Below, piece by piece: positions 1-64,000 of a DNA stretch of 64,000 nt. The stretch is from Deltaproteobacteria bacterium. GTDB taxonomy: Bacteria > Desulfobacterota > GWC2-55-46. The stretch spans positions 1 to 64,000 of the forward strand of contig JACRCL010000014.1 of NCBI GenBank assembly GCA_016219015.1, given 5' to 3'. The notes beneath the pieces were generated by a model that was given only the letters and a program-made list of their open reading frames with translations, was not told the origin of the DNA and ran no database searches. Within the stretch, counting starts at the first letter, position 1; each line of letters begins with the position of its first letter. The position numbers and the translations under genes were made by a program.

Positions 1-324
1 CTCTTGGGGCCTGAGGTTGGGCACAGGTTCATCTCCCCCGTATTACCCGGGCGTCCCAGGGTAACTTTTACCAAGTAGCGGCCTTGAAATCCACTGTCTA
101 TAATATACAAGGGTGGGTTAGCGGAGCGTAACCCAACTATTTTAACGCTACTACCGTGCCAGCCGGGTAGCTGCTGCATCACCCGCCAGTCCGGGCTACG
201 GGCGTGTTGCTTGCTTTTAACTTTTTTTTTGATATCCTATATAGGAAAACATCTTTAAGACCCACTCACATCCCCGCACCCCGTCCTGCGCACCTCGTTA
301 AACCAGTTCAAACCGGGCTGTCCG
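1..324. other. Gene-free left edge with small palindromes
   Basis: No convincing gene is seen here. Two plus-strand frames stay open from base 1 for only about 60-80 bases, so the tail of a gene cut by the window edge cannot be excluded. The sequence gggtgggttagcggagcgta at about 110-138 forms a 7-bp stem (tgggtta/taaccca), like widely scattered small palindromic repeats. TCCTATATAGGA at 235-246 is a perfect 12-bp palindrome about 80 bases before the first gene. It could be an operator, but nothing proves it. Confidence 0.4.
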
Positions 325-1725
325 ATGAGCAAAGTCCTTATAGTAGACGACGAAAGCGACATAAGGTATATCCTTTCGGAATTACTCAGAAAAAAGGGGT
401 TCTCCACGCTGGAGGCCTCTGACGGGCCTTCGGCAATAGCGGCCTTCAGGAAAGAGCGGCCCCACGCGGTACTCCTCGACCACAAGATGCCCGGCATGGA
501 CGGGTTCACGGTATTCCTTGAATTTAAAAAGATAGACCCGTCCGTCCCGGTGATATTCCTTACGGCTTACGGCGACATACCCTTCGCCGTGGAGGCGATA
601 AAGACCGGGGCGTATGATTTCATCACAAAGCCGCCGGATATCGACTCCCTCGCGCTCATATTAAAAAGGGGCATAGAGAAGTTCACCCTCGAACAGGAGG
701 TAAAGAGGCTCAATAACGCCGTAGGCGCGTCGGTCGAGGGGGTATTCGGAAAAAGCGGGTCGATTAAAAGGCTGATAGGGCAATTGACTCAAGTGGCGGT
801 GAGCGACTTTTCCATCATAATACAGGGCGAGACAGGCACCGGCAAATCGACAGTGGCCGAGATAATACACAACATGAGCAAGAGGGTGGGCGGGCCGTTC
901 ACGAGGGTCGATATAAGCGTGATACCGGAGACCCTCGTGGAAAGCGAGCTTTTCGGGTACGAAAGGGGCGCGTTCACGGGCGCGGACAGGAGCAAAAGGG
1001 GGTACTTCGACGTCACTAACAACGGCACGATATTCATCGACGAGCTTGAGAACATGTCCCCGAACGTCCAGAGCAAGCTCTTAAGCGCCGTGGAGCAGAA
1101 AAAGATATACCCGATGGGCGGTACAAAGCCCGTACCGGCCGATGTGAGGATAATCTCGGCCACGAATACGGACCTTTTGAAGTTGGTGAGGGAAAAGAGG
1201 TTCCGCGAAGACCTCTTCTTCCGTTTGAACGAGTTCGCCATAAACATACCGCCCTTGAGGGAGCGGGCAGAGGACATCTCATTCCTCGCCAGGAGGTTCT
1301 GCAAGGAGGCCTGCCTCGAGCTCAATAAAAAGACGATGGAGGTCTCGGATGAGGCCATAAAGGTCCTTGAGCGCTACGGCTGGCCGGGCAACGTCAGAGA
1401 GCTTAAGAACGCGGTGCGCCGGGCCGTCCTGCTTTCAGCCGACCGCGCGATACTCCCGGGGCATATAGAGTTCCTCACGGGGCGCAATAACGACTTCAAG
1501 GATATGCCGTTGCTGCCTTTGAAAGAGGCCGCGGCAATAGCCGTAAGGGACGCCGAGAGCGCGGCCATCAGGCACGCCCTGTCCCTTACGGGCGGGAATA
1601 AATCAAAGGCGGCCGTGATGCTCGACGTCGATTACAAGACCCTCCTTACAAAGATAAAGCAGTACTCGATAGCGGCCGTTGAAAAACAGCCCGAAGGTAT
1701 AACCCATGATGGACCTCCCGGATAG
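325..1725 (+). CDS. Sigma-54-dependent response regulator (NtrC family)
   Basis: A two-component transcription activator of 466 aa. The N-terminal receiver domain (about 3-118) has the acidic pair D8/D9, the phosphorylatable D52 in VLLDHKMPG, T80 and K102. The central AAA+ domain has Walker A GETGTGKS (168-175), the sigma-54 contact motif GAFTGA (215-220) and Walker B GTIFIDE (234-240). A Fis-type helix-turn-helix lies near 410-450. No kinase gene is visible, so its partner is either upstream of the window or encoded elsewhere. No clear Shine-Dalgarno precedes the ATG. The next gene has a perfect sigma-54 promoter and an inverted repeat at activator-binding distance, so that gene is the obvious target (inference). 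Confidence 0.93.
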   Translation: MSKVLIVDDESDIRYILSELLRKKGFSTLEASDGPSAIAAFRKERPHAVLLDHKMPGMDGFTVFLEFKKIDPSVPVIFLTAYGDIPFAVEAIKTGAYDFITKPPDIDSLALILKRGIEKFTLEQEVKRLNNAVGASVEGVFGKSGSIKRLIGQLTQVAVSDFSIIIQGETGTGKSTVAEIIHNMSKRVGGPFTRVDISVIPETLVESELFGYERGAFTGADRSKRGYFDVTNNGTIFIDELENMSPNVQSKLLSAVEQKKIYPMGGTKPVPADVRIISATNTDLLKLVREKRFREDLFFRLNEFAINIPPLRERAEDISFLARRFCKEACLELNKKTMEVSDEAIKVLERYGWPGNVRELKNAVRRAVLLSADRAILPGHIEFLTGRNNDFKDMPLLPLKEAAAIAVRDAESAAIRHALSLTGGNKSKAAVMLDVDYKTLLTKIKQYSIAAVEKQPEGITHDGPPG

Positions 1726-1858
1726 CGGGACGGATGAGCCCGGCAATTCGTAAGATTTAAAAATGCACGGGCCGTGCGAAAAGAAATCAACCTCCCTTAC
1801 GCTTCAAATCCCCCTTCAACAAGTCCTGACCGGCTTTTTCAACAGCCCCATGGAAGGT

Positions 1859-1897
1859 ATGTAACCGGCTCCACAGGCACTATGGAACGGATTACAT
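1859..1897. promoter_or_regulatory. Inverted repeat, putative sigma-54 activator binding site
   Basis: Two 14-base arms, ATGTAACCGGCTCC and GGAACGGATTACAT, match as inverted repeats at 11 of 14 positions with an 11-base spacer. The centre lies about 83 bp upstream of the -24 element, the usual distance for an enhancer bound by an NtrC-type activator. That the regulator at 325-1725 binds here is inferred from position and symmetry. Confidence 0.5.
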
Positions 1898-1936
1898 ATT
1901 TTGACCCTCCTTTAAACCTCGCAAAAAAGAAAATCA

Positions 1937-1952
1937 TGTGATATCAATCACT
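1937..1952. promoter_or_regulatory. CRP/FNR-type palindrome
   Basis: TGTGATATCAATCACT fits the CRP-class pattern TGTGA-N6-TCACA at all but the last base. It ends 7 bases before the sigma-54 -24 element. A CRP/FNR-family protein bound here would touch or exclude the sigma-54 holoenzyme, giving a second layer of control (inference). Confidence 0.45.
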
Positions 1953-1959
1953 TAATTTG

Positions 1960-1975
1960 TGGCACTGGTCTTGCT
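1960..1975 (+). promoter_or_regulatory. Sigma-54 (RpoN) -24/-12 promoter
   Basis: TGGCACTGGTCTTGCT matches the RpoN consensus TGGCAC-N5-TTGCW exactly, with the invariant GG and GC ten bases apart. It lies 76 bp upstream of the ATG of the secreted-protein gene. Transcription should start near 1986. Confidence 0.85.
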
Positions 1976-2051
1976 ATATATTCCTGTCGGAAGGGATCGA
2001 AGGTTTTTCTAAAGTTCCGGCTCAACCGTCCGATACAAGGAGGTATTAAAC

Positions 2052-3083
2052 ATGAAAAGACTCTCGCTGATAATCGAAGCCCTTTTCGTTATCGTTGCCC
2101 TCGCCTCATCCGCCTACGCGGAGGATGGCTTGAGGCAGAGACTGATCGAATCCAGCCATATAAACACACTCTACTCGATAGACGACTTCAATACTCTCGC
2201 CTCCGGCGACATGGCGATGATAGCCGGGGAGCTTATGAAGGCGTGCAAGGACACCGGGAGCGTCGCCGAGAAGGCCGAAGACAATTCGATAAAATGCCGC
2301 GGCTACTTCGAGGCGGCCGAGGTAAAACAGGACGGCAACTCCCTGGGGCTTTTCGCCATAAGGACCATTGCCCCCCAGCCCTTCGTTTACAAGACCCCGG
2401 CCCTGCCGTCCTTCAGCGAGATAAGGTTGCCGAAGACGGGCAGGCTCGCGGGCAAATACTCGAACCTGGACATGTACGAGTACATGTCGGCGCTCTGCAA
2501 AAAGAATAACGGCTCACCCGAGATAGTCATAACAAAGAGGTACGGCAAATACCTGAGGCTTACACATGTAAGCACGGCCGAGGGCTCAAGCTACATTATC
2601 TCAAACGGCAAGGAAAAGGACCCGTGGTTTTTCGCCTGCAACGGCAGCCGCAGGTTCGTCGTGGAGAAGGACTACCAGTACAAGCCTGACGAGGACAACC
2701 TGTACTTCCGCCTGAACCGCGGGCTAGAGGGCATTGACTTCGTAAAATCCGACGACTCTGAGGCCGTAGCGCTCCTGAACCTGCGCGGGATGGAGCCCGC
2801 CATGGACGAAGCCGGGCGGACGGACTTCGTGGAGGAGATGGCATGGGAGGTCGCCAACATGCAGATGAACTTCGTGAAGACCTACGCGGGCGAGAGGTTC
2901 AGCGGGCAGTTCTACGGGAGCAAGGCCGAGTGCGGGTACGTGATAATCAAGCAGAGCCAGCCCGAGGAGAAGCAAACCGTAGAGACAGCCTACAACTACC
3001 GGGTCTGCAACAACAGGGTCGCAAGCCTCGATGGCAGGGGCATAAAAGCGGACATGAAAGAGGTCTACGCGAGCGCAAGGTAA
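2052..3083 (+). CDS. Secreted protein of unknown function, RpoN-regulated
   Basis: I do not recognise this 343-aa protein. Residues 1-23 form a Sec signal peptide (basic MKR, hydrophobic core, cleavage after AYA), so the product is exported to the periplasm or beyond. The mature part has six cysteines (about residues 65, 82, 149, 196, 294, 319), an even number compatible with three disulfides. It has no transmembrane segment and no heme motif. The start is supported by AAGGAGG placed 7-8 bases before the ATG. The gene is monocistronic: a sigma-54 promoter lies in front and two stem-loops follow. Expression is probably controlled by the adjacent response regulator. Confidence 0.8.
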   Translation: MKRLSLIIEALFVIVALASSAYAEDGLRQRLIESSHINTLYSIDDFNTLASGDMAMIAGELMKACKDTGSVAEKAEDNSIKCRGYFEAAEVKQDGNSLGLFAIRTIAPQPFVYKTPALPSFSEIRLPKTGRLAGKYSNLDMYEYMSALCKKNNGSPEIVITKRYGKYLRLTHVSTAEGSSYIISNGKEKDPWFFACNGSRRFVVEKDYQYKPDEDNLYFRLNRGLEGIDFVKSDDSEAVALLNLRGMEPAMDEAGRTDFVEEMAWEVANMQMNFVKTYAGERFSGQFYGSKAECGYVIIKQSQPEEKQTVETAYNYRVCNNRVASLDGRGIKADMKEVYASAR

Positions 3084-3100
3084 AAAAGGACAGCGGGAAA

Positions 3101-3134
3101 GAAAGAGGGGGGCCTTTTCCGGCCCGCCTCTTTC
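3101..3134 (+). terminator. Stem-loop after the secreted-protein gene
   Basis: gaaagagg-g-gggcc pairs with ggccc-g-cctctttc: 13 bp with one mismatch around a ttttcc loop. There is no strong T-run, so it may be an mRNA-stabilising hairpin rather than a terminator. A second 8-bp hairpin, ccctgcgg/ccgcaggg, follows at 3156-3177. Confidence 0.45.
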
Positions 3135-3212
3135 ACTTTCAACAGGCATAGCGCCCCCTGCGGAAGAAACCGCAGGGTAGCGAGCGATTAAAAAGTTAAA
3201 ACCCCTTACTTG

Positions 3213-3245
3213 AAATCTCCGAGCAAGCCGCGGAGATTTTTTATT
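3213..3245 (+). terminator. Intrinsic terminator
   Basis: aaatctccg (3213-3221) pairs perfectly with cggagattt (3231-3239) and runs into ttttttatttt. It ends the transcript of the secreted-protein gene just before the convergent SEC-C gene. Confidence 0.75.
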
Positions 3246-3246
3246 T

Positions 3247-3966
3247 TCATCTCCCGTGGCATTTCTTGTATTTGTTGCCGCTCCCGCAATAGCAGGGGTC
3301 GTTACGGCCTGGCTCCGTGGCCTTGGTCCGGGGGGCGGGAGAGGCAAGGTTCTTCGAGCAGTAGTCCTTAAGCTGCGCTATGACTTTATCCGCCGCCTCC
3401 CCTATGGTATCCACCCCGTTGGCGAAATGCCTCCGGCAGGTGTCCTTTTCAAGCTCGATAGCCCTCATTACCCTCGTGCCGTCGGGGTCTTCCTTTGCGG
3501 CGTCTATTATCCGGCAGTAGCCCTTCTCCCCTGCCCGCGCCTCGAGCACCCCGAGGTAGCCGCAGTGCGGCGGCCTTACCTCCGCGTTTAAAAGCGCCGG
3601 GTGTATCGAGCAGGACTTGTCAGGTGACAGGAAGAGGCAGCGGAACGCGTACATCGCGAGGATGTTGATGGCCAGTGTCGTCCCGTTCGCCTTTATCTCC
3701 TTTATAGAAACGTTATACTTCTCCGGGGGGCCGAACAGCGGCCTCGGAGGCTCCTCGCCCGTGACATAGGCCCTTGATATCCTCTCCTCCCTCGCCTTTA
3801 TACCCCTTATTATCTCGTCCCTGAAACCCTTTATATCCGACAGCCCGCCCTCTTTTACGACCGTATACGATATGATGCCCCACCACGGGTCGCAGCACAT
3901 GCCCTTGCAAAGGGAGACGCAGACGTCCGAAAAAAACGACCTATTCTCTTCCATGCTAATTCCCAT
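3247..3966 (-). CDS. YkgJ-like cysteine-cluster protein with C-terminal SEC-C zinc motif
   Basis: This 239-aa protein has metal-binding motifs at both ends. Near the N-terminus it carries Cx3Cx3CC (C16, C20, C24, C25). About 90 residues later comes a CLFLSPDKSC / RPPHC pattern, like the YkgJ (UPF0153) zinc/iron-chelating cluster. The last 20 residues, GRNDPCYCGSGNKYKKCHG, are a SEC-C motif as found in SecA tails and YchJ. The function is unknown; SEC-C motifs bind zinc and often contact ribosomes or SecB. A second ATG twelve bases in (MEENRS) is an alternative start, and neither has a convincing Shine-Dalgarno. Confidence 0.75.
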   Translation of the reverse strand: MGISMEENRSFFSDVCVSLCKGMCCDPWWGIISYTVVKEGGLSDIKGFRDEIIRGIKAREERISRAYVTGEEPPRPLFGPPEKYNVSIKEIKANGTTLAINILAMYAFRCLFLSPDKSCSIHPALLNAEVRPPHCGYLGVLEARAGEKGYCRIIDAAKEDPDGTRVMRAIELEKDTCRRHFANGVDTIGEAADKVIAQLKDYCSKNLASPAPRTKATEPGRNDPCYCGSGNKYKKCHGR

Positions 3967-4078
3967 CCACTTATAATAATCTTGCGGTGCGATAATAAAT
4001 TATAACTTTTTTCTCCTGCCACAGTCCATTTTTTTATGGAAATTTGACTGCGGGGCGCCCATGTGCTACCTATCTATC

Positions 4079-5728
4079 ATGAAAACAGACCTGGAGATTG
4101 CCGCCTCCGCGCGCCTCAGGCCCATCACTGAGGTAGCTGGAGCTCTCGATATCCCCACTGGACATCTAATCCCCTTCGGAAGACACTTCGCCAAGATAGA
4201 CGCCGGTTATTTCAAGGAGGTCGGGCAAAAGCCCTCCGGCAGGCTCATCCTCGTAACCGCCATGTCGCCCACGCCGGAGGGCGAGGGCAAGACCACGCTT
4301 ACCATAGGGCTGGCCCAGGCGCTTAAACTGCTAAACAAAAGGGTGTCGGCCTGCATTAGGCAGCCGTCACTCGGCCCGTTCTTCGGGGCTAAGGGCGGGG
4401 CCACGGGAGGGGGCTACTCCCAGGTGCTTCCGCCAGAGGAGATATCGATACACTTTACAGGCGACGACCACGCCGTGACCGCGGCCCATAACCTCATCTC
4501 TTCGATGATGGACAACTCCATCCATTACGGGAACCCCCTTAACATAAACGCCCAAAGGATACTCTGGCCGAGGATAACCGAGGTGAACGACAGGGCTTTA
4601 AGGACAATAAAGGTCAACGCCGGGCTTACGAGCGAGAGGGGCGACCAATTCCATATCTCGGCCGCCTCGGAGCTGATGTCGGTCCTCTGCCTGAGCCTCG
4701 ACATAAAGGAGCTTAGGTCGAGGGCCGGGGAGATAATAGTGGCCTTTGACGCAAAAGGCGCCCCTGTAAAGGTTGCGGACCTTAAAGCGCACGGGTCCGC
4801 GGCCGCGCTCCTTAAAAACGCCATCAACCCCAACCTCGTCCAATCTATCGAGGGCGTCCCAGTCTTTGTCCACGGAGGGCCTTTCGGCAACATCTCAATA
4901 GGCTGCAACAGCCTCTTATCCACGGCCATGGCATTGAAATCATCCGACTATGTCTTTACCGAGGCCGGGTTCGCAACCGAGCTGGGCGCCGAGAAGTTCT
5001 TCGACATAAAATGCCGCGCCGGGGGGCTTAACCCTTCATGCGTTGTGATAGTGGCGACGCTTCGGTCGCTCCGCTTCCACGGGGGCTCGAAGGACTATAA
5101 AGCCGGTGACGCCAGGGCCGCGCTAAGGGGGATAGACAACCTAAAGAAACATATCGAGAACATAACAAAGTTCAATCTCCCTTCGCTCGTCGCACTGAAC
5201 CGCTACATCGATGACGACCCTCATGAGATGGATGAGGTTATGAAGGCCCTCCGGTCAGAAGGCATCAACGCCGTCACGGCGGATGTGAGGGAGCTGGGCG
5301 GAAGGGGCGGGCTTGAAGCCGGGGAGGAGATAGTCAGGCTATGCGAAAGAGAAAACGGCTTGAAATACCTCTACGATAACGGCTCGTCTATAGAAGAAAA
5401 GGTCAGTACCATCGCAAGGGAGATGTACGGCGCTGAAGACGCCGTATTTACCGAAGAGGCGAAGGACGAGGCCGCTGAATTGAAGCGTCTCGGCTACGGT
5501 GCCCTTCCGGTCTGTGTCGCAAAGACGCCGAAGTCCCTATCTGATGACCCGGCCCTGATCGGCAGGCCGAAGGGGTTCAGCATAACGGTCCGCAGGGTCC
5601 GTCCGGCGGCGGGCGCGGGCTTTATAATAGCCGAGTGCGGGAATATCCTTCTCATGCCGGGGCTGCCGAAACACCCGAGGGCCGAGTCTATCGACATAGA
5701 CGATAACGGGAGGATAAGGGGGATATAA
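4079..5728 (+). CDS. fhs: Formate--tetrahydrofolate ligase
   Basis: ATP-dependent synthesis of 10-formyl-THF from formate and THF in the cytoplasm. It feeds one-carbon metabolism and, where present, the methyl branch of the Wood-Ljungdahl pathway. The ATP loop TPEGEGKTT is at 65-73, followed by the family signature FGAKGGATGGGYSQ. The length of 549 aa is normal. The track start (4061) adds MCYLSI; ATG 4079 (MKTDLEIA) matches how the family begins. No other Wood-Ljungdahl gene is in the window, so an acetogenic role cannot be claimed. A TTGACT box at 4044-4049 lies upstream, but the -10 region is poor and no Shine-Dalgarno is seen. Confidence 0.95.
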   Translation: MKTDLEIAASARLRPITEVAGALDIPTGHLIPFGRHFAKIDAGYFKEVGQKPSGRLILVTAMSPTPEGEGKTTLTIGLAQALKLLNKRVSACIRQPSLGPFFGAKGGATGGGYSQVLPPEEISIHFTGDDHAVTAAHNLISSMMDNSIHYGNPLNINAQRILWPRITEVNDRALRTIKVNAGLTSERGDQFHISAASELMSVLCLSLDIKELRSRAGEIIVAFDAKGAPVKVADLKAHGSAAALLKNAINPNLVQSIEGVPVFVHGGPFGNISIGCNSLLSTAMALKSSDYVFTEAGFATELGAEKFFDIKCRAGGLNPSCVVIVATLRSLRFHGGSKDYKAGDARAALRGIDNLKKHIENITKFNLPSLVALNRYIDDDPHEMDEVMKALRSEGINAVTADVRELGGRGGLEAGEEIVRLCERENGLKYLYDNGSSIEEKVSTIAREMYGAEDAVFTEEAKDEAAELKRLGYGALPVCVAKTPKSLSDDPALIGRPKGFSITVRRVRPAAGAGFIIAECGNILLMPGLPKHPRAESIDIDDNGRIRGI

Positions 5729-6230
5729 GGGGGGATTGGTGTTTTTTTGAAGTGGAAGTAAAACGTCGAGTTCTATGCGGGTTCAGGTTTGTAACCTGAA
5801 CCCTAAAATTCATATACCAAGAAAGATTATTTTTTAGCCAAGGATTCTTTGCGCATTGCCATGCGCTTCGGGCATAGGGGCTCGCTCCCTACATCCTCCT
5901 GCCGCGGGCGAGCCCGCCGAACCTTCCTAAGAAATACGCCTTCTGCCCCGCTCGCCCGCCCAGCCCCCATCCCTACGGTCGCTACGCCCTATGCCCTGTG
6001 GGTTTTTGAAAAGAAAAAACATTGGTTAGGCGCGCTCTAGCGCGCAAGGGTTTTACATATCGGATTGTTTTCGTTCACCTTTTCCAATAACCCCTCCCCC
6101 TCTTCCCTGTGCCTTTCCTCACAGCCCCAAAAGCGCCTTCAAGGTTAGACTTCTTAATTGAGCTATACTTTAAACACCATTCCTTTTATAATTTTCTAAA
6201 AGCCTCTCACCAACAGAAACCCGGTCAACA
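5729..6230. repeat. 502-bp gap filled with palindromic DNA
   Basis: There is no credible gene. gggttcaggtt/aacctgaaccc (5779-5803) is an 11-bp perfect stem with a 3-base loop. GGGCATAGGG (5870-5879) and CCCTATGCCC (5987-5996) form a wide inverted repeat whose interior is itself rich in gcgggcgagcccgcc-type palindromes. gcgcgctctagcgcgc is at 6030-6045. A perfect -10 TATAAT occurs near 6187 without a matching -35. The 63-aa ORF at 5849-6040 reads through the palindrome and looks spurious. Confidence 0.55.
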
Positions 6231-9200
6231 ATGGCGCTCGGCAGATACAAAGACCTCCTCAAGTCGTTAGGCTTCCAGTCCTTCCTGTGGACGCAGTTCC
6301 TCGGCGCGTTCAACGACAACCTCTTTAAGATAGTCCTTTCCATGGTCGCCGTGAACATGGAGGCCGGCTCCATGGGCGACGGAGGCCATGTATCCCTCGT
6401 CGGCGCGATATTCATACTCCCGTTCTTCCTCTTCTCGGGCTACGCGGGCTACTTCGCGGACGTCTACAACAAAAGGACCGTCCTCATAGCGGCGAAGTTC
6501 TTCGAGATCATAGCGGTAACGACAGGCCTGTTCGCCTTCCTCTTCGGCAGGTTCGAGGTCATGCTCTTCACGCTCTTCCTCATGGCCCTCCACTCCACGT
6601 TCTTCGGCCCCGCCAAATACGGCATAGTCCCGGAGATGCTCCCGGACAGGGAGCTTTCGAGGGCCAACGGGCTCCTTGAGATGAGCACCTTCCTCGCCAT
6701 AATCCTCGGCACGTCCGCCGGGGCGATAATGTTCTCGGCGTGGAAGTCCGACCTCGGCATAATCGGCGTATTCCTCATAGTGATATCCGTAATCGGGACG
6801 GGTCTGAGCTTCGGCATAGGGCGGGTCGAGAAATCCGGCGCTGAAAAGGCCTTCAGGTTCAACCCGTTCTCCGAGATAGCCGGAGGCCTTAGGACGCTGC
6901 TCCGGGAAAGGCTCCTCCTTTTCACGGTATTGGGCATAACGTACTTCTGGTTCCTGGGCGCGCTCCTTCAGATGGACATACTCCTTCTCGGGAAAGAGAC
7001 CCTCGGGCTTAACGACTTCTGGACCGGGATACTCATAACCTTCCTGGCCGTGGGCATAGGAGCGGGCTCGATAACGGCCGGGAGGCTCTCGGGCGACAAG
7101 ATCGAGCCGGGGCTGGTGCCGCTCGGCTCCATAGGCATGGGCGTATTTTCGGTCCTCCTTGCCATGTCGCCGGACTACCCGCGCGCGTGCGCCTCCCTCG
7201 TCATGCTCGGGTTCTCTGGAGGGCTATTCATAGTGCCCCTGAACGCGCTTCTCCAGCAGAAGAGCCCTCCGACCGAAAAGGGCCGCGTAATAGCGACAAA
7301 CAACTTCGTAAACACGGCGGGGATACTCCTGGCCTCGTTCGCGCTCTGGGCCCTCAAGGACAGGGCCGGGGTATCTCCCGACAGGATAATACTCTGGTTC
7401 GGGCTTCTGACCTTCCTCTGCACCGTTGTAATGATGAGGTCGCTGCCGGACTTCCTCGTGAGGTTCGTCCTGTGGATGCTCACCCACACGCTCTACAGGA
7501 TAAGGATAGCGGGACAGGAGAACGTGCCCTTCAAAGGGCCGGCCCTGCTGGTCTCCAACCATGTCTCGTATGTTGACGGCTTCCTGATAGGCGCCTGCGT
7601 CCAGCGGTTCATCCGCTTCATGGTCTACGAATACTTCTACGGCCTCAAGGGGACGGGGTGGCTGCTGAAGCTCATGAAGGCCATACCCGTTGCGGACGGG
7701 AACAGCAGGGACATTGTAAAGTCGATCCGGAAGGCCCGCGAGGAGTTGAAAGCCGGCCACGTCGTCTGCATCTTCGCCGAGGGGGCCATCACGAGGACGG
7801 GCAATACCCTCCCGTTCAAGAAAGGCTTTGAAAGGATCGTCGAGGGGCTTGACGTCCCTGTCGTCCCGGTCCACCTTGACAGGGTCTGGGGCTCGGTCTT
7901 CAGCTTCAAAGGGGGCAGGTTCTTCTGGAAGTGGCCCGGCGCCTTCCCGCGCCCTGTCACCGTATCTTTCGGCGCACCCATGAAGTCCACGGCAACCGCG
8001 CAGGAGGTGAGGCAGGCCGTGACCGAGCTTGGGAGCGTCGCCTTCGACCACAGGACGCCGCAGACCGACATGCTCCACCTGAGGTTCATAAAGACGGCCA
8101 AGAGGCGCTGGCGGGACTTCTGCATGGCCGATTCCACAGGCAGGTCCCTTTCATGGGGAAGAGCGCTCGTCGGCAGCTTACTTCTCTCGAAATGGCTCTT
8201 GAGGAACAGGCCCGGGGAGTCCAATATCGCGATATTGCTGCCTTCGACAGTTGCCGGGGCGCTTTCGAACATCGCCTGCCTTATGGCCGGCAAGACCCCC
8301 GTAAACCTCAACTTCACCGCCGGGAAAGAGGCCATGGACTCGGCGATCTCCCAGTGCGGGATAAAGACCGTCCTTACCTCGCGAGCGTTCCTTTCAAAGA
8401 CCGGCCTCGAAGAGGCCGGCTCCATGATATTCCTCGAAGAAATAATGGCCGTGGTAAGTCCTGTCGATAAGGCCCTTGGGGCCATCTCTGCTTTCGTACT
8501 CCCCCACTGGGCCATAAGGCACCTCTTGTGTCTCAAGAGAAGCGACCATAACGAGCTTGCGGCCATAATCTTTACCACAGGCTCGACAGGGGTGCCCAAA
8601 GGGGTGATGCTCACCCACCGTAACATCATCTCCAATATCGAGGGGTTCTCGGAGGTCTTTACACTATCAAAGGGTGATACCGTTTTGGGGGCGCTGCCGT
8701 TCTTCCATTCCTTCGGCTTTACGGGCACGATCTGGTTCCCGCTTATTTGCGGTTTTTCCGCGGTCTACCACCCCAACCCTCTCGACGCGAAGTCAATAGG
8801 CGAGCTGGCGCGCAGATACAAGGCCACCATCCTCATCGGGACGCCGACTTTCTATTCGTCTTACTTGAAGAAGTGCGCCCCGGAGGACTTCAAGACCGTC
8901 AGGTACGCCATAGCCGGCGCCGAGAAGCTGAGGGAGAATATCTCGAAGGAGTTCAGGGATAGGTTCGGGATAGAGCTGCTCGAAGGTTACGGCTGCACCG
9001 AGCTCTCCCCGGTCATTTCGGTCAACTTCCCGGATATCGAATACGGGGGCTTAAAGCAGAAGGGCTTCTTCCCGGGCACCGTCGGCCACCCGATACCCGG
9101 CGTATGCGCCAGGGTAGTGGACCCGGAGACAGGCTCCCAGACCGCCCCGGGCAAAGACGGGCTCCTCCTCGTAAAGGGGCCTAACCTCATGAAGGGGTAC

Positions 9201-9623
9201 CTGAACCAGCCGGAGAAGACAGCTCAGGCGATCAAAGACGGCTGGTACGTCACGGGCGATATCGCGTCCATCACCGAGGACGGCTTCATAAGGATAACGG
9301 ACAGGGTCTCGAGGTTCAGCAAGATCGCGGGCGAGATGGTCCCGCATATAAGGATAGAAGAGGTCCTGGCCGAGGCCGCCGGGTGCGACTGCGCGGTAAC
9401 GGCAATCGCTGACGGGGCAAGGGGCGAGAGGATCGTGGCGTTCTACACGGCGGACAAACCCCCTGCAGAGGTCTGGGAGAGGCTCTGCGCGGCTGATCTG
9501 CCTAGGCTCTGGATACCGAAGAGGGATGCGCTTTTCAGGGTCGATTCGATCCCTATAACCGCTACCGGAAAGGTGGACCTCAAGAGGGTAAAGGCCCTCG
9601 CCCTCGAGATGACCGGGGTTTAA
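6231..9623 (+). CDS. LplT-PlsC-acyl-ACP synthetase fusion (lysophospholipid recycling)
   Basis: A 1130-aa three-module protein. Residues about 1-410 are a 12-helix MFS transporter like LplT, which flips lysophospholipid inward. Residues about 425-620 are a PlsC-type acyltransferase with NHVSYVDG (HX4D) and the FAEG motif. Residues about 640-1120 are an AMP-forming acyl-ACP/CoA synthetase with TTGSTGVPKG, YGCTELSP and GWYVTGD. In E. coli, LplT and Aas are two proteins that import and re-acylate 2-acyl-lysophosphatidylethanolamine; here all steps are on one chain. No carrier-protein domain is visible. The ATG has no clear Shine-Dalgarno. The gene is convergent with the next one, 6 bp apart. Confidence 0.9.
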   Translation: MALGRYKDLLKSLGFQSFLWTQFLGAFNDNLFKIVLSMVAVNMEAGSMGDGGHVSLVGAIFILPFFLFSGYAGYFADVYNKRTVLIAAKFFEIIAVTTGLFAFLFGRFEVMLFTLFLMALHSTFFGPAKYGIVPEMLPDRELSRANGLLEMSTFLAIILGTSAGAIMFSAWKSDLGIIGVFLIVISVIGTGLSFGIGRVEKSGAEKAFRFNPFSEIAGGLRTLLRERLLLFTVLGITYFWFLGALLQMDILLLGKETLGLNDFWTGILITFLAVGIGAGSITAGRLSGDKIEPGLVPLGSIGMGVFSVLLAMSPDYPRACASLVMLGFSGGLFIVPLNALLQQKSPPTEKGRVIATNNFVNTAGILLASFALWALKDRAGVSPDRIILWFGLLTFLCTVVMMRSLPDFLVRFVLWMLTHTLYRIRIAGQENVPFKGPALLVSNHVSYVDGFLIGACVQRFIRFMVYEYFYGLKGTGWLLKLMKAIPVADGNSRDIVKSIRKAREELKAGHVVCIFAEGAITRTGNTLPFKKGFERIVEGLDVPVVPVHLDRVWGSVFSFKGGRFFWKWPGAFPRPVTVSFGAPMKSTATAQEVRQAVTELGSVAFDHRTPQTDMLHLRFIKTAKRRWRDFCMADSTGRSLSWGRALVGSLLLSKWLLRNRPGESNIAILLPSTVAGALSNIACLMAGKTPVNLNFTAGKEAMDSAISQCGIKTVLTSRAFLSKTGLEEAGSMIFLEEIMAVVSPVDKALGAISAFVLPHWAIRHLLCLKRSDHNELAAIIFTTGSTGVPKGVMLTHRNIISNIEGFSEVFTLSKGDTVLGALPFFHSFGFTGTIWFPLICGFSAVYHPNPLDAKSIGELARRYKATILIGTPTFYSSYLKKCAPEDFKTVRYAIAGAEKLRENISKEFRDRFGIELLEGYGCTELSPVISVNFPDIEYGGLKQKGFFPGTVGHPIPGVCARVVDPETGSQTAPGKDGLLLVKGPNLMKGYLNQPEKTAQAIKDGWYVTGDIASITEDGFIRITDRVSRFSKIAGEMVPHIRIEEVLAEAAGCDCAVTAIADGARGERIVAFYTADKPPAEVWERLCAADLPRLWIPKRDALFRVDSIPITATGKVDLKRVKALALEMTGV

Positions 9624-9629
9624 GGGAGG

Positions 9630-11042
9630 TTATTTTTTCATGGGCTCGGGCAGCCCGGGGACAGGGGCGAGGTAGACTACGTTCCTTGAAAGGTCCTTGG
9701 CGTGGTACATCGCCTTGTCGGCGATCTTCAAGAGCTCTTTCTTGTCCTTCGTATGGACCGGGTAGGTGGCGATCCCTATCGAGGCCGTCACCCTGATGCT
9801 GAGGGAATCTTCCTCGAGGAAGTTGTTCCTCTCTATCGAAGACCTTATCCTTTCGGCTACGCGCATGGCGACGTCATAGTCCGCGTCAACGAGTATTATG
9901 ACGTACTCGTCCCCTCCGTACCGTATGACCGTGTCTACTTCCCTGACGCACTTGAGGAGAATCTTCCCCACCTCTATAAGGACCTTGCTCCCGATAAGGT
10001 GGTCGTTCGTGTCGTTTATCTTTTTGAAGTTGTCGAGGTCGAGGAACAGGACCGTCACCGGCATCATGAGCCTGTCCGCCCTCTTAAGCTCTTTTTCAAG
10101 GACGGTTTCGAGGTACTTGCTGTTATACAGGTTCGTGAGGCTGTCGATGAAGGCCATCTCCTTGGCCTCCGAATACTTCTGCGCGTTATCGAAGGCGCTG
10201 GATGCGTGCTCGACTATGAAGTCCGCGTTCTTTATGTCCCTTATCGTGTAGCCGTCCTTGCCGAACCTGCTCATTATTATCACGAAGCCGATCGTCGCCT
10301 TGCCCTTGGTTATGGGGGCCACGAGGAGGGAGTTGAACTCCTTCAGCGCGTCATTGCCGTTCCCCTTGATCTCCGGCTTCGCAAGGACCGTGATAGAGCC
10401 GAGGCCCTGCAGGTCTTTAGCGTAGCTCTCGGCAAAGGCCTTTACGACAGACTCCCCGGCGTCTATCCCCAGGTGCCTTATCGCCTTTATCTCGAGCTTT
10501 TTGACCTCGCCCTCGTAGAAGACTATTATCCCGGCCTCCCCGGGTATCATCTGCAGGAGCGCGTCGAGCGAGATGTTGTAGAGCTTGCTTATATCTATGG
10601 TGGCGGTGACCGCCCTGCAGACCTCGAAGAGCTTCAGGGATTGCCTCATCTCATGGTTCTCTTCGAGGAGCTTTTTTTTCTCTATGCAGCTGTTTACGGT
10701 ATGGAGGAGCTCGTCCTCGTTGAGGGGTTTTCTTATGTAGTCGAAGGCGCCGCTCTTGAGCGCCTCGATGGCGGTCTCTATGGAGCCGTGGCCCGTGATT
10801 ACTATTACGTCTATGAGGGTATTGTGCTGCTTGGTCCTCTGGAGAACCTCGAGCCCGCTTAAGTCGGGCATGACGAGGTCTGTTATGACTATGTCGACGG
10901 GCTCGGGCTCGCTCTCGACCACCCTTACGGCGTCCGCGCCCGTGGAGGCGGTCTTCACCGAGAAGCCCCCGGCCGTGAGTATATCGGAGCAGAGGACCCT
11001 GAAAAAGGCGTCATCGTCTACTACGAGTATTTTTCCCTTCAT
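9630..11042 (-). CDS. REC-GAF-GGDEF response regulator (diguanylate cyclase)
   Basis: A 470-aa c-di-GMP-synthesising response regulator. The receiver domain (about 4-120) has the phospho-acceptor Asp in IVITDLVMP. A GAF-like domain spans about 140-290. The C-terminal GGDEF domain (about 300-460) has the active-site loop RYGGDEY, a conservative Tyr variant of GGDEF. The inhibitory I-site RxxD (REVD) sits five residues before RY-GGDE, so product feedback is expected. GGAG five bases before the ATG supports the start. It points away from the RCC1 gene; no kinase lies nearby. Confidence 0.92.
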   Translation of the reverse strand: MKGKILVVDDDAFFRVLCSDILTAGGFSVKTASTGADAVRVVESEPEPVDIVITDLVMPDLSGLEVLQRTKQHNTLIDVIVITGHGSIETAIEALKSGAFDYIRKPLNEDELLHTVNSCIEKKKLLEENHEMRQSLKLFEVCRAVTATIDISKLYNISLDALLQMIPGEAGIIVFYEGEVKKLEIKAIRHLGIDAGESVVKAFAESYAKDLQGLGSITVLAKPEIKGNGNDALKEFNSLLVAPITKGKATIGFVIIMSRFGKDGYTIRDIKNADFIVEHASSAFDNAQKYSEAKEMAFIDSLTNLYNSKYLETVLEKELKRADRLMMPVTVLFLDLDNFKKINDTNDHLIGSKVLIEVGKILLKCVREVDTVIRYGGDEYVIILVDADYDVAMRVAERIRSSIERNNFLEEDSLSIRVTASIGIATYPVHTKDKKELLKIADKAMYHAKDLSRNVVYLAPVPGLPEPMKK

Positions 11043-11179
11043 GGAATCTCCAGGTGACCCGAATTTAAAAATAACAGAATCGGCCGCTCAATGTCAATAA
11101 AGGTTTAACCAGCCGGAACGTTCTATAATAAAATGCGGCCTTTGGGCCTAAAACCATATTTTAATGTTTAATTCCCGCC

Positions 11180-11207
11180 TTGACAATGACTTTTTTTGAG
11201 CGATAAT
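11180..11207 (+). promoter_or_regulatory. Sigma-70 promoter of the RCC1 lipoprotein gene
   Basis: TTGACA, 16-bp spacer, GATAAT (5 of 6). Transcription should start near 11214, leaving a leader of about 34 bases before the ATG at 11248. Confidence 0.6.
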
Positions 11208-11247
11208 CCTTTAAATTTCCTTTTATGCTCCGGCAGGGTCCACCTTC

Positions 11248-12459
11248 ATGAAAAAGTCTGCAATTTCCGCATTATTGACCCTATTTCTTCTGAGCGGCTG
11301 CGGCGGCGGGGGGGTGGAATCCTCCCCTTCGACCCCGGGCGTGAGCGCAACGGTCATCTCGGCCGGGGACTCGCACACCTGCGAGGTCATTTCAGGCGGC
11401 TCGGCAAGGTGCTGGGGCTTGAATACCTCCGGCCAGGTCGGCAACGGCACCTTCATTAACGCCTTGAAGCCCGTGGCCGTTACAGGCATATCCGGGGTAA
11501 GGCGCATCAGCGCGGGCGGGGCCCATTCCTGCGCGGCGCTATCCGACGGGGGCGTTCGGTGCTGGGGCGAGAACACGAGCGGCCAGCTCGGGAACTCGAC
11601 TACCACCACTTCCACGACCCCGGTCGTTGTATCCGGCATCGCTGCCGCATCCGATGTCTCGGCCGGCGGCAGCCACTCCTGCGCTCTTTTATCCGACGGC
11701 AGGGTCTTTTGCTGGGGCAAGAACACCTTCGGCGAGCTTGGGAACGGCTCCAACTCCAGCTCAAGCGCCCCTGTGGCCGTCTCGGGCATCACGGGCGCCA
11801 CCGAGGTCTCCGCCGGCGGGAACCACTCCTGCGCCCTCCTCTCCGACGGGACAGTAAGGTGCTGGGGCTTGAATTCCTTCGGCCAGCTCGGGAACAGTTC
11901 GATTTCCAACTCGAACATACCTGTTGCCGTAACGGGCATCTTTACGGCCACGCACATTTCGGCCGGTACAAACCACACCTGCGCCACCATCTCGGACGGC
12001 ACGGTAAGGTGCTGGGGGGATAACAGCTCCGGGCAGCTCGGCTCCTTCTGGACGCTTGTAAGCCTCATCCCGCTCGTAAACGTCACGGTCTCATCGACCC
12101 CTGTGCAGGCCGCGTCCATCAATACCTCTGCCGATATCTCGGCCGGGTTCCAGCATACATGCGCCCTTGTTACCGGCTCCACTATAAGGTGCTGGGGCGA
12201 AAACAATTTTGGCCAGCTCGGAAACGGCGGGGTTACCGTCGGGTTTACACCTCCTGGCGCGGGCGCTTCTTTCACCTCTACCATTTCCCCGGTGACAGTA
12301 AGCAACATCTCGACCGCAAAGGCCGTGGACGCCGGGCTCTTCCACACATGCGCGCTTCTTACTGACGGCACGGTCAGGTGCTGGGGGGTGAACAGCTCCG
12401 GACAGCTCGGAAACGACACCGGGGTAAGCTCGCCCCTGCCCGTCGAGGTCGCCAATTAA
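11248..12459 (+). CDS. RCC1-repeat lipoprotein (predicted 7-bladed beta-propeller)
   Basis: A 403-aa surface or periplasmic lipoprotein. The signal peptide ends in the lipobox LLSG with C18 as the acylated cysteine. Seven RCC1 repeats of about 50 aa follow, each with H-S/T-C-A near the start and R-CWG-x-N-x2-G-Q-L-G at the centre, enough to close one propeller. Every repeat carries the same two cysteines about 11 residues apart, unusual for RCC1 and suggestive of one disulfide per blade. Gly/Ser/Thr content is high. The ligand or partner is unknown. The full-length 410-aa ORF on the opposite strand is a shadow of the repeat. Confidence 0.88.
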   Translation: MKKSAISALLTLFLLSGCGGGGVESSPSTPGVSATVISAGDSHTCEVISGGSARCWGLNTSGQVGNGTFINALKPVAVTGISGVRRISAGGAHSCAALSDGGVRCWGENTSGQLGNSTTTTSTTPVVVSGIAAASDVSAGGSHSCALLSDGRVFCWGKNTFGELGNGSNSSSSAPVAVSGITGATEVSAGGNHSCALLSDGTVRCWGLNSFGQLGNSSISNSNIPVAVTGIFTATHISAGTNHTCATISDGTVRCWGDNSSGQLGSFWTLVSLIPLVNVTVSSTPVQAASINTSADISAGFQHTCALVTGSTIRCWGENNFGQLGNGGVTVGFTPPGAGASFTSTISPVTVSNISTAKAVDAGLFHTCALLTDGTVRCWGVNSSGQLGNDTGVSSPLPVEVAN

Positions 12460-12483
12460 AAAAAACCCCATTGAGGATGGAAT

Positions 12484-12810
12484 ATGAAGACAGGCTCCCT
12501 CTCCACAGCCCCTTTTACCGAGGTCAGGCACAACCCGAAGATAAAAAAGCAGGTCCTGCTCGAATCGATCTCCTGCGTCAGGCACATAAGCCACGCGGTA
12601 CTGAAGCCGGGGGATATTGCCTTCGAGCACTCGCACGAAGGGGGCTATGAGGTATTCTACTGCGTAAGGGGGCGTTTGAGCTTCAAGGTGGCGGGCAAAG
12701 GCGTCGAGTTAAAAAAGGGCGGCGTCCTTGCCGTGGAGCCCGGCGAGGCGCACGCGATAACCGAAGTATTCGAGGAGACGGAGCTATTATACCTGCTCTC
12801 GCTCGCATAG
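12484..12810 (+). CDS. Small cupin-domain protein
   Basis: A single-domain cupin of 108 aa. Residues about 38-105 form the barrel. Motif 1 is H-x-H-x4-E (HSHEGGYEVFYCVRG) and motif 2 is around PGEAHAI, giving the usual metal-binding His/Glu set. The substrate cannot be told from sequence; small cupins include isomerases, dioxygenases and sensors. GAGG seven bases before the ATG supports the start. It lies 24 bp after the RCC1 gene and may be co-transcribed with it. Confidence 0.82.
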   Translation: MKTGSLSTAPFTEVRHNPKIKKQVLLESISCVRHISHAVLKPGDIAFEHSHEGGYEVFYCVRGRLSFKVAGKGVELKKGGVLAVEPGEAHAITEVFEETELLYLLSLA

Positions 12811-12937
12811 CGCCTTGCAGCAGGCTTTAAAACGAAGGGCGCAGAAGCTGAAGTAGCTCGACTATAAGATTATAAAGTTCAGCATCATGACGAAGAGGCC
12901 TTTCCCCTCGACAGTCTCCCCGAATACGGGGAAAGGC

Positions 12938-13828
12938 TTATCGATAAGCTCCTCGGGTGAGCCCTACCCTTGTAAACCCTTCCCTTACAATGATGCTCTT
13001 CCCGTCGGCGTAGCCTGACGCCATCGTATCCGTGGTATGCGCTATAACGAACCTGCCTGAGCTGTCCAGGGCTATGAGGCCGGCCTCTCCGCCGAGCTTC
13101 AGGACCTTCTTCAACGATTCGACACCGGCCCTCTTTGCCCCTTTTCTCCCCATCTCCATGGAGACCTCTTTTGCGAGCGCCACCCTTATGATATCCTCGC
13201 CCTTCCCGGTGCAGGAGACCGCGGTATCCGCGTCAGCGTATATTCCTGCTCCGATTATGGGCGTGTCCCCTACCCTGCCGGGGAGCATCGTCAAGACCCC
13301 GCCCGTAGACGAGCCCGCGGCGACATCCCCGGCCATATCGAGCGCCACGGCGCCGACCGTGGAGAAGTGTTTCTTGTATAGGTCGAGTACGGGCCCTTTC
13401 TTTATTCTCTTAAGCCTCTCAAGCTCGGAAGGCGCGGGCGCCGGGAGCCTTTTAAGCCCGTGGGCCCTTGCCAGGACTGCCGCGCCTTCGTTCGTCATTA
13501 TGCGGTGGGGCGATGACATGATTATCTCGGCGGCCTTTACCGGGTTCATAAAACCCTGCAGGCCTATGACGGAGCCCGTCCTCAGGGTGCTACCTTCCAT
13601 AAGCGACGCGTCGAGCCTCCTTTTGCCGTCGAGCTGGAGGTTGCCGCCCCTCCCGGCGTTAAAGAGCCCGGAGTCCTCGAGGACGGCTATGGCCTCTATC
13701 ACCGCCTGAAGCGCGCTGCCGTTCCCCTTTAATATCCGCAGCCCGGCCTCAAGGGACTCCCGCAATTTTTTTAACGCCTTTTTTGCCGGCCTCTTTGTCC
13801 CTGCCCCGCCGTGGGCGATTATCAGCAT
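12938..13828 (-). CDS. Isoaspartyl peptidase / L-asparaginase (Ntn-hydrolase)
   Basis: A plant-type asparaginase of 296 aa that hydrolyses L-asparagine and beta-aspartyl dipeptides. The N-terminus MLIIAHGGAG is typical of the alpha subunit. Autocleavage is expected before the Thr of STVGAVALD (about residue 167), which becomes the nucleophile of the beta subunit. The downstream GSSTGG and GDTPIIGAG motifs of the family are present. It may act in turnover of damaged proteins or asparagine use. It stands alone between genes of the other strand. Confidence 0.92.
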   Translation of the reverse strand: MLIIAHGGAGTKRPAKKALKKLRESLEAGLRILKGNGSALQAVIEAIAVLEDSGLFNAGRGGNLQLDGKRRLDASLMEGSTLRTGSVIGLQGFMNPVKAAEIIMSSPHRIMTNEGAAVLARAHGLKRLPAPAPSELERLKRIKKGPVLDLYKKHFSTVGAVALDMAGDVAAGSSTGGVLTMLPGRVGDTPIIGAGIYADADTAVSCTGKGEDIIRVALAKEVSMEMGRKGAKRAGVESLKKVLKLGGEAGLIALDSSGRFVIAHTTDTMASGYADGKSIIVREGFTRVGLTRGAYR

Positions 13829-13931
13829 GGTTTCCCCCTTTGAGCCGCGGTAAATTTAATTATATTAAATCGGCGCGTCTCTATGCTAAAATATTTTTGC
13901 TCGTATCTTGGAGGAAGAAAAGCGGGGCGTA

Positions 13932-14789
13932 ATGCTTAAAAACACATTCTGCCACATCCCGGGCATCGGCGCAAAGACAGAGCGCAGGATGTGGGACGAA
14001 GGGGTCCTGTCGTGGAACGAGGCCCTCAAGGGCGTCCCATTCGCCCTGAAGAGGGCGCACTCGCTCGAGGCCCGCGTTGAGGAGTCCCTCATCCAGCTTG
14101 AGCGCGGAAACCCCGCGTACTTCTCGAATCTCCTGTCCCCCAGGGACCAGTGTCGCATACTCGACGAGTTCCGCTCCTCCATTGCATACCTCGATATCGA
14201 GACGAACGGATACGCGGGCCCGTACGGCTACATAACCGCCATCACGGTCTACGACGGGAGCGCGATACGCTGCTACATAAAGGGAAGGAACCTGGAGGAG
14301 TTCAAAAGGGATATCCGGGACTACAAGGTCGTAGTCACCTATAACGGGAGGTGCTTCGACATCCCTTTCATCGAGGCCCACCTCGGCATGAGCTTCCGGA
14401 GTTTTGCCCATATTGACTTGAGGTTTGTCCTGAAGGACCTCGGCGTAAGGGGAGGGCTTAAAGGCTTGGAACGGCACTTCGGCATAGACAGGGGCGGCCT
14501 TACGGGCCTCGACGGCTATTCAGCCGTGCTTTTATGGAACGAGTTCAGGAGGAACAGGAACGAGAAGGCCCTTGATACCCTTCTGGCCTATAACATCCAG
14601 GATGTAGTGAACCTCGAGCCGCTGGCTGTCCTTTCCTATAACTTGAAGCTCAGGGGGACCCCGTTTGAGAACACGCACAGGTTGCCGATGCCGGGACCGA
14701 CTCCAAAACACCCTTTCAAGGCGGACGCGGATGTAGTGGACATGGTCTTAAGCGCGCAGTCGAACGGCATGCGCGCAGCCGCGCCTTAA
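13932..14789 (+). CDS. YprB-like ribonuclease H-fold exonuclease
   Basis: A 285-aa DEDD-type nuclease domain protein of the YprB/RNase_H_2 family. The N-terminal FCHIPGIG looks like a helix-hairpin-helix DNA-contact segment. The catalytic carboxylates are in YLDIETNG (motif I), TYNGRCFDIPF (motif II) and YNIQDVVNLEPL (motif III with the last Asp). The track begins at a TTG (13908) that overlaps the GGAGG; ATG 13932 gives MLKNTFCHIPGIG, as in relatives, so I chose it although its own Shine-Dalgarno is weak. Substrate and role are not established for the family. A palindromic repeat follows 10 bases after the stop. Confidence 0.82.
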   Translation: MLKNTFCHIPGIGAKTERRMWDEGVLSWNEALKGVPFALKRAHSLEARVEESLIQLERGNPAYFSNLLSPRDQCRILDEFRSSIAYLDIETNGYAGPYGYITAITVYDGSAIRCYIKGRNLEEFKRDIRDYKVVVTYNGRCFDIPFIEAHLGMSFRSFAHIDLRFVLKDLGVRGGLKGLERHFGIDRGGLTGLDGYSAVLLWNEFRRNRNEKALDTLLAYNIQDVVNLEPLAVLSYNLKLRGTPFENTHRLPMPGPTPKHPFKADADVVDMVLSAQSNGMRAAAP

Positions 14790-14799
14790 GCCGCCTAAC

Positions 14800-14915
14800 A
14801 GGCTGCTCAAAAGTCCAATCTGCGGCATCGTCTTCAAAATTCGTCACTGCGACGTACTGAGTAGCCTCATTCCTCATTTTTCGACTCTTTGCATCTTAGA
14901 CTTTTTGAGCAGCCT
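14800..14915 (+). repeat. Palindromic repeat family A, copy 1
   Basis: A 116-bp imperfect palindrome ending in aggctgctcaaaag / ctttttgagcagcct. The interior shares gtcttc, cgtcactgcgacgtactgagtag and cattcctc with the copy at 32290. It begins 10 bases after the yprB stop codon, in the same orientation relative to the upstream gene as the other two copies. Confidence 0.85.
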
Positions 14916-14936
14916 GAACGTGATTATGAGTTTTTC

Positions 14937-14965
14937 TTGACATTGTTTCAACATTTCGAAAAAAT
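14937..14965 (+). promoter_or_regulatory. Promoter of the arsR-type gene
   Basis: TTGACA, 17-bp spacer, AAAAAT (4 of 6). Only six bases separate the -10 from the ATG and no Shine-Dalgarno is present, so a leaderless transcript is likely. Confidence 0.45.
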
Positions 14966-14971
14966 GCAAGT

Positions 14972-15292
14972 ATGAAGAAGGAACTGTTCGAGCTCCAGGC
15001 CGAGGTCTGCAAGACACTTGCCAACCCCAAGCGCCTCGAGATAATAGCCGAGCTGAAGGAAGGCGAGCTCTCCGTGGGCGACCTCGTGGAAAGGCTCGGC
15101 GTGACAAAGGCCAACGTCTCCCAGCACCTCGCGGTATTGAGGCAGAGCAGGGTCGTCAAGACGAGGCGGGACGGTGTGAACATCTACTACAGCATCAACA
15201 ACCCCAAGATAATCGAGGCCTGCGCCTTGATGAAGGCGGTATTGATGGAGCAGCTCGAGGAGAACAAGAGGCTCGCGAAGAAAATCAGGTGA
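14972..15292 (+). CDS. ArsR-family winged-helix regulator
   Basis: A 106-aa ArsR/SmtB-type repressor. Residues about 8-85 form the winged helix, with the recognition helix in VTKANVSQHLAVLRQ and the wing at VKTRRDGVNIYYSI. The CVC metal site of classical ArsR is absent. There is one Cys near position 13 (EVCKT) and one near 91 (EACAL), so the inducer may not be a metal. It precedes the cytochrome c-prime-like gene by 99 bp on the same strand, which is its likeliest local target. The mRNA may be leaderless. Confidence 0.88.
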   Translation: MKKELFELQAEVCKTLANPKRLEIIAELKEGELSVGDLVERLGVTKANVSQHLAVLRQSRVVKTRRDGVNIYYSINNPKIIEACALMKAVLMEQLEENKRLAKKIR

Positions 15293-15391
15293 GATGACGG
15301 CTTTAAAAGGACAGCTTGAGATATGTCATTTTTAGGCCGCCCTTTTTCAGGTAGAGTGGAATAGTCTTTAAACCAAAGGGGGGGATTTAAC

Positions 15392-15850
15392 ATGAAGAAG
15401 ACCTTCCTGCCCCTCGCGCTCCTCTCGTTGACGGCTTTCCCGGCCTTTGCCGTCGAGCAGCATCACAATGCGGCAGCTGCTATCGATAAAAAAGCGGCGG
15501 CGGCCACGGCCACCGGCAACCCGCTCCTCGAGGAGATGTTCGCGCTCGATTCGGCCTTTAAGGAGGTAGTATCAGGCGTTGCGCTCGGGGACGGCCCGAG
15601 GGTCCTGAAGGCGATAGAAACGCTGCACGGAAAAAGGGAGAAGACCGTCGAGGCGTTGCATTCCGGAGAGGTAAAACCCCCGAAGAACGCCGACAAAATG
15701 AAGGAATTCGAGGGGCTCGACAGCGAATTCCACTCGGACCTCGAAACGCTTGCCGCTGCCGCCTCTAAAAACGACACGGGCGCGATGGTCTCAACCACGA
15801 AGAAGCTCCTCGACGGCTGCGTGAACTGCCATAAGACCTTCAGGGAGTAG
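15392..15850 (+). CDS. Periplasmic cytochrome c-prime-like heme protein
   Basis: A 152-aa exported protein. The signal peptide is cleaved after AFA (about residue 20). The mature chain is helical with Ala-rich stretches and ends in CVNCHKTFRE, the C-terminal CxxCH heme site followed by FR that is typical of cytochrome c-prime four-helix bundles. Roles known in the family are NO or small-ligand binding and electron transfer; no partner is visible here. A G-rich Shine-Dalgarno (ggggggg) precedes the ATG. An ArsR regulator lies just upstream. Confidence 0.82.
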   Translation: MKKTFLPLALLSLTAFPAFAVEQHHNAAAAIDKKAAAATATGNPLLEEMFALDSAFKEVVSGVALGDGPRVLKAIETLHGKREKTVEALHSGEVKPPKNADKMKEFEGLDSEFHSDLETLAAAASKNDTGAMVSTTKKLLDGCVNCHKTFRE

Positions 15851-15860
15851 CCTTTTATTA

Positions 15861-15900
15861 GCGCTCCTCTCCCGGACGGGAGAGGAGCGCCTGCCTTTTT
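15861..15900 (+). terminator. Strong intrinsic terminator
   Basis: gcgctcctctccc pairs over 13 bp with gggagaggagcgc around a ggac loop, followed by ctgccttttt. It ends the cytochrome gene transcript. Confidence 0.85.
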
Positions 15901-16013
15901 CCCCGAAAGCGCCGCTAAATTCTTTCCTTTACCCCCATGCCCTTTTTAATGTATAATATTTGATTCTTTATTCCACCCCTCTATCGGAGAGGGTATACTG
16001 AAAGCGAGGTTCT

Positions 16014-17825
16014 ATGGAAGGCCATAATATAAGAAATATCGCGATTATCGCGCACGTCGACCACGGGAAGACGACGCTGGTCGACGCGATGCTGAGGCAG
16101 GCTGGGATATTCCGCTCGAACGAGAAGGTGCAGGAGCGGGTGATGGACAACATCGACCTTGAGCGGGAGCGCGGCATAACCATCATGGCCAAGAATACCG
16201 CCGTGGAGTACGACGGCGTGAAGATAAATATCGTGGACACCCCCGGCCACGCCGACTTCGGCGGGGAGGTCGAGCGGACGCTTAAGATGGTAGACGGGGT
16301 GCTCCTGCTTGTGGACGCGTCCGAAGGGCCGCTCCCCCAGACCCGCTTTGTCCTGAAGAAGGCCCTCGAGTTAAAGCTCTCCCCCATACTCGTCATAAAC
16401 AAGATAGACAGGCCTGACGCAAGAATACAAGAGGTCTTGAACGAGGTCTACGACCTCTTTATAGACCTCGACGCTACCGAGGACCAGCTCGATTTCCCCA
16501 TCGCATACACCAACGCGAGGAAAGGCACCGCAACCCTTGCGCTCGAAAAAGACGGCGCAGACCTCAAGCAGCTCTTTGAACTGATCATAAAGACTGTCCC
16601 TGCCCCGGGCGGGGAGGTCGATGCGCCTCTGCAGCTACTTGTCACGAACATAGACTACAACGACTATGTCGGCAGGCTCGCCATCGGGAGGATATTCTCA
16701 GGGAAGATACGCTACGGCGACAACGTCGCCATGGTCAACTCCGAAGGGAACGCCATAAAGACCAAGGTGACAGCCCAGTACGTATTCCAGGGGCTCGAAA
16801 GGATCGACTCGAAGGAGGCATTTGTCGGCGACATCGTGGCGCTCGCCGGGCTTGAGGGGGTAAATATCGGGGATACCATCACCGACGCCGAGGACCCGCG
16901 GCCGCTGCCGAGGATAAAGGTCGACGAGCCGACGATATCGATGGTATTCTCCCCGAACACGTCGCCCTTCGCCGGAAAGGAAGGCAAATATGTAACCTCG
17001 AGGAACCTGAGGGAGAGGCTCGAAAAGGAGCTCCTCTACAACGTCTCCATAAAGGTCGAGTTCGAGAAGGCCGACGCGTTCAAGGTGATGGGCAGAGGGG
17101 AGCTGCAGCTCGCCATCCTCATAGAGATGATGAGGAGGGAGGGGTATGAGCTGTCCGTATCAATGCCCGAGACCATCACGAAGACCATCGACGGGAAGCT
17201 CCACGAGCCGATGGAGCATCTCGTCATCGACATACCCGAGGACTTCATAGGCGTAGTCACACAGCAGGTCGGGATGAGAAAGGGCAAGATGCTCAAGATG
17301 CAGAATAACGGCCACGGCAGGGTAAGGCTCGAGTTCCGCATACCCGCCAGGGGCCTCATCGGATTCAGGTCCCAGTTCCTGACCGACACGAAGGGGACGG
17401 GGCTGCTTAACCATTTATTCGACGGATACGAGCCGTGGTGCGGGGCTATCTCAAAGAGACAGTCCGGGGCGCTTGTGGCCGATAGGTCGGGCAATACCAC
17501 CATCTACGCCCTCTTCCACCTCCAGCCGCGCGGCATACTCCTCGTAAAGGAGAACACCCCTGTCTACGAGGGCATGATAATAGGCGAGAACTCGCGGGAG
17601 AACGACATGGACGTGAACGCGGTAAAGGAGAAGAAACTCACCAACATGCGCGCCTCCGGGACCGACGAGGCGATGATCCTCTTCCCGCCCAACCTGATGA
17701 ACCTCGAGCAGGCGCTCGAGTTCATAAAGGAAGACGAGCTCGTGGAGGTGACCCCGCAGTCCATAAGGGTCAGGAAAAAGGTCCTCGACGTGAACAGGAG
17801 GCCGAAGCAAAAGGACAGGCCTTGA
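16014..17825 (+). CDS. typA: Ribosome-associated GTPase TypA/BipA
   Basis: A translational GTPase of 603 aa, the normal length, that acts in ribosome assembly and stress adaptation. The GTP sites are AHVDHGKTT (G1), RGITI (G2), DTPGH (G3) and NKIDR (G4). EF-G-like beta-barrel and alpha/beta domains and the TypA C-terminal domain follow. GCGAGG lies about 5 bases before the ATG. A TATACT box at 15994-15999, preceded by the 17-base inverted repeat ccctctatcggagaggg, could give a leader of only about 8 bases. Confidence 0.96.
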
Positions 17826-17851
17826 AACCTGTCTTTTGGCTGATTTTTCCA

Positions 17852-17876
17852 GGGGGGCGGGATCGAAAAGCCCCCC
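17852..17876 (+). terminator. Probable terminator after typA
   Basis: GGGGGGC pairs with GCCCCCC across an 11-base loop. A run of Ts (gattttttt) follows about 12 bases after the stem, so strength is uncertain. Confidence 0.5.
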
Positions 17877-18066
17877 GCGCTTTAAGCTGATTTGATTTTT
17901 TTCCCAAACAATAATATGATTGGTATGATTTTAGCTTAAAGAGGTTCACCCAGATTTGATTTTAGAAAAACACCTTTTGAAACCCATCACCAGGCCTCCC
18001 CGGCGTCTCTTTAAGCAGCTATAATCCATTTTCTACCCAAGCGCCTTTTTGACTTATTGCGAGGCT

Positions 18067-21000
18067 ATGCACAAGTTCATCTACTCTCTTTCAAAAAAGG
18101 CATTGATCGCGGTCCTTATCATACTCCTCCCTATCTTTATCACCTTCATCTACAGCTATTCCATCAATAAAAAACAGTCAAAAGAGCAGGTCTTGAATGA
18201 CCTGACTATCTCCGCCGAGGCGTTCGAGGGTGAGGTCTACCAGTACCTCGAGATGTCAAAGAGGAGCGCCCTCGATTTCGCGAGCGACGGCTATATAAGC
18301 TCGGAGCTTGAAAGGCTCTTGCATAAGAGGGGGAAGAACGTTGACGATTTAAGCCGGCACCTTGTAAGGAACAAGCTGCCGCTCGCGCGCCATATACATT
18401 CGATCTACGTCACGGACCTTAAGGGCAAGGTCGTTGCCTCCACGGACCCCCGTCTTTTGGGATCAAATATGTCCGGAGACGAGTCTTTCATGAATGGACG
18501 TCAGGGGCTCGCCCTTACTGAGAAGGGGATTGAATTCGAGGGCCGGCCCGGCCTCCTTATCTCGGCCCCTGTCCGGGGAAGGACCACGGGAAGGCCCGTA
18601 GGGGTCCTCACCAACCTTATCATGCTCTCTGAGCTCGAGAAGGTCTTGACAGGCGAGTTCATCAAGGAGCTGGGGGCGTTGTCGTGGAACAGGGGGAGGA
18701 CGGAGACCATGGAGGCCTATCTCGTAAACAGGGACAGGCTCATGCTGACGAGGTCGAGGTTCGTAAAGGACTCGGTCCTCAGGCAGGTGGTGGACACGGC
18801 CCCTGTACGGGCGTGCCTCGAACACGACGGGGAGATAAGCGGGTACTATAAGGACTACAGGGGGGTCGAGGTGGCCGGGGCGTCGATGTGCATACCCGCT
18901 TTAAAGTGGACCCTTCTATTCGAGGTCGATGAGAAAGAGGCCATGGAGCCGGTGGCCGCCATGAGAAGGCAGGCCCTTTACACGACCCTGATAGTGGGCG
19001 GGCTTATAGGCTTGCTCTTCCTCATATTCCACAGGAGCATAGTCCAGCAGCTCCGGAACATCTGCCTTGCCGCGAAAAGAATAGCGGGTGGCGACTACGG
19101 GGTTAAAATACCGGTAAGGTCTACCGACGAGATAGGGACCCTCTCGGAGTGCTTCAACAACATGGCTGGAGAAATACAGGCAAGGACGCTGGAATTGAAG
19201 GAGAGCGAGGAAAGGCTAAAGGCGATACTCGACAACTCCACGGCCCTCGTGCACCTGAAGGACACCGAAGGCAGGTACCTCTTCGTAAACAAAAGGCACG
19301 AGCAGCTTTTTAAGACCGACAGGAACCAGCTTTCCGGAAAAACCGTCTACGATATATTCCCGACGGATGCGGCGGAGAAGATGAGGGAGGCGGACCTCAA
19401 GGTGCTTGAAACCGGAAAGCCTCTCGAATCGGAGGACCATGTCCCGCAGGAAGACGGCGTCCACGTCTATTTAACTACAAAGTTCCCGCTGTTCGACACA
19501 AAGGGCGAGCCTTACGGCGTATGCGGCTTCTCGACCGACATTACCGGGCGCAAGCGCGCCGAGGAAGCGCTCAAGGAAAGCGAGGAGCTGCTTAAAAACG
19601 CTCAGCGCATAGCTCACCTCGGGAGCTGGGACTGGGACATTACCGGCAACTCCCTTGTCTGGTCCGACGAGATATACAGGATATTCGGCCTTAAGCCCCA
19701 GGAGTTCGGCGCTACCTACGAGGCGTTCCTCAACTCCGTGCACCCGGCTGACAGGGAGTTCGTGAAGGTCTCCGTAAAAGACGCGCTTTTCAAGAAGACC
19801 CCGTATTCGATAGACCACCGGATAATCCTGCCTGACGGGAAGGTGCGCTCGGTCCATGAGGCGGCGGATGTCAACTTCGATAGCGAGGGCAGGCCGGTCC
19901 GGATGGTCGGCACGGTGCAGGACATAACGGAGCGCAGGCAGACGGAGTTCGAGCTAAAGAAGCTATCCACCGCCCTCGATCAGAGCGTTAACATCATCTT
20001 CATAACCGATGTCCACGGCAACATCGAGTATGTAAACCCCACCTTCGAGAAGGTCACGGGGTACTCAAGGCAGGATGCCTTGAGCCAGAACCCCCGGATA
20101 CTCGCCTCAGGCGAGATACCCCACGAAAAATACGAGGAGCTGTGGAAGACCATTCTCTCCGGGAAGACATGGCGGAACGTCCAGAAAAACAAGAGAAAAA
20201 CCGGAGGGTATTACTGGTGCGAATGCATCATCTCGCCCATCAAGAACGAACGCGGGGAGATAACGCATTTCCTCTCCGTGCAGGAGGATATTACCGAGAG
20301 AGTGGCCGCGGAGGAGCGGGTGAAATATCTCGCGCAGTACGACGGGCTTACGGGCCTTATAAACCGCTCAAGGTTCATGGAGCTGATGGACGAATGGATC
20401 GGGCGCGCCAGGGACCGGGGCTTGAGGGGCGCGCTATGCCTCATGGACATGGACCAGTTCAAGCTTTTGAACGACACTTACGGGCACGGCGCGGGGGACG
20501 AGTTCCTCCGCCGCGTCGCAAAGCTGCTCCAGGCAACCTTGGAACGTGTTTTGGACAGTAATGCCCATGAAAAAAAACCTATTATAGGCAGGCTGAGCGG
20601 AGACGAGTTCGCCGTCTTTCTCCCCTTTGCCGGCGGGGATGAAGCTGCCGGAATAGCCGACCGGTTAAGGGCCGCCGTAGGGGAATTCCGTTGGGCGGAG
20701 GTCTCCGTATCGCTTACGATAAGCATCGGGATCGCGCTTTACCCAGGACACGGCTCGACGACGAAGGAGCTTTTTACGAAGGCCGATACAGCCATGTTCC
20801 GGGCAAAGGAGCTCGGGAGGAACAGGTCCTACATCTACCGGCCCGAGGATAAGGACCTGGAGCAGATGCATTCGAGGCTCCACTGGAAAGAAAAGATACT
20901 GAAGGCGCTCATGGAGAGCCGCTTTGAGCCGTGGTTCCAGCCGATACTCGACCTTAAGACGAATACCGTAAACCACTTCGAGGCCCTCGCCCGCCTTAAG

Positions 21001-21651
21001 GACGAGGACGGCGCCATTCTCGTCCCGGGGGCATTTATCGATATTGCCGAGAGATTCGGGCTTATAGCCTCGATAGACAGGATGATAATGGAAAAGACCA
21101 TGGCGCTTCAGGCACGCATGAAGGCCGGGGGCAGGACGCTTTCCTTCGGTATGAACCTTTCAGGCAAAGATATTGGCGACGAGGACCTTTTATCTTTCAT
21201 AAGATCGAAGATATCCACCACTGGCGCCGACCCCAACGACCTTGTATTCGAGATAACCGAGACGGCCGCCATAAACGACTTTGCCAGGGCGGTGCAATTC
21301 ATAAAATCCCTTAAATCACTCGGGTGCCATTTCGCCCTGGACGACTTCGGGGTGGGGTTCACGTCCTTCAATTATTTAAAGGAGATGCAGGTCGATTATA
21401 TAAAGATAGACGGCTCCTTCATAAAAAAGCTCCACGAGAACCCGGACGACCAGGTGTTCGTCAAGGCGATTACCGACGTGGCAAAGGGCCTGAAGATAAA
21501 ATCTGTCGCGGAGTTCGTGGAAACGGAAGACACGCTTCGCCTTCTAAGAGAGATCGGCGTCGATTACGCGCAGGGCTACCTTATCGGCAAGCCCGCTCCG
21601 GGGCTAGGTTCAGCGGATATGTTCCTTAAAACGCTCCCGGCGGATGTTTAA
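18067..21651 (+). CDS. Membrane-bound multi-PAS GGDEF-EAL c-di-GMP protein
   Basis: A 1194-aa c-di-GMP turnover protein. One TM helix (about 12-32) and a second (about 305-328) bracket a Cache-like extracellular sensor. HAMP, three PAS/PAC units (about 390-750), GGDEF (about 760-920) and EAL (about 940-1190) domains follow. The cyclase loop reads RLSGDEF, with Ser for the first Gly, a variant that can still be active. The phosphodiesterase half has HFEALARL, MNLSG, DDFGVGFTSF, IKIDGSF and the late E and Q, so it looks intact. The track start is a TTG; ATG 18067 follows GCGAGG and is preferred. It is a separate transcription unit. Confidence 0.93.
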   Translation: MHKFIYSLSKKALIAVLIILLPIFITFIYSYSINKKQSKEQVLNDLTISAEAFEGEVYQYLEMSKRSALDFASDGYISSELERLLHKRGKNVDDLSRHLVRNKLPLARHIHSIYVTDLKGKVVASTDPRLLGSNMSGDESFMNGRQGLALTEKGIEFEGRPGLLISAPVRGRTTGRPVGVLTNLIMLSELEKVLTGEFIKELGALSWNRGRTETMEAYLVNRDRLMLTRSRFVKDSVLRQVVDTAPVRACLEHDGEISGYYKDYRGVEVAGASMCIPALKWTLLFEVDEKEAMEPVAAMRRQALYTTLIVGGLIGLLFLIFHRSIVQQLRNICLAAKRIAGGDYGVKIPVRSTDEIGTLSECFNNMAGEIQARTLELKESEERLKAILDNSTALVHLKDTEGRYLFVNKRHEQLFKTDRNQLSGKTVYDIFPTDAAEKMREADLKVLETGKPLESEDHVPQEDGVHVYLTTKFPLFDTKGEPYGVCGFSTDITGRKRAEEALKESEELLKNAQRIAHLGSWDWDITGNSLVWSDEIYRIFGLKPQEFGATYEAFLNSVHPADREFVKVSVKDALFKKTPYSIDHRIILPDGKVRSVHEAADVNFDSEGRPVRMVGTVQDITERRQTEFELKKLSTALDQSVNIIFITDVHGNIEYVNPTFEKVTGYSRQDALSQNPRILASGEIPHEKYEELWKTILSGKTWRNVQKNKRKTGGYYWCECIISPIKNERGEITHFLSVQEDITERVAAEERVKYLAQYDGLTGLINRSRFMELMDEWIGRARDRGLRGALCLMDMDQFKLLNDTYGHGAGDEFLRRVAKLLQATLERVLDSNAHEKKPIIGRLSGDEFAVFLPFAGGDEAAGIADRLRAAVGEFRWAEVSVSLTISIGIALYPGHGSTTKELFTKADTAMFRAKELGRNRSYIYRPEDKDLEQMHSRLHWKEKILKALMESRFEPWFQPILDLKTNTVNHFEALARLKDEDGAILVPGAFIDIAERFGLIASIDRMIMEKTMALQARMKAGGRTLSFGMNLSGKDIGDEDLLSFIRSKISTTGADPNDLVFEITETAAINDFARAVQFIKSLKSLGCHFALDDFGVGFTSFNYLKEMQVDYIKIDGSFIKKLHENPDDQVFVKAITDVAKGLKIKSVAEFVETEDTLRLLREIGVDYAQGYLIGKPAPGLGSADMFLKTLPADV

Positions 21652-21656
21652 GGCCG

Positions 21657-22163
21657 TCACCTGCCGAGGAGACCGACCAAAGCCCTGCAGAAATCCGGCA
21701 GGTCGCCCGGGTGCCTCGATGTGACGAGGTTGCCGTCTACCACGACGGGTGCGTCCTTGTACCTCGCGCCCGCGTTGATAAGGTCCGTCTTTACCGAGAG
21801 GTAGCAGGTCGCCTCCCTGCCCTTCACGACCCCGGCCTCTATCAGCACCTGCGCCGCGTGGCAGATGGCGCCTATGACAAGCCCCCTGTCCGACGCCTCC
21901 CTTACGAGCCTTACCATCTCGGGTATTATCCTCATCCTGTCCGGGGCCTGCCCGCCGGGTATTATGAGCCCCTTATACTCCTCTATCCTTATTTCCTTCG
22001 CCGTCCTTTCCGCCTTCAGGGGATAGCCGTGCTTGCTTGTGTAGACCTCGGCGTGCTTTCCAACCACCGTGACCCTATGCCCCGCCTCCTGCATGCGGTA
22101 GAAAGGGTAGACGGCCTCGGCGTCTTCGTAATTGTTTTCGATAAGGAGAAGTACGTTAGCCAT
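21657..22163 (-). CDS. DJ-1/PfpI family protein
   Basis: A 168-aa flavodoxin-like class I glutamine-amidotransferase-fold protein. The nucleophile elbow is GAICHAAQVL with Cys near 103, and IIPGGQAPD provides the partner motif. Relatives include PfpI protease and YhbO-type stress proteins; deglycase activity is debated, so no reaction is assigned. The track starts at a GTG; the ATG two codons later has GGGAG at the right distance and is preferred. The gene is convergent with the GGDEF-EAL gene, 5 bp apart. Confidence 0.88.
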   Translation of the reverse strand: MANVLLLIENNYEDAEAVYPFYRMQEAGHRVTVVGKHAEVYTSKHGYPLKAERTAKEIRIEEYKGLIIPGGQAPDRMRIIPEMVRLVREASDRGLVIGAICHAAQVLIEAGVVKGREATCYLSVKTDLINAGARYKDAPVVVDGNLVTSRHPGDLPDFCRALVGLLGR

Positions 22164-22237
22164 GGTCACTCCCGTTTGAAGACCTGAAGGGTTTGCGCTG
22201 GATTGTTTTTAAGCGCGCCTCCGTAAAGGAAAAAACG

Positions 22238-22924
22238 TCAAGCGCCTTCCATCATGGTCTTTTTAAGCCTTTTAGAGAGCGCGTCCGCCCTCCTTATCGG
22301 CTCAGGGAGCCTGTATTTAACGGTGCAGCCGAGTATTATCTCTATCGAGCCCCGTATGTCTATCCTGTTCCCCGGCGAGATGAAAAGGGGCTTAACATTC
22401 GTCCGGGTCCTCAGTACCGCGCCCACGGTATCCCCGTCAAATTTTAAAGGCGACCATGACCCTCTCCTCTTGCCGGGCTCTTTGTATTCACCCACGAGCC
22501 TTGACTTGGCGCACCCTACTACAGGCATATCCAGGAGCACCCCCACATAGGAGGCGACCCCTATCCTTTTGGGGTGCGCGATGCCCTGGCCGTCGAAGAT
22601 CACGCAATCCGGCCTTATACTCAGTTTCTCTATGGCCTCTATGGCCGCGGGCCCTTCCCTGAATGAAAGGAATCCGGGTATGTACGGGAACCTGAGTTTC
22701 TTTACCACGTACTTTTCTTCGACAAGGGTGAGCTCAGGGTATCTGTAGAGGCAGGCCACACTTATAATACTATCATCCAAAAAGGCAGCGTCAACCCCGG
22801 CCACAAGCGCGGGCGGCTTTTCGAGCGGTATTATAAGGGTCTTTCCCCTTAGTTCGGCCTGTACCTCCCTTACCCTCATCCTGTCGCGGGGCCAGACGAA
22901 GGTATCGTCCTTGCAGGTCTTCAT
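22238..22924 (-). CDS. nfi: Endonuclease V (deoxyinosine repair)
   Basis: Cleaves the second phosphodiester 3-prime to deoxyinosine in DNA. Length 228 aa. Family motifs are in order: AGVDAAF with the metal Asp (about 43), YIPGFLSFREGP (about 80-91), DGQGIAHPKRIG with the second Asp (about 113) and ASYVGV. The start ATG overlaps the stop of the ClC gene by four bases, so the two are translationally coupled. Confidence 0.95.
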   Translation of the reverse strand: MKTCKDDTFVWPRDRMRVREVQAELRGKTLIIPLEKPPALVAGVDAAFLDDSIISVACLYRYPELTLVEEKYVVKKLRFPYIPGFLSFREGPAAIEAIEKLSIRPDCVIFDGQGIAHPKRIGVASYVGVLLDMPVVGCAKSRLVGEYKEPGKRRGSWSPLKFDGDTVGAVLRTRTNVKPLFISPGNRIDIRGSIEIILGCTVKYRLPEPIRRADALSKRLKKTMMEGA

Positions 22925-24264
22925 CCCTTTTTCCGAAACCCCCTGATAACGCCTCTGAATATTCCGATGACGCTCTTTTCCCTGAACCCGTATTGAGGCC
23001 TTACGTTTTTCAGCTCTTCGCCGAGCTCCACTTCGAGCGAGGACGATTTCTTTACGGCAAGCACCTGCGAGGGGTAGGCGGACCTGTGGCCCGTGATGAC
23101 GAAGCTTATGACGCAGGCTATTGCCGCGTAGGGCGCAACCTCTGCCCCGAAGAGCTCTACCGCCATTATGCTTGCAGCTATGGGGGTGTTGGCGGCCCCC
23201 GCAAGGAGGCTTACGAACCCTATGGCCGAGAGCATCGCCCTGTCCACGCCGAGTATCCCGCTTATGGCCGAGCCTGCCGTGGCCCCTACAAAGAATATCG
23301 GGGTGCCTATGCCGCCGCTCCCCCCGAAGCTCAGGGTTATCGAGGTGAAGGCGGACTTAAGAAGGAACGCGTACCACGGGACGTCCTTACCTTCGAGGGC
23401 CGACTGTATCACGTCGAGGCCGAGGCCGAGATAATTCGTCGAGAATACGAGCGTCAGGGCTATAAGCACAAGCCCCGAGGCCACGGCCTTTACCGGCACA
23501 GGCAGCCTTATTGCGCCGGATATCTTTTTCCCGAGCCTCAAGGCCTCTACGAAGATAAAAGAGGCCACTCCGAAGAAGACCCCGGCTATTATGACCTTGA
23601 TGAAAAAGGCCTCGCTGAAGACCGGGACGAATGAGACAGGGTGGTAGAAGTACGTAAGACCGAGCCACGACGATACCTGGTAGCTTACTATGCCGGCCAC
23701 GAACGACGGCAGGAGCACGTCGTAGAGGATGGAGCCGACGAAGAGCACCTCTATGCCGAATATCGCCCCGGCTATCGGCGTGCCGAATACCGAGGCGAAG
23801 CCCCCGCTGATGCCGCAGATGACGAGCTTTCTCCTGTCGATGCCCTCGAACGAGAATATGTCGGCGAAGACCGAGGCCAGCCCGCCGCCTATCTGCGCGC
23901 TCGGCCCTTCTTTCCCGGCCGAGCCTCCGGTCGTGAGCGTGAGGAACGTGGTCAGGAACTCCACGGGGACGATAATCGCCTTTATCTTGCCAGCGTGCTT
24001 GTGGACGGACTTTATGACCATGTCCGCGCCGTGGCCCCGGGCCTCGGGGAAGAGGTATTCGACTATCAGCGCGCTTGCAAGGAGGCCCATTGGCATGAGG
24101 AGGAAGTAATACGGGTAACCGGAGACGAGCCTTGAGCCCCAGTTCAGGGAGCTTACGAAAGCGGTCGTGGAAAAGCCGACGATTATGCCTATTATCGTCG
24201 CCAGCACTATCCACTTGAAGACGCTTATAAAGATTACAGTCTCTTCCTTGAGCCTTCTTTTCAT
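22921..24264 (-). CDS. ClC-family anion channel or transporter
   Basis: A 447-aa polytopic membrane protein. The gating-glutamate motif is GKEGPSAQIGGG. The helix-N motif reads GSGGIGTPIFF. The usual GSGIP anion-coordinating loop of ClcA is replaced by GHGAD, so the selectivity-filter Ser is missing and ion preference cannot be assumed to be chloride. An intrinsic terminator lies immediately upstream, with its T-run ending six bases before the ATG, and no Shine-Dalgarno is seen. Expression may depend on read-through from ilvE. The gene is coupled to nfi by a four-base overlap. Confidence 0.88.
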   Translation of the reverse strand: MKRRLKEETVIFISVFKWIVLATIIGIIVGFSTTAFVSSLNWGSRLVSGYPYYFLLMPMGLLASALIVEYLFPEARGHGADMVIKSVHKHAGKIKAIIVPVEFLTTFLTLTTGGSAGKEGPSAQIGGGLASVFADIFSFEGIDRRKLVICGISGGFASVFGTPIAGAIFGIEVLFVGSILYDVLLPSFVAGIVSYQVSSWLGLTYFYHPVSFVPVFSEAFFIKVIIAGVFFGVASFIFVEALRLGKKISGAIRLPVPVKAVASGLVLIALTLVFSTNYLGLGLDVIQSALEGKDVPWYAFLLKSAFTSITLSFGGSGGIGTPIFFVGATAGSAISGILGVDRAMLSAIGFVSLLAGAANTPIAASIMAVELFGAEVAPYAAIACVISFVITGHRSAYPSQVLAVKKSSSLEVELGEELKNVRPQYGFREKSVIGIFRGVIRGFRKKG

Positions 24265-24270
24265 GGGCGT

Positions 24271-24296
24271 AAAAAAGAAAGACCCCTGTAAAGGGG
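24271..24296 (-). terminator. Terminator between ilvE and the ClC gene
   Basis: On the minus strand CCCCT/AGGGG (loop of four) is followed by tctttctttttt. The T-run stops only six bases before the ATG of the ClC gene. Confidence 0.65.
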
Positions 24297-24324
24297 CCTC
24301 TTCCTTATTATTGTTCCGTGGATT

Positions 24325-25239
24325 TTAAAGATACCATAGCCATTTGTTGTAGTCCTTGTTCCTGCCCTTGACGACGTCGAAGAATATGTTCTGTATCTCC
24401 TTTGTTACCGGGCCGGGTTTTCCCTTGCCTATCTTCCTTTTATCGACCTCGCTTATGGGGGTTACTTCGGCGGCGGTGCCGGTGAAGAACGCCTCATCAG
24501 CTATATAGAGCTCGTCCCTCGTGAACCTCTGCTCCTTTATCTCTATCCCCTTGTCCCTCGCTATCTGCATGACCGAGTCCCTCGTGATGCCCTGAAGTAT
24601 CGAGGTAAGAGGGGTCGTCTTCAACACGCCGTCCTTTACCATGAAGATGTTCTCTCCGCTCCCTTCGGAGACGTAGCCTTCGGTATCGAGAAGGAGAGCC
24701 TCGTCATAGCCGGCCGAGACGACTTCTCTCTTGGCGAGTATCGAGTTCACGTAGTTGCCGACGAGCTTCGCCTTCGACATGCCGCTGTTCACGTGGTTCC
24801 TGCAAAGGGACGATATCTTCACCTTGATGCCGTTGGCAAGGCCTTCCTCCCCGAGGTAGGCGCCCCACGCCCAGGCCGCTATCGCCACCCTTACCGGGTT
24901 GTTCTTCGGGAAAAGGCCCATGGACCCGGCCCCGAGATAGGCCAGTGGGCGTATGTAGCCGTCCTTCAGCCCGCTCTGCCTCATCGTCTCGGCAGTAGCC
25001 TCGTTTATCTCGTCTTTCGTGAACGGTATCTCCATCAACGCTATGTGCGCCGAGGCGAAGAGCCTCTCGGTATGCTCCCGGAGCCTGAATATCGCGCTCC
25101 TTCCGTCCTCGCACCTGTAGCACCTTATGCCCTCGAATACGCCGAGCCCGTAGTGGAGCGTATGCGTGAGTATGTGGACGTTCGCGTCGTCCCAGTCCAC
25201 GAACCTGCCGTCCATCCATATCTTCTTGCCCTTATCCAT
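24325..25239 (-). CDS. ilvE: Branched-chain amino acid aminotransferase
   Basis: A PLP fold-type IV transaminase of 304 aa. It performs the last step of Val, Leu and Ile synthesis, with glutamate as amino donor. The PLP lysine is in SKAKLVGNYVNS. The class IV signature EGSGENIFMVKDG and the phosphate-binding TGTAAEVTPI are present. AAAGGAG lies at a proper distance from the ATG. A 150-bp palindromic element (repeat family C) ends 22 bases upstream of the start codon, inside the presumed leader. Confidence 0.94.
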   Translation of the reverse strand: MDKGKKIWMDGRFVDWDDANVHILTHTLHYGLGVFEGIRCYRCEDGRSAIFRLREHTERLFASAHIALMEIPFTKDEINEATAETMRQSGLKDGYIRPLAYLGAGSMGLFPKNNPVRVAIAAWAWGAYLGEEGLANGIKVKISSLCRNHVNSGMSKAKLVGNYVNSILAKREVVSAGYDEALLLDTEGYVSEGSGENIFMVKDGVLKTTPLTSILQGITRDSVMQIARDKGIEIKEQRFTRDELYIADEAFFTGTAAEVTPISEVDKRKIGKGKPGPVTKEIQNIFFDVVKGRNKDYNKWLWYL

Positions 25240-25261
25240 CCCGAAAGACTCTCCTTTACTC

Positions 25262-25411
25262 TATAGGTTGCCTCTAAAAATTGTTCTTTTTCCTGATCTC
25301 TGCGTCAGGGCGAAAATAAAAATGCTCACATATTCCCATATATGCTGCGCTTTTTATTTCCACCCTTCCTTGACCTCAGAAAAAATTCCTAATTTTTAGA
25401 GACAGCCTATA
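25262..25411 (-). repeat. Repeat family C (MITE-like), copy 1, upstream of ilvE
   Basis: A 150-bp element with terminal inverted repeats tataggttgcctctaaaaatt and aatttttagagacagcctata. The interior also folds on itself (aaaataaaaatgctcacatat against atatgctgcgctttttattt). It is nearly identical to the copy at 50665 over its whole length and has the same orientation relative to the gene it precedes. Confidence 0.9.
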
Positions 25412-25453
25412 GTCTTTTTTCCCTGCCTTTTATAAATAATAAAAAATCAAACC

Positions 25454-25885
25454 CTAAAAGTCCGCGCCGGCGGCCTTGTCCTGCCCGCCTTGCTCAGGGC
25501 CGTAGCTCACGATGCCGATAGGCTCAGCGCTGCCCTTTTTCGTCATGACGCAGGTCCCCTCGAATACCACGCCTTCGCCTATGATGAGGGTCGGGGTCTT
25601 TATGTCGCCGAAGACCTTTGCCGGGCTCTTGAGCTCGACCCTGTTCGCGGCTTCGAGCGTGCCCTTGACCTCGCCGGTCACGACAGCGCTGCCGACCCTG
25701 ATATCGCCCTCGATGCGGCCGCCCTCGCCTATGATGAGCGTCCCGGTGGCGTTCACCTCTCCCTTGAAGCTCCCGTCTATGCGCACGGTATTTTCAAAGA
25801 TGAGCCTGCCCTCCAGGCTCATGCCCTTTCCGATAAAGCCTATTACCTCCCCCGCCTTCTGCCTGTCCTCTTTTTTCCCGAACAT
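25454..25885 (-). CDS. Bactofilin (polymer-forming cytoskeletal protein)
   Basis: A 143-aa bactofilin. Residues about 14-118 form the right-handed beta-helix of short hydrophobic repeats (GTLIIGEGGRIEGDIRVGS). Bactofilins self-assemble without nucleotide; in myxobacteria they anchor ParABS and in other groups they guide wall synthesis. Its place directly after parB fits a segregation scaffold (inference). It has AAGGAGG before the ATG and a candidate TTGTTG-N17-TAGAAT promoter in the parB-bactofilin gap. Confidence 0.92.
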   Translation of the reverse strand: MFGKKEDRQKAGEVIGFIGKGMSLEGRLIFENTVRIDGSFKGEVNATGTLIIGEGGRIEGDIRVGSAVVTGEVKGTLEAANRVELKSPAKVFGDIKTPTLIIGEGVVFEGTCVMTKKGSAEPIGIVSYGPEQGGQDKAAGADF

Positions 25886-25966
25886 GTTGCCTCCTTGCTG
25901 CCCAGAGATAGGCCCATTCTAAGCGGACACCCTGAAAACAACAAGCGCATTTGTCACAAAAACCGG

Positions 25967-26821
25967 TTACTTCGCTATCGACCTCAGGAGCTCCACTATC
26001 CGCTCCCTCTCGTCCGAAGAGAAGTAACTTATCTCTATCCTGCCCTTTCCCTTGCGGTCCTTGACAGATATCTTTGTACCGAATATATCCCTCAGCTCGG
26101 CCTCGAGCGGGTTTGAGGCAGAGGCGGATTTTTTGTTCTTCCTTTTTTCGGCGCCGGGGTCCCTGCCCGCGAGCTCTTCCGCTTCCCTTACGGACAGACC
26201 CTTTGTGACGATCATTCTGCAAAGCTCGTTTTGCGCGCCGTGCGTATCCAACGAAAGCAAGGCCCTTGCGTGGCCCATCGTGATAGAGCCTTTTATCAGC
26301 TCATCCCTTATCTCGGGCGGGAGCTTCAGGAGCCGCAGGTAATTGGCCACTGTCGCCCTTTCCTTGCCGACCCTCTTCGCGACCTCGTCCTGCGAAAGGC
26401 CGAAGCCCATCAGGCTCTTGTAGGCCTCGGCCTCTTCAATGGCGTTCAGGTCCTCTCTCTGGATATTCTCGATTATCGCGAACTCAAGGGCCTCTTCGTC
26501 CGTTGCGTCCGTTATTACCACAGGGACCTCGGTAAGCCCGGCCATCCGGGAGGCCCTCCATCTCCTCTCACCGGCAATGAGTTCGAGGCCGTTGGAGGTC
26601 CTCCTTACGATAAGGGGCTCGATTACCCCTTTTTCCTTAATGGAATCAGATAGTTCCTTTAAAGCCGCCTCGTCGAAGCGCTTCCTCGGCTGGGTCTTGT
26701 TCGGGCTTACGTCCATTACGGGGCAGAGGAAGTATTTTTCCTTCGGCCTTTCGGCAATCTTCTCGGCATCCCCTATGAGGGCGCCGAGCCCCCTGCCCAG
26801 GACCTTTTTTTTATTAAGCAT
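25967..26821 (-). CDS. parB: Chromosome partitioning protein ParB
   Basis: A CTP-dependent parS-binding clamp of 284 aa. The N-terminus KKVLGRGLGALIGD is the ParA-contact segment. The ParB/Srx CTPase box includes ELIAGERRWRASR. The helix-turn-helix is around GLSQDEVAKRVGKERATVANYLRLL, and the C-terminal dimerisation domain follows. It lies 32 bp downstream of parA. Its likely sites are the three TGTTCCACGTGGAACA palindromes 0.9-1.7 kb upstream. Confidence 0.95.
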   Translation of the reverse strand: MLNKKKVLGRGLGALIGDAEKIAERPKEKYFLCPVMDVSPNKTQPRKRFDEAALKELSDSIKEKGVIEPLIVRRTSNGLELIAGERRWRASRMAGLTEVPVVITDATDEEALEFAIIENIQREDLNAIEEAEAYKSLMGFGLSQDEVAKRVGKERATVANYLRLLKLPPEIRDELIKGSITMGHARALLSLDTHGAQNELCRMIVTKGLSVREAEELAGRDPGAEKRKNKKSASASNPLEAELRDIFGTKISVKDRKGKGRIEISYFSSDERERIVELLRSIAK

Positions 26822-26853
26822 GCAAACCCCTTCTACAAAGCTAACTATTTGAT

Positions 26854-27621
26854 TTAATTATTATTTTCTAAAAGTATGACCTCTTTTGCCAGTTCCATGT
26901 AACTTAATGCGCCACGGGAGTGGATATCATAGAGTATCACCGGCTTTCCGAATGAAGGGCTCTCTGAAAGCCTCACGTTCCTCGGTATCACGGTCTTGAA
27001 GGCCTTGTCTTTAAAGTGCCCCCTGATGTCTTCCTCGACCTGATGGGCGAGGTTATTCCGGGAGTCGAACATCGTTAAAAGGATACCCTCTATCTCGATC
27101 CTCGGGTTGAGCTTGGCCTTTATAAGGTCTATGGTCCTCATTATCTGGCTTATGCCTTCGAGGGCGAAGTATTCGCACTGCAGCGGTATAAGCACCGAAT
27201 CGGCCGCCACAAGGGCGTTGACCGTAAGGAGGCTCAAGGAAGGCGGGCAGTCGATGAATATATAATCGAAATGGTTGGCTATGGTAGAAATGCACTCTTT
27301 AAGCCTGTATTCCCTTTTGGGGTCGTCTATCAGCTCGACCTCGGCGCCTATGAGGTCTATGGAGGACGGCGCCACCTTGAGGAACTTCAGTTCCGTGTTC
27401 TTGAGGATGTTCCGCAGCTCTTCCTGCCCTATCAAGGCGCTGTAGATGCCGGACGACCCGTTCTTCTCGATCCCGAGCCCGCTTGAGGCGTTCCCCTGCG
27501 GGTCGAAATCTATCAAAAGGACCTTCTTTTCAGCCACGGCAAGACAGGCCGCGAGGTTTATCGCGGTCGTGGTCTTGCCGACCCCGCCCTTCTGGTTCGC
27601 TATGGCTATGACCCTTCCCAT
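26854..27621 (-). CDS. parA: Chromosome partitioning ATPase ParA (Soj type)
   Basis: A 255-aa deviant Walker ATPase. The P-loop is KGGVGKTTT (about 10-18) with the signature Lys. The remaining motifs are in DFDPQGNASSG and IFIDCPPSLSLLT. It forms a DNA-bound gradient that moves ParB-parS complexes. It is first of the parA-parB pair; a perfect parS lies about 95 bp upstream. Confidence 0.96.
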   Translation of the reverse strand: MGRVIAIANQKGGVGKTTTAINLAACLAVAEKKVLLIDFDPQGNASSGLGIEKNGSSGIYSALIGQEELRNILKNTELKFLKVAPSSIDLIGAEVELIDDPKREYRLKECISTIANHFDYIFIDCPPSLSLLTVNALVAADSVLIPLQCEYFALEGISQIMRTIDLIKAKLNPRIEIEGILLTMFDSRNNLAHQVEEDIRGHFKDKAFKTVIPRNVRLSESPSFGKPVILYDIHSRGALSYMELAKEVILLENNN

Positions 27622-27716
27622 CGCCCGACTTTCCGCATGCTGGATTTTAAAAAAGATTAAAACATTTCAGGGAGAGATTCAAGAGAAAAGAAAAATTTTT
27701 TGAAGATTGGAGGCTA

Positions 27717-27732
27717 TGTTCCACGTGGAACA
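27717..27732. promoter_or_regulatory. parS: parS site 1
   Basis: TGTTCCACGTGGAACA, a perfect 16-bp palindrome of the universal parS class, in the rsmG-parA gap. A degenerate half-site, TTCCCGTGGAACA, follows at about 27755-27767. Confidence 0.95.
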
Positions 27733-27774
27733 ATTAACAAAGGCAACGAGGCCGTTCCCGTGGAACATCCCTAC

Positions 27775-28428
27775 TCAAGCCTTTCTGAATATGACCAGGA
27801 CATTCTTTCTATCTTCAAAAGGCACTTTAATTTCGTGTATTTCCGGCCCCTCTACCCCGCTAACGTACCTTGCCTCCTCCAGTTCCCTGTCAAAAGCAGG
27901 GCCTTTAATGGCTATTATACTGCCGCCTTTGGCTACAAAAGGGAGGCTGAGCTCAAGGAACTTCCCAAGCTCCGCAAACGCCCTTGAGATAACGCAGTCA
28001 AAAAGAGACCCGTACCTTTCGATTATTTTTGGGTCCTCGGCCCTGCCGTATGTGGCTTCAATCCCTTTCAACCCGAGCGTCCTTATGATATGCCGCATGA
28101 AATGGACCTTCTTCTCGACCGAATCGAGGAGCGTTACCTCAAGCAAGGGGGCCGCGATCTTGAGCGGTATTCCGGGGAACCCGGCCCCTGAGCCTATATC
28201 GAGCAATCTTTTAGAATCTTTTACAAAAGGGAGCGTGGTGAGGGAATCGAGGAAATGCCTTATTACAATCTCCTTATCAGACTCAATGGAGGTGAGGTTT
28301 ATCTTCCTGTTCCATGCCTGAAGTTCCTTCAGATACGTGATAAATTGCCCCAAATCCACTTCGGAAAGGGTTACCCCAAGCTCCAAGGCCCCGTTTTTTA
28401 ATATATTTTTGAGTTCTATATCTTCCAT
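27775..28428 (-). CDS. rsmG: 16S rRNA m7G527 methyltransferase
   Basis: A SAM-dependent methyltransferase (GidB), 217 aa. The SAM motif I is LLDIGSGAGFPGIPL, and the residues for the second half are in YGRAEDPK. It stands between mnmG and parA, a common bacterial order, and parS sites flank it on both sides. The start ATG has no Shine-Dalgarno; taaATGG follows parS site 2 by 10 bases. Confidence 0.95.
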   Translation of the reverse strand: MEDIELKNILKNGALELGVTLSEVDLGQFITYLKELQAWNRKINLTSIESDKEIVIRHFLDSLTTLPFVKDSKRLLDIGSGAGFPGIPLKIAAPLLEVTLLDSVEKKVHFMRHIIRTLGLKGIEATYGRAEDPKIIERYGSLFDCVISRAFAELGKFLELSLPFVAKGGSIIAIKGPAFDRELEEARYVSGVEGPEIHEIKVPFEDRKNVLVIFRKA

Positions 28429-28438
28429 TTAGGTAAGA

Positions 28439-28454
28439 TGTTCCACGTGGAACA
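28439..28454. promoter_or_regulatory. parS: parS site 2
   Basis: TGTTCCACGTGGAACA, identical to the other two sites, directly upstream of the rsmG start codon, so ParB loading and rsmG expression may interfere. Confidence 0.95.
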
Positions 28455-28519
28455 AAAATCTTAAAAGTGACGTTCCGGTGGAAAAATTTTTCTATGCCCC
28501 TTGGTTTAAAATAAAGATT

Positions 28520-28535
28520 TGTTCCACGTGGAACA
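28520..28535. promoter_or_regulatory. parS: parS site 3
   Basis: TGTTCCACGTGGAACA, a third perfect copy, 6 bases from the mnmG stop codon. A degenerate GTTCCGGTGGAA lies between sites 2 and 3. Confidence 0.95.
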
Positions 28536-28541
28536 TCTACC

Positions 28542-30410
28542 TTACCTGTACGCCCCGGTCTTCTTCAAGTGTACCATGAGCATCGAAATGGCGGCCGGGG
28601 TCACCCCAGATATCCTGCTCGCCTGCCCTATCGAGTCCGGCCTGAACCTCTTAAGTTTCTCCCTTATCTCCGCGGAAAGCCCCGAGACCTCCTCGAAAAT
28701 GAGCCCCTCGGGTATCCTGATGCCCTCTATCTTCTTAAACCTCTGGGCCTCCTCAAGCTGTCTTTTTATATACCCTTCGTACTTTGTCTCCACTTCTATC
28801 GCCTCTGCGACATCAGCGGGCACTGAAAAACCCTTATCCATCAGGGCATATATCCTGCGTAGGTCCATCCCAGGGCGCCTCAGAAGCTCTTTTAAAGTTA
28901 TCGACTTCTTTATCTCCTCACCGGAAAGGCGCAAAAGGGCCGAGTTCGCCTCTGTAGTCGGGTTTACACGGGTATTTTCGAGAAACCCCCTTATATCCTC
29001 GGCTATTCTCCTTTTTTCAAGGAAATTATCGTAAATATCCCTTTTTACAAGACCCGCCTCATAGCCCAGGGTCCGGAGCCTGTCATCGGCGTTGTCCTCC
29101 CTTAAAATAAGCCTGTACTCCGCCCTTGAGGTGAACATCCTGTAGGGCTCTTTCGTCCCTTTTGTGACGAGGTCGTCTATCATAACCCCGATATAGGCCT
29201 GTGACCTGTCGAGTATGAGCGGCAATCTACCCGTTACCTTCATGGCCGCGTTTATCCCGGCCATGAGCCCCTGAGCGGCCGCCTCCTCGTAGCCCGAGGT
29301 CCCGTTTATCTGCCCGGCCAAAAAGAGGCCTTCCATGGCCTTTGTCTCAAGGCTCGATTTCAACTCGGTAGGCTCTACGTAATCGTACTCTATGGCGTAG
29401 CCGGGCCTCAGGATCTCTACCTCCTCAAGTCCCTCTATGGTCCTTAGGAATTCAAGCTGGACGTCTATGGGAAGCGATGTAGAAAGCCCGTTCGGATAGA
29501 CCTCTTTTGTGTCATACCCCTCGGGTTCGAGGAAGACCTGGTGCCTTAATCTACCCGGGAATTTAACGACCTTGTCTTCGATGGAGGGGCAGTATCTCGG
29601 CCCCGTGCCTTCGATTACGCCGCTGTATAGCGGGGAGCGGCCGAGGTTCTGGCGTATGACATTATGGGTATTCTCGTTCGTATATGTTATGTGGCAGGGT
29701 ATCTGGGGCCTCTCTATCGCGGGCGATGAGAACGAGAAGGGCTTGATTTCATTGAGGTTTTGCAGCTCCTGCGCCTTCAGTCTGCCGTAGTTAATAGTCC
29801 TGCCGTCGAGCCTCGGGCATGTGCCTGTCTTAAGCCGGCCCATCTTGAAGTGCCCTTTAAGACTGTCGGAAAGCCCAAGGCTCGCGGGGTCTCCGGCCCT
29901 TCCGCCGGGGTAGTTATAAAGCCCGATATGGATAAGACCTTTGAGGAAAGTGCCCGTGGTGATGATAACGGTCTTTGCGCCGAGCTCCTCACCGGTATTC
30001 AGCCGGACCCCCTTTATCCGCCCGCCTTCTACTATAAGGGATTCGACAATGGCCTGCCTTAAACGGAGGTTTTGCACAGCTTCGAGCGCTGACCTCATCC
30101 TCAACCTGTAAAGGGTCCTGTCCGCCTGGGCGCGGGTAGCGCGGACAGCCGGGCCCTTGCTGTCATTCAAGACCCTGAACTGTATGGCCGTGTCGTCTAT
30201 GGCCCTTGCCATCTCGCCGCCGAGCGCGTCGATCTCCTTTACAAGATGGCCCTTGGCTATGCCGCCTATTGCCGGGTTGCAGGACATCTGGCCTATGGTG
30301 TCGAGGTTCATGGTGACGACAAGGGCAGAAAGCCCCATCCTTGAGACAGCTAAAGCGGCCTCGCACCCGGCGTGTCCCGCGCCTATTATTATGCAGTCGA
30401 ATCCGGTCAT
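28542..30410 (-). CDS. mnmG: tRNA U34 carboxymethylaminomethyl-modifying enzyme, FAD subunit
   Basis: A 622-aa FAD protein (GidA) that works with MnmE on wobble uridine of tRNAs. FAD motif [13 protein letters not shown] is at the N-terminus; [17 protein letters not shown] and the C-terminal helical domain are intact. The track start at 30449 lies upstream of the +1 predicted from the TTGACA-N17-TACAAT promoter, so I prefer ATG 30410 ([10 protein letters not shown]), which follows AGGGG. Its partner mnmE is in the same window, 16 kb away. Confidence 0.95.
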
Positions 30411-30450
30411 TTCCCCTGCCGTCTTTTTTTCATAAGGTGTTGAATTCATT

Positions 30451-30479
30451 ATTGTATAAATCTATTCAACGGGTGTCAA
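30451..30479 (-). promoter_or_regulatory. Sigma-70 promoter of mnmG
   Basis: On the minus strand TTGACA, 17-bp spacer, TACAAT (5 of 6). The start point would be near 30444, inside the longer ORF, which supports the shorter MnmG. Confidence 0.7.
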
Positions 30480-30569
30480 TGAATCTATTGGCGTATACGC
30501 GGGCCCATCCCCTTTCCCCTTGCCATAAATCATCTAACCTGTTGATTTTAATGAAAAATAACAAAATTA

Positions 30570-30597
30570 TTGACAATGTTTAAAAAACCTGTATACT
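30570..30597 (+). promoter_or_regulatory. Sigma-70 promoter of the dksA-like gene
   Basis: TTGACA, 16-bp spacer, TATACT (5 of 6). The -10 ends eight bases before the ATG at 30606, so the mRNA would begin at or next to the start codon. Confidence 0.7.
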
Positions 30598-30605
30598 TCC
30601 ACCTT

Positions 30606-31175
30606 ATGCCCAAAACAAACGTGAAAACAAAAACCACCAAGAAAGGCCCTCCGGCAAAGGGCCCCAATTCTATCAAAAAGGCCGTTGGACCAACGCCGAA
30701 AGAAGAAAAGCATCCGATGAAAAGCGCAAAAGAAAAAGCACCGAAGGGCAAGGTCCCTTTCAAGAAGGAAGTAACGCAGAAGCTCCTCGACGCAAAGGGC
30801 AAGATCCTCCATGAGGTCACCCAGAAGGTCCGGAGCGAGAGCAACGTCCTCAAGTACGAGATAGGCGATATCTACGATATAGCGAGCAGCGAGAGGGAAA
30901 GGGAGCTTACGCTCATGCTCGGCGACCGCGACAGGGAGAAGCTCTCCGAGATCGAAGACGCCCTTGAACGTCTCAAGGAGAACGTCTACGGGACATGCGA
31001 GGAGTGCGGGGAACCGATCGCCGAGGATAGGCTGAGGGCCCTGCCTTCAACGCGCGTATGCGTAGAATGCCAGTCCAAGATGGAAAGAGAGCAGAAGATA
31101 AAGGGCGCGCGGTTCGAGGAGGAACCCGGGCTCGGGATACTCGAAAGGTCCGAGTCCGACGAAGAGGAGTTCTAA
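30606..31175 (+). CDS. DksA/TraR zinc-finger protein with lysine-rich N-terminal tail
   Basis: A 189-aa DksA-family protein. The C-terminal half has the coiled-coil region and the zinc finger C-x2-C-x17-C-x2-C (CEECGEP ... CVECQ). DksA-type proteins bind the RNA polymerase secondary channel and work with ppGpp. The first 60 residues are an unusual Lys/Pro/Ala-rich tail, like a histone tail, absent from ordinary DksA. The track start is a TTG inside the -35 box, so it cannot be translated from this promoter. ATG 30606 lacks a Shine-Dalgarno and looks leaderless. It is transcribed divergently from mnmG. Confidence 0.85.
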   Translation: MPKTNVKTKTTKKGPPAKGPNSIKKAVGPTPKEEKHPMKSAKEKAPKGKVPFKKEVTQKLLDAKGKILHEVTQKVRSESNVLKYEIGDIYDIASSERERELTLMLGDRDREKLSEIEDALERLKENVYGTCEECGEPIAEDRLRALPSTRVCVECQSKMEREQKIKGARFEEEPGLGILERSESDEEEF

Positions 31176-31273
31176 AAGGCGCTTTTTTTGTAATCTCTTG
31201 AGCCGGGCCTCTTTCCAGGGCCCGGCCTTTTTTTTATGGGAAATATTTTTCAAGTAAGACGAAGGACGCCTCC

Positions 31274-32287
31274 GTGAAAAAACTGATTTACGCCTTTGTA
31301 GTAATATCCGTACTGGTCCTCATAGCGGTCCCCATCTACCTTAAAAGGGAAAAAGAGAGCGTCACCTACTCGCGCGACCTCATGGGCACTATCGTCCAGA
31401 TAACGCTCATGAGGGGGGAGCGCACAAGGTTCGACGCGGCCGCTAACGCTGCCTTCGACGAGATAAAAAGGTATGAAACGCTCTTCAGCTCCTATATCCC
31501 GGATAGCGACGTATCGAGGGTCTCGAAAGAGGCCGGGGTCAGGCCCGTAAAGGTCTCCCCCGAGGTCATGGAGGTGGTCGAGAAGGCCGTCATGGTGGCG
31601 GAACTGTCGGGAGGCGCGTTCGACCCGACCGTAGGAGCGCTTTCAAAGGTCTGGGGCCCTTCGGGTGAGAAAGGGTACGTGCCGGCAAAGGAAGAGGTCG
31701 GGAAACTCCTTCCTCTTGTCGATTATAAAAATATTGAGATAGACAAAACAGCCTCGACAATATTCCTGAAGAAAAAAGGGATGGCCCTGAACCTCGGCGG
31801 CGTGGCCAAAGGCTTTATTACTGAGAAGGCGGCCCTAAAGCTCAAGGCCAACGGGGTCGAACGCGGGATAGTCCACGCCGGCGGCGACATGGTCGTATTC
31901 CAGAAAGACGAGCAGAGGCAGTTCATCATAGGGATACAGCACCCGAGGGAGAAGAAATTACTCGGCGAGGCGCACCTCTATAACGGCGCCGTGGCAACCT
32001 CCGGCGACTACGAGAGGTTCTTCATGAAAGACGGCGTCAGGTACCATCATATCCTCGACCCGAGGACGGGCTTTCCTGCCATGAAATCGATGGCTGTCAC
32101 CATCATAGCGAAAGACCCGACGATGGCGGACGCGCTTTCAACTGCCGTATTCGTCATGGGCCCGAAGGACGGGATGGAGCTCGTCGACAGGCTCGACGGC
32201 GTCGAAGGCTCGGTCATGGGCGAAAAGGGCGAGATAAAGGTGTCGAAGGGGTTCGAGGGGTGGCTGGCGGATTCGAAGACGAGATAG
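31274..32287 (+). CDS. apbE: FAD:protein FMN transferase ApbE
   Basis: Covalently attaches FMN to Thr residues of exported flavoproteins such as the NqrB/RnfG type. Length 337 aa with an N-terminal membrane anchor (about 5-23). Family motifs are LMGTIVQIT, LNLGGVAKGF, HAGGDMVV and HHILDPRTGFPA. The target flavoprotein is not in the window. Repeat family A copy 2 starts three bases after the stop. Confidence 0.93.
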   Translation: MKKLIYAFVVISVLVLIAVPIYLKREKESVTYSRDLMGTIVQITLMRGERTRFDAAANAAFDEIKRYETLFSSYIPDSDVSRVSKEAGVRPVKVSPEVMEVVEKAVMVAELSGGAFDPTVGALSKVWGPSGEKGYVPAKEEVGKLLPLVDYKNIEIDKTASTIFLKKKGMALNLGGVAKGFITEKAALKLKANGVERGIVHAGGDMVVFQKDEQRQFIIGIQHPREKKLLGEAHLYNGAVATSGDYERFFMKDGVRYHHILDPRTGFPAMKSMAVTIIAKDPTMADALSTAVFVMGPKDGMELVDRLDGVEGSVMGEKGEIKVSKGFEGWLADSKTR

Positions 32288-32289
32288 AA

Positions 32290-32413
32290 AAGGCTGCTGA
32301 AAAAACCCATCTGCTTCGTTGTCTTCAAAGCTCGTCACTGCGACGTACTGAGTAGGCTCATTCCTCCCCCTATTTCAATGGGGCCTCGCATCTGGAGCTT
32401 TTTGAGCAGCCTT
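32290..32413 (+). repeat. Palindromic repeat family A, copy 2
   Basis: 124 bp, aaggctgctgaaaaaa at the left and agctttttgagcagcctt at the right. The interior matches copy 1 and the inverted copy 3 (gttgtcttc, cgtcactgcgacgtact, cctcgcatctgg). It directly follows apbE. Confidence 0.88.
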
Positions 32414-32547
32414 TTTGAACACGGCATAGCGAGCGAATCGAAATCGAATGCTTCCTTATGTGTCGAAGATTCCCCTCAGGAAGCCGCCGGGAAATTCCAG
32501 TTTGAGTTTTTTAGCAACCTTTAATCCTTGGGTGCGCTATCGTGGGT

Positions 32548-33570
32548 TCAGCTCTTCTTCCCTGAAGGCCCGGCGAGCATCTGCTTCTGGAACTGGTGGA
32601 CCGCCTTATTGTGCTCCTTGAGGCTCCTGGAGAAGTAATGCGTCCCGTCGTTTTTTGATACGAAGTAGAGGTAATCCTCGTTCGCGGGGTTCAAGGCGGC
32701 CTTTATCGAGGCCTTGCCGGGGTTGGCTATGGGGCCGGGCGGAAGTCCGTATATCACGTATGTATTGTAAGGCGTCTTTGCGGCAAGGTGCCTCCTTGTG
32801 AGGTTGCCGTCAAAGCCGCTTATGCCGTAGATGACCGTCGGGTCGCTCTGTAGCTTTATGCCTTTTTTAAGCCTGTTGTAGATGACCGCTGAAATAAGCT
32901 CCCTCTCCTCCGGCGCGCCGGTCTCCTTCTCTATTATCGAGGCGAGCGTTATCACCTTGCTTGTCGAAAGGCCGCGGCTCCGGGCCGCTCCGCCGAACTC
33001 CGCGGAATAGACGGACTTGAACTTCTCCACCATCTTTACGATTATCTCATCCGCGCCCATGCCCTTTGTAAGCTCATAAGTGTCGGGGAAGAGGTAGCCT
33101 TCGAGCGTCTGCCCCTCAAGCCCGAGGGAGGCGACAAACTTCGCATCGGCGGCCTTTGAGAGGAACTCCTTCTCGTCCACGAGCCCCTTTTCTCCGAGGA
33201 CTGAGGCGACCTCTTGTATGTTGAAGCCTTCGGGTATCGTGACAAGGTGACGCTTCACCCTGCCCTTTATGAGGACCTCGAGGACCTCCATCGGGGTCAT
33301 GGCCGGGCTGAACTCGTACTCGCCCGCCTTAGCCTTCTTATTCGCCCCGAGCAGGTTCGCCGCCAGTACGAGGCTGCCGGAGCTCCTTATTATCCCGGCC
33401 TTCTCGAGGTTAGCGGCAACGACCCTGAAGCTCGCGCCCTTCTGGATGTTGACGACCTTTACACCGCCCTCGCGGGAAGCGGGGGTATAGAAGGTTATAT
33501 AAATATGAATGCCGGCGATTATAGCGGTTATGACAAGGACGAGGAGGATTATTTCGACGCGCTTACGCAT
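32548..33570 (-). CDS. mltG: Endolytic murein transglycosylase MltG
   Basis: Terminates nascent glycan strands in the peptidoglycan. Length 340 aa, with one N-terminal TM helix (about 5-27) and an extracytoplasmic LysM-like plus YceG catalytic domain. The catalytic Glu lies in LASIIEKETG, and the YNRLKKGIKLQSDPTVIYG motif is conserved. A strong terminator sits only 22 bases upstream of the ATG, so transcription must start within that short stretch or read through from ruvX. Confidence 0.94.
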   Translation of the reverse strand: MRKRVEIILLVLVITAIIAGIHIYITFYTPASREGGVKVVNIQKGASFRVVAANLEKAGIIRSSGSLVLAANLLGANKKAKAGEYEFSPAMTPMEVLEVLIKGRVKRHLVTIPEGFNIQEVASVLGEKGLVDEKEFLSKAADAKFVASLGLEGQTLEGYLFPDTYELTKGMGADEIIVKMVEKFKSVYSAEFGGAARSRGLSTSKVITLASIIEKETGAPEERELISAVIYNRLKKGIKLQSDPTVIYGISGFDGNLTRRHLAAKTPYNTYVIYGLPPGPIANPGKASIKAALNPANEDYLYFVSKNDGTHYFSRSLKEHNKAVHQFQKQMLAGPSGKKS

Positions 33571-33592
33571 AGGTTAAGTGATCTTCCACAGA

Positions 33593-33618
33593 TTAAAAAA
33601 AACCCCCGACATAGGGGG
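33593..33618 (-). terminator. Intrinsic terminator between ruvX and mltG
   Basis: On the minus strand CCCCC-tatgtc-GGGGG is followed by eight Ts. This is a classic terminator, yet mltG begins 22 bases later. Confidence 0.8.
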
Positions 33619-33629
33619 AAAAGGAATTT

Positions 33630-34049
33630 TCAGGAGTTGGCGGCGCGGCTGTCTAAGAAACCCTGGAGGATATAAGCGGCCGCCATCTTATCGACTACCT
33701 CTTTCCTCCTCTTCCTGCTCAAATCCCCTTCTATGAGGACCCTGGTCACCGCTATCGTCGAAAACCTCTCATCCCAGGTGTAAACAGGCAGGCCCGTCTT
33801 TTCCTTCAGAAGCTCCACGAACTTTTGCACGGACTTTGACCTCGGCCCCTCGGTGCCGTCCATGTTGACGGGCATGCCCACGACAAAACCCCTGACCTGC
33901 CGGTCTCCGGCCAGTCTTAAAAGCTCCTCGAGGTCCTTTTTTATGGAGGACCTTTTTAAGGTAGTAACAGGCTGCGCGGTGATGCCGGCCTCGTCGCTTA
34001 AGGCTATGCCGATGGTCTTTGTACCCACGTCGAGGCCCATCAGTCTCAT
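33630..34049 (-). CDS. ruvX: Holliday-junction resolvase-like / pre-16S rRNA nuclease YqgF
   Basis: A 139-aa RNase H-fold protein. MGLDVGTKTIGIALSD carries the first catalytic Asp, FVVGMPVNMDGTEGPRS is the YqgF signature, and TWDERFSTIAV holds the further acidic residues. In E. coli YqgF matures the 5-prime end of 16S rRNA. It is often linked to mltG, as here. Confidence 0.93.
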   Translation of the reverse strand: MRLMGLDVGTKTIGIALSDEAGITAQPVTTLKRSSIKKDLEELLRLAGDRQVRGFVVGMPVNMDGTEGPRSKSVQKFVELLKEKTGLPVYTWDERFSTIAVTRVLIEGDLSRKRRKEVVDKMAAAYILQGFLDSRAANS

Positions 34050-34092
34050 GAAAAAAATATAACCCGTAACACCCGTTTATTCAAGGTATTTC

Positions 34093-34121
34093 TTGACTTT
34101 ACAAAAACGTTACTATATTAT
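34093..34121 (+). promoter_or_regulatory. Sigma-70 promoter of the tRNA-Val gene
   Basis: TTGACT, 17-bp spacer, TATTAT, each with one mismatch. It starts the tRNA precursor about 20 bases before the mature 5-prime end. Confidence 0.7.
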
Positions 34122-34147
34122 CCTATCTTGAAAACCCCGAAATTTTT

Positions 34148-34222
34148 GGGCGGTTAACTCAGCGGCAGAGTGCCACCTTCACACGGTGGAAGTCACAGGT
34201 TCAAATCCTGTACCGCCCACCA
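34148..34222 (+). tRNA. tRNA-Val(CAC)
   Basis: A complete cloverleaf: acceptor GGGCGGT/ACCGCCC, D-arm CTC-AGCGGCA-GAG, anticodon stem CCACC/GGTGG with loop TTCACAC (anticodon CAC), five-base variable loop, and T-arm ACAGG-TTCAAAT-CCTGT. Discriminator A and the CCA end are encoded. It reads GUG codons. Confidence 0.95.
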
Positions 34223-34297
34223 TCTCCTGTTCAAGTCCCCTAAGGAAAGACCGAACCCCCTGGCTGGAATTATTCCTGAGTAATATTATAATGCCTA

Positions 34298-34326
34298 TTG
34301 ACAGGGCCTTTCAAAAGGTCTATAAT
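34298..34326 (+). promoter_or_regulatory. Perfect consensus sigma-70 promoter with palindromic spacer
   Basis: TTGACA, 17 bp, TATAAT: no mismatch. The spacer contains CCTTTcaAAAGG, a palindrome that could be an operator. It fires toward a 220-base gene-free stretch and then the CI-type gene. Confidence 0.85.
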
Positions 34327-34332
34327 TTGTTA

Positions 34333-34525
34333 AAATATCAATAATTCAGATACCTTGGTTAACACTGGGTGAGGAAGGACGCTCGGCAATTCTCTAATCT
34401 GCGAACCCGCGAAGCACGTTAAAACTCACGCATTTTGGAATGCCCCTTGGAAGTCTTCTTTGCTCCCCCTTCAAGCGCGTTAAAAAATTCTTTAACTGCG
34501 AAAACTCCCTGAGCATCTGGATATC
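34333..34525 (+). ncRNA. Candidate small RNA, possibly 6S RNA
   Basis: About 190 bases follow a perfect promoter and hold no ORF. GGGTGAGGAAGGAC can pair with GTCTTCTTTGCTCCC to make a long central stem. GCATT-ttgg-AATGC is an internal hairpin, and TCAGAT near the 5-prime end can pair with ATCTGGA near the 3-prime end. The stretch GAAGCACGTTAAAACT resembles a segment of enterobacterial 6S RNA. Length, promoter strength and closing stem fit 6S RNA, but I cannot run a covariance model. The alternative is a long leader of the CI-type gene. Confidence 0.35.
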
Positions 34526-34554
34526 AACATTTAGAATAAAAAGGAGAAGTTAAA

Positions 34555-35034
34555 ATGGGTGTCAGCTATTCTGAAATAATTGAAAGGATGAGATGGGCCG
34601 GCAAGCTGAAGAACGACTCGGCCGTGGCAAGGGTGCTCGGGGTTACCCCGCAGGCCCTTTCAAACTATAAGAAAAGAGGGGAGATGCCCACTGACCTGGT
34701 CCTCAGGTTCGCCAATATCTACGGCCTTTCCGTAGACTGGCTGATCTCCGGCGAGGGAGAGATGTCGAAGGGCGGAAGGGGCGGCGAGTTCGGCAAACCC
34801 TACATGATGGCCGCTGAAGACACCCAGGCGTACGGCAAGGACATGAAAGAGTTCGGCAGGGTGCCGGATGTCGCGGCCTTGAGCGCCGATGAGATAATCT
34901 ACGTGGGAAAGCTCCTGAAGATCCTCCGCGGCCCGAACAAGAGCACTGCCGCAGCCATCAAATACAGCGTAGACGCCTTCCTCAAGGCGTCCGAGCAGCC
35001 CGTGGAAGAGTCTGAAAAAGAACCGAAGGTCTGA
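34555..35034 (+). CDS. CI-type helix-turn-helix regulator
   Basis: A 159-aa DNA-binding protein. Residues about 5-70 match the phage CI repressor helix-turn-helix domain (DSAVARVLGVTPQALSNYKKRGEMP, then GLSVDWLISGEG). It lacks the C-terminal S24 autopeptidase domain, so it is not a RecA-cleavable LexA/CI repressor; the remaining 90 residues show no recognised domain. No phage genes are nearby. AAAAAGGAG before the ATG supports the start. Its possible operator is the palindromic spacer of the promoter 230 bases upstream (inference). Confidence 0.85.
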   Translation: MGVSYSEIIERMRWAGKLKNDSAVARVLGVTPQALSNYKKRGEMPTDLVLRFANIYGLSVDWLISGEGEMSKGGRGGEFGKPYMMAAEDTQAYGKDMKEFGRVPDVAALSADEIIYVGKLLKILRGPNKSTAAAIKYSVDAFLKASEQPVEESEKEPKV

Positions 35035-35050
35035 AAAAACAAAACTTCAA

Positions 35051-35157
35051 ATTCAATTAACCCGCCATGAATGGCGGGGATTGTCGCAAGGTACTTGCCT
35101 TTTATTATAGCCCTTTGATGCGCCCTTAAGGGCGTGCCTTACGCCGAGCACCCGATT
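35051..35157 (+). repeat. Structured repeat family D, copy 1
   Basis: 107 bp, containing in order a CCCGCCAT/ATGGCGGG hairpin, a gcaag-gta-cttgc hairpin followed by cttttatt, a CGCCCTTAAGGGCG palindrome, and the tail cgccgagcacccgatt. It is about 85-90 percent identical by eye to the copy at 44832 and lies 16 bases after the CI-type gene. Confidence 0.85.
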
Positions 35158-35188
35158 AAAGCTGCATTCTCTTGAGTGCAGCTTTTTT
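35158..35188 (+). terminator. Intrinsic terminator
   Basis: aaagctgca pairs with tgcagcttt across a ten-base loop, then tttat. It closes the CI-type gene transcript just after repeat D. Confidence 0.8.
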
Positions 35189-35332
35189 ATTCCGGAAATT
35201 ATCCGGCACGATAACTGAAACCCCTCTCCGCCATAGTCCGCTTTTTCAAACTCCGTCTTTTCCATCTTGCGGCGATTTCCGGCGATACAGTTCTGTTGAC
35301 CAAAGCCGTTCTGTGTGTTAATTTCAGGGCTT

Positions 35333-35935
35333 ATGCCCATGAACTTCTCCTACACCCTTATCGGGGACTGGCTGAGCTCTGAAAAGGGCTTCCGCGGCGA
35401 GCTCGGCGGCCTTCTTCCCCACCAGAAGCTGCTCCTCCTTTCCGACGGCTCGCTTACGCTGGAGCTGGAGCTGCTCTGGAGGTCGGTCGTGGAGGTCGAG
35501 GTGAAGTTCAAGGGCACTACGACGCTCTCCAAAGAGGCGGCGGAGTACCTCGAGGAGGCCCCTGACAAAGAGGCGATGGAGAGGGAGGTCTGGCTCACCA
35601 TAGAGGGCAAGAGGCTCGTCTACGCCCATTCGATAATCCCGCTCAACTGCATAGAAAAGGGGCTCAAGGACGCCCTTGAGGCCCACAGCGACGAGCCGCT
35701 CGGAAGGGTACTTAATACGAAAAAGGTCTTTTTCTCGAAAAAAAAGCTCGAGGTCGGCAAGGTCGTCTGCCGGAGCGCCGCCGCGGACCTCGGCATAGAA
35801 GAGGATTCTCCGCTCATCGCCAGGCGGTACATGCTTTACAACGACGAGGGCCCAGGGAAATGGATCATAAAAGCGGCGGTGACAGAGGTCTTCAGCCCGG
35901 AGATAATCTCTACCAAATTCTTTAAAAAAAGATGA
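35333..35935 (+). CDS. ubiC: Chorismate lyase-like protein (UbiC fold)
   Basis: A 200-aa protein with the chorismate-pyruvate lyase pattern: REVWLTIEGKRLVYAHSIIP, then PLGRVL, then an ARRYML segment and a TEVFSP C-terminus. The reaction would be chorismate to 4-hydroxybenzoate plus pyruvate. Identity rests partly on the following ubiA, ubiD and ubiG genes, because the family shares its fold with UTRA sensors. The track start is a GTG; ATG 35333 (AGGG upstream) or 35339 is more likely. Its stop codon overlaps the ubiA start. Confidence 0.75.
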   Translation: MPMNFSYTLIGDWLSSEKGFRGELGGLLPHQKLLLLSDGSLTLELELLWRSVVEVEVKFKGTTTLSKEAAEYLEEAPDKEAMEREVWLTIEGKRLVYAHSIIPLNCIEKGLKDALEAHSDEPLGRVLNTKKVFFSKKKLEVGKVVCRSAAADLGIEEDSPLIARRYMLYNDEGPGKWIIKAAVTEVFSPEIISTKFFKKR

Positions 35936-36831
35936 GCATGGCAGGGCCTTTCAAGATGACCACGTCAGGCGCGTTGTCCATGAAAATCGGGGCCGTATCC
36001 GACCTCATAAGGCTCCCCAAACAGCAGGGGACGCTCCTTGTCCTCTGGCCGACGCTCTGGTCGCTCTTCATCGCCTCAAACGGGCGGCCTTCGGCAAAGC
36101 TACTTGCGATATTCGTCCTCGGCACGTTCCTCATGAGGAGCGCGGGGTGCGCGGTCAACGACATAGCCGACAGGGACTTCGACAAGTTCGTCGAGAGGAC
36201 GAAGGCACGGCCCCTGGCGAGCGGGCGGCTCAAGGTTAAAGAGGCGGTCTTTGTCTTCTTGACTCTCTCTATCCTCGCCTTTACGCTCGTCCTGTTCTTG
36301 AACCCGCTTACGATCGCGCTGTCGGTCGTGGGGATAATGCTCGCGAGCGTCTATCCTTTCGTAAAGAGGTTCAGCCACTTCCCCCAGACCGTGCTCGGCA
36401 TGGCCTTCGGCTGGGGCGCGGTAATGGCGTGGTCGGCTGTAAAGGGCGACGTAGGGCTTGTCCCCGCGCTCATATTCTTATCGAACGTCTGCTGGTCGAT
36501 GGCGTACGATACCATCTACGCCCTGATGGACAAGGACGACGACATAAAGATAGGCGTCAAATCGACCGCGCTATTCTTCGGGGACAGGGTATATCTCGCC
36601 CTCGCGCTCATGTACGCCGGGTTTGCCGCGCTTATGATTTTGGCCGGGTACTTTGAAGGCCTCGGCCCCGTATATTATATAGGCGTACTCATTGGGTTCA
36701 TCGCATTTTTAAAAGTCGTATCGTCCGTGAAGAAAAGCCCGACGAGGGAGGCCGCCTACAGGGGCTTTACGGCCAACGCCGTCCTCGGCGGAGTGATACT
36801 CGTCTTCATAATCCTCGATATGAACCTCTAA
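35932..36831 (+). CDS. ubiA: 4-hydroxybenzoate polyprenyltransferase
   Basis: An integral membrane prenyltransferase of 299 aa with about nine TM helices. The two Asp-rich Mg/diphosphate motifs are NDIADRDFD (about 78-86) and DKDDDIKIG (about 198-206), and the second is preceded by YDTIYALM. It attaches the isoprenoid tail to 4-hydroxybenzoate. The start overlaps the ubiC stop (ATGA), so the two are translationally coupled; ATG 35938 is an alternative start. Confidence 0.93.
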   Translation: MSMAGPFKMTTSGALSMKIGAVSDLIRLPKQQGTLLVLWPTLWSLFIASNGRPSAKLLAIFVLGTFLMRSAGCAVNDIADRDFDKFVERTKARPLASGRLKVKEAVFVFLTLSILAFTLVLFLNPLTIALSVVGIMLASVYPFVKRFSHFPQTVLGMAFGWGAVMAWSAVKGDVGLVPALIFLSNVCWSMAYDTIYALMDKDDDIKIGVKSTALFFGDRVYLALALMYAGFAALMILAGYFEGLGPVYYIGVLIGFIAFLKVVSSVKKSPTREAAYRGFTANAVLGGVILVFIILDMNL

Positions 36832-36840
36832 GGAAGAAAG

Positions 36841-38292
36841 ATGGCGTATAACGATCTCAGGGAATTTCTCGACGCGCTCGAAGGCAAGGGCCTCCTTAAA
36901 AGGGTCAGGGCAGAGGTGGACCCTCACCTTGAAGTGGCCGAGATACAGGACAGACTCGTAAGGAATAGCGGCCCGGCGGTCATCTTCGAGAAGGTGAAGG
37001 GGCACCGTATGCCGATAGTCGGCAACCTCTTCGGCACGCGCGAAAGGGTGGCCCTCGGCCTGGGCGTGGAAGAAGGCGAGCTTCAAAAGATAGGCGAGTT
37101 CATAGCCCTGCTGCAGAGGCCGGAGCCCCCGGAGGGCCTCTGGGACGCGGTAAAAAAGATTCCTTTCTTCGGCAAGGTCTTAACGCTCGGCCCCAAGACA
37201 GTAAGGAGCGGCCCCTGCCAGGAGGTCGTCGATATCGACAACGCCGACCTCTCTTCCATACCCATAATAAAATGCTGGCCAAAGGACGCGGCCCCGCTCA
37301 TCACCTGGCCGCTGGTCATAACGCAGGGCCCGGACGGCGGCCAATACAACGTCGGCGTCTACAGGATGCAGTACCTCGACGGCAAGCGCGCCATAATGAG
37401 GTGGCTTAAGCACAGGGGCGGGGCAAAGCACCTGAGCGAGTGGGCCGCCGCCGGAAAGACTATGCCCGTTGCCGTCGCCATAGGCTGCGAGCCTGCTACC
37501 ATCATAGCGGGCGTAACGCCCGTGCCCGAGGACGTTGGCGAGTTCCACTTCGCCGGTATCCTCCGCAAAAAGGCGATAGAGCTCGTCGAGTGCAAGACAA
37601 TACCGCTTAAGGTCCCCGCCACGGCCGAGATAGTATTGGAGGGCGAGATAAGGCACGATGAACTTGAGCTTGAAGGGCCTTTCGGCGACCACACAGGCTA
37701 CTATAACGCCGCCGAGCCTTTTCCAGTATTCCACCTGAAGGCCATAACCCACAGGAAAGACCCTCTCTACCTTACGACCATCACGGGCAGGCCTCCGAAG
37801 GAGGACGCGGTAATCGGCACTGTCCTCAATAATATCTACCTGCCGTCCTTGAAGCTGCAGTTCCCGGAGGTCGTGGACTTCAGCCTGCCGATGGAGGCCG
37901 TATCTTACAGGATAGCGGTCGTGTCGATTAAAAAGGAGTACCCCGGCCACGCGAGAAGGCTCATGATGGGCATCTGGGGGGTATTGAAGCAGTTCATGTA
38001 CGTCAAATACATAATAGTCGTTGACGACGATATAGACGTACACAATTGGGCGGATGTTATCTGGGCCGTATCGACGCGCGTGGACCCTAAGAGGGATACT
38101 CTTATAATAGAGGACACGCCCATAGACTATCTCGATTTTTCCTCTCCCAAGGACAACCTCGGCTCAAAGATGGGCATAGACGCGACCAACAAGTACCCGC
38201 CGGAGGTCACGCGCAAGTGGGGCGAGAAGATGGAGATGGAAAAGGCGATAGTAGAGCTGGTTGATAAGAAGTGGAAGGAGTACGGGATTTAA
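36841..38292 (+). CDS. ubiD: UbiD-family decarboxylase
   Basis: A prenylated-FMN-dependent decarboxylase of 483 aa. It acts on 3-polyprenyl-4-hydroxybenzoate in the quinone pathway. Family motifs include NVGVYRMQ, KHRGGAKHL, EDVGEFHFAG, EGPFGDHTGYY and the catalytic E(x)nR network. The UbiX flavin prenyltransferase it needs is not in the window. AAGGAAGAAAG precedes the ATG, 9 bp after ubiA. Confidence 0.94.
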   Translation: MAYNDLREFLDALEGKGLLKRVRAEVDPHLEVAEIQDRLVRNSGPAVIFEKVKGHRMPIVGNLFGTRERVALGLGVEEGELQKIGEFIALLQRPEPPEGLWDAVKKIPFFGKVLTLGPKTVRSGPCQEVVDIDNADLSSIPIIKCWPKDAAPLITWPLVITQGPDGGQYNVGVYRMQYLDGKRAIMRWLKHRGGAKHLSEWAAAGKTMPVAVAIGCEPATIIAGVTPVPEDVGEFHFAGILRKKAIELVECKTIPLKVPATAEIVLEGEIRHDELELEGPFGDHTGYYNAAEPFPVFHLKAITHRKDPLYLTTITGRPPKEDAVIGTVLNNIYLPSLKLQFPEVVDFSLPMEAVSYRIAVVSIKKEYPGHARRLMMGIWGVLKQFMYVKYIIVVDDDIDVHNWADVIWAVSTRVDPKRDTLIIEDTPIDYLDFSSPKDNLGSKMGIDATNKYPPEVTRKWGEKMEMEKAIVELVDKKWKEYGI

Positions 38293-38295
38293 GTA

Positions 38296-38982
38296 ATGAC
38301 TACAGAATCCGAAAAATTCGAGAAATACGCACAGGAGTGGTGGAACCCCGCGGGCAAGTTGTTTTCGCTCCACAGGATAAACCCGCTCCGTTTCGATTAC
38401 TTCTCAGGCAAGTGCGGAGAGCTTTCGGGCAAGCGCGTCCTTGATATAGGCTGCGGCGGGGGCCTTCTGGCAGAGAGGTTCGCCGCCTCCGGCGCTGCCG
38501 TTACCGGCATAGACTTATCCCCCGTAGCAGTAGACGCGGCCAAAAGGCACGCCAATGAAACAGGCCTTTCCATAGACTACAGGCTCGCCTCCCCTGCCAA
38601 GCTCGTCAATGAAGGCCCCGCGCCATTTGATATCATCGTATGCGCTGAGGTCCTTGAGCATGTGGACGACCTGAACGGCTTTTTAAGGGATTCGCTTTCG
38701 ATGCTAAAAGAGGGCGGGCTCTTCTTCTTCGGGACGATAAACAAGACCTTCAAGGCGCGCGTGCTCGCGCTCTTCGTAGCAGAGGACGTGCTCGGCATGG
38801 TCCCGAGGGGCACGCACGACTACAACAGGTTCATAAGGCCTTCGGTATTGAAAGAGATACTTGAGAGGAACGGGGTCTTCATAGAGGAGCTTAAGGGCAT
38901 GACCTACGACCCCTTGAGGCTTGAGTTCAGGATATCGAACGACACGTCGGTGAATTATCTCGGGTACGCAAGGAAGAGGTAA
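38296..38982 (+). CDS. ubiG: Ubiquinone biosynthesis O-methyltransferase
   Basis: A SAM-dependent O-methyltransferase of 228 aa. The N-terminal EWWNPAGKLFSLHRINPLRFDY is a UbiG signature, and the SAM motif I is VLDIGCGGGLLAE. LEHVDD and a GTINKTFKA segment follow. It begins 3 bp after ubiD, the last gene of ubiCADG. UbiG is specific to ubiquinone rather than menaquinone. An AT-rich imperfect hairpin (38981-39011) lies between it and convergent pyrF. Confidence 0.93.
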   Translation: MTTESEKFEKYAQEWWNPAGKLFSLHRINPLRFDYFSGKCGELSGKRVLDIGCGGGLLAERFAASGAAVTGIDLSPVAVDAAKRHANETGLSIDYRLASPAKLVNEGPAPFDIIVCAEVLEHVDDLNGFLRDSLSMLKEGGLFFFGTINKTFKARVLALFVAEDVLGMVPRGTHDYNRFIRPSVLKEILERNGVFIEELKGMTYDPLRLEFRISNDTSVNYLGYARKR

Positions 38983-39007
38983 AAAGCATTTCTATAAAAA
39001 ATGTTCT

Positions 39008-39730
39008 TTAAAGTTGCCTCCCCTCCAATGCCTTGCCGATCTCTTCAGCTATTATCGCAGCCGCCTTTACCGGGTCCGGCGCGTTCCTGATGGGACGGCC
39101 GACCACTATATAGTCCGCGCCGTTCGTTATCGCCTCGTAGGGGGTCACAGCCCTTTTCTGGTCGCCCCTGTCGTCGCCAGAAGACCTTATCCCCGGCGTT
39201 ATCACCAGGAACCCCTCACCGAACTCGTCCTTTACGGCCTTTGCCTCAAGCCCTGAGCAGACCACCCCGGCGCAGCCGGCCATTTTGGCAAGCCGCGCCC
39301 TGTGGAGCACAAGGTCAACGGGGTTACGGTATCTCGCGTCTATCCCTATCTCAACGAGGTCCTCTCCCGAAAGGCTCGTCAATACCGTCACCCCCAATAC
39401 CTTAGTCTTTCCAGTATTCCCCTCGACAACTGCCTTCAATAGCCCTTTGCCTTCGTCGCAGTGTACGGTGACGAACTCGGCCCCGAGGGCCGATGCGGAG
39501 CGCATCGCACCCTTGACGGTTGCCGGGATGTCGTGGAACTTCATATCGAGGAAAATGCCTTTGCCGGAACGTTCCTTCACTGCCTTGACAACGTCAGGGC
39601 CGCAGGCGGTAAAGAGCTCGAGCCCGACCTTGAAGACGCCGACGCTGTCTTTTAAGAGGTCGAGGTACTTTATCGCCTCCGGCAGGTTCGGCACGTCGAG
39701 GGCGAAGATTATCCTGTCTTTAGGTGTCAT
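39008..39730 (-). CDS. pyrF: Orotidine 5-phosphate decarboxylase
   Basis: The last step of UMP synthesis. Length 240 aa. The catalytic Asp-Lys-Asp triad region is LDMKFHDIPATV (about 60-71), the N-terminus IIFALDVPN is typical, and TPGIRSSGDDRGDQKR holds the phosphate loop. It is downstream of pyrE on the same strand but separated by a terminator. Confidence 0.95.
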   Translation of the reverse strand: MTPKDRIIFALDVPNLPEAIKYLDLLKDSVGVFKVGLELFTACGPDVVKAVKERSGKGIFLDMKFHDIPATVKGAMRSASALGAEFVTVHCDEGKGLLKAVVEGNTGKTKVLGVTVLTSLSGEDLVEIGIDARYRNPVDLVLHRARLAKMAGCAGVVCSGLEAKAVKDEFGEGFLVITPGIRSSGDDRGDQKRAVTPYEAITNGADYIVVGRPIRNAPDPVKAAAIIAEEIGKALEGRQL

Positions 39731-39756
39731 TAGGTTTTTTCTCAGGGGTATTCTAC

Positions 39757-39794
39757 AAAAAAATCCCCTCCCTTGCTTTTCAGGCAGGGAGGGG
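39757..39794 (-). terminator. Intrinsic terminator after pyrE
   Basis: On the minus strand cccctccct pairs with agggagggg, with loop extension gcctgaaaagca, followed by atttttttg. It separates pyrE from pyrF. Confidence 0.8.
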
Positions 39795-39810
39795 CATTTC
39801 CGCCAACAGT

Positions 39811-40479
39811 TTAAAAGAAGGGTTTTTCCTGTTTTGCCTTTTCCCTCTCGGCCTTCTTCTTCTCCTCTTCCATCTTCTTTGCCTGGCCCGTGTATAAGTC
39901 CATCAGGTCGGACTTGGTGAAGAGCGCCTCGAACTTGCAGCCCGTCTCCTTCTTTATGTTCTCGGCCGCGCCTTCTTCCCTGTCAACGAGCGCGATGACC
40001 CTCTTTACCTCGAACCCGGCCTCGCGCGCCCTCTGGATGGCGAGTATCGTCGAGCCGCCTGTTGTGACGACGTCATCGACGATGGCGACACACGCCCCCG
40101 GCTGGAGGTTCCCCTCGACCCACTGCATGGTGCCGTGCTTCTTCGGCTCCTTCCTTATGACGAACGCGTCGAGCGATTTGCCGTTCATCGTGCTTACAAG
40201 CGCGGTGGCGTACGCTATCGGGTCTGCCCCGAGCGTCAGGCCTCCTACCCCGTCTATGGGCGCGTGCTTGAGCTCCTGGAAGAAGGCGAAGCCGACGAGC
40301 TCCATGCCCTCGGCGCTCAGCACCGTCTTTTTAGCGTCGATATAGACATCGCTCTTTTTGCCGCTTGTAAGGGTAAACCCGCTCTCGGCGTCGTAGCGGA
40401 AAGACCTTATGTAGAGCACCTCCAAGAGGCTCGTCTTGTAGGCTTGGTCCATTGTCTGGTAGTCCATGTCCATGGTCAT
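39811..40479 (-). CDS. pyrE: Orotate phosphoribosyltransferase
   Basis: Converts orotate and PRPP to OMP. Length 222 aa. The PRPP loop is VAIVDDVVTTGGST (about 130-143), and FTLTSGKKSDVYID is the N-terminal signature. The C-terminus adds about 20 charged Lys/Glu residues (KKMEEEKKKAEREKAKQEK), longer than usual. GGGAG precedes the ATG. Confidence 0.94.
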   Translation of the reverse strand: MTMDMDYQTMDQAYKTSLLEVLYIRSFRYDAESGFTLTSGKKSDVYIDAKKTVLSAEGMELVGFAFFQELKHAPIDGVGGLTLGADPIAYATALVSTMNGKSLDAFVIRKEPKKHGTMQWVEGNLQPGACVAIVDDVVTTGGSTILAIQRAREAGFEVKRVIALVDREEGAAENIKKETGCKFEALFTKSDLMDLYTGQAKKMEEEKKKAEREKAKQEKPFF

Positions 40480-40524
40480 GCTCCCTTTTTAATGTCTTTT
40501 TCGGAAATATCGGTTGATAAGGAT

Positions 40525-40554
40525 AATATATCCTGTAGAGGGGATTTTTATCAA
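40525..40554 (-). promoter_or_regulatory. Sigma-70 promoter of pyrE
   Basis: On the minus strand TTGATA, 18-bp spacer, TATATT, each one mismatch from consensus. The start point would be near 40518. Confidence 0.55.
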
Positions 40555-40577
40555 GTGGAAATAAAAGGCGGGGTCTA

Positions 40578-40734
40578 ACAGGATACGGTATGGCCGAAGT
40601 GAATGGCAGAACTCCGTTCTTTCTGGCAAGGTAGTTTTTCTTGATATTGCTCGCCTTAACTTCGGTTACGGCGAGCACCCGGAGGCAATCCGTCCATGGA
40701 TTGCCTGGCAGGTTGTTGTTTAACACCCTGCTAA
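40578..40734 (-). repeat. Palindromic repeat family B, copy 1
   Basis: About 157 bp. Read on the minus strand it begins TTAGCAGGGTGTT, shares GGCAATCCATGGA, CGAGCAAT and CATTCACTTCGGCCA with the copy behind dnaA, and ends TCCTGTTAG. It contains a strong hairpin, tgctcgcc-ttaac / gttac-ggcgagca with a TTCG tetraloop (40648-40677). Its first TAG is the stop codon of orf66. Confidence 0.75.
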
Positions 40735-40931
40735 GACCTCTTGCGGGGCCTGAAAAGCAGGATATTCTTTTCCTTGTCCTTCTGGAGGGCGCGCAGCATC
40801 ACCTCGAGCCTCTTCTCGAAGTTCGCCTTCTGCCCCATGCCTGGCCTCACCTTCGAGGCCGGGGCAGAGAGCCAGTCGAGTATATAGTCTTCCGTGTTGA
40901 AAAAGTCCCTGACCGGTGATTTGCTCTGCAT
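40731..40931 (-). CDS. 66-aa protein coupled to lysine 2,3-aminomutase
   Basis: A small unrecognised protein, longer in the track because that frame runs back into kamA. ATG 40931 follows ggacggaag and begins eight bases after the kamA stop, so translation is coupled. It has a mixed-charge helical N-terminus (SPVRDFFNTEDYILDWLSAP) and a very basic end (LLFRPRKRS), with no signal peptide, TM helix or metal motif. The stop codon lies inside repeat family B, so the C-terminus may have been set by that element. It might assist KamA, but there is no direct evidence. Confidence 0.6.
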   Translation of the reverse strand: MQSKSPVRDFFNTEDYILDWLSAPASKVRPGMGQKANFEKRLEVMLRALQKDKEKNILLFRPRKRS

Positions 40932-40939
40932 CTTCCGTC

Positions 40940-42109
40940 CTATTCCGGCTCCGTGTAAGTGAATATCCTGTTCTCGTAATTCCTCAAGGTCACCTTGCCC
41001 TTTGCCTGGGAGAGCATATAGGTGGGGGTTATGGGGATCTTGCCTCCCCCGCCCGGCGCGTCGACGACGAAGGTCGGCACCGCGTAGCCCGTGGTATGGC
41101 CCCTCAGCTCCTCCATGATGTTTATGCCGACGGAGACCGGGGTCCTGAAATGGCCGGTCCCCATCGCCATGTCGCACTGGTAGATGTAGTAGGGCCTTAC
41201 CCGCACCTTCAGGAGCTCGTGCATCAGCTTTTTCATGGTGGCGGGCCTGTCGTTCACGCCTTTAAGGAGCACGGTCTGACTCCCAAGGGGTATGCCGGCG
41301 TCGGCAAGCAAGCCGCAGGCCTTCGTGACCTCCGGCGTGATCTCCCTTGGATGCGAAAAATGGATGCTCAGGTAAAGCGGGTGGTACTTTTTGAGCATCC
41401 CCACAAGCTCCTCGTTCACCCTCATCGGGAGGGTGACGGGAACCCTTGTGCCTATCCTTATTATCTCGAGGTGCGGTATCGTGCGGAGCGTCTTTATGTA
41501 ATGCTCGAGGACCTCCGTCCTCATCATGAGAGGGTCGCCGCCGGAGATCAGGACGTCGCGTATCGATTTTTTCGACTTGATGTACTTGTAGGCGTCCTCG
41601 AAGCGGTCCGAGGGCATGGGCGGGTGCTCCGTGCCCACCATCCTCTTCCTCGTGCAGTACCTGCAGTACATGGCGCAGGAGTCTGTGACTATCAGCAGGG
41701 CCCTGTCCGGGTACCTGTGGACAAGCCCCGGCACCGGCGAATGGCTGTCCTCGCCGCACGGGTCCACCATCTCGCACGAGGAGACGCTGAACTCCTCAAG
41801 CCTCGGGACTGCCTGCTTTCTTATGGGGCATTTGGGGTCTTGCCTGTCGATAAGGGAAAAGAAATAAGGGGTGATAGCCATCGCGAGCCGCCCTGTCGCC
41901 CGCTTGATGCCTTCTTCTTCCCTGCGGGTCAGGGGCATGAGCTCGCGTATTACTTCGAGGGATGTGATCCTGTTCTTGAGCTGCCACTTCCAGTCGTACC
42001 AGCTGTCGGGCCGTGTGGACGGGTACTCTATGTATTCCGCTAATTCGGATAATCCGGGTCGCAGCGCTAAACTACTACTGGGCGGTTCAGAAATCGACAG
42101 CCCTTCCAT
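40940..42109 (-). CDS. kamA: L-lysine 2,3-aminomutase (radical SAM)
   Basis: Interconverts L-alpha-lysine and L-beta-lysine using SAM, a 4Fe-4S cluster and PLP. Length 389 aa. The cluster motif is CAMYCRYC. DVLISGGDPLMM is a family motif. The two substrate-binding Asp residues of true KAM are present (YQCD and FVVDAPGGGGK), and the end YTEPE matches clostridial KamA. This argues for lysine rather than glutamate as substrate. Beta-lysine can be an osmolyte precursor (with AblB, not seen here) or a lysine-fermentation intermediate. It lies in a merR-kamA-orf66 operon; GGAGGG precedes the ATG. Confidence 0.93.
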   Translation of the reverse strand: MEGLSISEPPSSSLALRPGLSELAEYIEYPSTRPDSWYDWKWQLKNRITSLEVIRELMPLTRREEEGIKRATGRLAMAITPYFFSLIDRQDPKCPIRKQAVPRLEEFSVSSCEMVDPCGEDSHSPVPGLVHRYPDRALLIVTDSCAMYCRYCTRKRMVGTEHPPMPSDRFEDAYKYIKSKKSIRDVLISGGDPLMMRTEVLEHYIKTLRTIPHLEIIRIGTRVPVTLPMRVNEELVGMLKKYHPLYLSIHFSHPREITPEVTKACGLLADAGIPLGSQTVLLKGVNDRPATMKKLMHELLKVRVRPYYIYQCDMAMGTGHFRTPVSVGINIMEELRGHTTGYAVPTFVVDAPGGGGKIPITPTYMLSQAKGKVTLRNYENRIFTYTEPE

Positions 42110-42120
42110 TCAGTTCCCTC

Positions 42121-42393
42121 CTACCCTGCGGGTTTTTCGTTTTTTGTGAAGCTCAACTGCGGGCTTGCCAGCTCTTCCATGGCCTTTTCATAGGCTATCT
42201 TGTACTTGAAACCCTTCTTCAGGTACTTCCAGATGTATTCGACCTTTTTGACATCCTCTTCAGAGTACTCGCGGAATTCCTTTTCCCCTATGACCGTCTT
42301 CTGGGGTTTTATAAAGCCCTTCTGTTCAAGGTAGTACAGCTTCTGCCTCGGGATATCTATCTTTGCCAATAGCTCTGGAGTCCTTATACCCAC
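42121..42393 (-). CDS. MerR-family regulator of the kamA operon
   Basis: A 90-aa protein with only the MerR DNA-binding half. The winged helix (about 7-75) includes DIPRQKLYYLEQKGFI and FREYSEEDVKKVEYI. There is no effector domain and no cysteines. The start is GTG, with AGGAG about ten bases upstream; no in-frame ATG is available. It is 11 bp upstream of kamA. A near-perfect 27-bp palindrome 61 bp upstream may be its operator. Confidence 0.85.
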   Translation of the reverse strand: MGIRTPELLAKIDIPRQKLYYLEQKGFIKPQKTVIGEKEFREYSEEDVKKVEYIWKYLKKGFKYKIAYEKAMEELASPQLSFTKNEKPAG

Positions 42394-42453
42394 CCCTGGT
42401 TTTGCTCCTATAATCTCTAAAAATATTTAAATAGTTTAAAGTCATTCCTAAGG

Positions 42454-42480
42454 TTAAATTTGTTTTTATAACAAGTTTAA
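42454..42480. promoter_or_regulatory. 27-bp AT-rich palindrome, putative operator
   Basis: TTAAATTTGTT and AACAAGTTTAA match as inverted repeats at 10 of 11 positions around tttat. It lies between the merR start and the candidate RNA promoter and could control both directions. Confidence 0.5.
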
Positions 42481-42506
42481 ATTTATATTAGCCCTTAAAT
42501 CAATTT

Positions 42507-42535
42507 TTGTCAAGAAAATTCTTATATTTTAGCAT
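42507..42535 (+). promoter_or_regulatory. Candidate promoter of the unidentified RNA
   Basis: TTGTCA (5 of 6), 17-bp spacer, TAGCAT (4 of 6). The predicted start is near 42542. Confidence 0.4.
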
Positions 42536-42541
42536 GGTGCC

Positions 42542-42677
42542 CGAAAGCAAGGCGTAGGGGTTGTAGTGACCGTAAGGGGGCGGGCAACGGGGCGGACATG
42601 GAAGGCTCGGCAAGACCGCCCGGAGGACGGAATACGCAGGGGAGAGCAAAACCAAAGGCTATGCCCGCCTGATTTTT
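42542..42677 (+). ncRNA. Candidate structured RNA, family unknown
   Basis: About 136 GC- and purine-rich bases lie in an otherwise AT-rich gap, with no ORF. GGCGGGCA (42579-42586) pairs perfectly with TGCCCGCC (42662-42669) just before a gatttttatt tail. GGGCGG (42590-42595) pairs with CCGCCC (42616-42621). GCGTA (42552-42556) pairs with TACGC (42633-42637), which would cross the first helix as a pseudoknot or an alternative fold. I compared it from memory with 6S, SRP, RNase P, tmRNA and common riboswitches and found no match. Confidence 0.35.
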
Positions 42678-42900
42678 ATTCCATTTATTCATAAAAAAAA
42701 CCGAGAAAGAGATATTTATCAGTGATTTTCATTTTGAAATGCTTTAGATTTAACCGGTTGACGCGATGAAACGGTCCCGGAGGCTTCAGCTCCATAAGGG
42801 CCGCGCCCTTTTAATGGCCGCCTTGAAGTTTCAGGTTTGATTTGTTACACTTTTAGATATCAGACATTTCAACGAGTAAAAATCAGGGAGTTAAAAATAA

Positions 42901-43578
42901 ATGCCCAAGATAAATACAGTCTGGCGCCAGGATTTTTTCGATAGAGTCGAGCCGATAAGGCTCATCGAGCCCCTTGCCTATGTACTCGGGGCGCAGGAGG
43001 AGGGCGAGGCCTTCGTCTTCAATTATACCGACGCGGTGCTCGTGGCAGGCCACTCCTGCCCCGCCGTCTCAGGCGCGTATAAAGTGACGCAGAAGGCGCT
43101 GAAGGCCCTCTACGGAAAAGAGCTGCCAGTGAGGGGAGGGATCAAGGTCATAATAAAGGGCGGGCCCTCTGACCTCGCGTACGGGCCGCAGTCCCATGTG
43201 ATCTCCCTTATAACGGGCGCGAGCGGGGCAACGGGCTTTAAAGGGCTCGGCGGCAATTACGGGAGGAACAACAAGCTCTTCTTCGACTCGAAGGACGTCC
43301 AGTTCAATATGTTCATATTCCAGAGGGAGGATACGGGCAAGGCAGTAAGCGTGACCTATAACCCGCAGGCGCTGCCCGGGGATATGAGGATGAACGAGCT
43401 TATACCGCTGGTGCTCCGCGGCACCGCGACAAAAGAGCAGAAGGAGCTTTTCATCTCGCTCTGGCAGGGCAACGTAAAGAGGATCCTTCTCGAGGACGAG
43501 AAATATCCGGGGCTGTTTCAGGTCGCTGAGCTGAAGGACTTCGAGTTCCCCAGGCGCCTCAAGGAATCGGCTGAATAA
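42901..43578 (+). CDS. FmdE-domain protein
   Basis: A 225-aa protein with the FmdE fold (formylmethanofuran dehydrogenase subunit E-like). The signature GHSCPAV is at about 50-56 within VLVAGHSCPAVSGAYKVTQ. The zinc finger found at the end of longer FmdE proteins is absent. FmdE-like proteins occur widely outside methanogens and have no agreed reaction, so none is assigned. GGGAG lies ten bases before the ATG. A structured leader and the candidate RNA precede it. Confidence 0.75.
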   Translation: MPKINTVWRQDFFDRVEPIRLIEPLAYVLGAQEEGEAFVFNYTDAVLVAGHSCPAVSGAYKVTQKALKALYGKELPVRGGIKVIIKGGPSDLAYGPQSHVISLITGASGATGFKGLGGNYGRNNKLFFDSKDVQFNMFIFQREDTGKAVSVTYNPQALPGDMRMNELIPLVLRGTATKEQKELFISLWQGNVKRILLEDEKYPGLFQVAELKDFEFPRRLKESAE

Positions 43579-43599
43579 CCCGCAAGTCATCCGTCCGTT

Positions 43600-43625
43600 A
43601 CCCCTCCCATAAAAAGGGGAGGGGT
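43600..43625 (+). terminator. Stem-loop after the FmdE-domain gene
   Basis: acccctccc pairs with gggaggggt across ataaaaagg. Little T-run follows, so it may be a weak terminator. Confidence 0.45.
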
Positions 43626-43688
43626 CCTCCCGCCAAAAAACAGGTGAAATTTTTCCGGTGATGGGTTAAGCTATTTCCCCTGAAACGC

Positions 43689-43717
43689 TTGCCAAAATAT
43701 AAATTGAAAAGCATAAT
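43689..43717 (+). promoter_or_regulatory. Sigma-70 promoter of fbp
   Basis: TTGCCA, 17-bp spacer, CATAAT, each one mismatch from consensus. It gives a leader of about 65 bases. Confidence 0.65.
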
Positions 43718-43788
43718 TATATGACTCAAGTATAGAGCTCCTATCCCCGGCTATCCTGAGCCAATCACATTCTCAAGGAGGCGCCATA

Positions 43789-44775
43789 ATGATCGGCATG
43801 ACGCTTACGAAGTTCCTTCTCGAAGAGCAGAGACGCTACCCGGGCTCGACCGGCAATTTCACGTCCCTTTTCGCGGACCTCGTCATGGCCGCGAAGATAA
43901 TATCGCGCGAGGTGAACAGGGCGGGCCTCATCGATATCCTCGGCGCCACCGGCGGAAAAAACACCCACGGCGAGGAGGTCCAGAAGCTCGACGAGTTCGC
44001 CAACAAAACGATAATAAACACCTTGGAGAACGGCGGCCACCTCGCGGGCATGGCCTCGGAAGAATCCGAAAACATAATAAAGATAGACGGCAAATACCCG
44101 AAAGGCAACTACCTCCTGCTCTTCGACCCGCTCGACGGCTCATCGAACATAGACGTAAACATAAGCGTCGGGACGATATTCTCGATATTGCGGTGCGAGG
44201 GCGGCTGCGACGCTACGGATAAGGAGTTCCTCAGGCCTGGGGTAGACCAGGTCGCGGCAGGCTACATCCTCTACGGCTCGAGCACGATGTTCGTTTATAC
44301 GACGGGACACGGCGTCCACGGCTTCACCCTCGACCCGGGGGTAGGGGAGTTCCTCCTTTCGCACGAGAATATCAAGATCCCGGAGAAGGGCAAGATATAC
44401 AGCATAAACGAAGGCAACTCCCGATACTGGCTGCCCGGAACAAGCTCCTACATCGAAAAGGTCAAAAGAGACGAGAAGGGCTTCACAGGGAGGTACGTCG
44501 GGTCGCTGGTATCCGACTTCCACCGTAACCTCCTTAAGGGCGGGATATTCCTTTACCCTGCCGACGCAAAGTCTAAAAAGGGCAAGCTCCGGCTCCTCTA
44601 TGAGGCCAACCCGCTCTCGTTCGTTGTCGAGCAGGCCGGGGGGAGGGCGTCCACCGGGGATAAGAGGATACTCGACATAGTCCCCGAGGAGCTGCACCAG
44701 AGGACGCCTTTGATAATCGGCAGCCGCGACGACGTGCTTGAGGCTGAGGGGTTCTGGAGGAACCAGAAGGTCTGA
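43789..44775 (+). CDS. fbp: Fructose-1,6-bisphosphatase, class I
   Basis: Gluconeogenic hydrolysis of fructose-1,6-bisphosphate. Length 328 aa. Metal-binding motifs are ASEESEN and LLFDPLDGSSNIDVNIS. The substrate-site Arg/Tyr region is around RYVGSLVSDFHRNLL, and KLRLLYEANPLSFVVEQAGG is the C-terminal family motif. AAGGAGG precedes the ATG. Repeat family D copy 2 follows 56 bases after the stop. Confidence 0.95.
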   Translation: MIGMTLTKFLLEEQRRYPGSTGNFTSLFADLVMAAKIISREVNRAGLIDILGATGGKNTHGEEVQKLDEFANKTIINTLENGGHLAGMASEESENIIKIDGKYPKGNYLLLFDPLDGSSNIDVNISVGTIFSILRCEGGCDATDKEFLRPGVDQVAAGYILYGSSTMFVYTTGHGVHGFTLDPGVGEFLLSHENIKIPEKGKIYSINEGNSRYWLPGTSSYIEKVKRDEKGFTGRYVGSLVSDFHRNLLKGGIFLYPADAKSKKGKLRLLYEANPLSFVVEQAGGRASTGDKRILDIVPEELHQRTPLIIGSRDDVLEAEGFWRNQKV

Positions 44776-44831
44776 TCTTCCGGGTTATCTTGGACGGCCC
44801 CTACTTTTAAGGCCGTGCTCCATTCCTTGAC

Positions 44832-44937
44832 ATTCAATTACCCCGCCATTTATGGCGGGGGTCGGCAAGGTACTTGCCTTTTATATAGCTCTTTGATGCG
44901 CCCTTAAAAGGGCGAACCCTCCGCCGAGCACCCGATT
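44832..44937 (+). repeat. Structured repeat family D, copy 2
   Basis: 106 bp with the same hairpins in the same order as the copy at 35051 (CCCGCCAT/ATGGCGGG, ggcaag-gta-cttgcc plus ttttat, GCGCCCTTAAAAGGGCG, cgccgagcacccgatt). It lies downstream of fbp, in the same relative orientation. A GCGCGC-ggca-GCGCGC hairpin follows near 44970. Confidence 0.85.
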
Positions 44938-45039
44938 GAAAATCATTTTCAAATTAACTACCCCGCGGCGCGCGGCAGCGCGCAAAAAGGCCTTCTGCAA
45001 AAAACTGGCAAGCCGCTGGTATAGACTCCCTAAAAAGAA

Positions 45040-45045
45040 TATAAT
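45040..45045 (+). promoter_or_regulatory. -10 box of the CDF-like gene
   Basis: TATAAT ends six bases before the ATG, with no Shine-Dalgarno between them and no clear -35. This suggests a leaderless message. Confidence 0.35.
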
Positions 45046-45051
45046 CCCGTC

Positions 45052-45651
45052 ATGCTCTATAAAAAGGCCCTCTACCTCGAATACTTCACGGTAGGCTACA
45101 ATATCCTCGAAGGCGCGCTCTCGATACTCGCGGGCTGGCTTGCCGGGTCCATCGCGCTCATCGGATTCGGGCTCGACAGCGGGGTAGAGTCACTCTCCGG
45201 GGGCGTGCTCCTGTGGAGGCTCTTTAAGCACGGCAAGATAACGGAAGAAGAAGAGGAAAGGATCGAGAAGAAGGCCGTAAGGCTCGTGGGGGTGAGCTTT
45301 TTTATCCTCGGCGCGTATGTACTTTTCGAGTCGATACGGAAGCTTTATCTGCAGGAGCGGCCTGAGCCGTCGCTTTTCGGGATAATCATCGCGCTTTTCT
45401 CGCTCGTCATTATGCCTATTCTTTCTTACTCCAAATACACGACCGCCAAAAAGATAGCGAGCAGGTCGCTTATGGCCGATTCAAGGCAGACACTGGTCTG
45501 CTCGCTCCTTTCTGCGGCGTTGTTGATCGGCCTCGGGCTAAATTACCTCTGGGGCCTCTGGTGGGCAGACCCCGCCTCCGCGCTCGTGATAGTAGCCTTC
45601 ATCTTCAGGGAAGGCTACGAGGCGCTCGCGGAGGGCAAAAGCTGCTGTTAA
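45052..45651 (+). CDS. CDF-like cation transporter lacking the cytoplasmic domain
   Basis: A 199-aa membrane protein with five or six TM helices, related to the TM half of cation diffusion facilitators. The metal site helices read GFGLDSGVESLSG (Asp about 43, Glu about 47) and LMADSRQTLVCS. The usual HxxxD pair is replaced by DxxxE and DxxxT-like residues, so zinc transport is not certain. There is no C-terminal metallochaperone-like domain. The protein ends KSCC, a possible metal or lipid site. Confidence 0.75.
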   Translation: MLYKKALYLEYFTVGYNILEGALSILAGWLAGSIALIGFGLDSGVESLSGGVLLWRLFKHGKITEEEEERIEKKAVRLVGVSFFILGAYVLFESIRKLYLQERPEPSLFGIIIALFSLVIMPILSYSKYTTAKKIASRSLMADSRQTLVCSLLSAALLIGLGLNYLWGLWWADPASALVIVAFIFREGYEALAEGKSCC

Positions 45652-45655
45652 AGCC

Positions 45656-46528
45656 TTAAGCCGCCTTTTTCAGGAGCCGGGCGTTGTCGAGCGCGAACTG
45701 CCTGAATGACAGAGGCCTTCTCCCTGTTATCTCCTCGACCTGTTCCGTCACCTTCGAGGCGTAGCCCTTTTTGTTTATGTCGTGGAGCTCCATTAGAGCG
45801 TTTATCGACCACTCATTCATCCCGGCAGCCTTCATCCCGCCCCTGGCGGCCTCCGGCGTCACATCGACGTATATAACCTGCCTGCCCAGCGCCTCGGAGA
45901 ACGCGCCGGCGACATCGGCAACAGATAGGGCCTCGGGCCCCGTAAGCTCGATCGCCCTGCCCTGGAAGCCCTCTTTGGTAAGGACCTCGGCCGCGGTCGC
46001 GGCTATGTCCCTCGCGTCGATATAGCTTACCTTGCCCTGCCCGAGCGGCAGGTAAATCTTGCCTTCGCTCCTTATCGAGGAGCCGAAGAAGTTTATGAAG
46101 TTCTGCATGAAGCTGTTCGGGCGCAAAAACGCATACGGGATGCCCGAGTCCTCTATATAGCGCTCCACCTGCCTGTGGAGCCTGCCGAGGGTTATGCCCG
46201 GCTCCGAGTCCGCGCCCATGGCAGACTGCTTTACGATGTACCTGACGCCCGACCTTTTCGCCGCGTCGATGAACGTCTTTGCAAGCTCGGCCTGGTCAGG
46301 CGTAAAAGGCGTAAGGAGATAGAGCCTTTCTATCCCCTTCAATGCGGCGTCGAGCGTATCTTTTCTCTTGAGATCGAGCACGGCTATCTCGACATTCGGT
46401 CCTTTGATGCCTTCGGCCTTGCTGAGCGTGTGCACCGCCGCGCGCACAGGCGTCTTTTTCGACAATTCCTTTATAAGAAGCGACCCGACCGTTCCGGTAG
46501 AACCGGTCACAAGTATTTTGGCTGCCAT
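45656..46528 (-). CDS. NmrA-like NAD(P)-binding protein
   Basis: An atypical short-chain dehydrogenase of 290 aa. The N-terminal Rossmann motif is ILVTGSTGTVGSLL. The SDR catalytic YxxxK is absent; instead the family-specific YIVKQSAMGADS and FLRPNSFMQNF motifs appear. Relatives include quinone oxidoreductase 2 and redox-sensing NmrA proteins. It lies 126 bp downstream of mnmE on the same strand. Confidence 0.82.
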   Translation of the reverse strand: MAAKILVTGSTGTVGSLLIKELSKKTPVRAAVHTLSKAEGIKGPNVEIAVLDLKRKDTLDAALKGIERLYLLTPFTPDQAELAKTFIDAAKRSGVRYIVKQSAMGADSEPGITLGRLHRQVERYIEDSGIPYAFLRPNSFMQNFINFFGSSIRSEGKIYLPLGQGKVSYIDARDIAATAAEVLTKEGFQGRAIELTGPEALSVADVAGAFSEALGRQVIYVDVTPEAARGGMKAAGMNEWSINALMELHDINKKGYASKVTEQVEEITGRRPLSFRQFALDNARLLKKAA

Positions 46529-46654
46529 AATCCACCTCCCACTTTAAATATAGCAGAGGGGCAAGGCGTGTCAAACAGGGGTGGGGGCTATACTTTTTAT
46601 GGTTTAATGATCCGCGGGGAGCTTCAAATGGAGGAGGGTTTCAGCGGCTTATTT

Positions 46655-48013
46655 TTACTTCCCTATGCAGAAGTTATTAAATATCTCTTCAAGTATATCT
46701 TCGGTCGTAGTCTCGCCGGTGATCTCGCCGAGCCTGTCTATCGACCACCTGAGGTCAGTTGCGACAAACTCCCTTGCAAGCCCGCCTCTAAGCGCCTTTT
46801 CCGTCTTTTTTATCCCTTCAAGGCACCTCTCCAAGGCTATCTTGTGCCTGGCCGATACAAGCACCTCTCCGGGGTCGGTGTCGAGGGAAGAATCGAACGC
46901 GTGCCCGACGGCCTCTTTATAGACCTCGTCCTTTAGCTCCTCAATGCCAATTGATTTAAGCGCCGAGATGAAGACTGTCTTATGGCCATCTATATCTATT
47001 TTCGGGTCTTTGGCCAAATCCGTCTTGTTCGCAACGACTATGACCTTCTTTCCTTCTATCGACCTTAATATCTCGATATCCCCGGAAAACGATCTCGACG
47101 ACGCGTCGACCACAAAAAGGACGAGCTGGGCGTCTTTTACCCTATTCATCGCCGCCTGGACCCCGATCGATTCGACACGGGACCGTGTCTTTCTAAGCCC
47201 CGCGGTATCCATGAGGCGCACGGGTATGCCCCTTAAGTTTATGACCTCCTCGATGATATCCCTCGTGGTGCCGGGCACGGGCGTGACGATGGCGCGCTCT
47301 TCCTTTAGGAGTATATTCAAGAGGCTCGACTTGCCCACGTTCGGCCTGCCGAGTATCAATACCTTGACGCCGTCCCTTATGACCTTGCCTTCCTCGTAGG
47401 TGGAAAGGAGCCTTATAAGCGCGTCCCGTGCTGCCGAGAGCCTTTCAAGAAACGCCTCGTCAGGCATGCCGTCTATCTCGTCTTCGGGGAAGTCGAGCTC
47501 CGCCTCAATATGCGTAAGGAGCTTGAAGAGACCTCCTTTGACCGCGTCTATCTTCGAGGATAGAGCCCCTGAAAGCCTGGACTGCGCGGATGAAAGCCCC
47601 GCCTCTGTCTTTGCCCTGATGAGGTCGATCACCGCCTCGGCCTGCGCGAGGTCGAGCTTGCCGTTGAGATAAGCCCTTTTTGTGAACTCACCGGGCCCGG
47701 CGGGCCGCGCACCGCACCTTAAGACGGCCTCGAGCGCCTTTTTCAATACGAGCGTCCCGCCGTGGCACTGAAGCTCCACTACGTCCTCGCCGGTGTACGA
47801 CCTCGGCCCCTTCATGTAGATGAAAAAGCCGGTGTCTATCTTAACGCCGTCAAGGCCGGAGATATGGCCGAAGTTGATGTATCTCTCCCTCAATTCCCCG
47901 TTGGCGTGGAAGGCCTTTTGCCCGATGGCAAGCGCGTCAGGGCCGCTTATCCTTATTACGCCTATCCCGCCCTCTCCGAAGGGGGTGGAGATGGCGGCTA
48001 TGGTGTCGTTCAT
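46655..48013 (-). CDS. mnmE: tRNA modification GTPase MnmE
   Basis: The partner of MnmG in wobble-uridine modification. Length 452 aa. The N-terminal tetrahydrofolate-binding domain begins DTIAAISTPFGEGGIGVIRISG. The inserted G domain has GRPNVGKSSLLN (G1), DTAGLR (G3) and NKTD (G4). The C-terminus ends CIGK with the essential Cys. It follows the rpmH-rnpA-yidD-yidC cluster, as in many bacteria. Confidence 0.96.
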   Translation of the reverse strand: MNDTIAAISTPFGEGGIGVIRISGPDALAIGQKAFHANGELRERYINFGHISGLDGVKIDTGFFIYMKGPRSYTGEDVVELQCHGGTLVLKKALEAVLRCGARPAGPGEFTKRAYLNGKLDLAQAEAVIDLIRAKTEAGLSSAQSRLSGALSSKIDAVKGGLFKLLTHIEAELDFPEDEIDGMPDEAFLERLSAARDALIRLLSTYEEGKVIRDGVKVLILGRPNVGKSSLLNILLKEERAIVTPVPGTTRDIIEEVINLRGIPVRLMDTAGLRKTRSRVESIGVQAAMNRVKDAQLVLFVVDASSRSFSGDIEILRSIEGKKVIVVANKTDLAKDPKIDIDGHKTVFISALKSIGIEELKDEVYKEAVGHAFDSSLDTDPGEVLVSARHKIALERCLEGIKKTEKALRGGLAREFVATDLRWSIDRLGEITGETTTEDILEEIFNNFCIGK

Positions 48014-48106
48014 CGATTTGCCTATTATAGGAAGTTTTGCCTGAACTACGATTATATTAGAGCAGGGGAAGGGGAGTCAAGGGATGGGATCGGAAGAAAA
48101 TAGCGC

Positions 48107-48132
48107 GGCGGATGGACTTTTGAGCGGTCTGT
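48107..48132. repeat. Truncated end of repeat family A
   Basis: gcggatggacttttgagcggtctg matches the right end of family A (agcagatggactttttgagcagcct) with a few changes and stands just outside copy 3. It looks like the remnant of an older copy. Confidence 0.5.
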
Positions 48133-48147
48133 CAAACCTTGAGCGAG

Positions 48148-48270
48148 AAGGCTGCTCAAAAAGCTCCAGATGCGAGGCGTCGAGGAAGCGAGGCATGAGA
48201 CGTACTTTTTTGTACGTCGCAGTAACGAGCGACGAAGACAACAAAGCAGATGGACTTTTTGAGCAGCCTT
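48148..48270 (-). repeat. Palindromic repeat family A, copy 3
   Basis: 123 bp. On the minus strand it reads aaggctgctcaaaaagtcc ... ggagctttttgagcagcctt, with gttgtcttcgtcgctcg and a perfect gacgtac-aaaaaa-gtacgtc hairpin inside. It begins at the yidC stop codon and so has the same orientation relative to its upstream gene as copies 1 and 2. Confidence 0.9.
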
Positions 48271-49829
48271 CAGGCCTTTGCGGGCGCCCTCTGTATATAG
48301 TACTGCTGGGCTATCGACAGGACGTTATTGACGAGCCAGTATATGACGAGGCCGGAGGGGAAGTTGAGGAACATGAAGGTGAATACCACGGGCATGATGA
48401 GCATCATCTTGGCCTGTGTCGGGTCTACGCTCGTGGGCGTCATCTTCTGCTGGATGAACATCGTTGCGCCCATGAGGAGCGGCGTTATGTAGTACGGGTC
48501 CTTGTCGGATAAGTCCCTTATCCAGAGGTAGAACGGCGCGCCGCGGAGCTCTATTGCGACATAAAGGACCTCGTAGAGGGCGATGAACACGGGTATCTGG
48601 AGGACCATGGGCAGGCACCCGCTTACCGGGTTGACCTTATACCTCTTGTAGAGCTCCATGAGCTCCTTGTTCATCTTCTCCTTGTTGCCCTTGTACTTCT
48701 CCTTCAGGGCCGCGAGCTGCGGCTGGATCTTCTTCATCTCGTTCATGGAGGTCATGCTGTGCTTGGTGAGCGGGTAGAAGAGGACCTTTATTATGACGGT
48801 CAGGACAAGTATCGCTATCCCGTAGTTCCCTATGTACCTCTCGAAGAAGTTCAAGACTACGAGGAACGGCCTTGCCATGATGGCGAAGAGGCCGAACTCT
48901 ATCGCCTCGTCGAGGCCTATCTTCTGCTTAAGGAGGAGGTCGTACTCCTTGGGCCCCAGGAACGCGCTGTAGCTCAGGGCAGTTTTTCCGCCGGGGGCGA
49001 GGTCGAAGGGGGCCTCTATGCCCGCGTTCGATGATACCGACGACGCCACATCGGCGGACCAGCTCATCCGCGAGTCTTTCGAGGGGATAAGGACCGAGAG
49101 GAAGTACTTGTCCTCGGTGCCTATCCAGACCGGGGCCTCGGCCCCGTCCTTATGGGGCTCCTTCTCGGTAAGCCTTACGAGCTTGTCCTTTGTCTTGACT
49201 ATGGGGCCGGTATGGTAGCCTGTCTTATCCTTGCCGGCGATGCTTGAAGCCATCAGGGTAGAGACCCTGCCCTTAAGGGGCTGGCCCGTCGTGTTTATAA
49301 CGTTTACGTGGGTATTTAATATGTAGCTGCCGCCGGAGAAGGTGTAGACCTTCTCTATCTTGAGCCCGTCCTTTACGCCTGTGAAGACAAGCTCGGCCTT
49401 CTCCCCGTCTTTTACGGTTATCTCGGCCCTTGACGCCGTAAAGGCGACCGGCTCCGATACCCCTTTGGCCTCCAGCATTGTCTTCAGCGACCCCCTGCTG
49501 ATCGCGTCAGCGAGGTTTATCCTGCCGTCCCTGTTCCTGGTCTGCGCGAACTTTTTAAGCTCCCACTTCCTTATCGCGCCGCCGTTGCTGGTGAAGACGG
49601 CCGTAAAGAGCGGGGTGTCTACCGTGATAAACTCTTCTTTTACGGGGGCTGAAGGCTGCCCCTGCTCTTTCGCCCCGGAAATAGGGGCGGGCGCTGAAGG
49701 CGCTTCTTTCTGCGCCTCTTTTACCTGGGGCTTCGCGGCCTGCCGGGGGTAGAATTTCTGGAGGGCGTAAGGGTAGAGGAAAAGCACGCCCATGGAAAGT
49801 ATTATCGCTATGATGAGCTTCTTATCCAT
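48270..49829 (-). CDS. yidC: Membrane protein insertase YidC
   Basis: Inserts and folds inner-membrane proteins. Length 519 aa. The N-terminal TM helix is about 4-22, followed by an Ala/Pro linker and a large periplasmic domain (about 60-320). The five-helix Oxa1 core includes YPLTKHSMTSMNEMKKIQPQ and the positively charged groove. This is the Gram-negative layout. It starts directly after the yidD stop. Repeat family A copy 3 begins at its stop codon. Confidence 0.96.
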   Translation of the reverse strand: MDKKLIIAIILSMGVLFLYPYALQKFYPRQAAKPQVKEAQKEAPSAPAPISGAKEQGQPSAPVKEEFITVDTPLFTAVFTSNGGAIRKWELKKFAQTRNRDGRINLADAISRGSLKTMLEAKGVSEPVAFTASRAEITVKDGEKAELVFTGVKDGLKIEKVYTFSGGSYILNTHVNVINTTGQPLKGRVSTLMASSIAGKDKTGYHTGPIVKTKDKLVRLTEKEPHKDGAEAPVWIGTEDKYFLSVLIPSKDSRMSWSADVASSVSSNAGIEAPFDLAPGGKTALSYSAFLGPKEYDLLLKQKIGLDEAIEFGLFAIMARPFLVVLNFFERYIGNYGIAILVLTVIIKVLFYPLTKHSMTSMNEMKKIQPQLAALKEKYKGNKEKMNKELMELYKRYKVNPVSGCLPMVLQIPVFIALYEVLYVAIELRGAPFYLWIRDLSDKDPYYITPLLMGATMFIQQKMTPTSVDPTQAKMMLIMPVVFTFMFLNFPSGLVIYWLVNNVLSIAQQYYIQRAPAKA

Positions 49830-50096
49830 CTATATCTTGGGCCTGCTCATCTTATTATTGTGCGTATGGAGCTGAAACCGGGGTGAGGGGACGGGGTCGT
49901 AGCCGCCGGGGTTGTAAGGGTGGCACCTCAACAGCCTCTTTGCCGCCAGGAATACGCCCATTACGGGGCCGTGGGCCTCTATTGCGCCGCTTGCGTAGTC
50001 CGAGCAGGTGGGGTAGAACCTGCAGGAAGGCGGCAGGACCGGCGAGACAGCCAGTTTGTATGCCTTTATAATGAGCCTTAGTGCGCGACTTATCAT
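49830..50096 (-). CDS. yidD: Membrane protein insertion efficiency factor YidD
   Basis: An 88-aa amphipathic membrane-associated protein. The family core is LPPSCRFYPTCSDYASGAIEAHG, with the two conserved cysteines, and RLLRCHPYNPGGYDPVP. It overlaps the rnpA stop by ATGA and abuts yidC. Confidence 0.95.
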   Translation of the reverse strand: MISRALRLIIKAYKLAVSPVLPPSCRFYPTCSDYASGAIEAHGPVMGVFLAAKRLLRCHPYNPGGYDPVPSPRFQLHTHNNKMSRPKI

Positions 50097-50467
50097 GGTT
50101 TCTTTTGCGCCCCGGTGAGAGCCGCCTTGAGCTCCTCTTCGATCTCTTTCAAGCCCTTGATACGCTCGACCCCTTTTCCGGTTACGAGGATATCTGTCGA
50201 GGCCGGGAAGAGGGCCTTATTGAGTCTGAAGAACTCTCTTAGTAGCCTTTTTATCCTGTTCCTCCTCACGGCAGGGCCCACCCTCGAGCTTATGGAAAGG
50301 CCGAGCCTGCGTCTTCCGAGCTTGTTTTCAAGGAGGTAGATATTAAAGCTTCTGGTAGAGAGCCTTTTGCCGAGCTTCCTTACCGCCGTGAACTCGGCAG
50401 GCTTCAAGAGCCGCTCTGCCTTTGTGAAGGAGAAGTCCTTCTCCGGGGTGGCTTCGTCTTTCCCCAA
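50093..50467 (-). CDS. rnpA: Ribonuclease P protein component
   Basis: Protein subunit of RNase P, 124 aa. The conserved KAERLLKPAEFTAVRK and the RNR motif (VGPAVRRNRIKRLLREFFR) are present. The start is TTG with AAAGG upstream; no in-frame ATG exists near the family start. The first 12 residues (GKDEATPEKDFS) are a short extension. It lies 29 bp after rpmH. Confidence 0.95.
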   Translation of the reverse strand: MGKDEATPEKDFSFTKAERLLKPAEFTAVRKLGKRLSTRSFNIYLLENKLGRRRLGLSISSRVGPAVRRNRIKRLLREFFRLNKALFPASTDILVTGKGVERIKGLKEIEEELKAALTGAQKKP

Positions 50468-50496
50468 TTTAGGGCCTTTGGAGGATACGCGCTCGA

Positions 50497-50649
50497 TTAC
50501 TTATTGGTGCTTACGGTAACGCTCAGGTGCTTTCTCCCCTTCGCCCTTCTCCTGTTTATGACGGCCCTTCCGCTCTTCGTGGCCATCCTTTCGAGAAAGC
50601 CGTGGGTCCTGAGTCTTCTTATCTTGCTCGGCTGATAGGTCCTTTTCAT
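50497..50649 (-). CDS. rpmH: 50S ribosomal protein L34
   Basis: A 50-aa ribosomal protein, too short for the ORF track. It begins [18 protein letters not shown] and ends [14 protein letters not shown], the full L34 pattern including [14 protein letters not shown]. The Shine-Dalgarno AGAGG lies before the ATG at 50647-50649. Repeat family C copy 2 ends only 15 bases upstream of the start codon. Confidence 0.97.
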
Positions 50650-50664
50650 AACAATTCCTCTTTC

Positions 50665-50815
50665 TAAGGGCTGTCTTTAAAAATTGTTCTTTTTCCTGAC
50701 CTCTGCGTCAGGCCGAAAATAAAAATGCTCACATATTAACGCATATATGCTGCGCTTTTTATTTCCGCCCTTCCTTGACTTCAGAAAAAATTCCTAATTT
50801 TTAGAAGCAGTCCTA
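50665..50815 (-). repeat. Repeat family C (MITE-like), copy 2, upstream of rpmH
   Basis: 151 bp, nearly identical to the copy before ilvE, with terminal inverted repeats taagggctgtctttaaaaatt and aatttttagaagcagtccta. It has the same orientation to the downstream gene and a similar distance from its ATG. It lies between rpmH and a TTGACA box (minus strand, 50873-50878), so it may be transcribed as part of the rpmH leader. Confidence 0.9.
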
Positions 50816-50944
50816 AATTCAATACATTTAAGCAAAATTTAAACTATTATTAAGACACAGACGGGGAGTGCGTGTCAAGTCTTTTTTAAAAACAGGGCCT
50901 TGTGGCCGCCTGGTCCAAGACGGCCAGGGCGGGGGCTAAAGGCC

Positions 50945-52048
50945 TCACAGCCTCATCGGCATTATTATATAGGTATAATCCTCCGAGCTTTCGGGCCTTA
51001 CTATCCCGGGGGAGAGGGGGTCTTTAAGGGATATCCTTACCTTATCCTCGTCCGTAGCCTCGAGCATATCTATGAAATACCTGGCGTTAAACGCTATCTC
51101 TATCTCTTCTTCGCCGTACTCTATGTCTATCTCCTCGGTCGCCTCCCCGATATCCGGGCTTGAGGAGGATACCGTAAGCTTCTTGGGGGAAAAATTAAAC
51201 TTTACGCCTTTTATCTTGTCGGAAGAGAGTATCGATACCCTTTTCAACGACGCGAGCAGCTCGGCCCTGTCCGCGATGACGTCTTTTTCGTTATCCTTGG
51301 GTATTACCTTCTTGTAATCGGGGAACTCGCCTTCGAGCAGGCGCACACTTATCACGGTAGAGTCCTTTTTCATTACCGCGCTTTTTTCCGTTATCCCGAG
51401 GTGGAACTCGCCTTCCTTCTCGTCGAGGAGCCTCCTTATCTCCATGACGCCCTTCCTCGGCAGGAGGACCCCTTCCTTTTCGCCTGAGATGGTCTTCAGG
51501 TCCGGCCTCTCTATCAGGGCGAGCCTGTGGCCGTCCGTAGCGACCATCCGTATCTTCGAGATGTCCTTCTCTAAAAGAAAGCCGTTTATGTTATACCTGG
51601 TCTCGTCGGTAGAGACCGCAAAGGCGGTCTTGTCTATCATCTCCTTGAATTTTTCGCTCTCCATGGGCTTTAGGTTCGATTCGTCTATCGAGGGGAAGAC
51701 CGGGAAGTCCCTTGAAGGCAGGCCCATTATGTTAAAGCGGGCCTTGCCGGCCTTTATCGTAATCTTATCGTCCTTGCCGGCGTTCAGGTCTACCCTGTCG
51801 GAGGGGAGCTCTTTTACTATCTCGAAGAGTTTTCTCGCGTTAACGGTCGTTGAGCCGTCTTCCGAGATATCGCCCTTTGAAGAGTCCTTTATGAACACCT
51901 CGAGGTCTGTGGCCATTATATTGACCCTGCCTCCGGCCGCCTCAAGGAGCACGTTCGCGAGTATGGGCATGGTATTCCTTTTTTCCACTATGCCCTGGAC
52001 CCTCTGGAGGACTTTCAGAAAATCTCCCTTATCGATAGTGAACTTCAT
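50945..52048 (-). CDS. dnaN: DNA polymerase III beta subunit (sliding clamp)
   Basis: A 367-aa clamp with three similar domains. The N-terminus MKFTIDKGDFLKVLQRVQGIVEKR and the C-terminal YIIMPMRL are diagnostic. GGGAG lies before the ATG. It is downstream of dnaA across a 384-bp gap; recF and gyrB, often next in line, are not here, and rpmH follows instead. Confidence 0.97.
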   Translation of the reverse strand: MKFTIDKGDFLKVLQRVQGIVEKRNTMPILANVLLEAAGGRVNIMATDLEVFIKDSSKGDISEDGSTTVNARKLFEIVKELPSDRVDLNAGKDDKITIKAGKARFNIMGLPSRDFPVFPSIDESNLKPMESEKFKEMIDKTAFAVSTDETRYNINGFLLEKDISKIRMVATDGHRLALIERPDLKTISGEKEGVLLPRKGVMEIRRLLDEKEGEFHLGITEKSAVMKKDSTVISVRLLEGEFPDYKKVIPKDNEKDVIADRAELLASLKRVSILSSDKIKGVKFNFSPKKLTVSSSSPDIGEATEEIDIEYGEEEIEIAFNARYFIDMLEATDEDKVRISLKDPLSPGIVRPESSEDYTYIIMPMRL

Positions 52049-52104
52049 CTCGCTCTCCCTTTTAATATTAATTATATTATTTAGTAGCAGATAGCAGTAG
52101 GGCC

Positions 52105-52275
52105 TGTGGATATGTTGATAACCGGATAAACCGCCGGATATATTCGTTATAAGCCGCCACGGTCATGTTTATAAACGGCCGGTATTTATCAACACTGTCC
52201 CGGCGCCTGTCCCTCACCGAAGCCTGCCCCTAATATCGCCCCGGTTTGCCAACAGGCGCTGCCGGCTTATCAACA
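52105..52275. other. DnaA-box cluster in the dnaA-dnaN gap
   Basis: DnaA-box-like 9-mers: TGTGGATAT (52105-52113), TGTTGATAA (52113-52121), TTATCAACA (52186-52194) and TTATCAACA (52267-52275), each one base from TTATNCACA or its complement. TGTTTATAA (52166-52174) is weaker. This may be the second half of a bipartite origin or autoregulatory sites. Confidence 0.6.
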
Positions 52276-52280
52276 GTATA

Positions 52281-52436
52281 TCAGGATGTTGAAAAAGTCC
52301 GTCCTGAACTTTTTCAACTACGACTTGGCCGAAGTGAATTCGTCCAAGTCTCACAAATTGCTCGACTTTTCAAGTCTCGCAATTTGGCAACCCATCCATG
52401 GATTGCTTAGCAGGCTGTTTTTCAACAGCCTGCTAA
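52281..52436 (-). repeat. Palindromic repeat family B, copy 2, overlapping the dnaA stop
   Basis: About 156 bp. On the minus strand it starts TTAGCAGGCTGTT-gaaa-AACAGCCTGCTAA, a 13-bp perfect hairpin that contains the dnaA stop TAG. The core GCAATCCATGGATGG and CATTCACTTCGGCCA-type sequence follow as in copy 1. It ends with gttgaaaaagt/actttttcaac, an 11-bp hairpin. Confidence 0.8.
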
Positions 52437-53764
52437 CTTACCCCGAGCGTGTGCCGCAGCGCCTTTACGGCCTGCTTGACCTCGGGGTCTTCCTTCAAGT
52501 CCTTCTCTATCTTTTTTACCGCGTGTATTACGGTTGAGTGGTCCTTGCCCCCGAAGGCCGAGCCTATCTCCGGGAAAGAGAATTTGCCGTTGGCCCTGGC
52601 GAGGTACATGGCTATCTGCCTCGGCAGGGCCACGGTCCTGTGCCTTCTCTTGGACCTCATCTCAGCGAACTTTATGTTGAAGTGCGCGGCCACGGCCTTC
52701 TGCACCTCCTCGATGGTAAGGACCTTCTCGTCTTTTTCCCTGAGGAGGTTCTTAAGGGCTTCCTTGCTCATGGGGAGCGTTATCTCGAGGTTCGTAAGGC
52801 TCGATACCGCGATTATCCTGTTAAGGTACCCCTCGAGTTCCCTGACGTTCGAGCAGCTGACGGTGCCAAGCCAGGCCGCCACGTCGTCAGGGAGCCTTAC
52901 GCCTTCGGACTTCGCCTTCTTCCGCAATATCGCTATCTTCGTCTCGGTGTCGGGCGGCTGAATGTCCGCCACGAGCCCCCATTCGAAACGGGAGCGCAGC
53001 CTCTCTTCAAGCCCGTCTATGTCCTTGGGGAACTTGTCGCTCGTTACCACTATCTGCTTATGGGCCTCGTACAGGGTGTTGAAGGTATGGAAGAACTCCT
53101 CCTGGGTCCTTTCCTTGCCCGCCCAGAACTGTATGTCGTCAATGAGGAGGATATCGACGTTCCTGAACCTGCCCCTGAAGTCCGACATCTTCTGCCTGCT
53201 TACGTAATTTATAAAGTCGTTCATGAAACGCTCGGAGGTGTAGTAGCAGACCTTCGAGTTCGGGTTGTTCAGAAGGACCCTGTGGCCGATCGCCTGGAGG
53301 AGGTGGGTCTTTCCGAGGCCCACGCCGCCGTATATGAAAAGAGGGTTGTATTTGTTGGCGAGGCTGTTGGCCACCGCCGAGCACGCGGCGTGCGCGAACT
53401 CGTTCGCCTTGCCGACGACGAAGTTCTCGAAGGTGTACTTGTGGCTCAGGTTGAGCCCCGCGGGCTTTTGCGCCTTCTGCCCCTCCTTTGAGGAGGGTTT
53501 GCGCGCAGGGGCCTCCGGCTCGTCGCACACCTTCCAAACGAGGCTGATCTCCTTCCTCGACTCCCGCCTTATCACCTCATGTATCAGCATGAGGTAGTGC
53601 TCCTTTATCCATTCGAGGAAGAAGCGGGTCGGGACCTCGAGCTCGAGGCCCTCGTCGCTCCCGCCCACGAGCTTTATGGGGCGGAACCACGTGGCGAAGT
53701 GCTGGGGGCTCACATGGGTGGCCACGCCGTCGAGGCAATTTTTCCAGATAGCTTCAGAGTTCAT
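52433..53764 (-). CDS. dnaA: Chromosomal replication initiator DnaA
   Basis: A 443-aa initiator. Domain I is at the N-terminus (WKNCLDGVATHVSPQHFATWF). The AAA+ domain has Walker A GGVGLGKTHL and Walker B LLIDDIQF. The C-terminal DNA-binding signature is RSKRRHRTVALPRQIAMYLAR, with GGKDHSTVIHA. The track starts at a GTG; ATG 53764 (MNSEAIWKNC) fits the family, though its Shine-Dalgarno is weak. The stop codon is part of repeat family B. DnaA boxes flank the gene on both sides. Confidence 0.97.
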   Translation of the reverse strand: MNSEAIWKNCLDGVATHVSPQHFATWFRPIKLVGGSDEGLELEVPTRFFLEWIKEHYLMLIHEVIRRESRKEISLVWKVCDEPEAPARKPSSKEGQKAQKPAGLNLSHKYTFENFVVGKANEFAHAACSAVANSLANKYNPLFIYGGVGLGKTHLLQAIGHRVLLNNPNSKVCYYTSERFMNDFINYVSRQKMSDFRGRFRNVDILLIDDIQFWAGKERTQEEFFHTFNTLYEAHKQIVVTSDKFPKDIDGLEERLRSRFEWGLVADIQPPDTETKIAILRKKAKSEGVRLPDDVAAWLGTVSCSNVRELEGYLNRIIAVSSLTNLEITLPMSKEALKNLLREKDEKVLTIEEVQKAVAAHFNIKFAEMRSKRRHRTVALPRQIAMYLARANGKFSFPEIGSAFGGKDHSTVIHAVKKIEKDLKEDPEVKQAVKALRHTLGVS

Positions 53765-53883
53765 CTTCAAGGTCACCGGTACGGATGACGCGCGTCTACG
53801 GGGTATTCTTTTGGGCCGGTTCCGGCCAGGTCAGGGAAATAAAGGCCGAAGGCGGCCCTTCAACGCAGAAAGAGCCGCGGGGT

Positions 53884-54010
53884 TTATCCACAACTTTATT
53901 CACAGATGTTGATAAGTAAAGGGGCCCGCGGATGAGCCACTTTATCAGAGTAAAAAAAGGATTTCAAGGGATTTTAACACAAAAGATGAGTCGGGAAAAA
54001 AGCCTTTTAA
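53884..54010. other. oriC: Probable oriC upstream of dnaA
   Basis: Three DnaA boxes are packed into 32 bases: TTATCCACA (53884-53892, perfect), TTATTCACA (53896-53904, consensus) and TGTTGATAA (53907-53915). An AT-rich stretch of about 70 bases (53938-54010) that could unwind follows. The position directly upstream of dnaA is a usual bacterial origin site. Boxes also occur on the other side of dnaA, so the origin may be bipartite. Confidence 0.65.
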
Positions 54011-54042
54011 ATCAACCGGCTGTAACGGGCGGCGGGCCTCTT

Positions 54043-55290
54043 TTAAGGGTAGAGCCCCCGTACCATCACCGCCTCGGCCACCCTCCTGACCCCGGCGATG
54101 GTCGCGGCCGTCCTCATGTCGCAGCCCTTGTCCTTCGATATCGCGAGCACCTCCTGGAACGCCTTCCTCATTATGGTATTGAGCCTGGCGTCTATCTCGC
54201 TCTCGTTCCAGAAGAACCTCTGGAGGTCCTGCACCCATTCAAAGTAAGATACGACCACCCCGCCCGCGTTCGCGAGCACGCCGGGTAGAACGAATACCCC
54301 TTTGTTGATGAGGGCCCTGTCCGCCTCGGGAGTTACCGGGTTGTTCGCGCCCTCGGCAAGGATGCGGGTCTTAATCCTGTCCACGTTAGATGCGTTTATC
54401 TGCCCCTCGAGCGCCGCGGGCACCATGAGGTCGCACTCGATGCTTATAAGCTCGTCCACCGTCAGGTTTTCAGAATGCTTATACCCCTGGACCGTGTCAG
54501 CGGCCTTCTTGTGCTGGGCTACGGCTTCGATATCGAGCCCCTGCGGGTTGTATATCGCGCCCTTGGAATCGGCTACGCCTATGACCTTTGCCCCGAGGTC
54601 ATGGAATATCTTTGCCGCGTTATAGCCGACCTTGCCGAACCCGAGCACGGTCACCGTAAGGCCCGCAAGGGGGATGGACAGGTGCTTCAAGGCCTCCAAT
54701 ACGGTTGTGACAAGCCCGGCGGAGGTCGCCTTGTTCCTCCCCAGCGACCCGCCGATGCAGACGGGCTTGCCCGTGACGACCCCGGGCACCGAGTACCCCT
54801 TCATCATCGAGTAGGTGTCCATCATCCAGGCCATTACCTGCTCGTCGGTATATACGTCCGGCGCGGGTATGTCGGATTCGGGGCCGATCAATATGCCGAT
54901 CTCGTAGGTGTACCTGCGCGTAAGCCTCTTTATCTCGTCCCTGCTCATGGACGTAGGGTCGCAGGCGACCCCGCCCTTCGCGCCGCCGAAAGGTATATCG
55001 ACCACCGCGCACTTCCAGGTCATGAGCGCCGCCAGCGCCGTTATCTCGTCGAGAGAGACCTTCGGGTGGTACCTTATGCCGCCCTTTGCCGGGCCCCTGG
55101 CAAAATCGTACTGGACCCTGTAGCCCTCGAAGAACTCCACCTTCCCGTCGTCCATCTCGACCGGGACTGATACTATAAGGGATCTCCTTGGGGTCTTAAG
55201 CCGCGTGTATATCGCCGGGGGGAGGTTCAGGTACCTGTTGGCGCTCTCCAAGGTCTCTAATACTTCCTGAAAGAAGCTCTGTTCGGGCAT
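54043..55290 (-). CDS. gdhA: Glutamate dehydrogenase (Glu/Leu/Phe/Val family)
   Basis: Reversible oxidative deamination of glutamate to 2-oxoglutarate and ammonium. Length 415 aa. The catalytic Lys lies in the GGAKGG motif (PFGGAKGGVACDP), the N-terminal GPAKGGIRYHP is present, and the Rossmann motif is VLGFGKVGYNAA. Coenzyme preference cannot be read reliably. AAAGGAG precedes the ATG, and a good promoter lies upstream. Confidence 0.94.
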   Translation of the reverse strand: MPEQSFFQEVLETLESANRYLNLPPAIYTRLKTPRRSLIVSVPVEMDDGKVEFFEGYRVQYDFARGPAKGGIRYHPKVSLDEITALAALMTWKCAVVDIPFGGAKGGVACDPTSMSRDEIKRLTRRYTYEIGILIGPESDIPAPDVYTDEQVMAWMMDTYSMMKGYSVPGVVTGKPVCIGGSLGRNKATSAGLVTTVLEALKHLSIPLAGLTVTVLGFGKVGYNAAKIFHDLGAKVIGVADSKGAIYNPQGLDIEAVAQHKKAADTVQGYKHSENLTVDELISIECDLMVPAALEGQINASNVDRIKTRILAEGANNPVTPEADRALINKGVFVLPGVLANAGGVVVSYFEWVQDLQRFFWNESEIDARLNTIMRKAFQEVLAISKDKGCDMRTAATIAGVRRVAEAVMVRGLYP

Positions 55291-55363
55291 CTTCTACTCC
55301 TTTAACGGAACTGAAAGCCGGTCTGCGGGAGGCCTTTCGGGGGGTTCGGATTTCGCTCCATCA

Positions 55364-55392
55364 ATTAAAAAGTAGAACCCGGCCTTTGTCAA
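55364..55392 (-). promoter_or_regulatory. Sigma-70 promoter of gdhA
   Basis: On the minus strand TTGACA, 17-bp spacer, TTTAAT (5 of 6). The -35 overlaps the stop codon of the preceding gene. The leader would be about 67 bases. Confidence 0.7.
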
Positions 55393-57887
55393 GGGATTTG
55401 TCCTGTGACGGACCCGTCGCTATTGGTTTGCCTGTCGATAGAGCCGTCCGTAGTGGCGGTCTCCAGGACCCCGGGTATGGTCTCGGATTTCTGGGGCGCG
55501 GTCATCCGGGTAGGCACATCCGCGGTCTTCCCGTACCAGTAAAGGCCTATTACGGAGCCTGCCGCGAGCCCGGCCGCGAGCATCAGGATTATCCAGAGTA
55601 TGAGCCTGCCGAGCCCCGAGGCCTTCTTTTCAGGCCCTTTGTCCTGAACCGGCGCGAAGCTTATGAGCTCCGCCTTCTTCTTTTCTTCTTCGGGCGGGTG
55701 CTTGAGTGCATCGGTATGTCCGGCCCCTTCAAGAGGCTCTTCTTTATCGGCCGTCCCGCTACCCGCCCACGCCTTTGCCTCCGCCGGTCCCGCAGGCGCG
55801 TCTCCGGTTTCCGGGACAGAGGCAACCTCAAAAGGCTCTTCAAAGCCTGCCTGCTCTTGCCGGTCTTCCACCTCGGCCATTTCCCCGGGGTTTACGGCCC
55901 GGTCACCGGCCGGCCCATTGTCTACCGGCCCCATCTCCTCAAAGGCCGCGAATTCCTCTATCCCGGTTTCCTCTTTTGACGGGGCCTCGAGCGCCTCGGC
56001 GGAGAGCCTGTTTATCTTTGCGGGGAGCCCGCCGGACCGGTTGAATATGTCTTCTATCCCGCCTTCATCGAACGACGGAAGAACGGAAGTCCCGGGTACA
56101 AAGACCGCGAGCCTCTTCCGGATGTAGGCGGCCGTCTCCTCGAGAGTAAACGGACTGAGGGTCAGGCGCGTGGAGGCCTTACCGTCAAGCTCGGCGAACT
56201 CCGGGGACTTTAGCGCGTCCAGGAAGGAAGGCTCGCCCATGAGGATTATCTGCAGCGTCTTTAGCCTTGAGAGGTACTGTATGAGCTTAAGGCAGCCGGG
56301 GGTGAGCGTTTCGGCCTGGTCGAAGACTATAAGCGTGTTGCCGCCCTGGATCTTGTTCTGGGAGACCCGCATGCCGAAGGAGAGGAGCTGCTCTTTCGTG
56401 GAAGACGACCCGGAGGACGCGCCGACCTCGCTGTTTATCGCTTTTATGAGCTCTATCTCCCTGTCCCCGGGCTTCAGTATCAGGGCCGAAAGCATCTTGT
56501 CATCCGAGAGCCTCTTTAAAAGCTCAAGCGCCATGGTCGTCTTTCCAGCGCCCCTGTCCCCCGTAAGCACCATGGGCCCGGACTTTTTCCTTATGCCTTT
56601 CAAGAGGGCTTCGAGCGCTTCAGCCTGCGAAGACGACAGCATAAGGTATTTTTCAAGGGGTTCGTCCGTGAACGGGTCCTCGAAGAAGCCAAGGGCGTGG
56701 ATACGGACTTTATGCCCTTCGGGCGCCGGGGGGAGGGCCTCTTTCGCCTCGATCCTCTTAAGCTCGGAAGCGGCCTCGCTCATCCACGGGTTTTTTGAAA
56801 GGGCGGTCCTGAAGGCCTTCTTTGCCCACGCGACGTCGCCGGAGGAGAGGAAGACATGGCCGAGGAAATACCAGGCCGAGTCGAGGTCGTTATTGAGGTC
56901 TATCGCGTCCTTCAGTATCCCCTCAGCCTCTTTTATGTTTGAAGGGCCGTTATTGAAGACGGCCCAGCCGAGGTACGCCCAGTACTCGCCCTCCGCAGGG
57001 TTTAGCTCCGTTATCTTTTTAAGCTCCTCTATCGCGCCGTTGTAGTCCTTCTCCTTTATGAGGGACTTCGCCTTCATGAACAGGAGCTCGGCGTTCAGCT
57101 TCGAGTCCCCCGCCGCCTCTCCGGCCCTCGGCTCCCTCGGCTCCTCCTCGCGTATCTCCGCCTCTTCCACGCGCCCGCCGTCCACGAGCCCCGTTATTAT
57201 GAAGCTCAGCGCCAGGGACAGGGCCCTGTGCCTTAGAAGGTCCGATGATTCGAGCGCCTGTCTCAAGGTCGCTGTCCCGTCAAAGGACGCGAGGAACCTC
57301 TTTTCCTGCAGGTTGAGGCGGAAGTCGTCGGGCCTGTATATGCCGTCCTCCTTTGCCTTGAAAGTCTTGTCGAGGTCCCCAAGCAGGTCGGCCTTTACGC
57401 GGTCGTCAGGGTAGAAGCCGAGGCTTATGCCTTCGAGTATGAGGGACGCCGGGTGGAGGGGGAATTCCGTCAGGTTTCCGGGGACCGAATCGGCCTTTAC
57501 GTAATGGTAGCTCCCGTCGTTCCAGGAGAATATCTTAAGGAGCCTCCTTTTAAGCTGCAGCTGGAGGAAGGATTCGAGCCTCTCGGGCGTAAGAAGGCCC
57601 ATCGAGATAAGTACCTCTCCGTGCCGCTTTTTGTCCTTGAGCACGAGTTCGAGGGACCTCTCGTACTCCATCTGGGTTATGATGCCCTCCTGCATCAATA
57701 GCCTGCCGAGGACCTCGTTCAGGATATTCGAGGTCGCGGCAACGGGGACCCCGTCCTTGAAGAAGAACCTCTTCTTCACGGGCTCCCTCACTATGTCGAG
57801 GGCGGCGGCCTTATCCGCCTTCCTGTAGATGAGGTGGAGGAGCTTAGGCATCCCGATCTTACCGAGGTTCCCCTGGTTCTCTCTCAA
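55389..57887 (-). CDS. DUF4388-TPR-AAA(ExeA-like)-TM protein
   Basis: An 832-aa multidomain protein. The N-terminus (about 1-230) resembles DUF4388/PATAN regulators (GKIGMPKLLHLIYRKADKAA, a FFFKDGVPVAA strand). TPR-like repeats span about 265-375. Residues about 395-650 are an ExeA/GspA-type AAA ATPase with LTGDRGAGKTTMAL (Walker A) and TLIVFDQAETL (Walker B). An acidic linker, one TM helix near 750-772 and a 60-residue tail follow. It starts at a TTG with AAGGAG upstream, overlapping the glnE stop (TTGA), so translation is coupled. It could be a signalling or envelope-assembly ATPase; I do not know its function. Confidence 0.8.
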   Translation of the reverse strand: MRENQGNLGKIGMPKLLHLIYRKADKAAALDIVREPVKKRFFFKDGVPVAATSNILNEVLGRLLMQEGIITQMEYERSLELVLKDKKRHGEVLISMGLLTPERLESFLQLQLKRRLLKIFSWNDGSYHYVKADSVPGNLTEFPLHPASLILEGISLGFYPDDRVKADLLGDLDKTFKAKEDGIYRPDDFRLNLQEKRFLASFDGTATLRQALESSDLLRHRALSLALSFIITGLVDGGRVEEAEIREEEPREPRAGEAAGDSKLNAELLFMKAKSLIKEKDYNGAIEELKKITELNPAEGEYWAYLGWAVFNNGPSNIKEAEGILKDAIDLNNDLDSAWYFLGHVFLSSGDVAWAKKAFRTALSKNPWMSEAASELKRIEAKEALPPAPEGHKVRIHALGFFEDPFTDEPLEKYLMLSSSQAEALEALLKGIRKKSGPMVLTGDRGAGKTTMALELLKRLSDDKMLSALILKPGDREIELIKAINSEVGASSGSSSTKEQLLSFGMRVSQNKIQGGNTLIVFDQAETLTPGCLKLIQYLSRLKTLQIILMGEPSFLDALKSPEFAELDGKASTRLTLSPFTLEETAAYIRKRLAVFVPGTSVLPSFDEGGIEDIFNRSGGLPAKINRLSAEALEAPSKEETGIEEFAAFEEMGPVDNGPAGDRAVNPGEMAEVEDRQEQAGFEEPFEVASVPETGDAPAGPAEAKAWAGSGTADKEEPLEGAGHTDALKHPPEEEKKKAELISFAPVQDKGPEKKASGLGRLILWIILMLAAGLAAGSVIGLYWYGKTADVPTRMTAPQKSETIPGVLETATTDGSIDRQTNSDGSVTGQIP

Positions 57888-60800
57888 GGTGTCTCCTTAT
57901 GTTTGGTTTGTCCGTTGGCGAGCGACTGAAGCGTCTTTATATACAGCTCACGCACCCTGCCCGAGCATGAGGCGTAGTCGTCCAGCAGCCTCCTGGCGGC
58001 GTCATCGCCTTTATATCCCGCGCGCTTGGCGAGCGTGGTAAGCTCTTCGGAGCCGGCCTCGAGGTAACCTTCGGGCCTGTCGTGCACTATGCGCAGGCGC
58101 GTCTCAAGGAGCCTGAAGAGCGTGTACGCCTCCTTTAAAAAGTCATAATCCTCTTTCGGGATTATGCCCTCCCCCGACGCCCGGAGGAGCGCCTTCAGGG
58201 TCCCCGGCGTGCGCATGCCCCTTCGGCGCCCCCATTTGAGCTGGATAGCCTGAGCGAGGAACTCGATGTCAACCATGCCGCCTTTGCCTGTTTTTATATT
58301 ATATCTATCCGGGCCCTCCTTGGCAATTTCAACCTCCATCCTCTTCCTTACGCGGAGCATTTCGTCTATCTCTTCCTCTGTCAGCGGCTTCGAGTAGATT
58401 ATCTCCTCGAGCTCGCGCACCGTCTCTTTGCCGAACCGGACGTCCCCGGCCACGGCCCTTGCCCTTATGAGCGCCTGCCTCTCCCAGACGAGCGTCTTGC
58501 CGCCGTGGTACTTTATGAGCGAGTCCCTGGACACGACCAGCGGCCCCGCGCTCCCCGATGGCCTGAGCCTCGCGTCCACGTTGAAGACAAAGCCCTCCTT
58601 TGTTCTCAAGGTCAGGATACTTATTATCCTCTGCCCGAGCTTTACGAAGAACTCGTGGCTTGTTATCTCCCTGGGCCCGGAGGTCATATCCTCGCCGTTG
58701 CCCGAATATACGAACAGGATATCGAGGTCGGAGCCGTAGATGAGCTCGCTTGCGCCGAGCTTGCCGAGGCCGATTATGGCGAAACTGTCGCAGGGCTCGC
58801 CGTAGCGGGCGATAAGCTCCTTAAGCGCTATCTTCAGGGACGCCTCGAGGCAGGCCTCGGCTATGAAGGTCATCTGCCGGGATACCTGCTTCGGGGTAAG
58901 CGTCCCGCGGACGTCGTTTACCCCGACCCTGAATACCTCCTGGTTCTTTAGCCTCCTTAAGTTGTCGAGCCTCTCCTCGTAGCCTTCGTCTTCCGCCTCC
59001 GCGAGGAAGAGTTCGAGGGTTTCTTTCTTCGTCCTGCAGGGGACCGCAAGCTCCTTTGAAAGGAGGAGGTCGAGGGACTCCGGCCGCTCTATCATGGTCC
59101 TCGACAGAAAGACGCTCGTGCCGAAGAGCTTTATAAGCTCGTCCGCCACAGCCTGGTTTTCCGCAAGGAGCGAATAGAACGTGGTCCTCGCGCCTATCGA
59201 CGAGATGAACCTCTCGAGGTGCTGCAGCGCCCTGTCCGGGTCGGGCGATGACGCGGCGGAGGAGAGAAAGCCGGGCGCGAGCCTCTGGAAGAGCACCCTT
59301 GCCCTCGCGCTCAAGTGGACGAAAGGCGGGCCGGTCTTAAGGAGGCTCAGGTTTTTGAACGCTGATTCCGTGTCTTTAAACCCGAGCCCGGATAATTTCT
59401 CCCGCGCCTCCGCCTCGGTTATATCCACAGAGAGTAAAATCAGTATGTCCTTCGGGTGCTGGAGGGCCTCTTCCTCGGACCTGTAGAAGAGCGACCTGAA
59501 GACCTCGTGGATAGACGAGGTCACTTCCTTGTACTCCTCCCAGAAGAACTCCCCGGCCTTCTTTTCAGCCGTGTCTTTAAAGCCCATCATCCTGGCGAGC
59601 CGCTCGAGCTCTTCGGCCCTTGCGGGTATCGCCTGCGTCTGACGGCCTTCGACTATCTGTATCCTGTGTTCGAGCCTCCGGAGGAATATGTAGCCCTCCC
59701 GGAGCCGCCCGGCCTCCGTATCCTTGAGGAACCCTTCCTTGGTCAATATCTTTATGGCCTTCAGGGTGCCCTTCTCCCTTATCGAGGGGTTTTTTCCCCC
59801 GTGGATGAGCTGGAGGGCCTGGCAGAAGAACTCTATCTCCCTTATCCCGCCCGCGCCGAGCTTGACGTCTATTGTGTCGGGGCTCCGCCGCAGCAGGCTC
59901 AAGTCTATCTTCTCCTTCATCGACTTTATCTCTTCTATGGCGGTAAAGTCCAGGTACCTCCTGAATACGAACGGCGCCGTCATCTTGAGGAAATCGGCCC
60001 CGAGGGCAAGGCTCCCGGCAACGGGCCGGGCCTTTATCATGGCGGCCCTCTCCCATGTCTGGCCCCACGACTCATAATAGACTTCGGCGCTGCGGAGCGA
60101 GTTGGCCATGTCGCCGCTCCTGCCCTCGGGGCGGAGGTCAAGGTCTATCCTGAATACAAAGCCGTCGGCCGTTATGTTGGAGATGAGCTTATTAAGCATG
60201 GTGGCCGCTTTCACGAAAAAGGCGTGTAGGCTGATGCTCGAATCATTCCTGCCTTCCACGCCCGTTGTCTCTCCCTTGTCGGACGAGTATATATATATGA
60301 TGTCTATGTCCGAGGAGAAGTTAAGCTCCCTCCCGCCGAGCTTCCCCAGGCCTATTACAGTCAGCTCAGCCTCTTTCGCCGTCCCGTCGTAATCAGTATA
60401 CAGCGGCGCGCCGAAGAGGGCCTTGGTACTCTGGATAGAGAACCTCAGCGCCTCATCGACGCAGACCGAGGCGAGGTCCGAGAGCTCAGCCGTGACCTCT
60501 TCCACATCCGAAAGCCCGAGGAGGTCGCGCGAGCCTATCCTCAGGTACTGCTTCTGCTTGAAATCCCTCAGGGCTTTTGCAAAGGGCTCGAAGCCGTCGA
60601 TTCGGGTAAGTTTGTCTGTAAGCTCTGCGCGCATGGCTTGCGCGTCCTTTTTTTCCCACAGTCCTCCTCCCAAAAAGAGCCAACCGAAAAAATCGGGGTT
60701 TTGGGACAGGATATTGGAAAGATATGGTGACGAGCCGCAGATGGTTACGAGCCTTTCCAGATTACGCGGGTCTTTGAGCGATTCGAGAAGGAGTTCCGGA

Positions 60801-61015
60801 GGTATGTCGCGGGTGATCGTTTCGAGGTTATTGAGGGCGCCGTCCGGCGAAGGTGCGTCCATCGCCGCCTTCAATGCGGCGTCGAGGCTGCCGTGCAGCG
60901 GGGTCCGGGAAAGGAGCTTCAGGTTATTGAGCGCGCGCCTGCCGTCGGAAAAACCGAGGCCGCGGAGATCGGCCTCTGCCCCCGAATCTCCCTTTCCCAG
61001 AATCTCATTTACCAT
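57884..61015 (-). CDS. glnE: Glutamine synthetase adenylyltransferase / deadenylyltransferase
   Basis: Controls glutamine synthetase by adding and removing AMP. About 1043 aa, slightly longer than the E. coli enzyme. Two nucleotidyltransferase halves are present: FSSDIDIIYIYSSD in the first and YGSDLDILFVYSG in the second, each with the GSD-like metal motif, plus helical linkers. The track start (61102) is probably too long; ATG 61015 (MVNEILGKG) lies eight bases after a TATATT box with no Shine-Dalgarno, suggesting a leaderless message. It is divergent from clpB. Confidence 0.93.
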   Translation of the reverse strand: MVNEILGKGDSGAEADLRGLGFSDGRRALNNLKLLSRTPLHGSLDAALKAAMDAPSPDGALNNLETITRDIPPELLLESLKDPRNLERLVTICGSSPYLSNILSQNPDFFGWLFLGGGLWEKKDAQAMRAELTDKLTRIDGFEPFAKALRDFKQKQYLRIGSRDLLGLSDVEEVTAELSDLASVCVDEALRFSIQSTKALFGAPLYTDYDGTAKEAELTVIGLGKLGGRELNFSSDIDIIYIYSSDKGETTGVEGRNDSSISLHAFFVKAATMLNKLISNITADGFVFRIDLDLRPEGRSGDMANSLRSAEVYYESWGQTWERAAMIKARPVAGSLALGADFLKMTAPFVFRRYLDFTAIEEIKSMKEKIDLSLLRRSPDTIDVKLGAGGIREIEFFCQALQLIHGGKNPSIREKGTLKAIKILTKEGFLKDTEAGRLREGYIFLRRLEHRIQIVEGRQTQAIPARAEELERLARMMGFKDTAEKKAGEFFWEEYKEVTSSIHEVFRSLFYRSEEEALQHPKDILILLSVDITEAEAREKLSGLGFKDTESAFKNLSLLKTGPPFVHLSARARVLFQRLAPGFLSSAASSPDPDRALQHLERFISSIGARTTFYSLLAENQAVADELIKLFGTSVFLSRTMIERPESLDLLLSKELAVPCRTKKETLELFLAEAEDEGYEERLDNLRRLKNQEVFRVGVNDVRGTLTPKQVSRQMTFIAEACLEASLKIALKELIARYGEPCDSFAIIGLGKLGASELIYGSDLDILFVYSGNGEDMTSGPREITSHEFFVKLGQRIISILTLRTKEGFVFNVDARLRPSGSAGPLVVSRDSLIKYHGGKTLVWERQALIRARAVAGDVRFGKETVRELEEIIYSKPLTEEEIDEMLRVRKRMEVEIAKEGPDRYNIKTGKGGMVDIEFLAQAIQLKWGRRRGMRTPGTLKALLRASGEGIIPKEDYDFLKEAYTLFRLLETRLRIVHDRPEGYLEAGSEELTTLAKRAGYKGDDAARRLLDDYASCSGRVRELYIKTLQSLANGQTKHKETP

Positions 61016-61023
61016 GTCATTTA

Positions 61024-61052
61024 AATATAAAATATTTGCCCTTAAAAGGCAA
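61024..61052 (-). promoter_or_regulatory. Promoter of glnE
   Basis: On the minus strand TTGCCT (4 of 6), 17-bp spacer, TATATT (5 of 6), then eight bases to the ATG at 61015. Confidence 0.5.
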
Positions 61053-61078
61053 TAGGGGAGGCAGCCGTCCTTACTGGC

Positions 61079-61107
61079 TTGACAAAGCCTGCCCACAGAC
61101 ATAAATT
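61079..61107 (+). promoter_or_regulatory. Sigma-70 promoter of clpB
   Basis: TTGACA, 17-bp spacer, TAAATT (4 of 6), leaving a leader of about 110 bases. CTTGAAA at about 61148 matches the -35 of heat-shock sigma-32 promoters, but no CCCCATNT -10 follows at the right spacing, so heat-shock control is only a possibility. Confidence 0.5.
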
Positions 61108-61225
61108 ATAAGAAAAGCCCGGTTTTTCGCCATACGGACGGGCGTCCTTGAAAGGGATGAGGCCCAAGGCGCGGCAAGCGTCCGGGATTCGGTTCAGATA
61201 GAATATATAAAAGGAGACAAATCCG

Positions 61226-63829
61226 ATGAGGCTCGATAAGTTCACCATCAAGTCCCAGGAGGCCCTTCAGGAGGCCCAGTCCCGCACGGAGGCCAACGAG
61301 CAGCAGGAGGTCTCCGTCGAGCAGTTCCTCCTCGTGCTTATCGAGCAGGAGGGCGGGGTAGTCGCCCCCATACTCCAGAGGATAGGGGTGAACATAAGGC
61401 TCCTTAAGACACAGCTCCAGGACGCGGTAAAAAAGGGGCCGAAGGTCTACGGCGCCGCGGCCGAGACCTATGTATCTCAGGCCCTGAAGACCGTCCTCGA
61501 TTCCGCGCTCAAGGAGGCGCGGGAGATGAAGGACGAGTTCGTCTCCGTGGAGCACATCCTCCTCGCCATATCGGAAGAGAAGGGGACCGAGGCCTCGAAG
61601 GTGCTCGCATCCCACGGAGTTACGAAAGACACGATATTCAAGGCCATGACCGCCATAAGGGGCACCCAGCGGGTGACCGACCAGATGCCGGAGGAGAAGT
61701 ACCAGGCGACCTCGAAATACACGCGCGACCTCGTCGAGCTGGCGCGGAGCAACAAGCTCGACCCGGTCATCGGGAGGGACGACGAGATAAGGAGGGTTAT
61801 ACAGGTGCTCTCCCGCCGGACGAAGAACAACCCCGTGCTCATTGGAGAGGCGGGCGTTGGAAAGACGGCTATAGTCGAGGGGCTCGCCCAGAGGATAGTC
61901 GGCGGCGACGTGCCGGAGACCCTCAAGAACAAAAGGCTCCTCGCCCTCGACCTCGGCTCGCTGATCGCGGGCACGAAGTACAGGGGCGAGTTCGAGGATA
62001 GATTAAAGGCGCTCTTACGCGAGATAACCGACGCGCAGGGCGAGATAATAATATTCATAGACGAGCTCCACACCCTCGTGGGCGCGGGCGCGGCGGAAGG
62101 CGCCATAGACGCCTCGAACATGCTAAAGCCAGCCCTGGCAAGGGGGGAGCTCCGGTGCGTCGGAGCCACGACCATAGACGAATACAGGAAATACATCGAG
62201 AAGGACGCCGCCCTTGAGCGGAGGTTCCAGCCGATAACGGTCGGCGAGCCTTCGGTCGAGGACACCATCGCGATCCTCCGCGGCCTGAAGGAGAGGTACG
62301 AGGTCCACCACGGCGTGAGGATAGCTGACGCCGCGATAGTGGCGGCCGCGACCCTTTCGAAGAGGTATATATCCGACAGGTTCCTCCCGGACAAGGCCAT
62401 TGACCTTATGGACGAGGCGGCCTCGCGCCTGAGGATAGAGATAGATTCGATGCCCACGGAGATAGACGAGATCGAAAGGAGGGTCATCCAGCTCGAGATA
62501 GAAAAGCAGGCGCTCCTGAAAGAGACGGACAGGGCCTCGCTCGACAGGCTTGAGAAGATAGAAAAGGAGCTGGCTGACCTGAAAGAAGAGAGCGGCGCGC
62601 TTAAGCTCCACTGGCAGCACGAAAAAGAGGTGATCGGCCGCATAAGGGATACCAAGAAGAAGATAGAGGAGGTAAAGACCCAGGCCGCTCAGGCTGAAAG
62701 GCTCGGCGAGCTCGGCAAGGCCGCCGAGCTCAAGTACGGAAGGCTTTCAGAGCTTCAGAAGACGCTGGAGGCCGGCCAGGAGAGGCTCGCGGAGCTGCAG
62801 GGAGACAAGAGGATGCTCAAGGAAGAGGTCGACGACGAGGACATAGCCCTGATAGTGTCGCGCTGGACCGGCATACCGGTATCGAGGATGATGGAGGGCG
62901 AAAGGGCCAAGCTCCTGAAGATGGAGGACTCGCTCAAACGACGCGTCATCGGGCAGGACGACGCCCTGAGGGCGGTATCAAACGCGGTAAGGAGGGCGCG
63001 CGCCGGGCTGCAGGACGTGAACATGCCCATAGGCTCTTTCATATTCCTCGGCCCCACGGGCGTGGGGAAGACCGAGACCGCGAGGGCGCTGGCCGGGTTC
63101 CTCTTTGACGACGAGCGCGCAATGGTGCGTATCGACATGAGCGAGTTCATGGAGAAGCACTCCGTAGCCCGGCTCATAGGCGCGCCCCCCGGCTACGTGG
63201 GCTACGAGGAAGGCGGGTACTTAACCGAGGCCGTAAGGAGGAGGCCGTATTCGGTCGTCCTTTTCGACGAGATTGAAAAGGCCCACCCCGAGGTCTTCAA
63301 CCTGCTCCTCCAGATACTCGACGACGGCAGGCTTACAGACGGCCACGGCAGGACCATAGACTTCAAGAATACCGTCATCATAATGACCTCCAACCTCGGG
63401 AGCCAGTACCTGACCGAGCTCGGGGAAAAGGACTACGAGGAGATAAGGAGCAGGGTGATGGAGACGCTCCGGGCGACCTTCAAGCCCGAGTTCCTCAACC
63501 GCATCGACGATATAATCATATTCCACCCGCTAACGGAGGAGCATATGAAGGGCATCGTCGAGATACAGATAGGTCTTCTTAAAAAGCTCCTTAAGGAGAA
63601 GAACGTGGATATAACCCTTACGGACAGGGCGCGCGAGTACCTCGCCGAGAAGGGGTACGACCCGGTCTTCGGGGCAAGGTCGCTTAAGAGGCTCATACAG
63701 AGGGAGGTGCAGGACGTCCTTGCGCTCAAGTTCCTCGAAGGGGAGTTCGGCGAGGACTCGGTTGTAGCCATCGACTGTGAGGGCGAGGCCCTTACCTTTA
63801 AAAAGGCCGCCCCGGCCTTCGTAAGGTAG
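61226..63829 (+). CDS. clpB: ClpB disaggregase (HSP100)
   Basis: A hexameric ATP-driven protein disaggregase that works with DnaK. Length 867 aa. The N-terminal Clp repeat domain is about 1-145. NBD1 has Walker [10 protein letters not shown] and Walker [12 protein letters not shown]. The coiled-coil M-domain (about 410-525) distinguishes ClpB from ClpA/ClpC. NBD2 has GPTGVGKTE and sensor and arginine-finger motifs through [10 protein letters not shown]. There is no IGL/F loop for ClpP. AAAAGGAG precedes the ATG. Confidence 0.97.
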
Positions 63830-63900
63830 GGCAAGGGGGGAGCGCGCGCGTCAAGGCAGTGGCGTAGAAGGGGCTTTTAGCGCCGCGGATATAAGGGTTC

Positions 63901-63929
63901 TTGACAAAAACCTTATTATAAAATAAATT
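63901..63929 (+). promoter_or_regulatory. Sigma-70 promoter near the right edge
   Basis: TTGACA, 17-bp spacer, TAAATT. It points out of the window. CGGAGG at 63969-63974, followed by a TTG at 63983, could start the next gene, and the sequence GGAGGtatCCTCC would hide that ribosome-binding site in a hairpin. Confidence 0.5.
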
Positions 63930-64000
63930 ATGGAAATGGCTTCGAAATATCCTAAAAACCCGCTCGCACGGAGGTATCCTCCTTGTCGCCCATAAGACGG

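Follow-up and report, generated by a model that had tools for sequence, protein, structure and literature searches.

The window, a 64,000-nucleotide stretch that starts at base 1 of contig C4 in a 2.24 Mb assembly (33 contigs, 96.6% complete), carries near its left end a regulator gene, a series of upstream sites and a gene for an exported protein, which the initial annotation had described as a complete sigma-54 circuit. The regulator gene, REG, lies on the forward strand at 325–1725 and, as had been proposed, encodes an NtrC-type response regulator ahead of the promoter. Pfam and NCBIfam scans and an alignment with 17 relatives identify a receiver with its phospho-acceptor aspartate, a sigma-54 AAA+ domain with a GAFTGA motif and a Fis-type helix–turn–helix, and the alignment shows that the acidic pocket of the receiver is kept along with the phospho-acceptor. 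REG falls below every NCBIfam equivalog cut-off among the 25 families listed of 128 (best 400.6 bits versus 714); the regulators compared include AtoC, PEP_resp_reg, NtrC, NtrX and ZraR. Its dN/dS is approximately 0.065, and the genome has a single copy of rpoN (PF04552, E = 4.5e-62).

Downstream on the same strand lies SEC (2052–3083), with a Shine–Dalgarno sequence, AAGGAGGT, at 2037–2044 as read from the sequence. Its product has 343 residues, and the features for which it was first singled out, export and six cysteines, can be read directly: a Sec-type signal peptide ending in AYA (about residues 1–23) is followed by N-terminal, middle and C-terminal parts. Two hairpins 3′ of the gene agree with the claim that it has its own terminators, one at 3101–3134 (fold −27.1 kcal/mol, z −6.25) and an intrinsic-terminator-like one at 3212–3240 on the forward strand, followed by a T-run that would be a U-run in the transcript (−11.9 kcal/mol, z −2.85). 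Compared with the sister species, G001 of the same genus (record JAUSLB010000028.1), SEC has a dN of 0.16 and a dS of 0.85 (dN/dS 0.19), and is therefore a real gene.

The exported protein

SEC matches no Pfam or NCBIfam family in domain scans, as expected of a protein called unrecognised, and 29 family members scanned together give only isolated weak matches. A 29-row profile searched against the PDB finds nothing convincing; its matches, to proteasome alpha subunits and antibodies (best E = 0.027), were set aside as chance. An AlphaFold2 model of the whole protein from two sequences (pLDDT 39, pTM 0.29) was not used. The C-terminal 81 residues alone are predicted with a pLDDT of 82.9 as one helix and five strands, and in searches of this model against the PDB Foldseek gave nothing at E ≤ 0.001 (best 3.8e-2) and VIA nothing with Z ≥ 8. 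A pseudopilin (GspI/EpsI) aligns to it with a VIA Z of 6.0, for which 8 is the guide value, over 63 residues at an rmsd of 3.0; the top fold rows, pseudopilins and hotdog thioesterases, are taken to reflect a common helix-plus-sheet arrangement. The idea that SEC consists of three copies of one domain was also rejected, as profiles of the three parts, compared with one another, matched at probabilities below 1%.

All 29 members share the middle part of SEC. Besides Met1, the invariant positions include two cysteines, C149 and C196, along with R169, W192 and K206, and we recognise no catalytic signature. SEC is most likely a disulphide-stabilised periplasmic or extracellular protein with a binding or structural role, not an enzyme. 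The protein family is unnamed in the libraries searched. Among 63 genomes of the class, the SEC profile detects it in 26, of which 25 belong to the family of the window (one with a fragment only); in a sample of 395 genomes from the phylum it finds 7, again confined to that family.

A predicted sigma-54 promoter with tandem palindromes

The exact RpoN promoter reported upstream of SEC is present at 1960–1975 on the forward strand (TGGCAC-N5-TTGCT), with correct GG/GC spacing, and places the predicted transcription start at 1986 by computation. Across the genome, TGGCACN5TTGCW occurs 12 times, versus 0 for the reversed control. Five of these 12 exact promoters (L034–L038, on contig C12 of the window's genome, G000) lie within about 70 kb of each other, all on the minus strand. 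In the sister species, where SEC is 74% identical, both repeat arms, the CRP-like box described below and the −24/−12 element stand out as footprints against a diverged background. Activator-dependent transcription from 1960–1975 is predicted.

The initial annotation also reported a 14-base inverted repeat at enhancer distance. A repeat does lie at that place, and its unit is different: reading the ten REG-linked promoters jointly gives an 18-bp palindrome, TATGGAA-N4-TTCCATA, that occurs twice with a spacing of 20–23 bp. In the window, the two copies are a degenerate one, TATGTAACCGGCTCCACA, at 1858–1875 and a second, TATGGAACGGATTACATA, at 1881–1898, spaced 23 bp apart, their centres lying near −119.5 and −96.5 relative to the predicted start. 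The two arms first noticed correspond to the 15 outermost bases of either dyad; the palindromic nature of each copy explains their mirror symmetry. The second copy is the sole site in the genome within one mismatch of TATGGAA-N4-TTCCATA.

Comparison of related genomes ties this arrangement to REG. The family set comprises 30 genomes; the SEC promoters read were 10 REG-linked, 11 REG-less and 10 further ones that belong to a second activator class (below), with 209 other upstream regions as the null. The REG-less copy of G018 (L052) counts among the 11 and stands outside the protein alignment, as does the broken SEC of G025 (L056), which is included in the promoter counts; a G005 fragment of 61 positions was excluded from the analysis. 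A REG orthologue (E ≤ 1e-130) is present in 10 of the 30 genomes, with SEC directly downstream in 9 and one gene away in the tenth, G007. All ten REG-linked SEC genes have both the tandem palindromes and the −24/−12 element, so the repeat is kept upstream of orthologues, and it keeps its place with respect to the −24 element. Tandem scores (maximum 28) are 24 at the window SEC and 22–27 across the ten promoters, compared with ceilings of 17 in the second class, 19 in the REG-less copies and 19 in the other upstream regions, none of which (0/209) reaches 20. Similarly, all ten REG-linked promoters reach a sigma-54 score of 28 or more, versus 4/209 other regions.

The 11 SEC copies without an adjoining REG have neither element (tandem scores up to 19, sigma-54 scores within 300 bp up to 23.5). 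Two of them are in G007 and G016, genomes in which REG adjoins a second SEC gene. Control of SEC by REG, which the initial annotation had inferred, is supported by this co-occurrence: 10/10 with REG versus 0/11 without.

A second activator class

Other SEC relatives are accompanied by a second class of sigma-54 activator, which shares approximately 33% identity with REG and whose receiver, as read from the alignment, is degenerate. This activator precedes or diverges from the SEC relative in eight of ten cases; the other two members of the group (L066 and L067), which was delimited by promoter and protein tree (Group B, n = 10), have no regulator within the stretch read. The eight activators adjoining SEC relatives (L059, L061, L063, L068, L069, L070, L072 and L074) have a GAFTGA-like loop. 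These SEC relatives also have −24 elements, and in eight of the ten promoters the −12 element reads TTCC, not TTGC.

A different repeat, AANCGCMC, lies on one strand upstream of SEC in 7/10 second-class regions; the 20 regions that are REG-type or REG-less have none on that strand. The copies resemble AAACCGCACACC and lie at L061, L063, L066, L067, L068, L069 and L074. AANCGCMC is a candidate binding site of the second activator class. Site and regulator class therefore vary together, and a matching split of regulators and upstream sites into two kinds is what direct binding would predict.

A CRP-type box and a predicted sigma-70 form of the promoter

Between the palindromes and the −24 element, a CRP/FNR-like palindrome had been reported 7 bases before the latter. 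It is there, with that gap, as a CRP-type box, TGTGATATCAATCACT, at 1937–1952, which matches TGTGA-N6-TCACA at 9 of 10 bases; it is identical in the sister species and matches at 8 of 10 in G003. Counted from the predicted start, its centre (1944.5) is at −41.5, where CRP sits at class II promoters. The other 11 exact sigma-54 promoters of the genome have no such box at 8/10 bases or better. Among REG-linked promoters the box is clear in three of ten (the window, G001 and G003), degenerate in G021 (L047, 7/10 bases) and missing from six, and is therefore inessential to the sigma-54 form.

The same box recurs where REG is missing. In six of the 11 REG-less copies (L048, L049, L050, L051, L053 and L056) it is followed after 21–22 nt by TATAAA or TACAAT. 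Box plus −10 hexamer at a score of at least 13 occurs in 6/10 REG-less SEC genes versus 7/209 other upstream regions (Fisher 2e-6), or in 6/11 with the eleventh copy; because the REG-less copies are phylogenetically clustered, the boxed six represent only three genera. In the window, the −24/−12 element occupies the 21–22-nt spacer that precedes the −10 hexamer in these genes. There, TATATA at 1975–1980 on the forward strand, 22 nt after the box and matching TATAAT at 4 of 6 bases, could, on tentative grounds, mark an overlapping sigma-70 promoter; better hexamers occur only in the REG-less relatives, and other sigma-54 promoters of the genome are likewise A+T-rich after the −12 element.

A candidate protein for the box is encoded on contig C28, a CRP-family protein with an RExVxR recognition helix, SSREVVSRALKKM, and homologues of this CRP-like factor are found in 28 of the 30 family genomes. 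In our reading this helix corresponds to residues R180 and E181 of CRP, which have been tied to the CRP site, according to the available part of a published account (PMC1274295).

Probable loss of the regulator and of a protein domain

REG-less SEC genes fall on several branches of the protein tree, which has four changes, three of them forced by well-supported branches. Many REG-less loci share with REG-bearing ones the order SEC, SEC-C-motif gene, formate–tetrahydrofolate ligase and a protein of approximately 1,130 residues; in the window this family-wide order after SEC occupies 3247–9623, with a 1,130-residue open reading frame. Further, a PAS-type gene lies directly upstream of SEC in G022, G016, G025 and G029, and the order is PAS–REG–SEC in G003 and G026 (PAS calls by domain scan for the genes of G022, G029, G003 and G026). 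Given the shared locus and the PAS gene directly before SEC, loss of REG in place is the simplest account. In the simplest reading of the promoters, sigma-54 serves a single position in part of the lineages and CRP with sigma-70 serves it in the rest, with three or more changes between them.

The REG-less genes are not dead, as pairwise dN/dS is 0.13–0.30 in six pairs. Their products differ in one respect: the C-terminal part is wholly or mostly absent in all nine aligned REG-less proteins and in a tenth, from G018, whereas it is present in all 20 SEC proteins with a sigma-54-type promoter (Fisher 1e-7 for 20 versus 9, with relatedness ignored). Loss of REG thus appears to go with loss of the C-terminal domain of SEC.

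Proposed mechanism and alternatives

All of the support for the REG–SEC circuit is sequence-based, and takes the form of the gene calls, motifs, conservation and co-occurrence described above. We think it likely that REG is a local sigma-54 activator that acts through the dyads chiefly, and perhaps solely, on SEC, with a CRP-family protein at −41.5 that took over where REG was lost. REG dimers would bind the tandem palindromes at 1858–1898, assemble into an active AAA+ ring and, by DNA looping, contact RNA polymerase–sigma-54 waiting at 1960–1975; the promoter would then open and SEC would be made and exported under one specific signal. That signal would probably arrive either by phosphorylation of the intact receiver by an unlinked kinase or by way of the cytoplasmic PAS-only protein for which relatives have a gene upstream. 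The CRP-family protein at −41.5 might block or help the sigma-54 polymerase, or drive an overlapping sigma-70 start, and in relatives without REG a CRP-type site and sigma-70 −10 hexamer would have taken over at the same position. Within this scheme, we infer the binding of REG and CRP, the transcription start, the direction of each effect and the signal.

The −24/−12 element fits exactly into the spacer between class II site and −10 hexamer, an arrangement in which the sigma-54 and sigma-70 polymerases could share a start base. This invites a more tentative extension that we rate at somewhat below even chances, in which the promoter serves two holoenzymes, the sigma-54 half (activator, enhancers and −24/−12) has been lost repeatedly with CRP and sigma-70 as the fallback, and the C-terminal domain has been lost each time, making regulator and domain a functional unit.

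Three other explanations bear on the same observations. The CRP-type box could be the main control and the −24/−12 element minor or decaying, SEC being mostly a class II CRP/sigma-70 gene. The position of the box at exactly −41.5, the good −10 hexamers in the same layout in 6/11 REG-less genes and the CRP-like factor in 28/30 genomes speak for this, but the −24/−12 element and both dyads are conserved wherever REG occurs, the box is absent from 6/10 such promoters, and REG itself has a dN/dS of about 0.065; we regard it as unlikely. Still less credible, with very little probability in our estimate, is that the palindromes serve another role, such as an operator for self-repression of REG or part of its terminator. 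In most genomes they do follow closely on the REG stop codon, but in G007 an unrelated reverse-strand gene parts REG from SEC and the palindromes remain with SEC, and they hold a steady position ahead of the −24 element.

The remaining explanation concerns the breadth of the circuit. NtrC-type regulators often have several targets, and REG could be a broader regulator for which SEC is one target of several, the rest reached through weaker or single palindromes; single palindromes with two mismatches are found at eight other places in the genome. Genome-wide counts argue against this: at up to three mismatches there are 76 sites versus 95 for the reversed control, and in nine relatives the palindrome core pattern gives 3–8 sites each versus 1–9 for the control, with the SEC promoter among them in 9/9. 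Moreover, 5 of the 6 exact palindromes in these relatives are at SEC, and the other 11 exact −24/−12 promoters of the window's genome reach a tandem score of at most 17/28, versus 24 at SEC. The sixth, a single palindrome away from SEC in G026 (L100, G026:C22:39591–39608), may mark a second target and counts on the side of a broader REG, which we hold to be rather unlikely. With no enrichment and no second tandem pair among the matches listed, REG looks single-target, in line with the original description of a circuit devoted to one protein.

Relation to known systems

Judged by comparison, the circuit is real and of a known kind, and its unusual part would be the superimposed CRP-type site together with the repeated joint loss of a regulator and a protein domain. 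Among the closest parallels is NorR, which has an NO-sensing domain where REG has a two-component receiver. Tandem palindromic sites ahead of a −24/−12 promoter are already described for it: in NorR–norVW and NorR2–hcp-hcr, as in the REG–SEC pair, an activator acts through such sites just upstream of the promoter, and the NorR2 gene is likewise beside its target, according to the available part of that account (PMC1274295). REG has a different palindrome from the NorR circuits, and the product of its proposed target gene is exported and falls in no known family. The sigma-54 regulome of Desulfovibrio vulgaris likewise has many enhancer-binding proteins with conserved inverted repeats as binding motifs, and a −24/−12 consensus of tGGcacg/tTGCt; the portion of that account available to us contains neither the REG palindrome nor a SEC-like target (PMC4641369).

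The proposed promoter exchange also has a precedent. At Neisseria pilE, one lineage has changed from sigma-54 to sigma-70, the activator has decayed and the promoters overlap and compete (PMC6755734, in part). At pilE, as is predicted for SEC, the sigma-54 and sigma-70 promoters of a single gene lie near each other or overlap; in Neisseria, however, the sigma-70 form is constitutive and rpoN is broken, as that source describes, whereas rpoN is intact in the genome of the window. Further, the sigma-70 form of SEC carries a class II CRP-type box and its tree needs at least three changes. Inhibition by CRP of a sigma-54 promoter such as Pu has been reported (PMC3900584, in part), and an action of CRP on a sigma-54 promoter is what is proposed for SEC. 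A limited literature check found nothing on the SEC protein, nor on a −24/−12 element inside a class II CRP-type spacer.

Related bacteria provide a compact natural series in which one gene has sigma-54 signatures, CRP-type sigma-70 signatures or both, making a change of sigma factor at a promoter testable with short synthetic promoters. An exported protein family is also defined together with a conserved dedicated switch, and the predicted REG site can be tested now.

Neighbourhood of REG and the signal

The word "complete" in the original description goes too far, because relatives have no adjacent sensor kinase and just 324 bases separate REG from the contig end at which the window starts. 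Pfam scans of the open reading frames upstream of REG at eight loci of relatives revealed no kinase domain; in the window and in G001 the contig ends before any gene upstream of REG. A PAS-only protein is encoded upstream of REG at five of the eight loci (G003, G026, G006, G015 and G024, and not G021, G007 or G016). The window's genome has no close relative of this protein in the sequence available, which at this locus starts at the contig end; the best match is 36% identical over 129 residues, in a 902-residue frame. PAS-only proteins that lack kinase domains could be kinase-free sensors. Cytoplasmic proteins of this type are found by REG or SEC at L045:10704–12020, L046:11175–12131, L048:7464–8357 and L051:5445–6488. 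Near REG in G026, a small exported protein (L045:12480–13079) has a weak PEP-CTERM match just below the cut-off.
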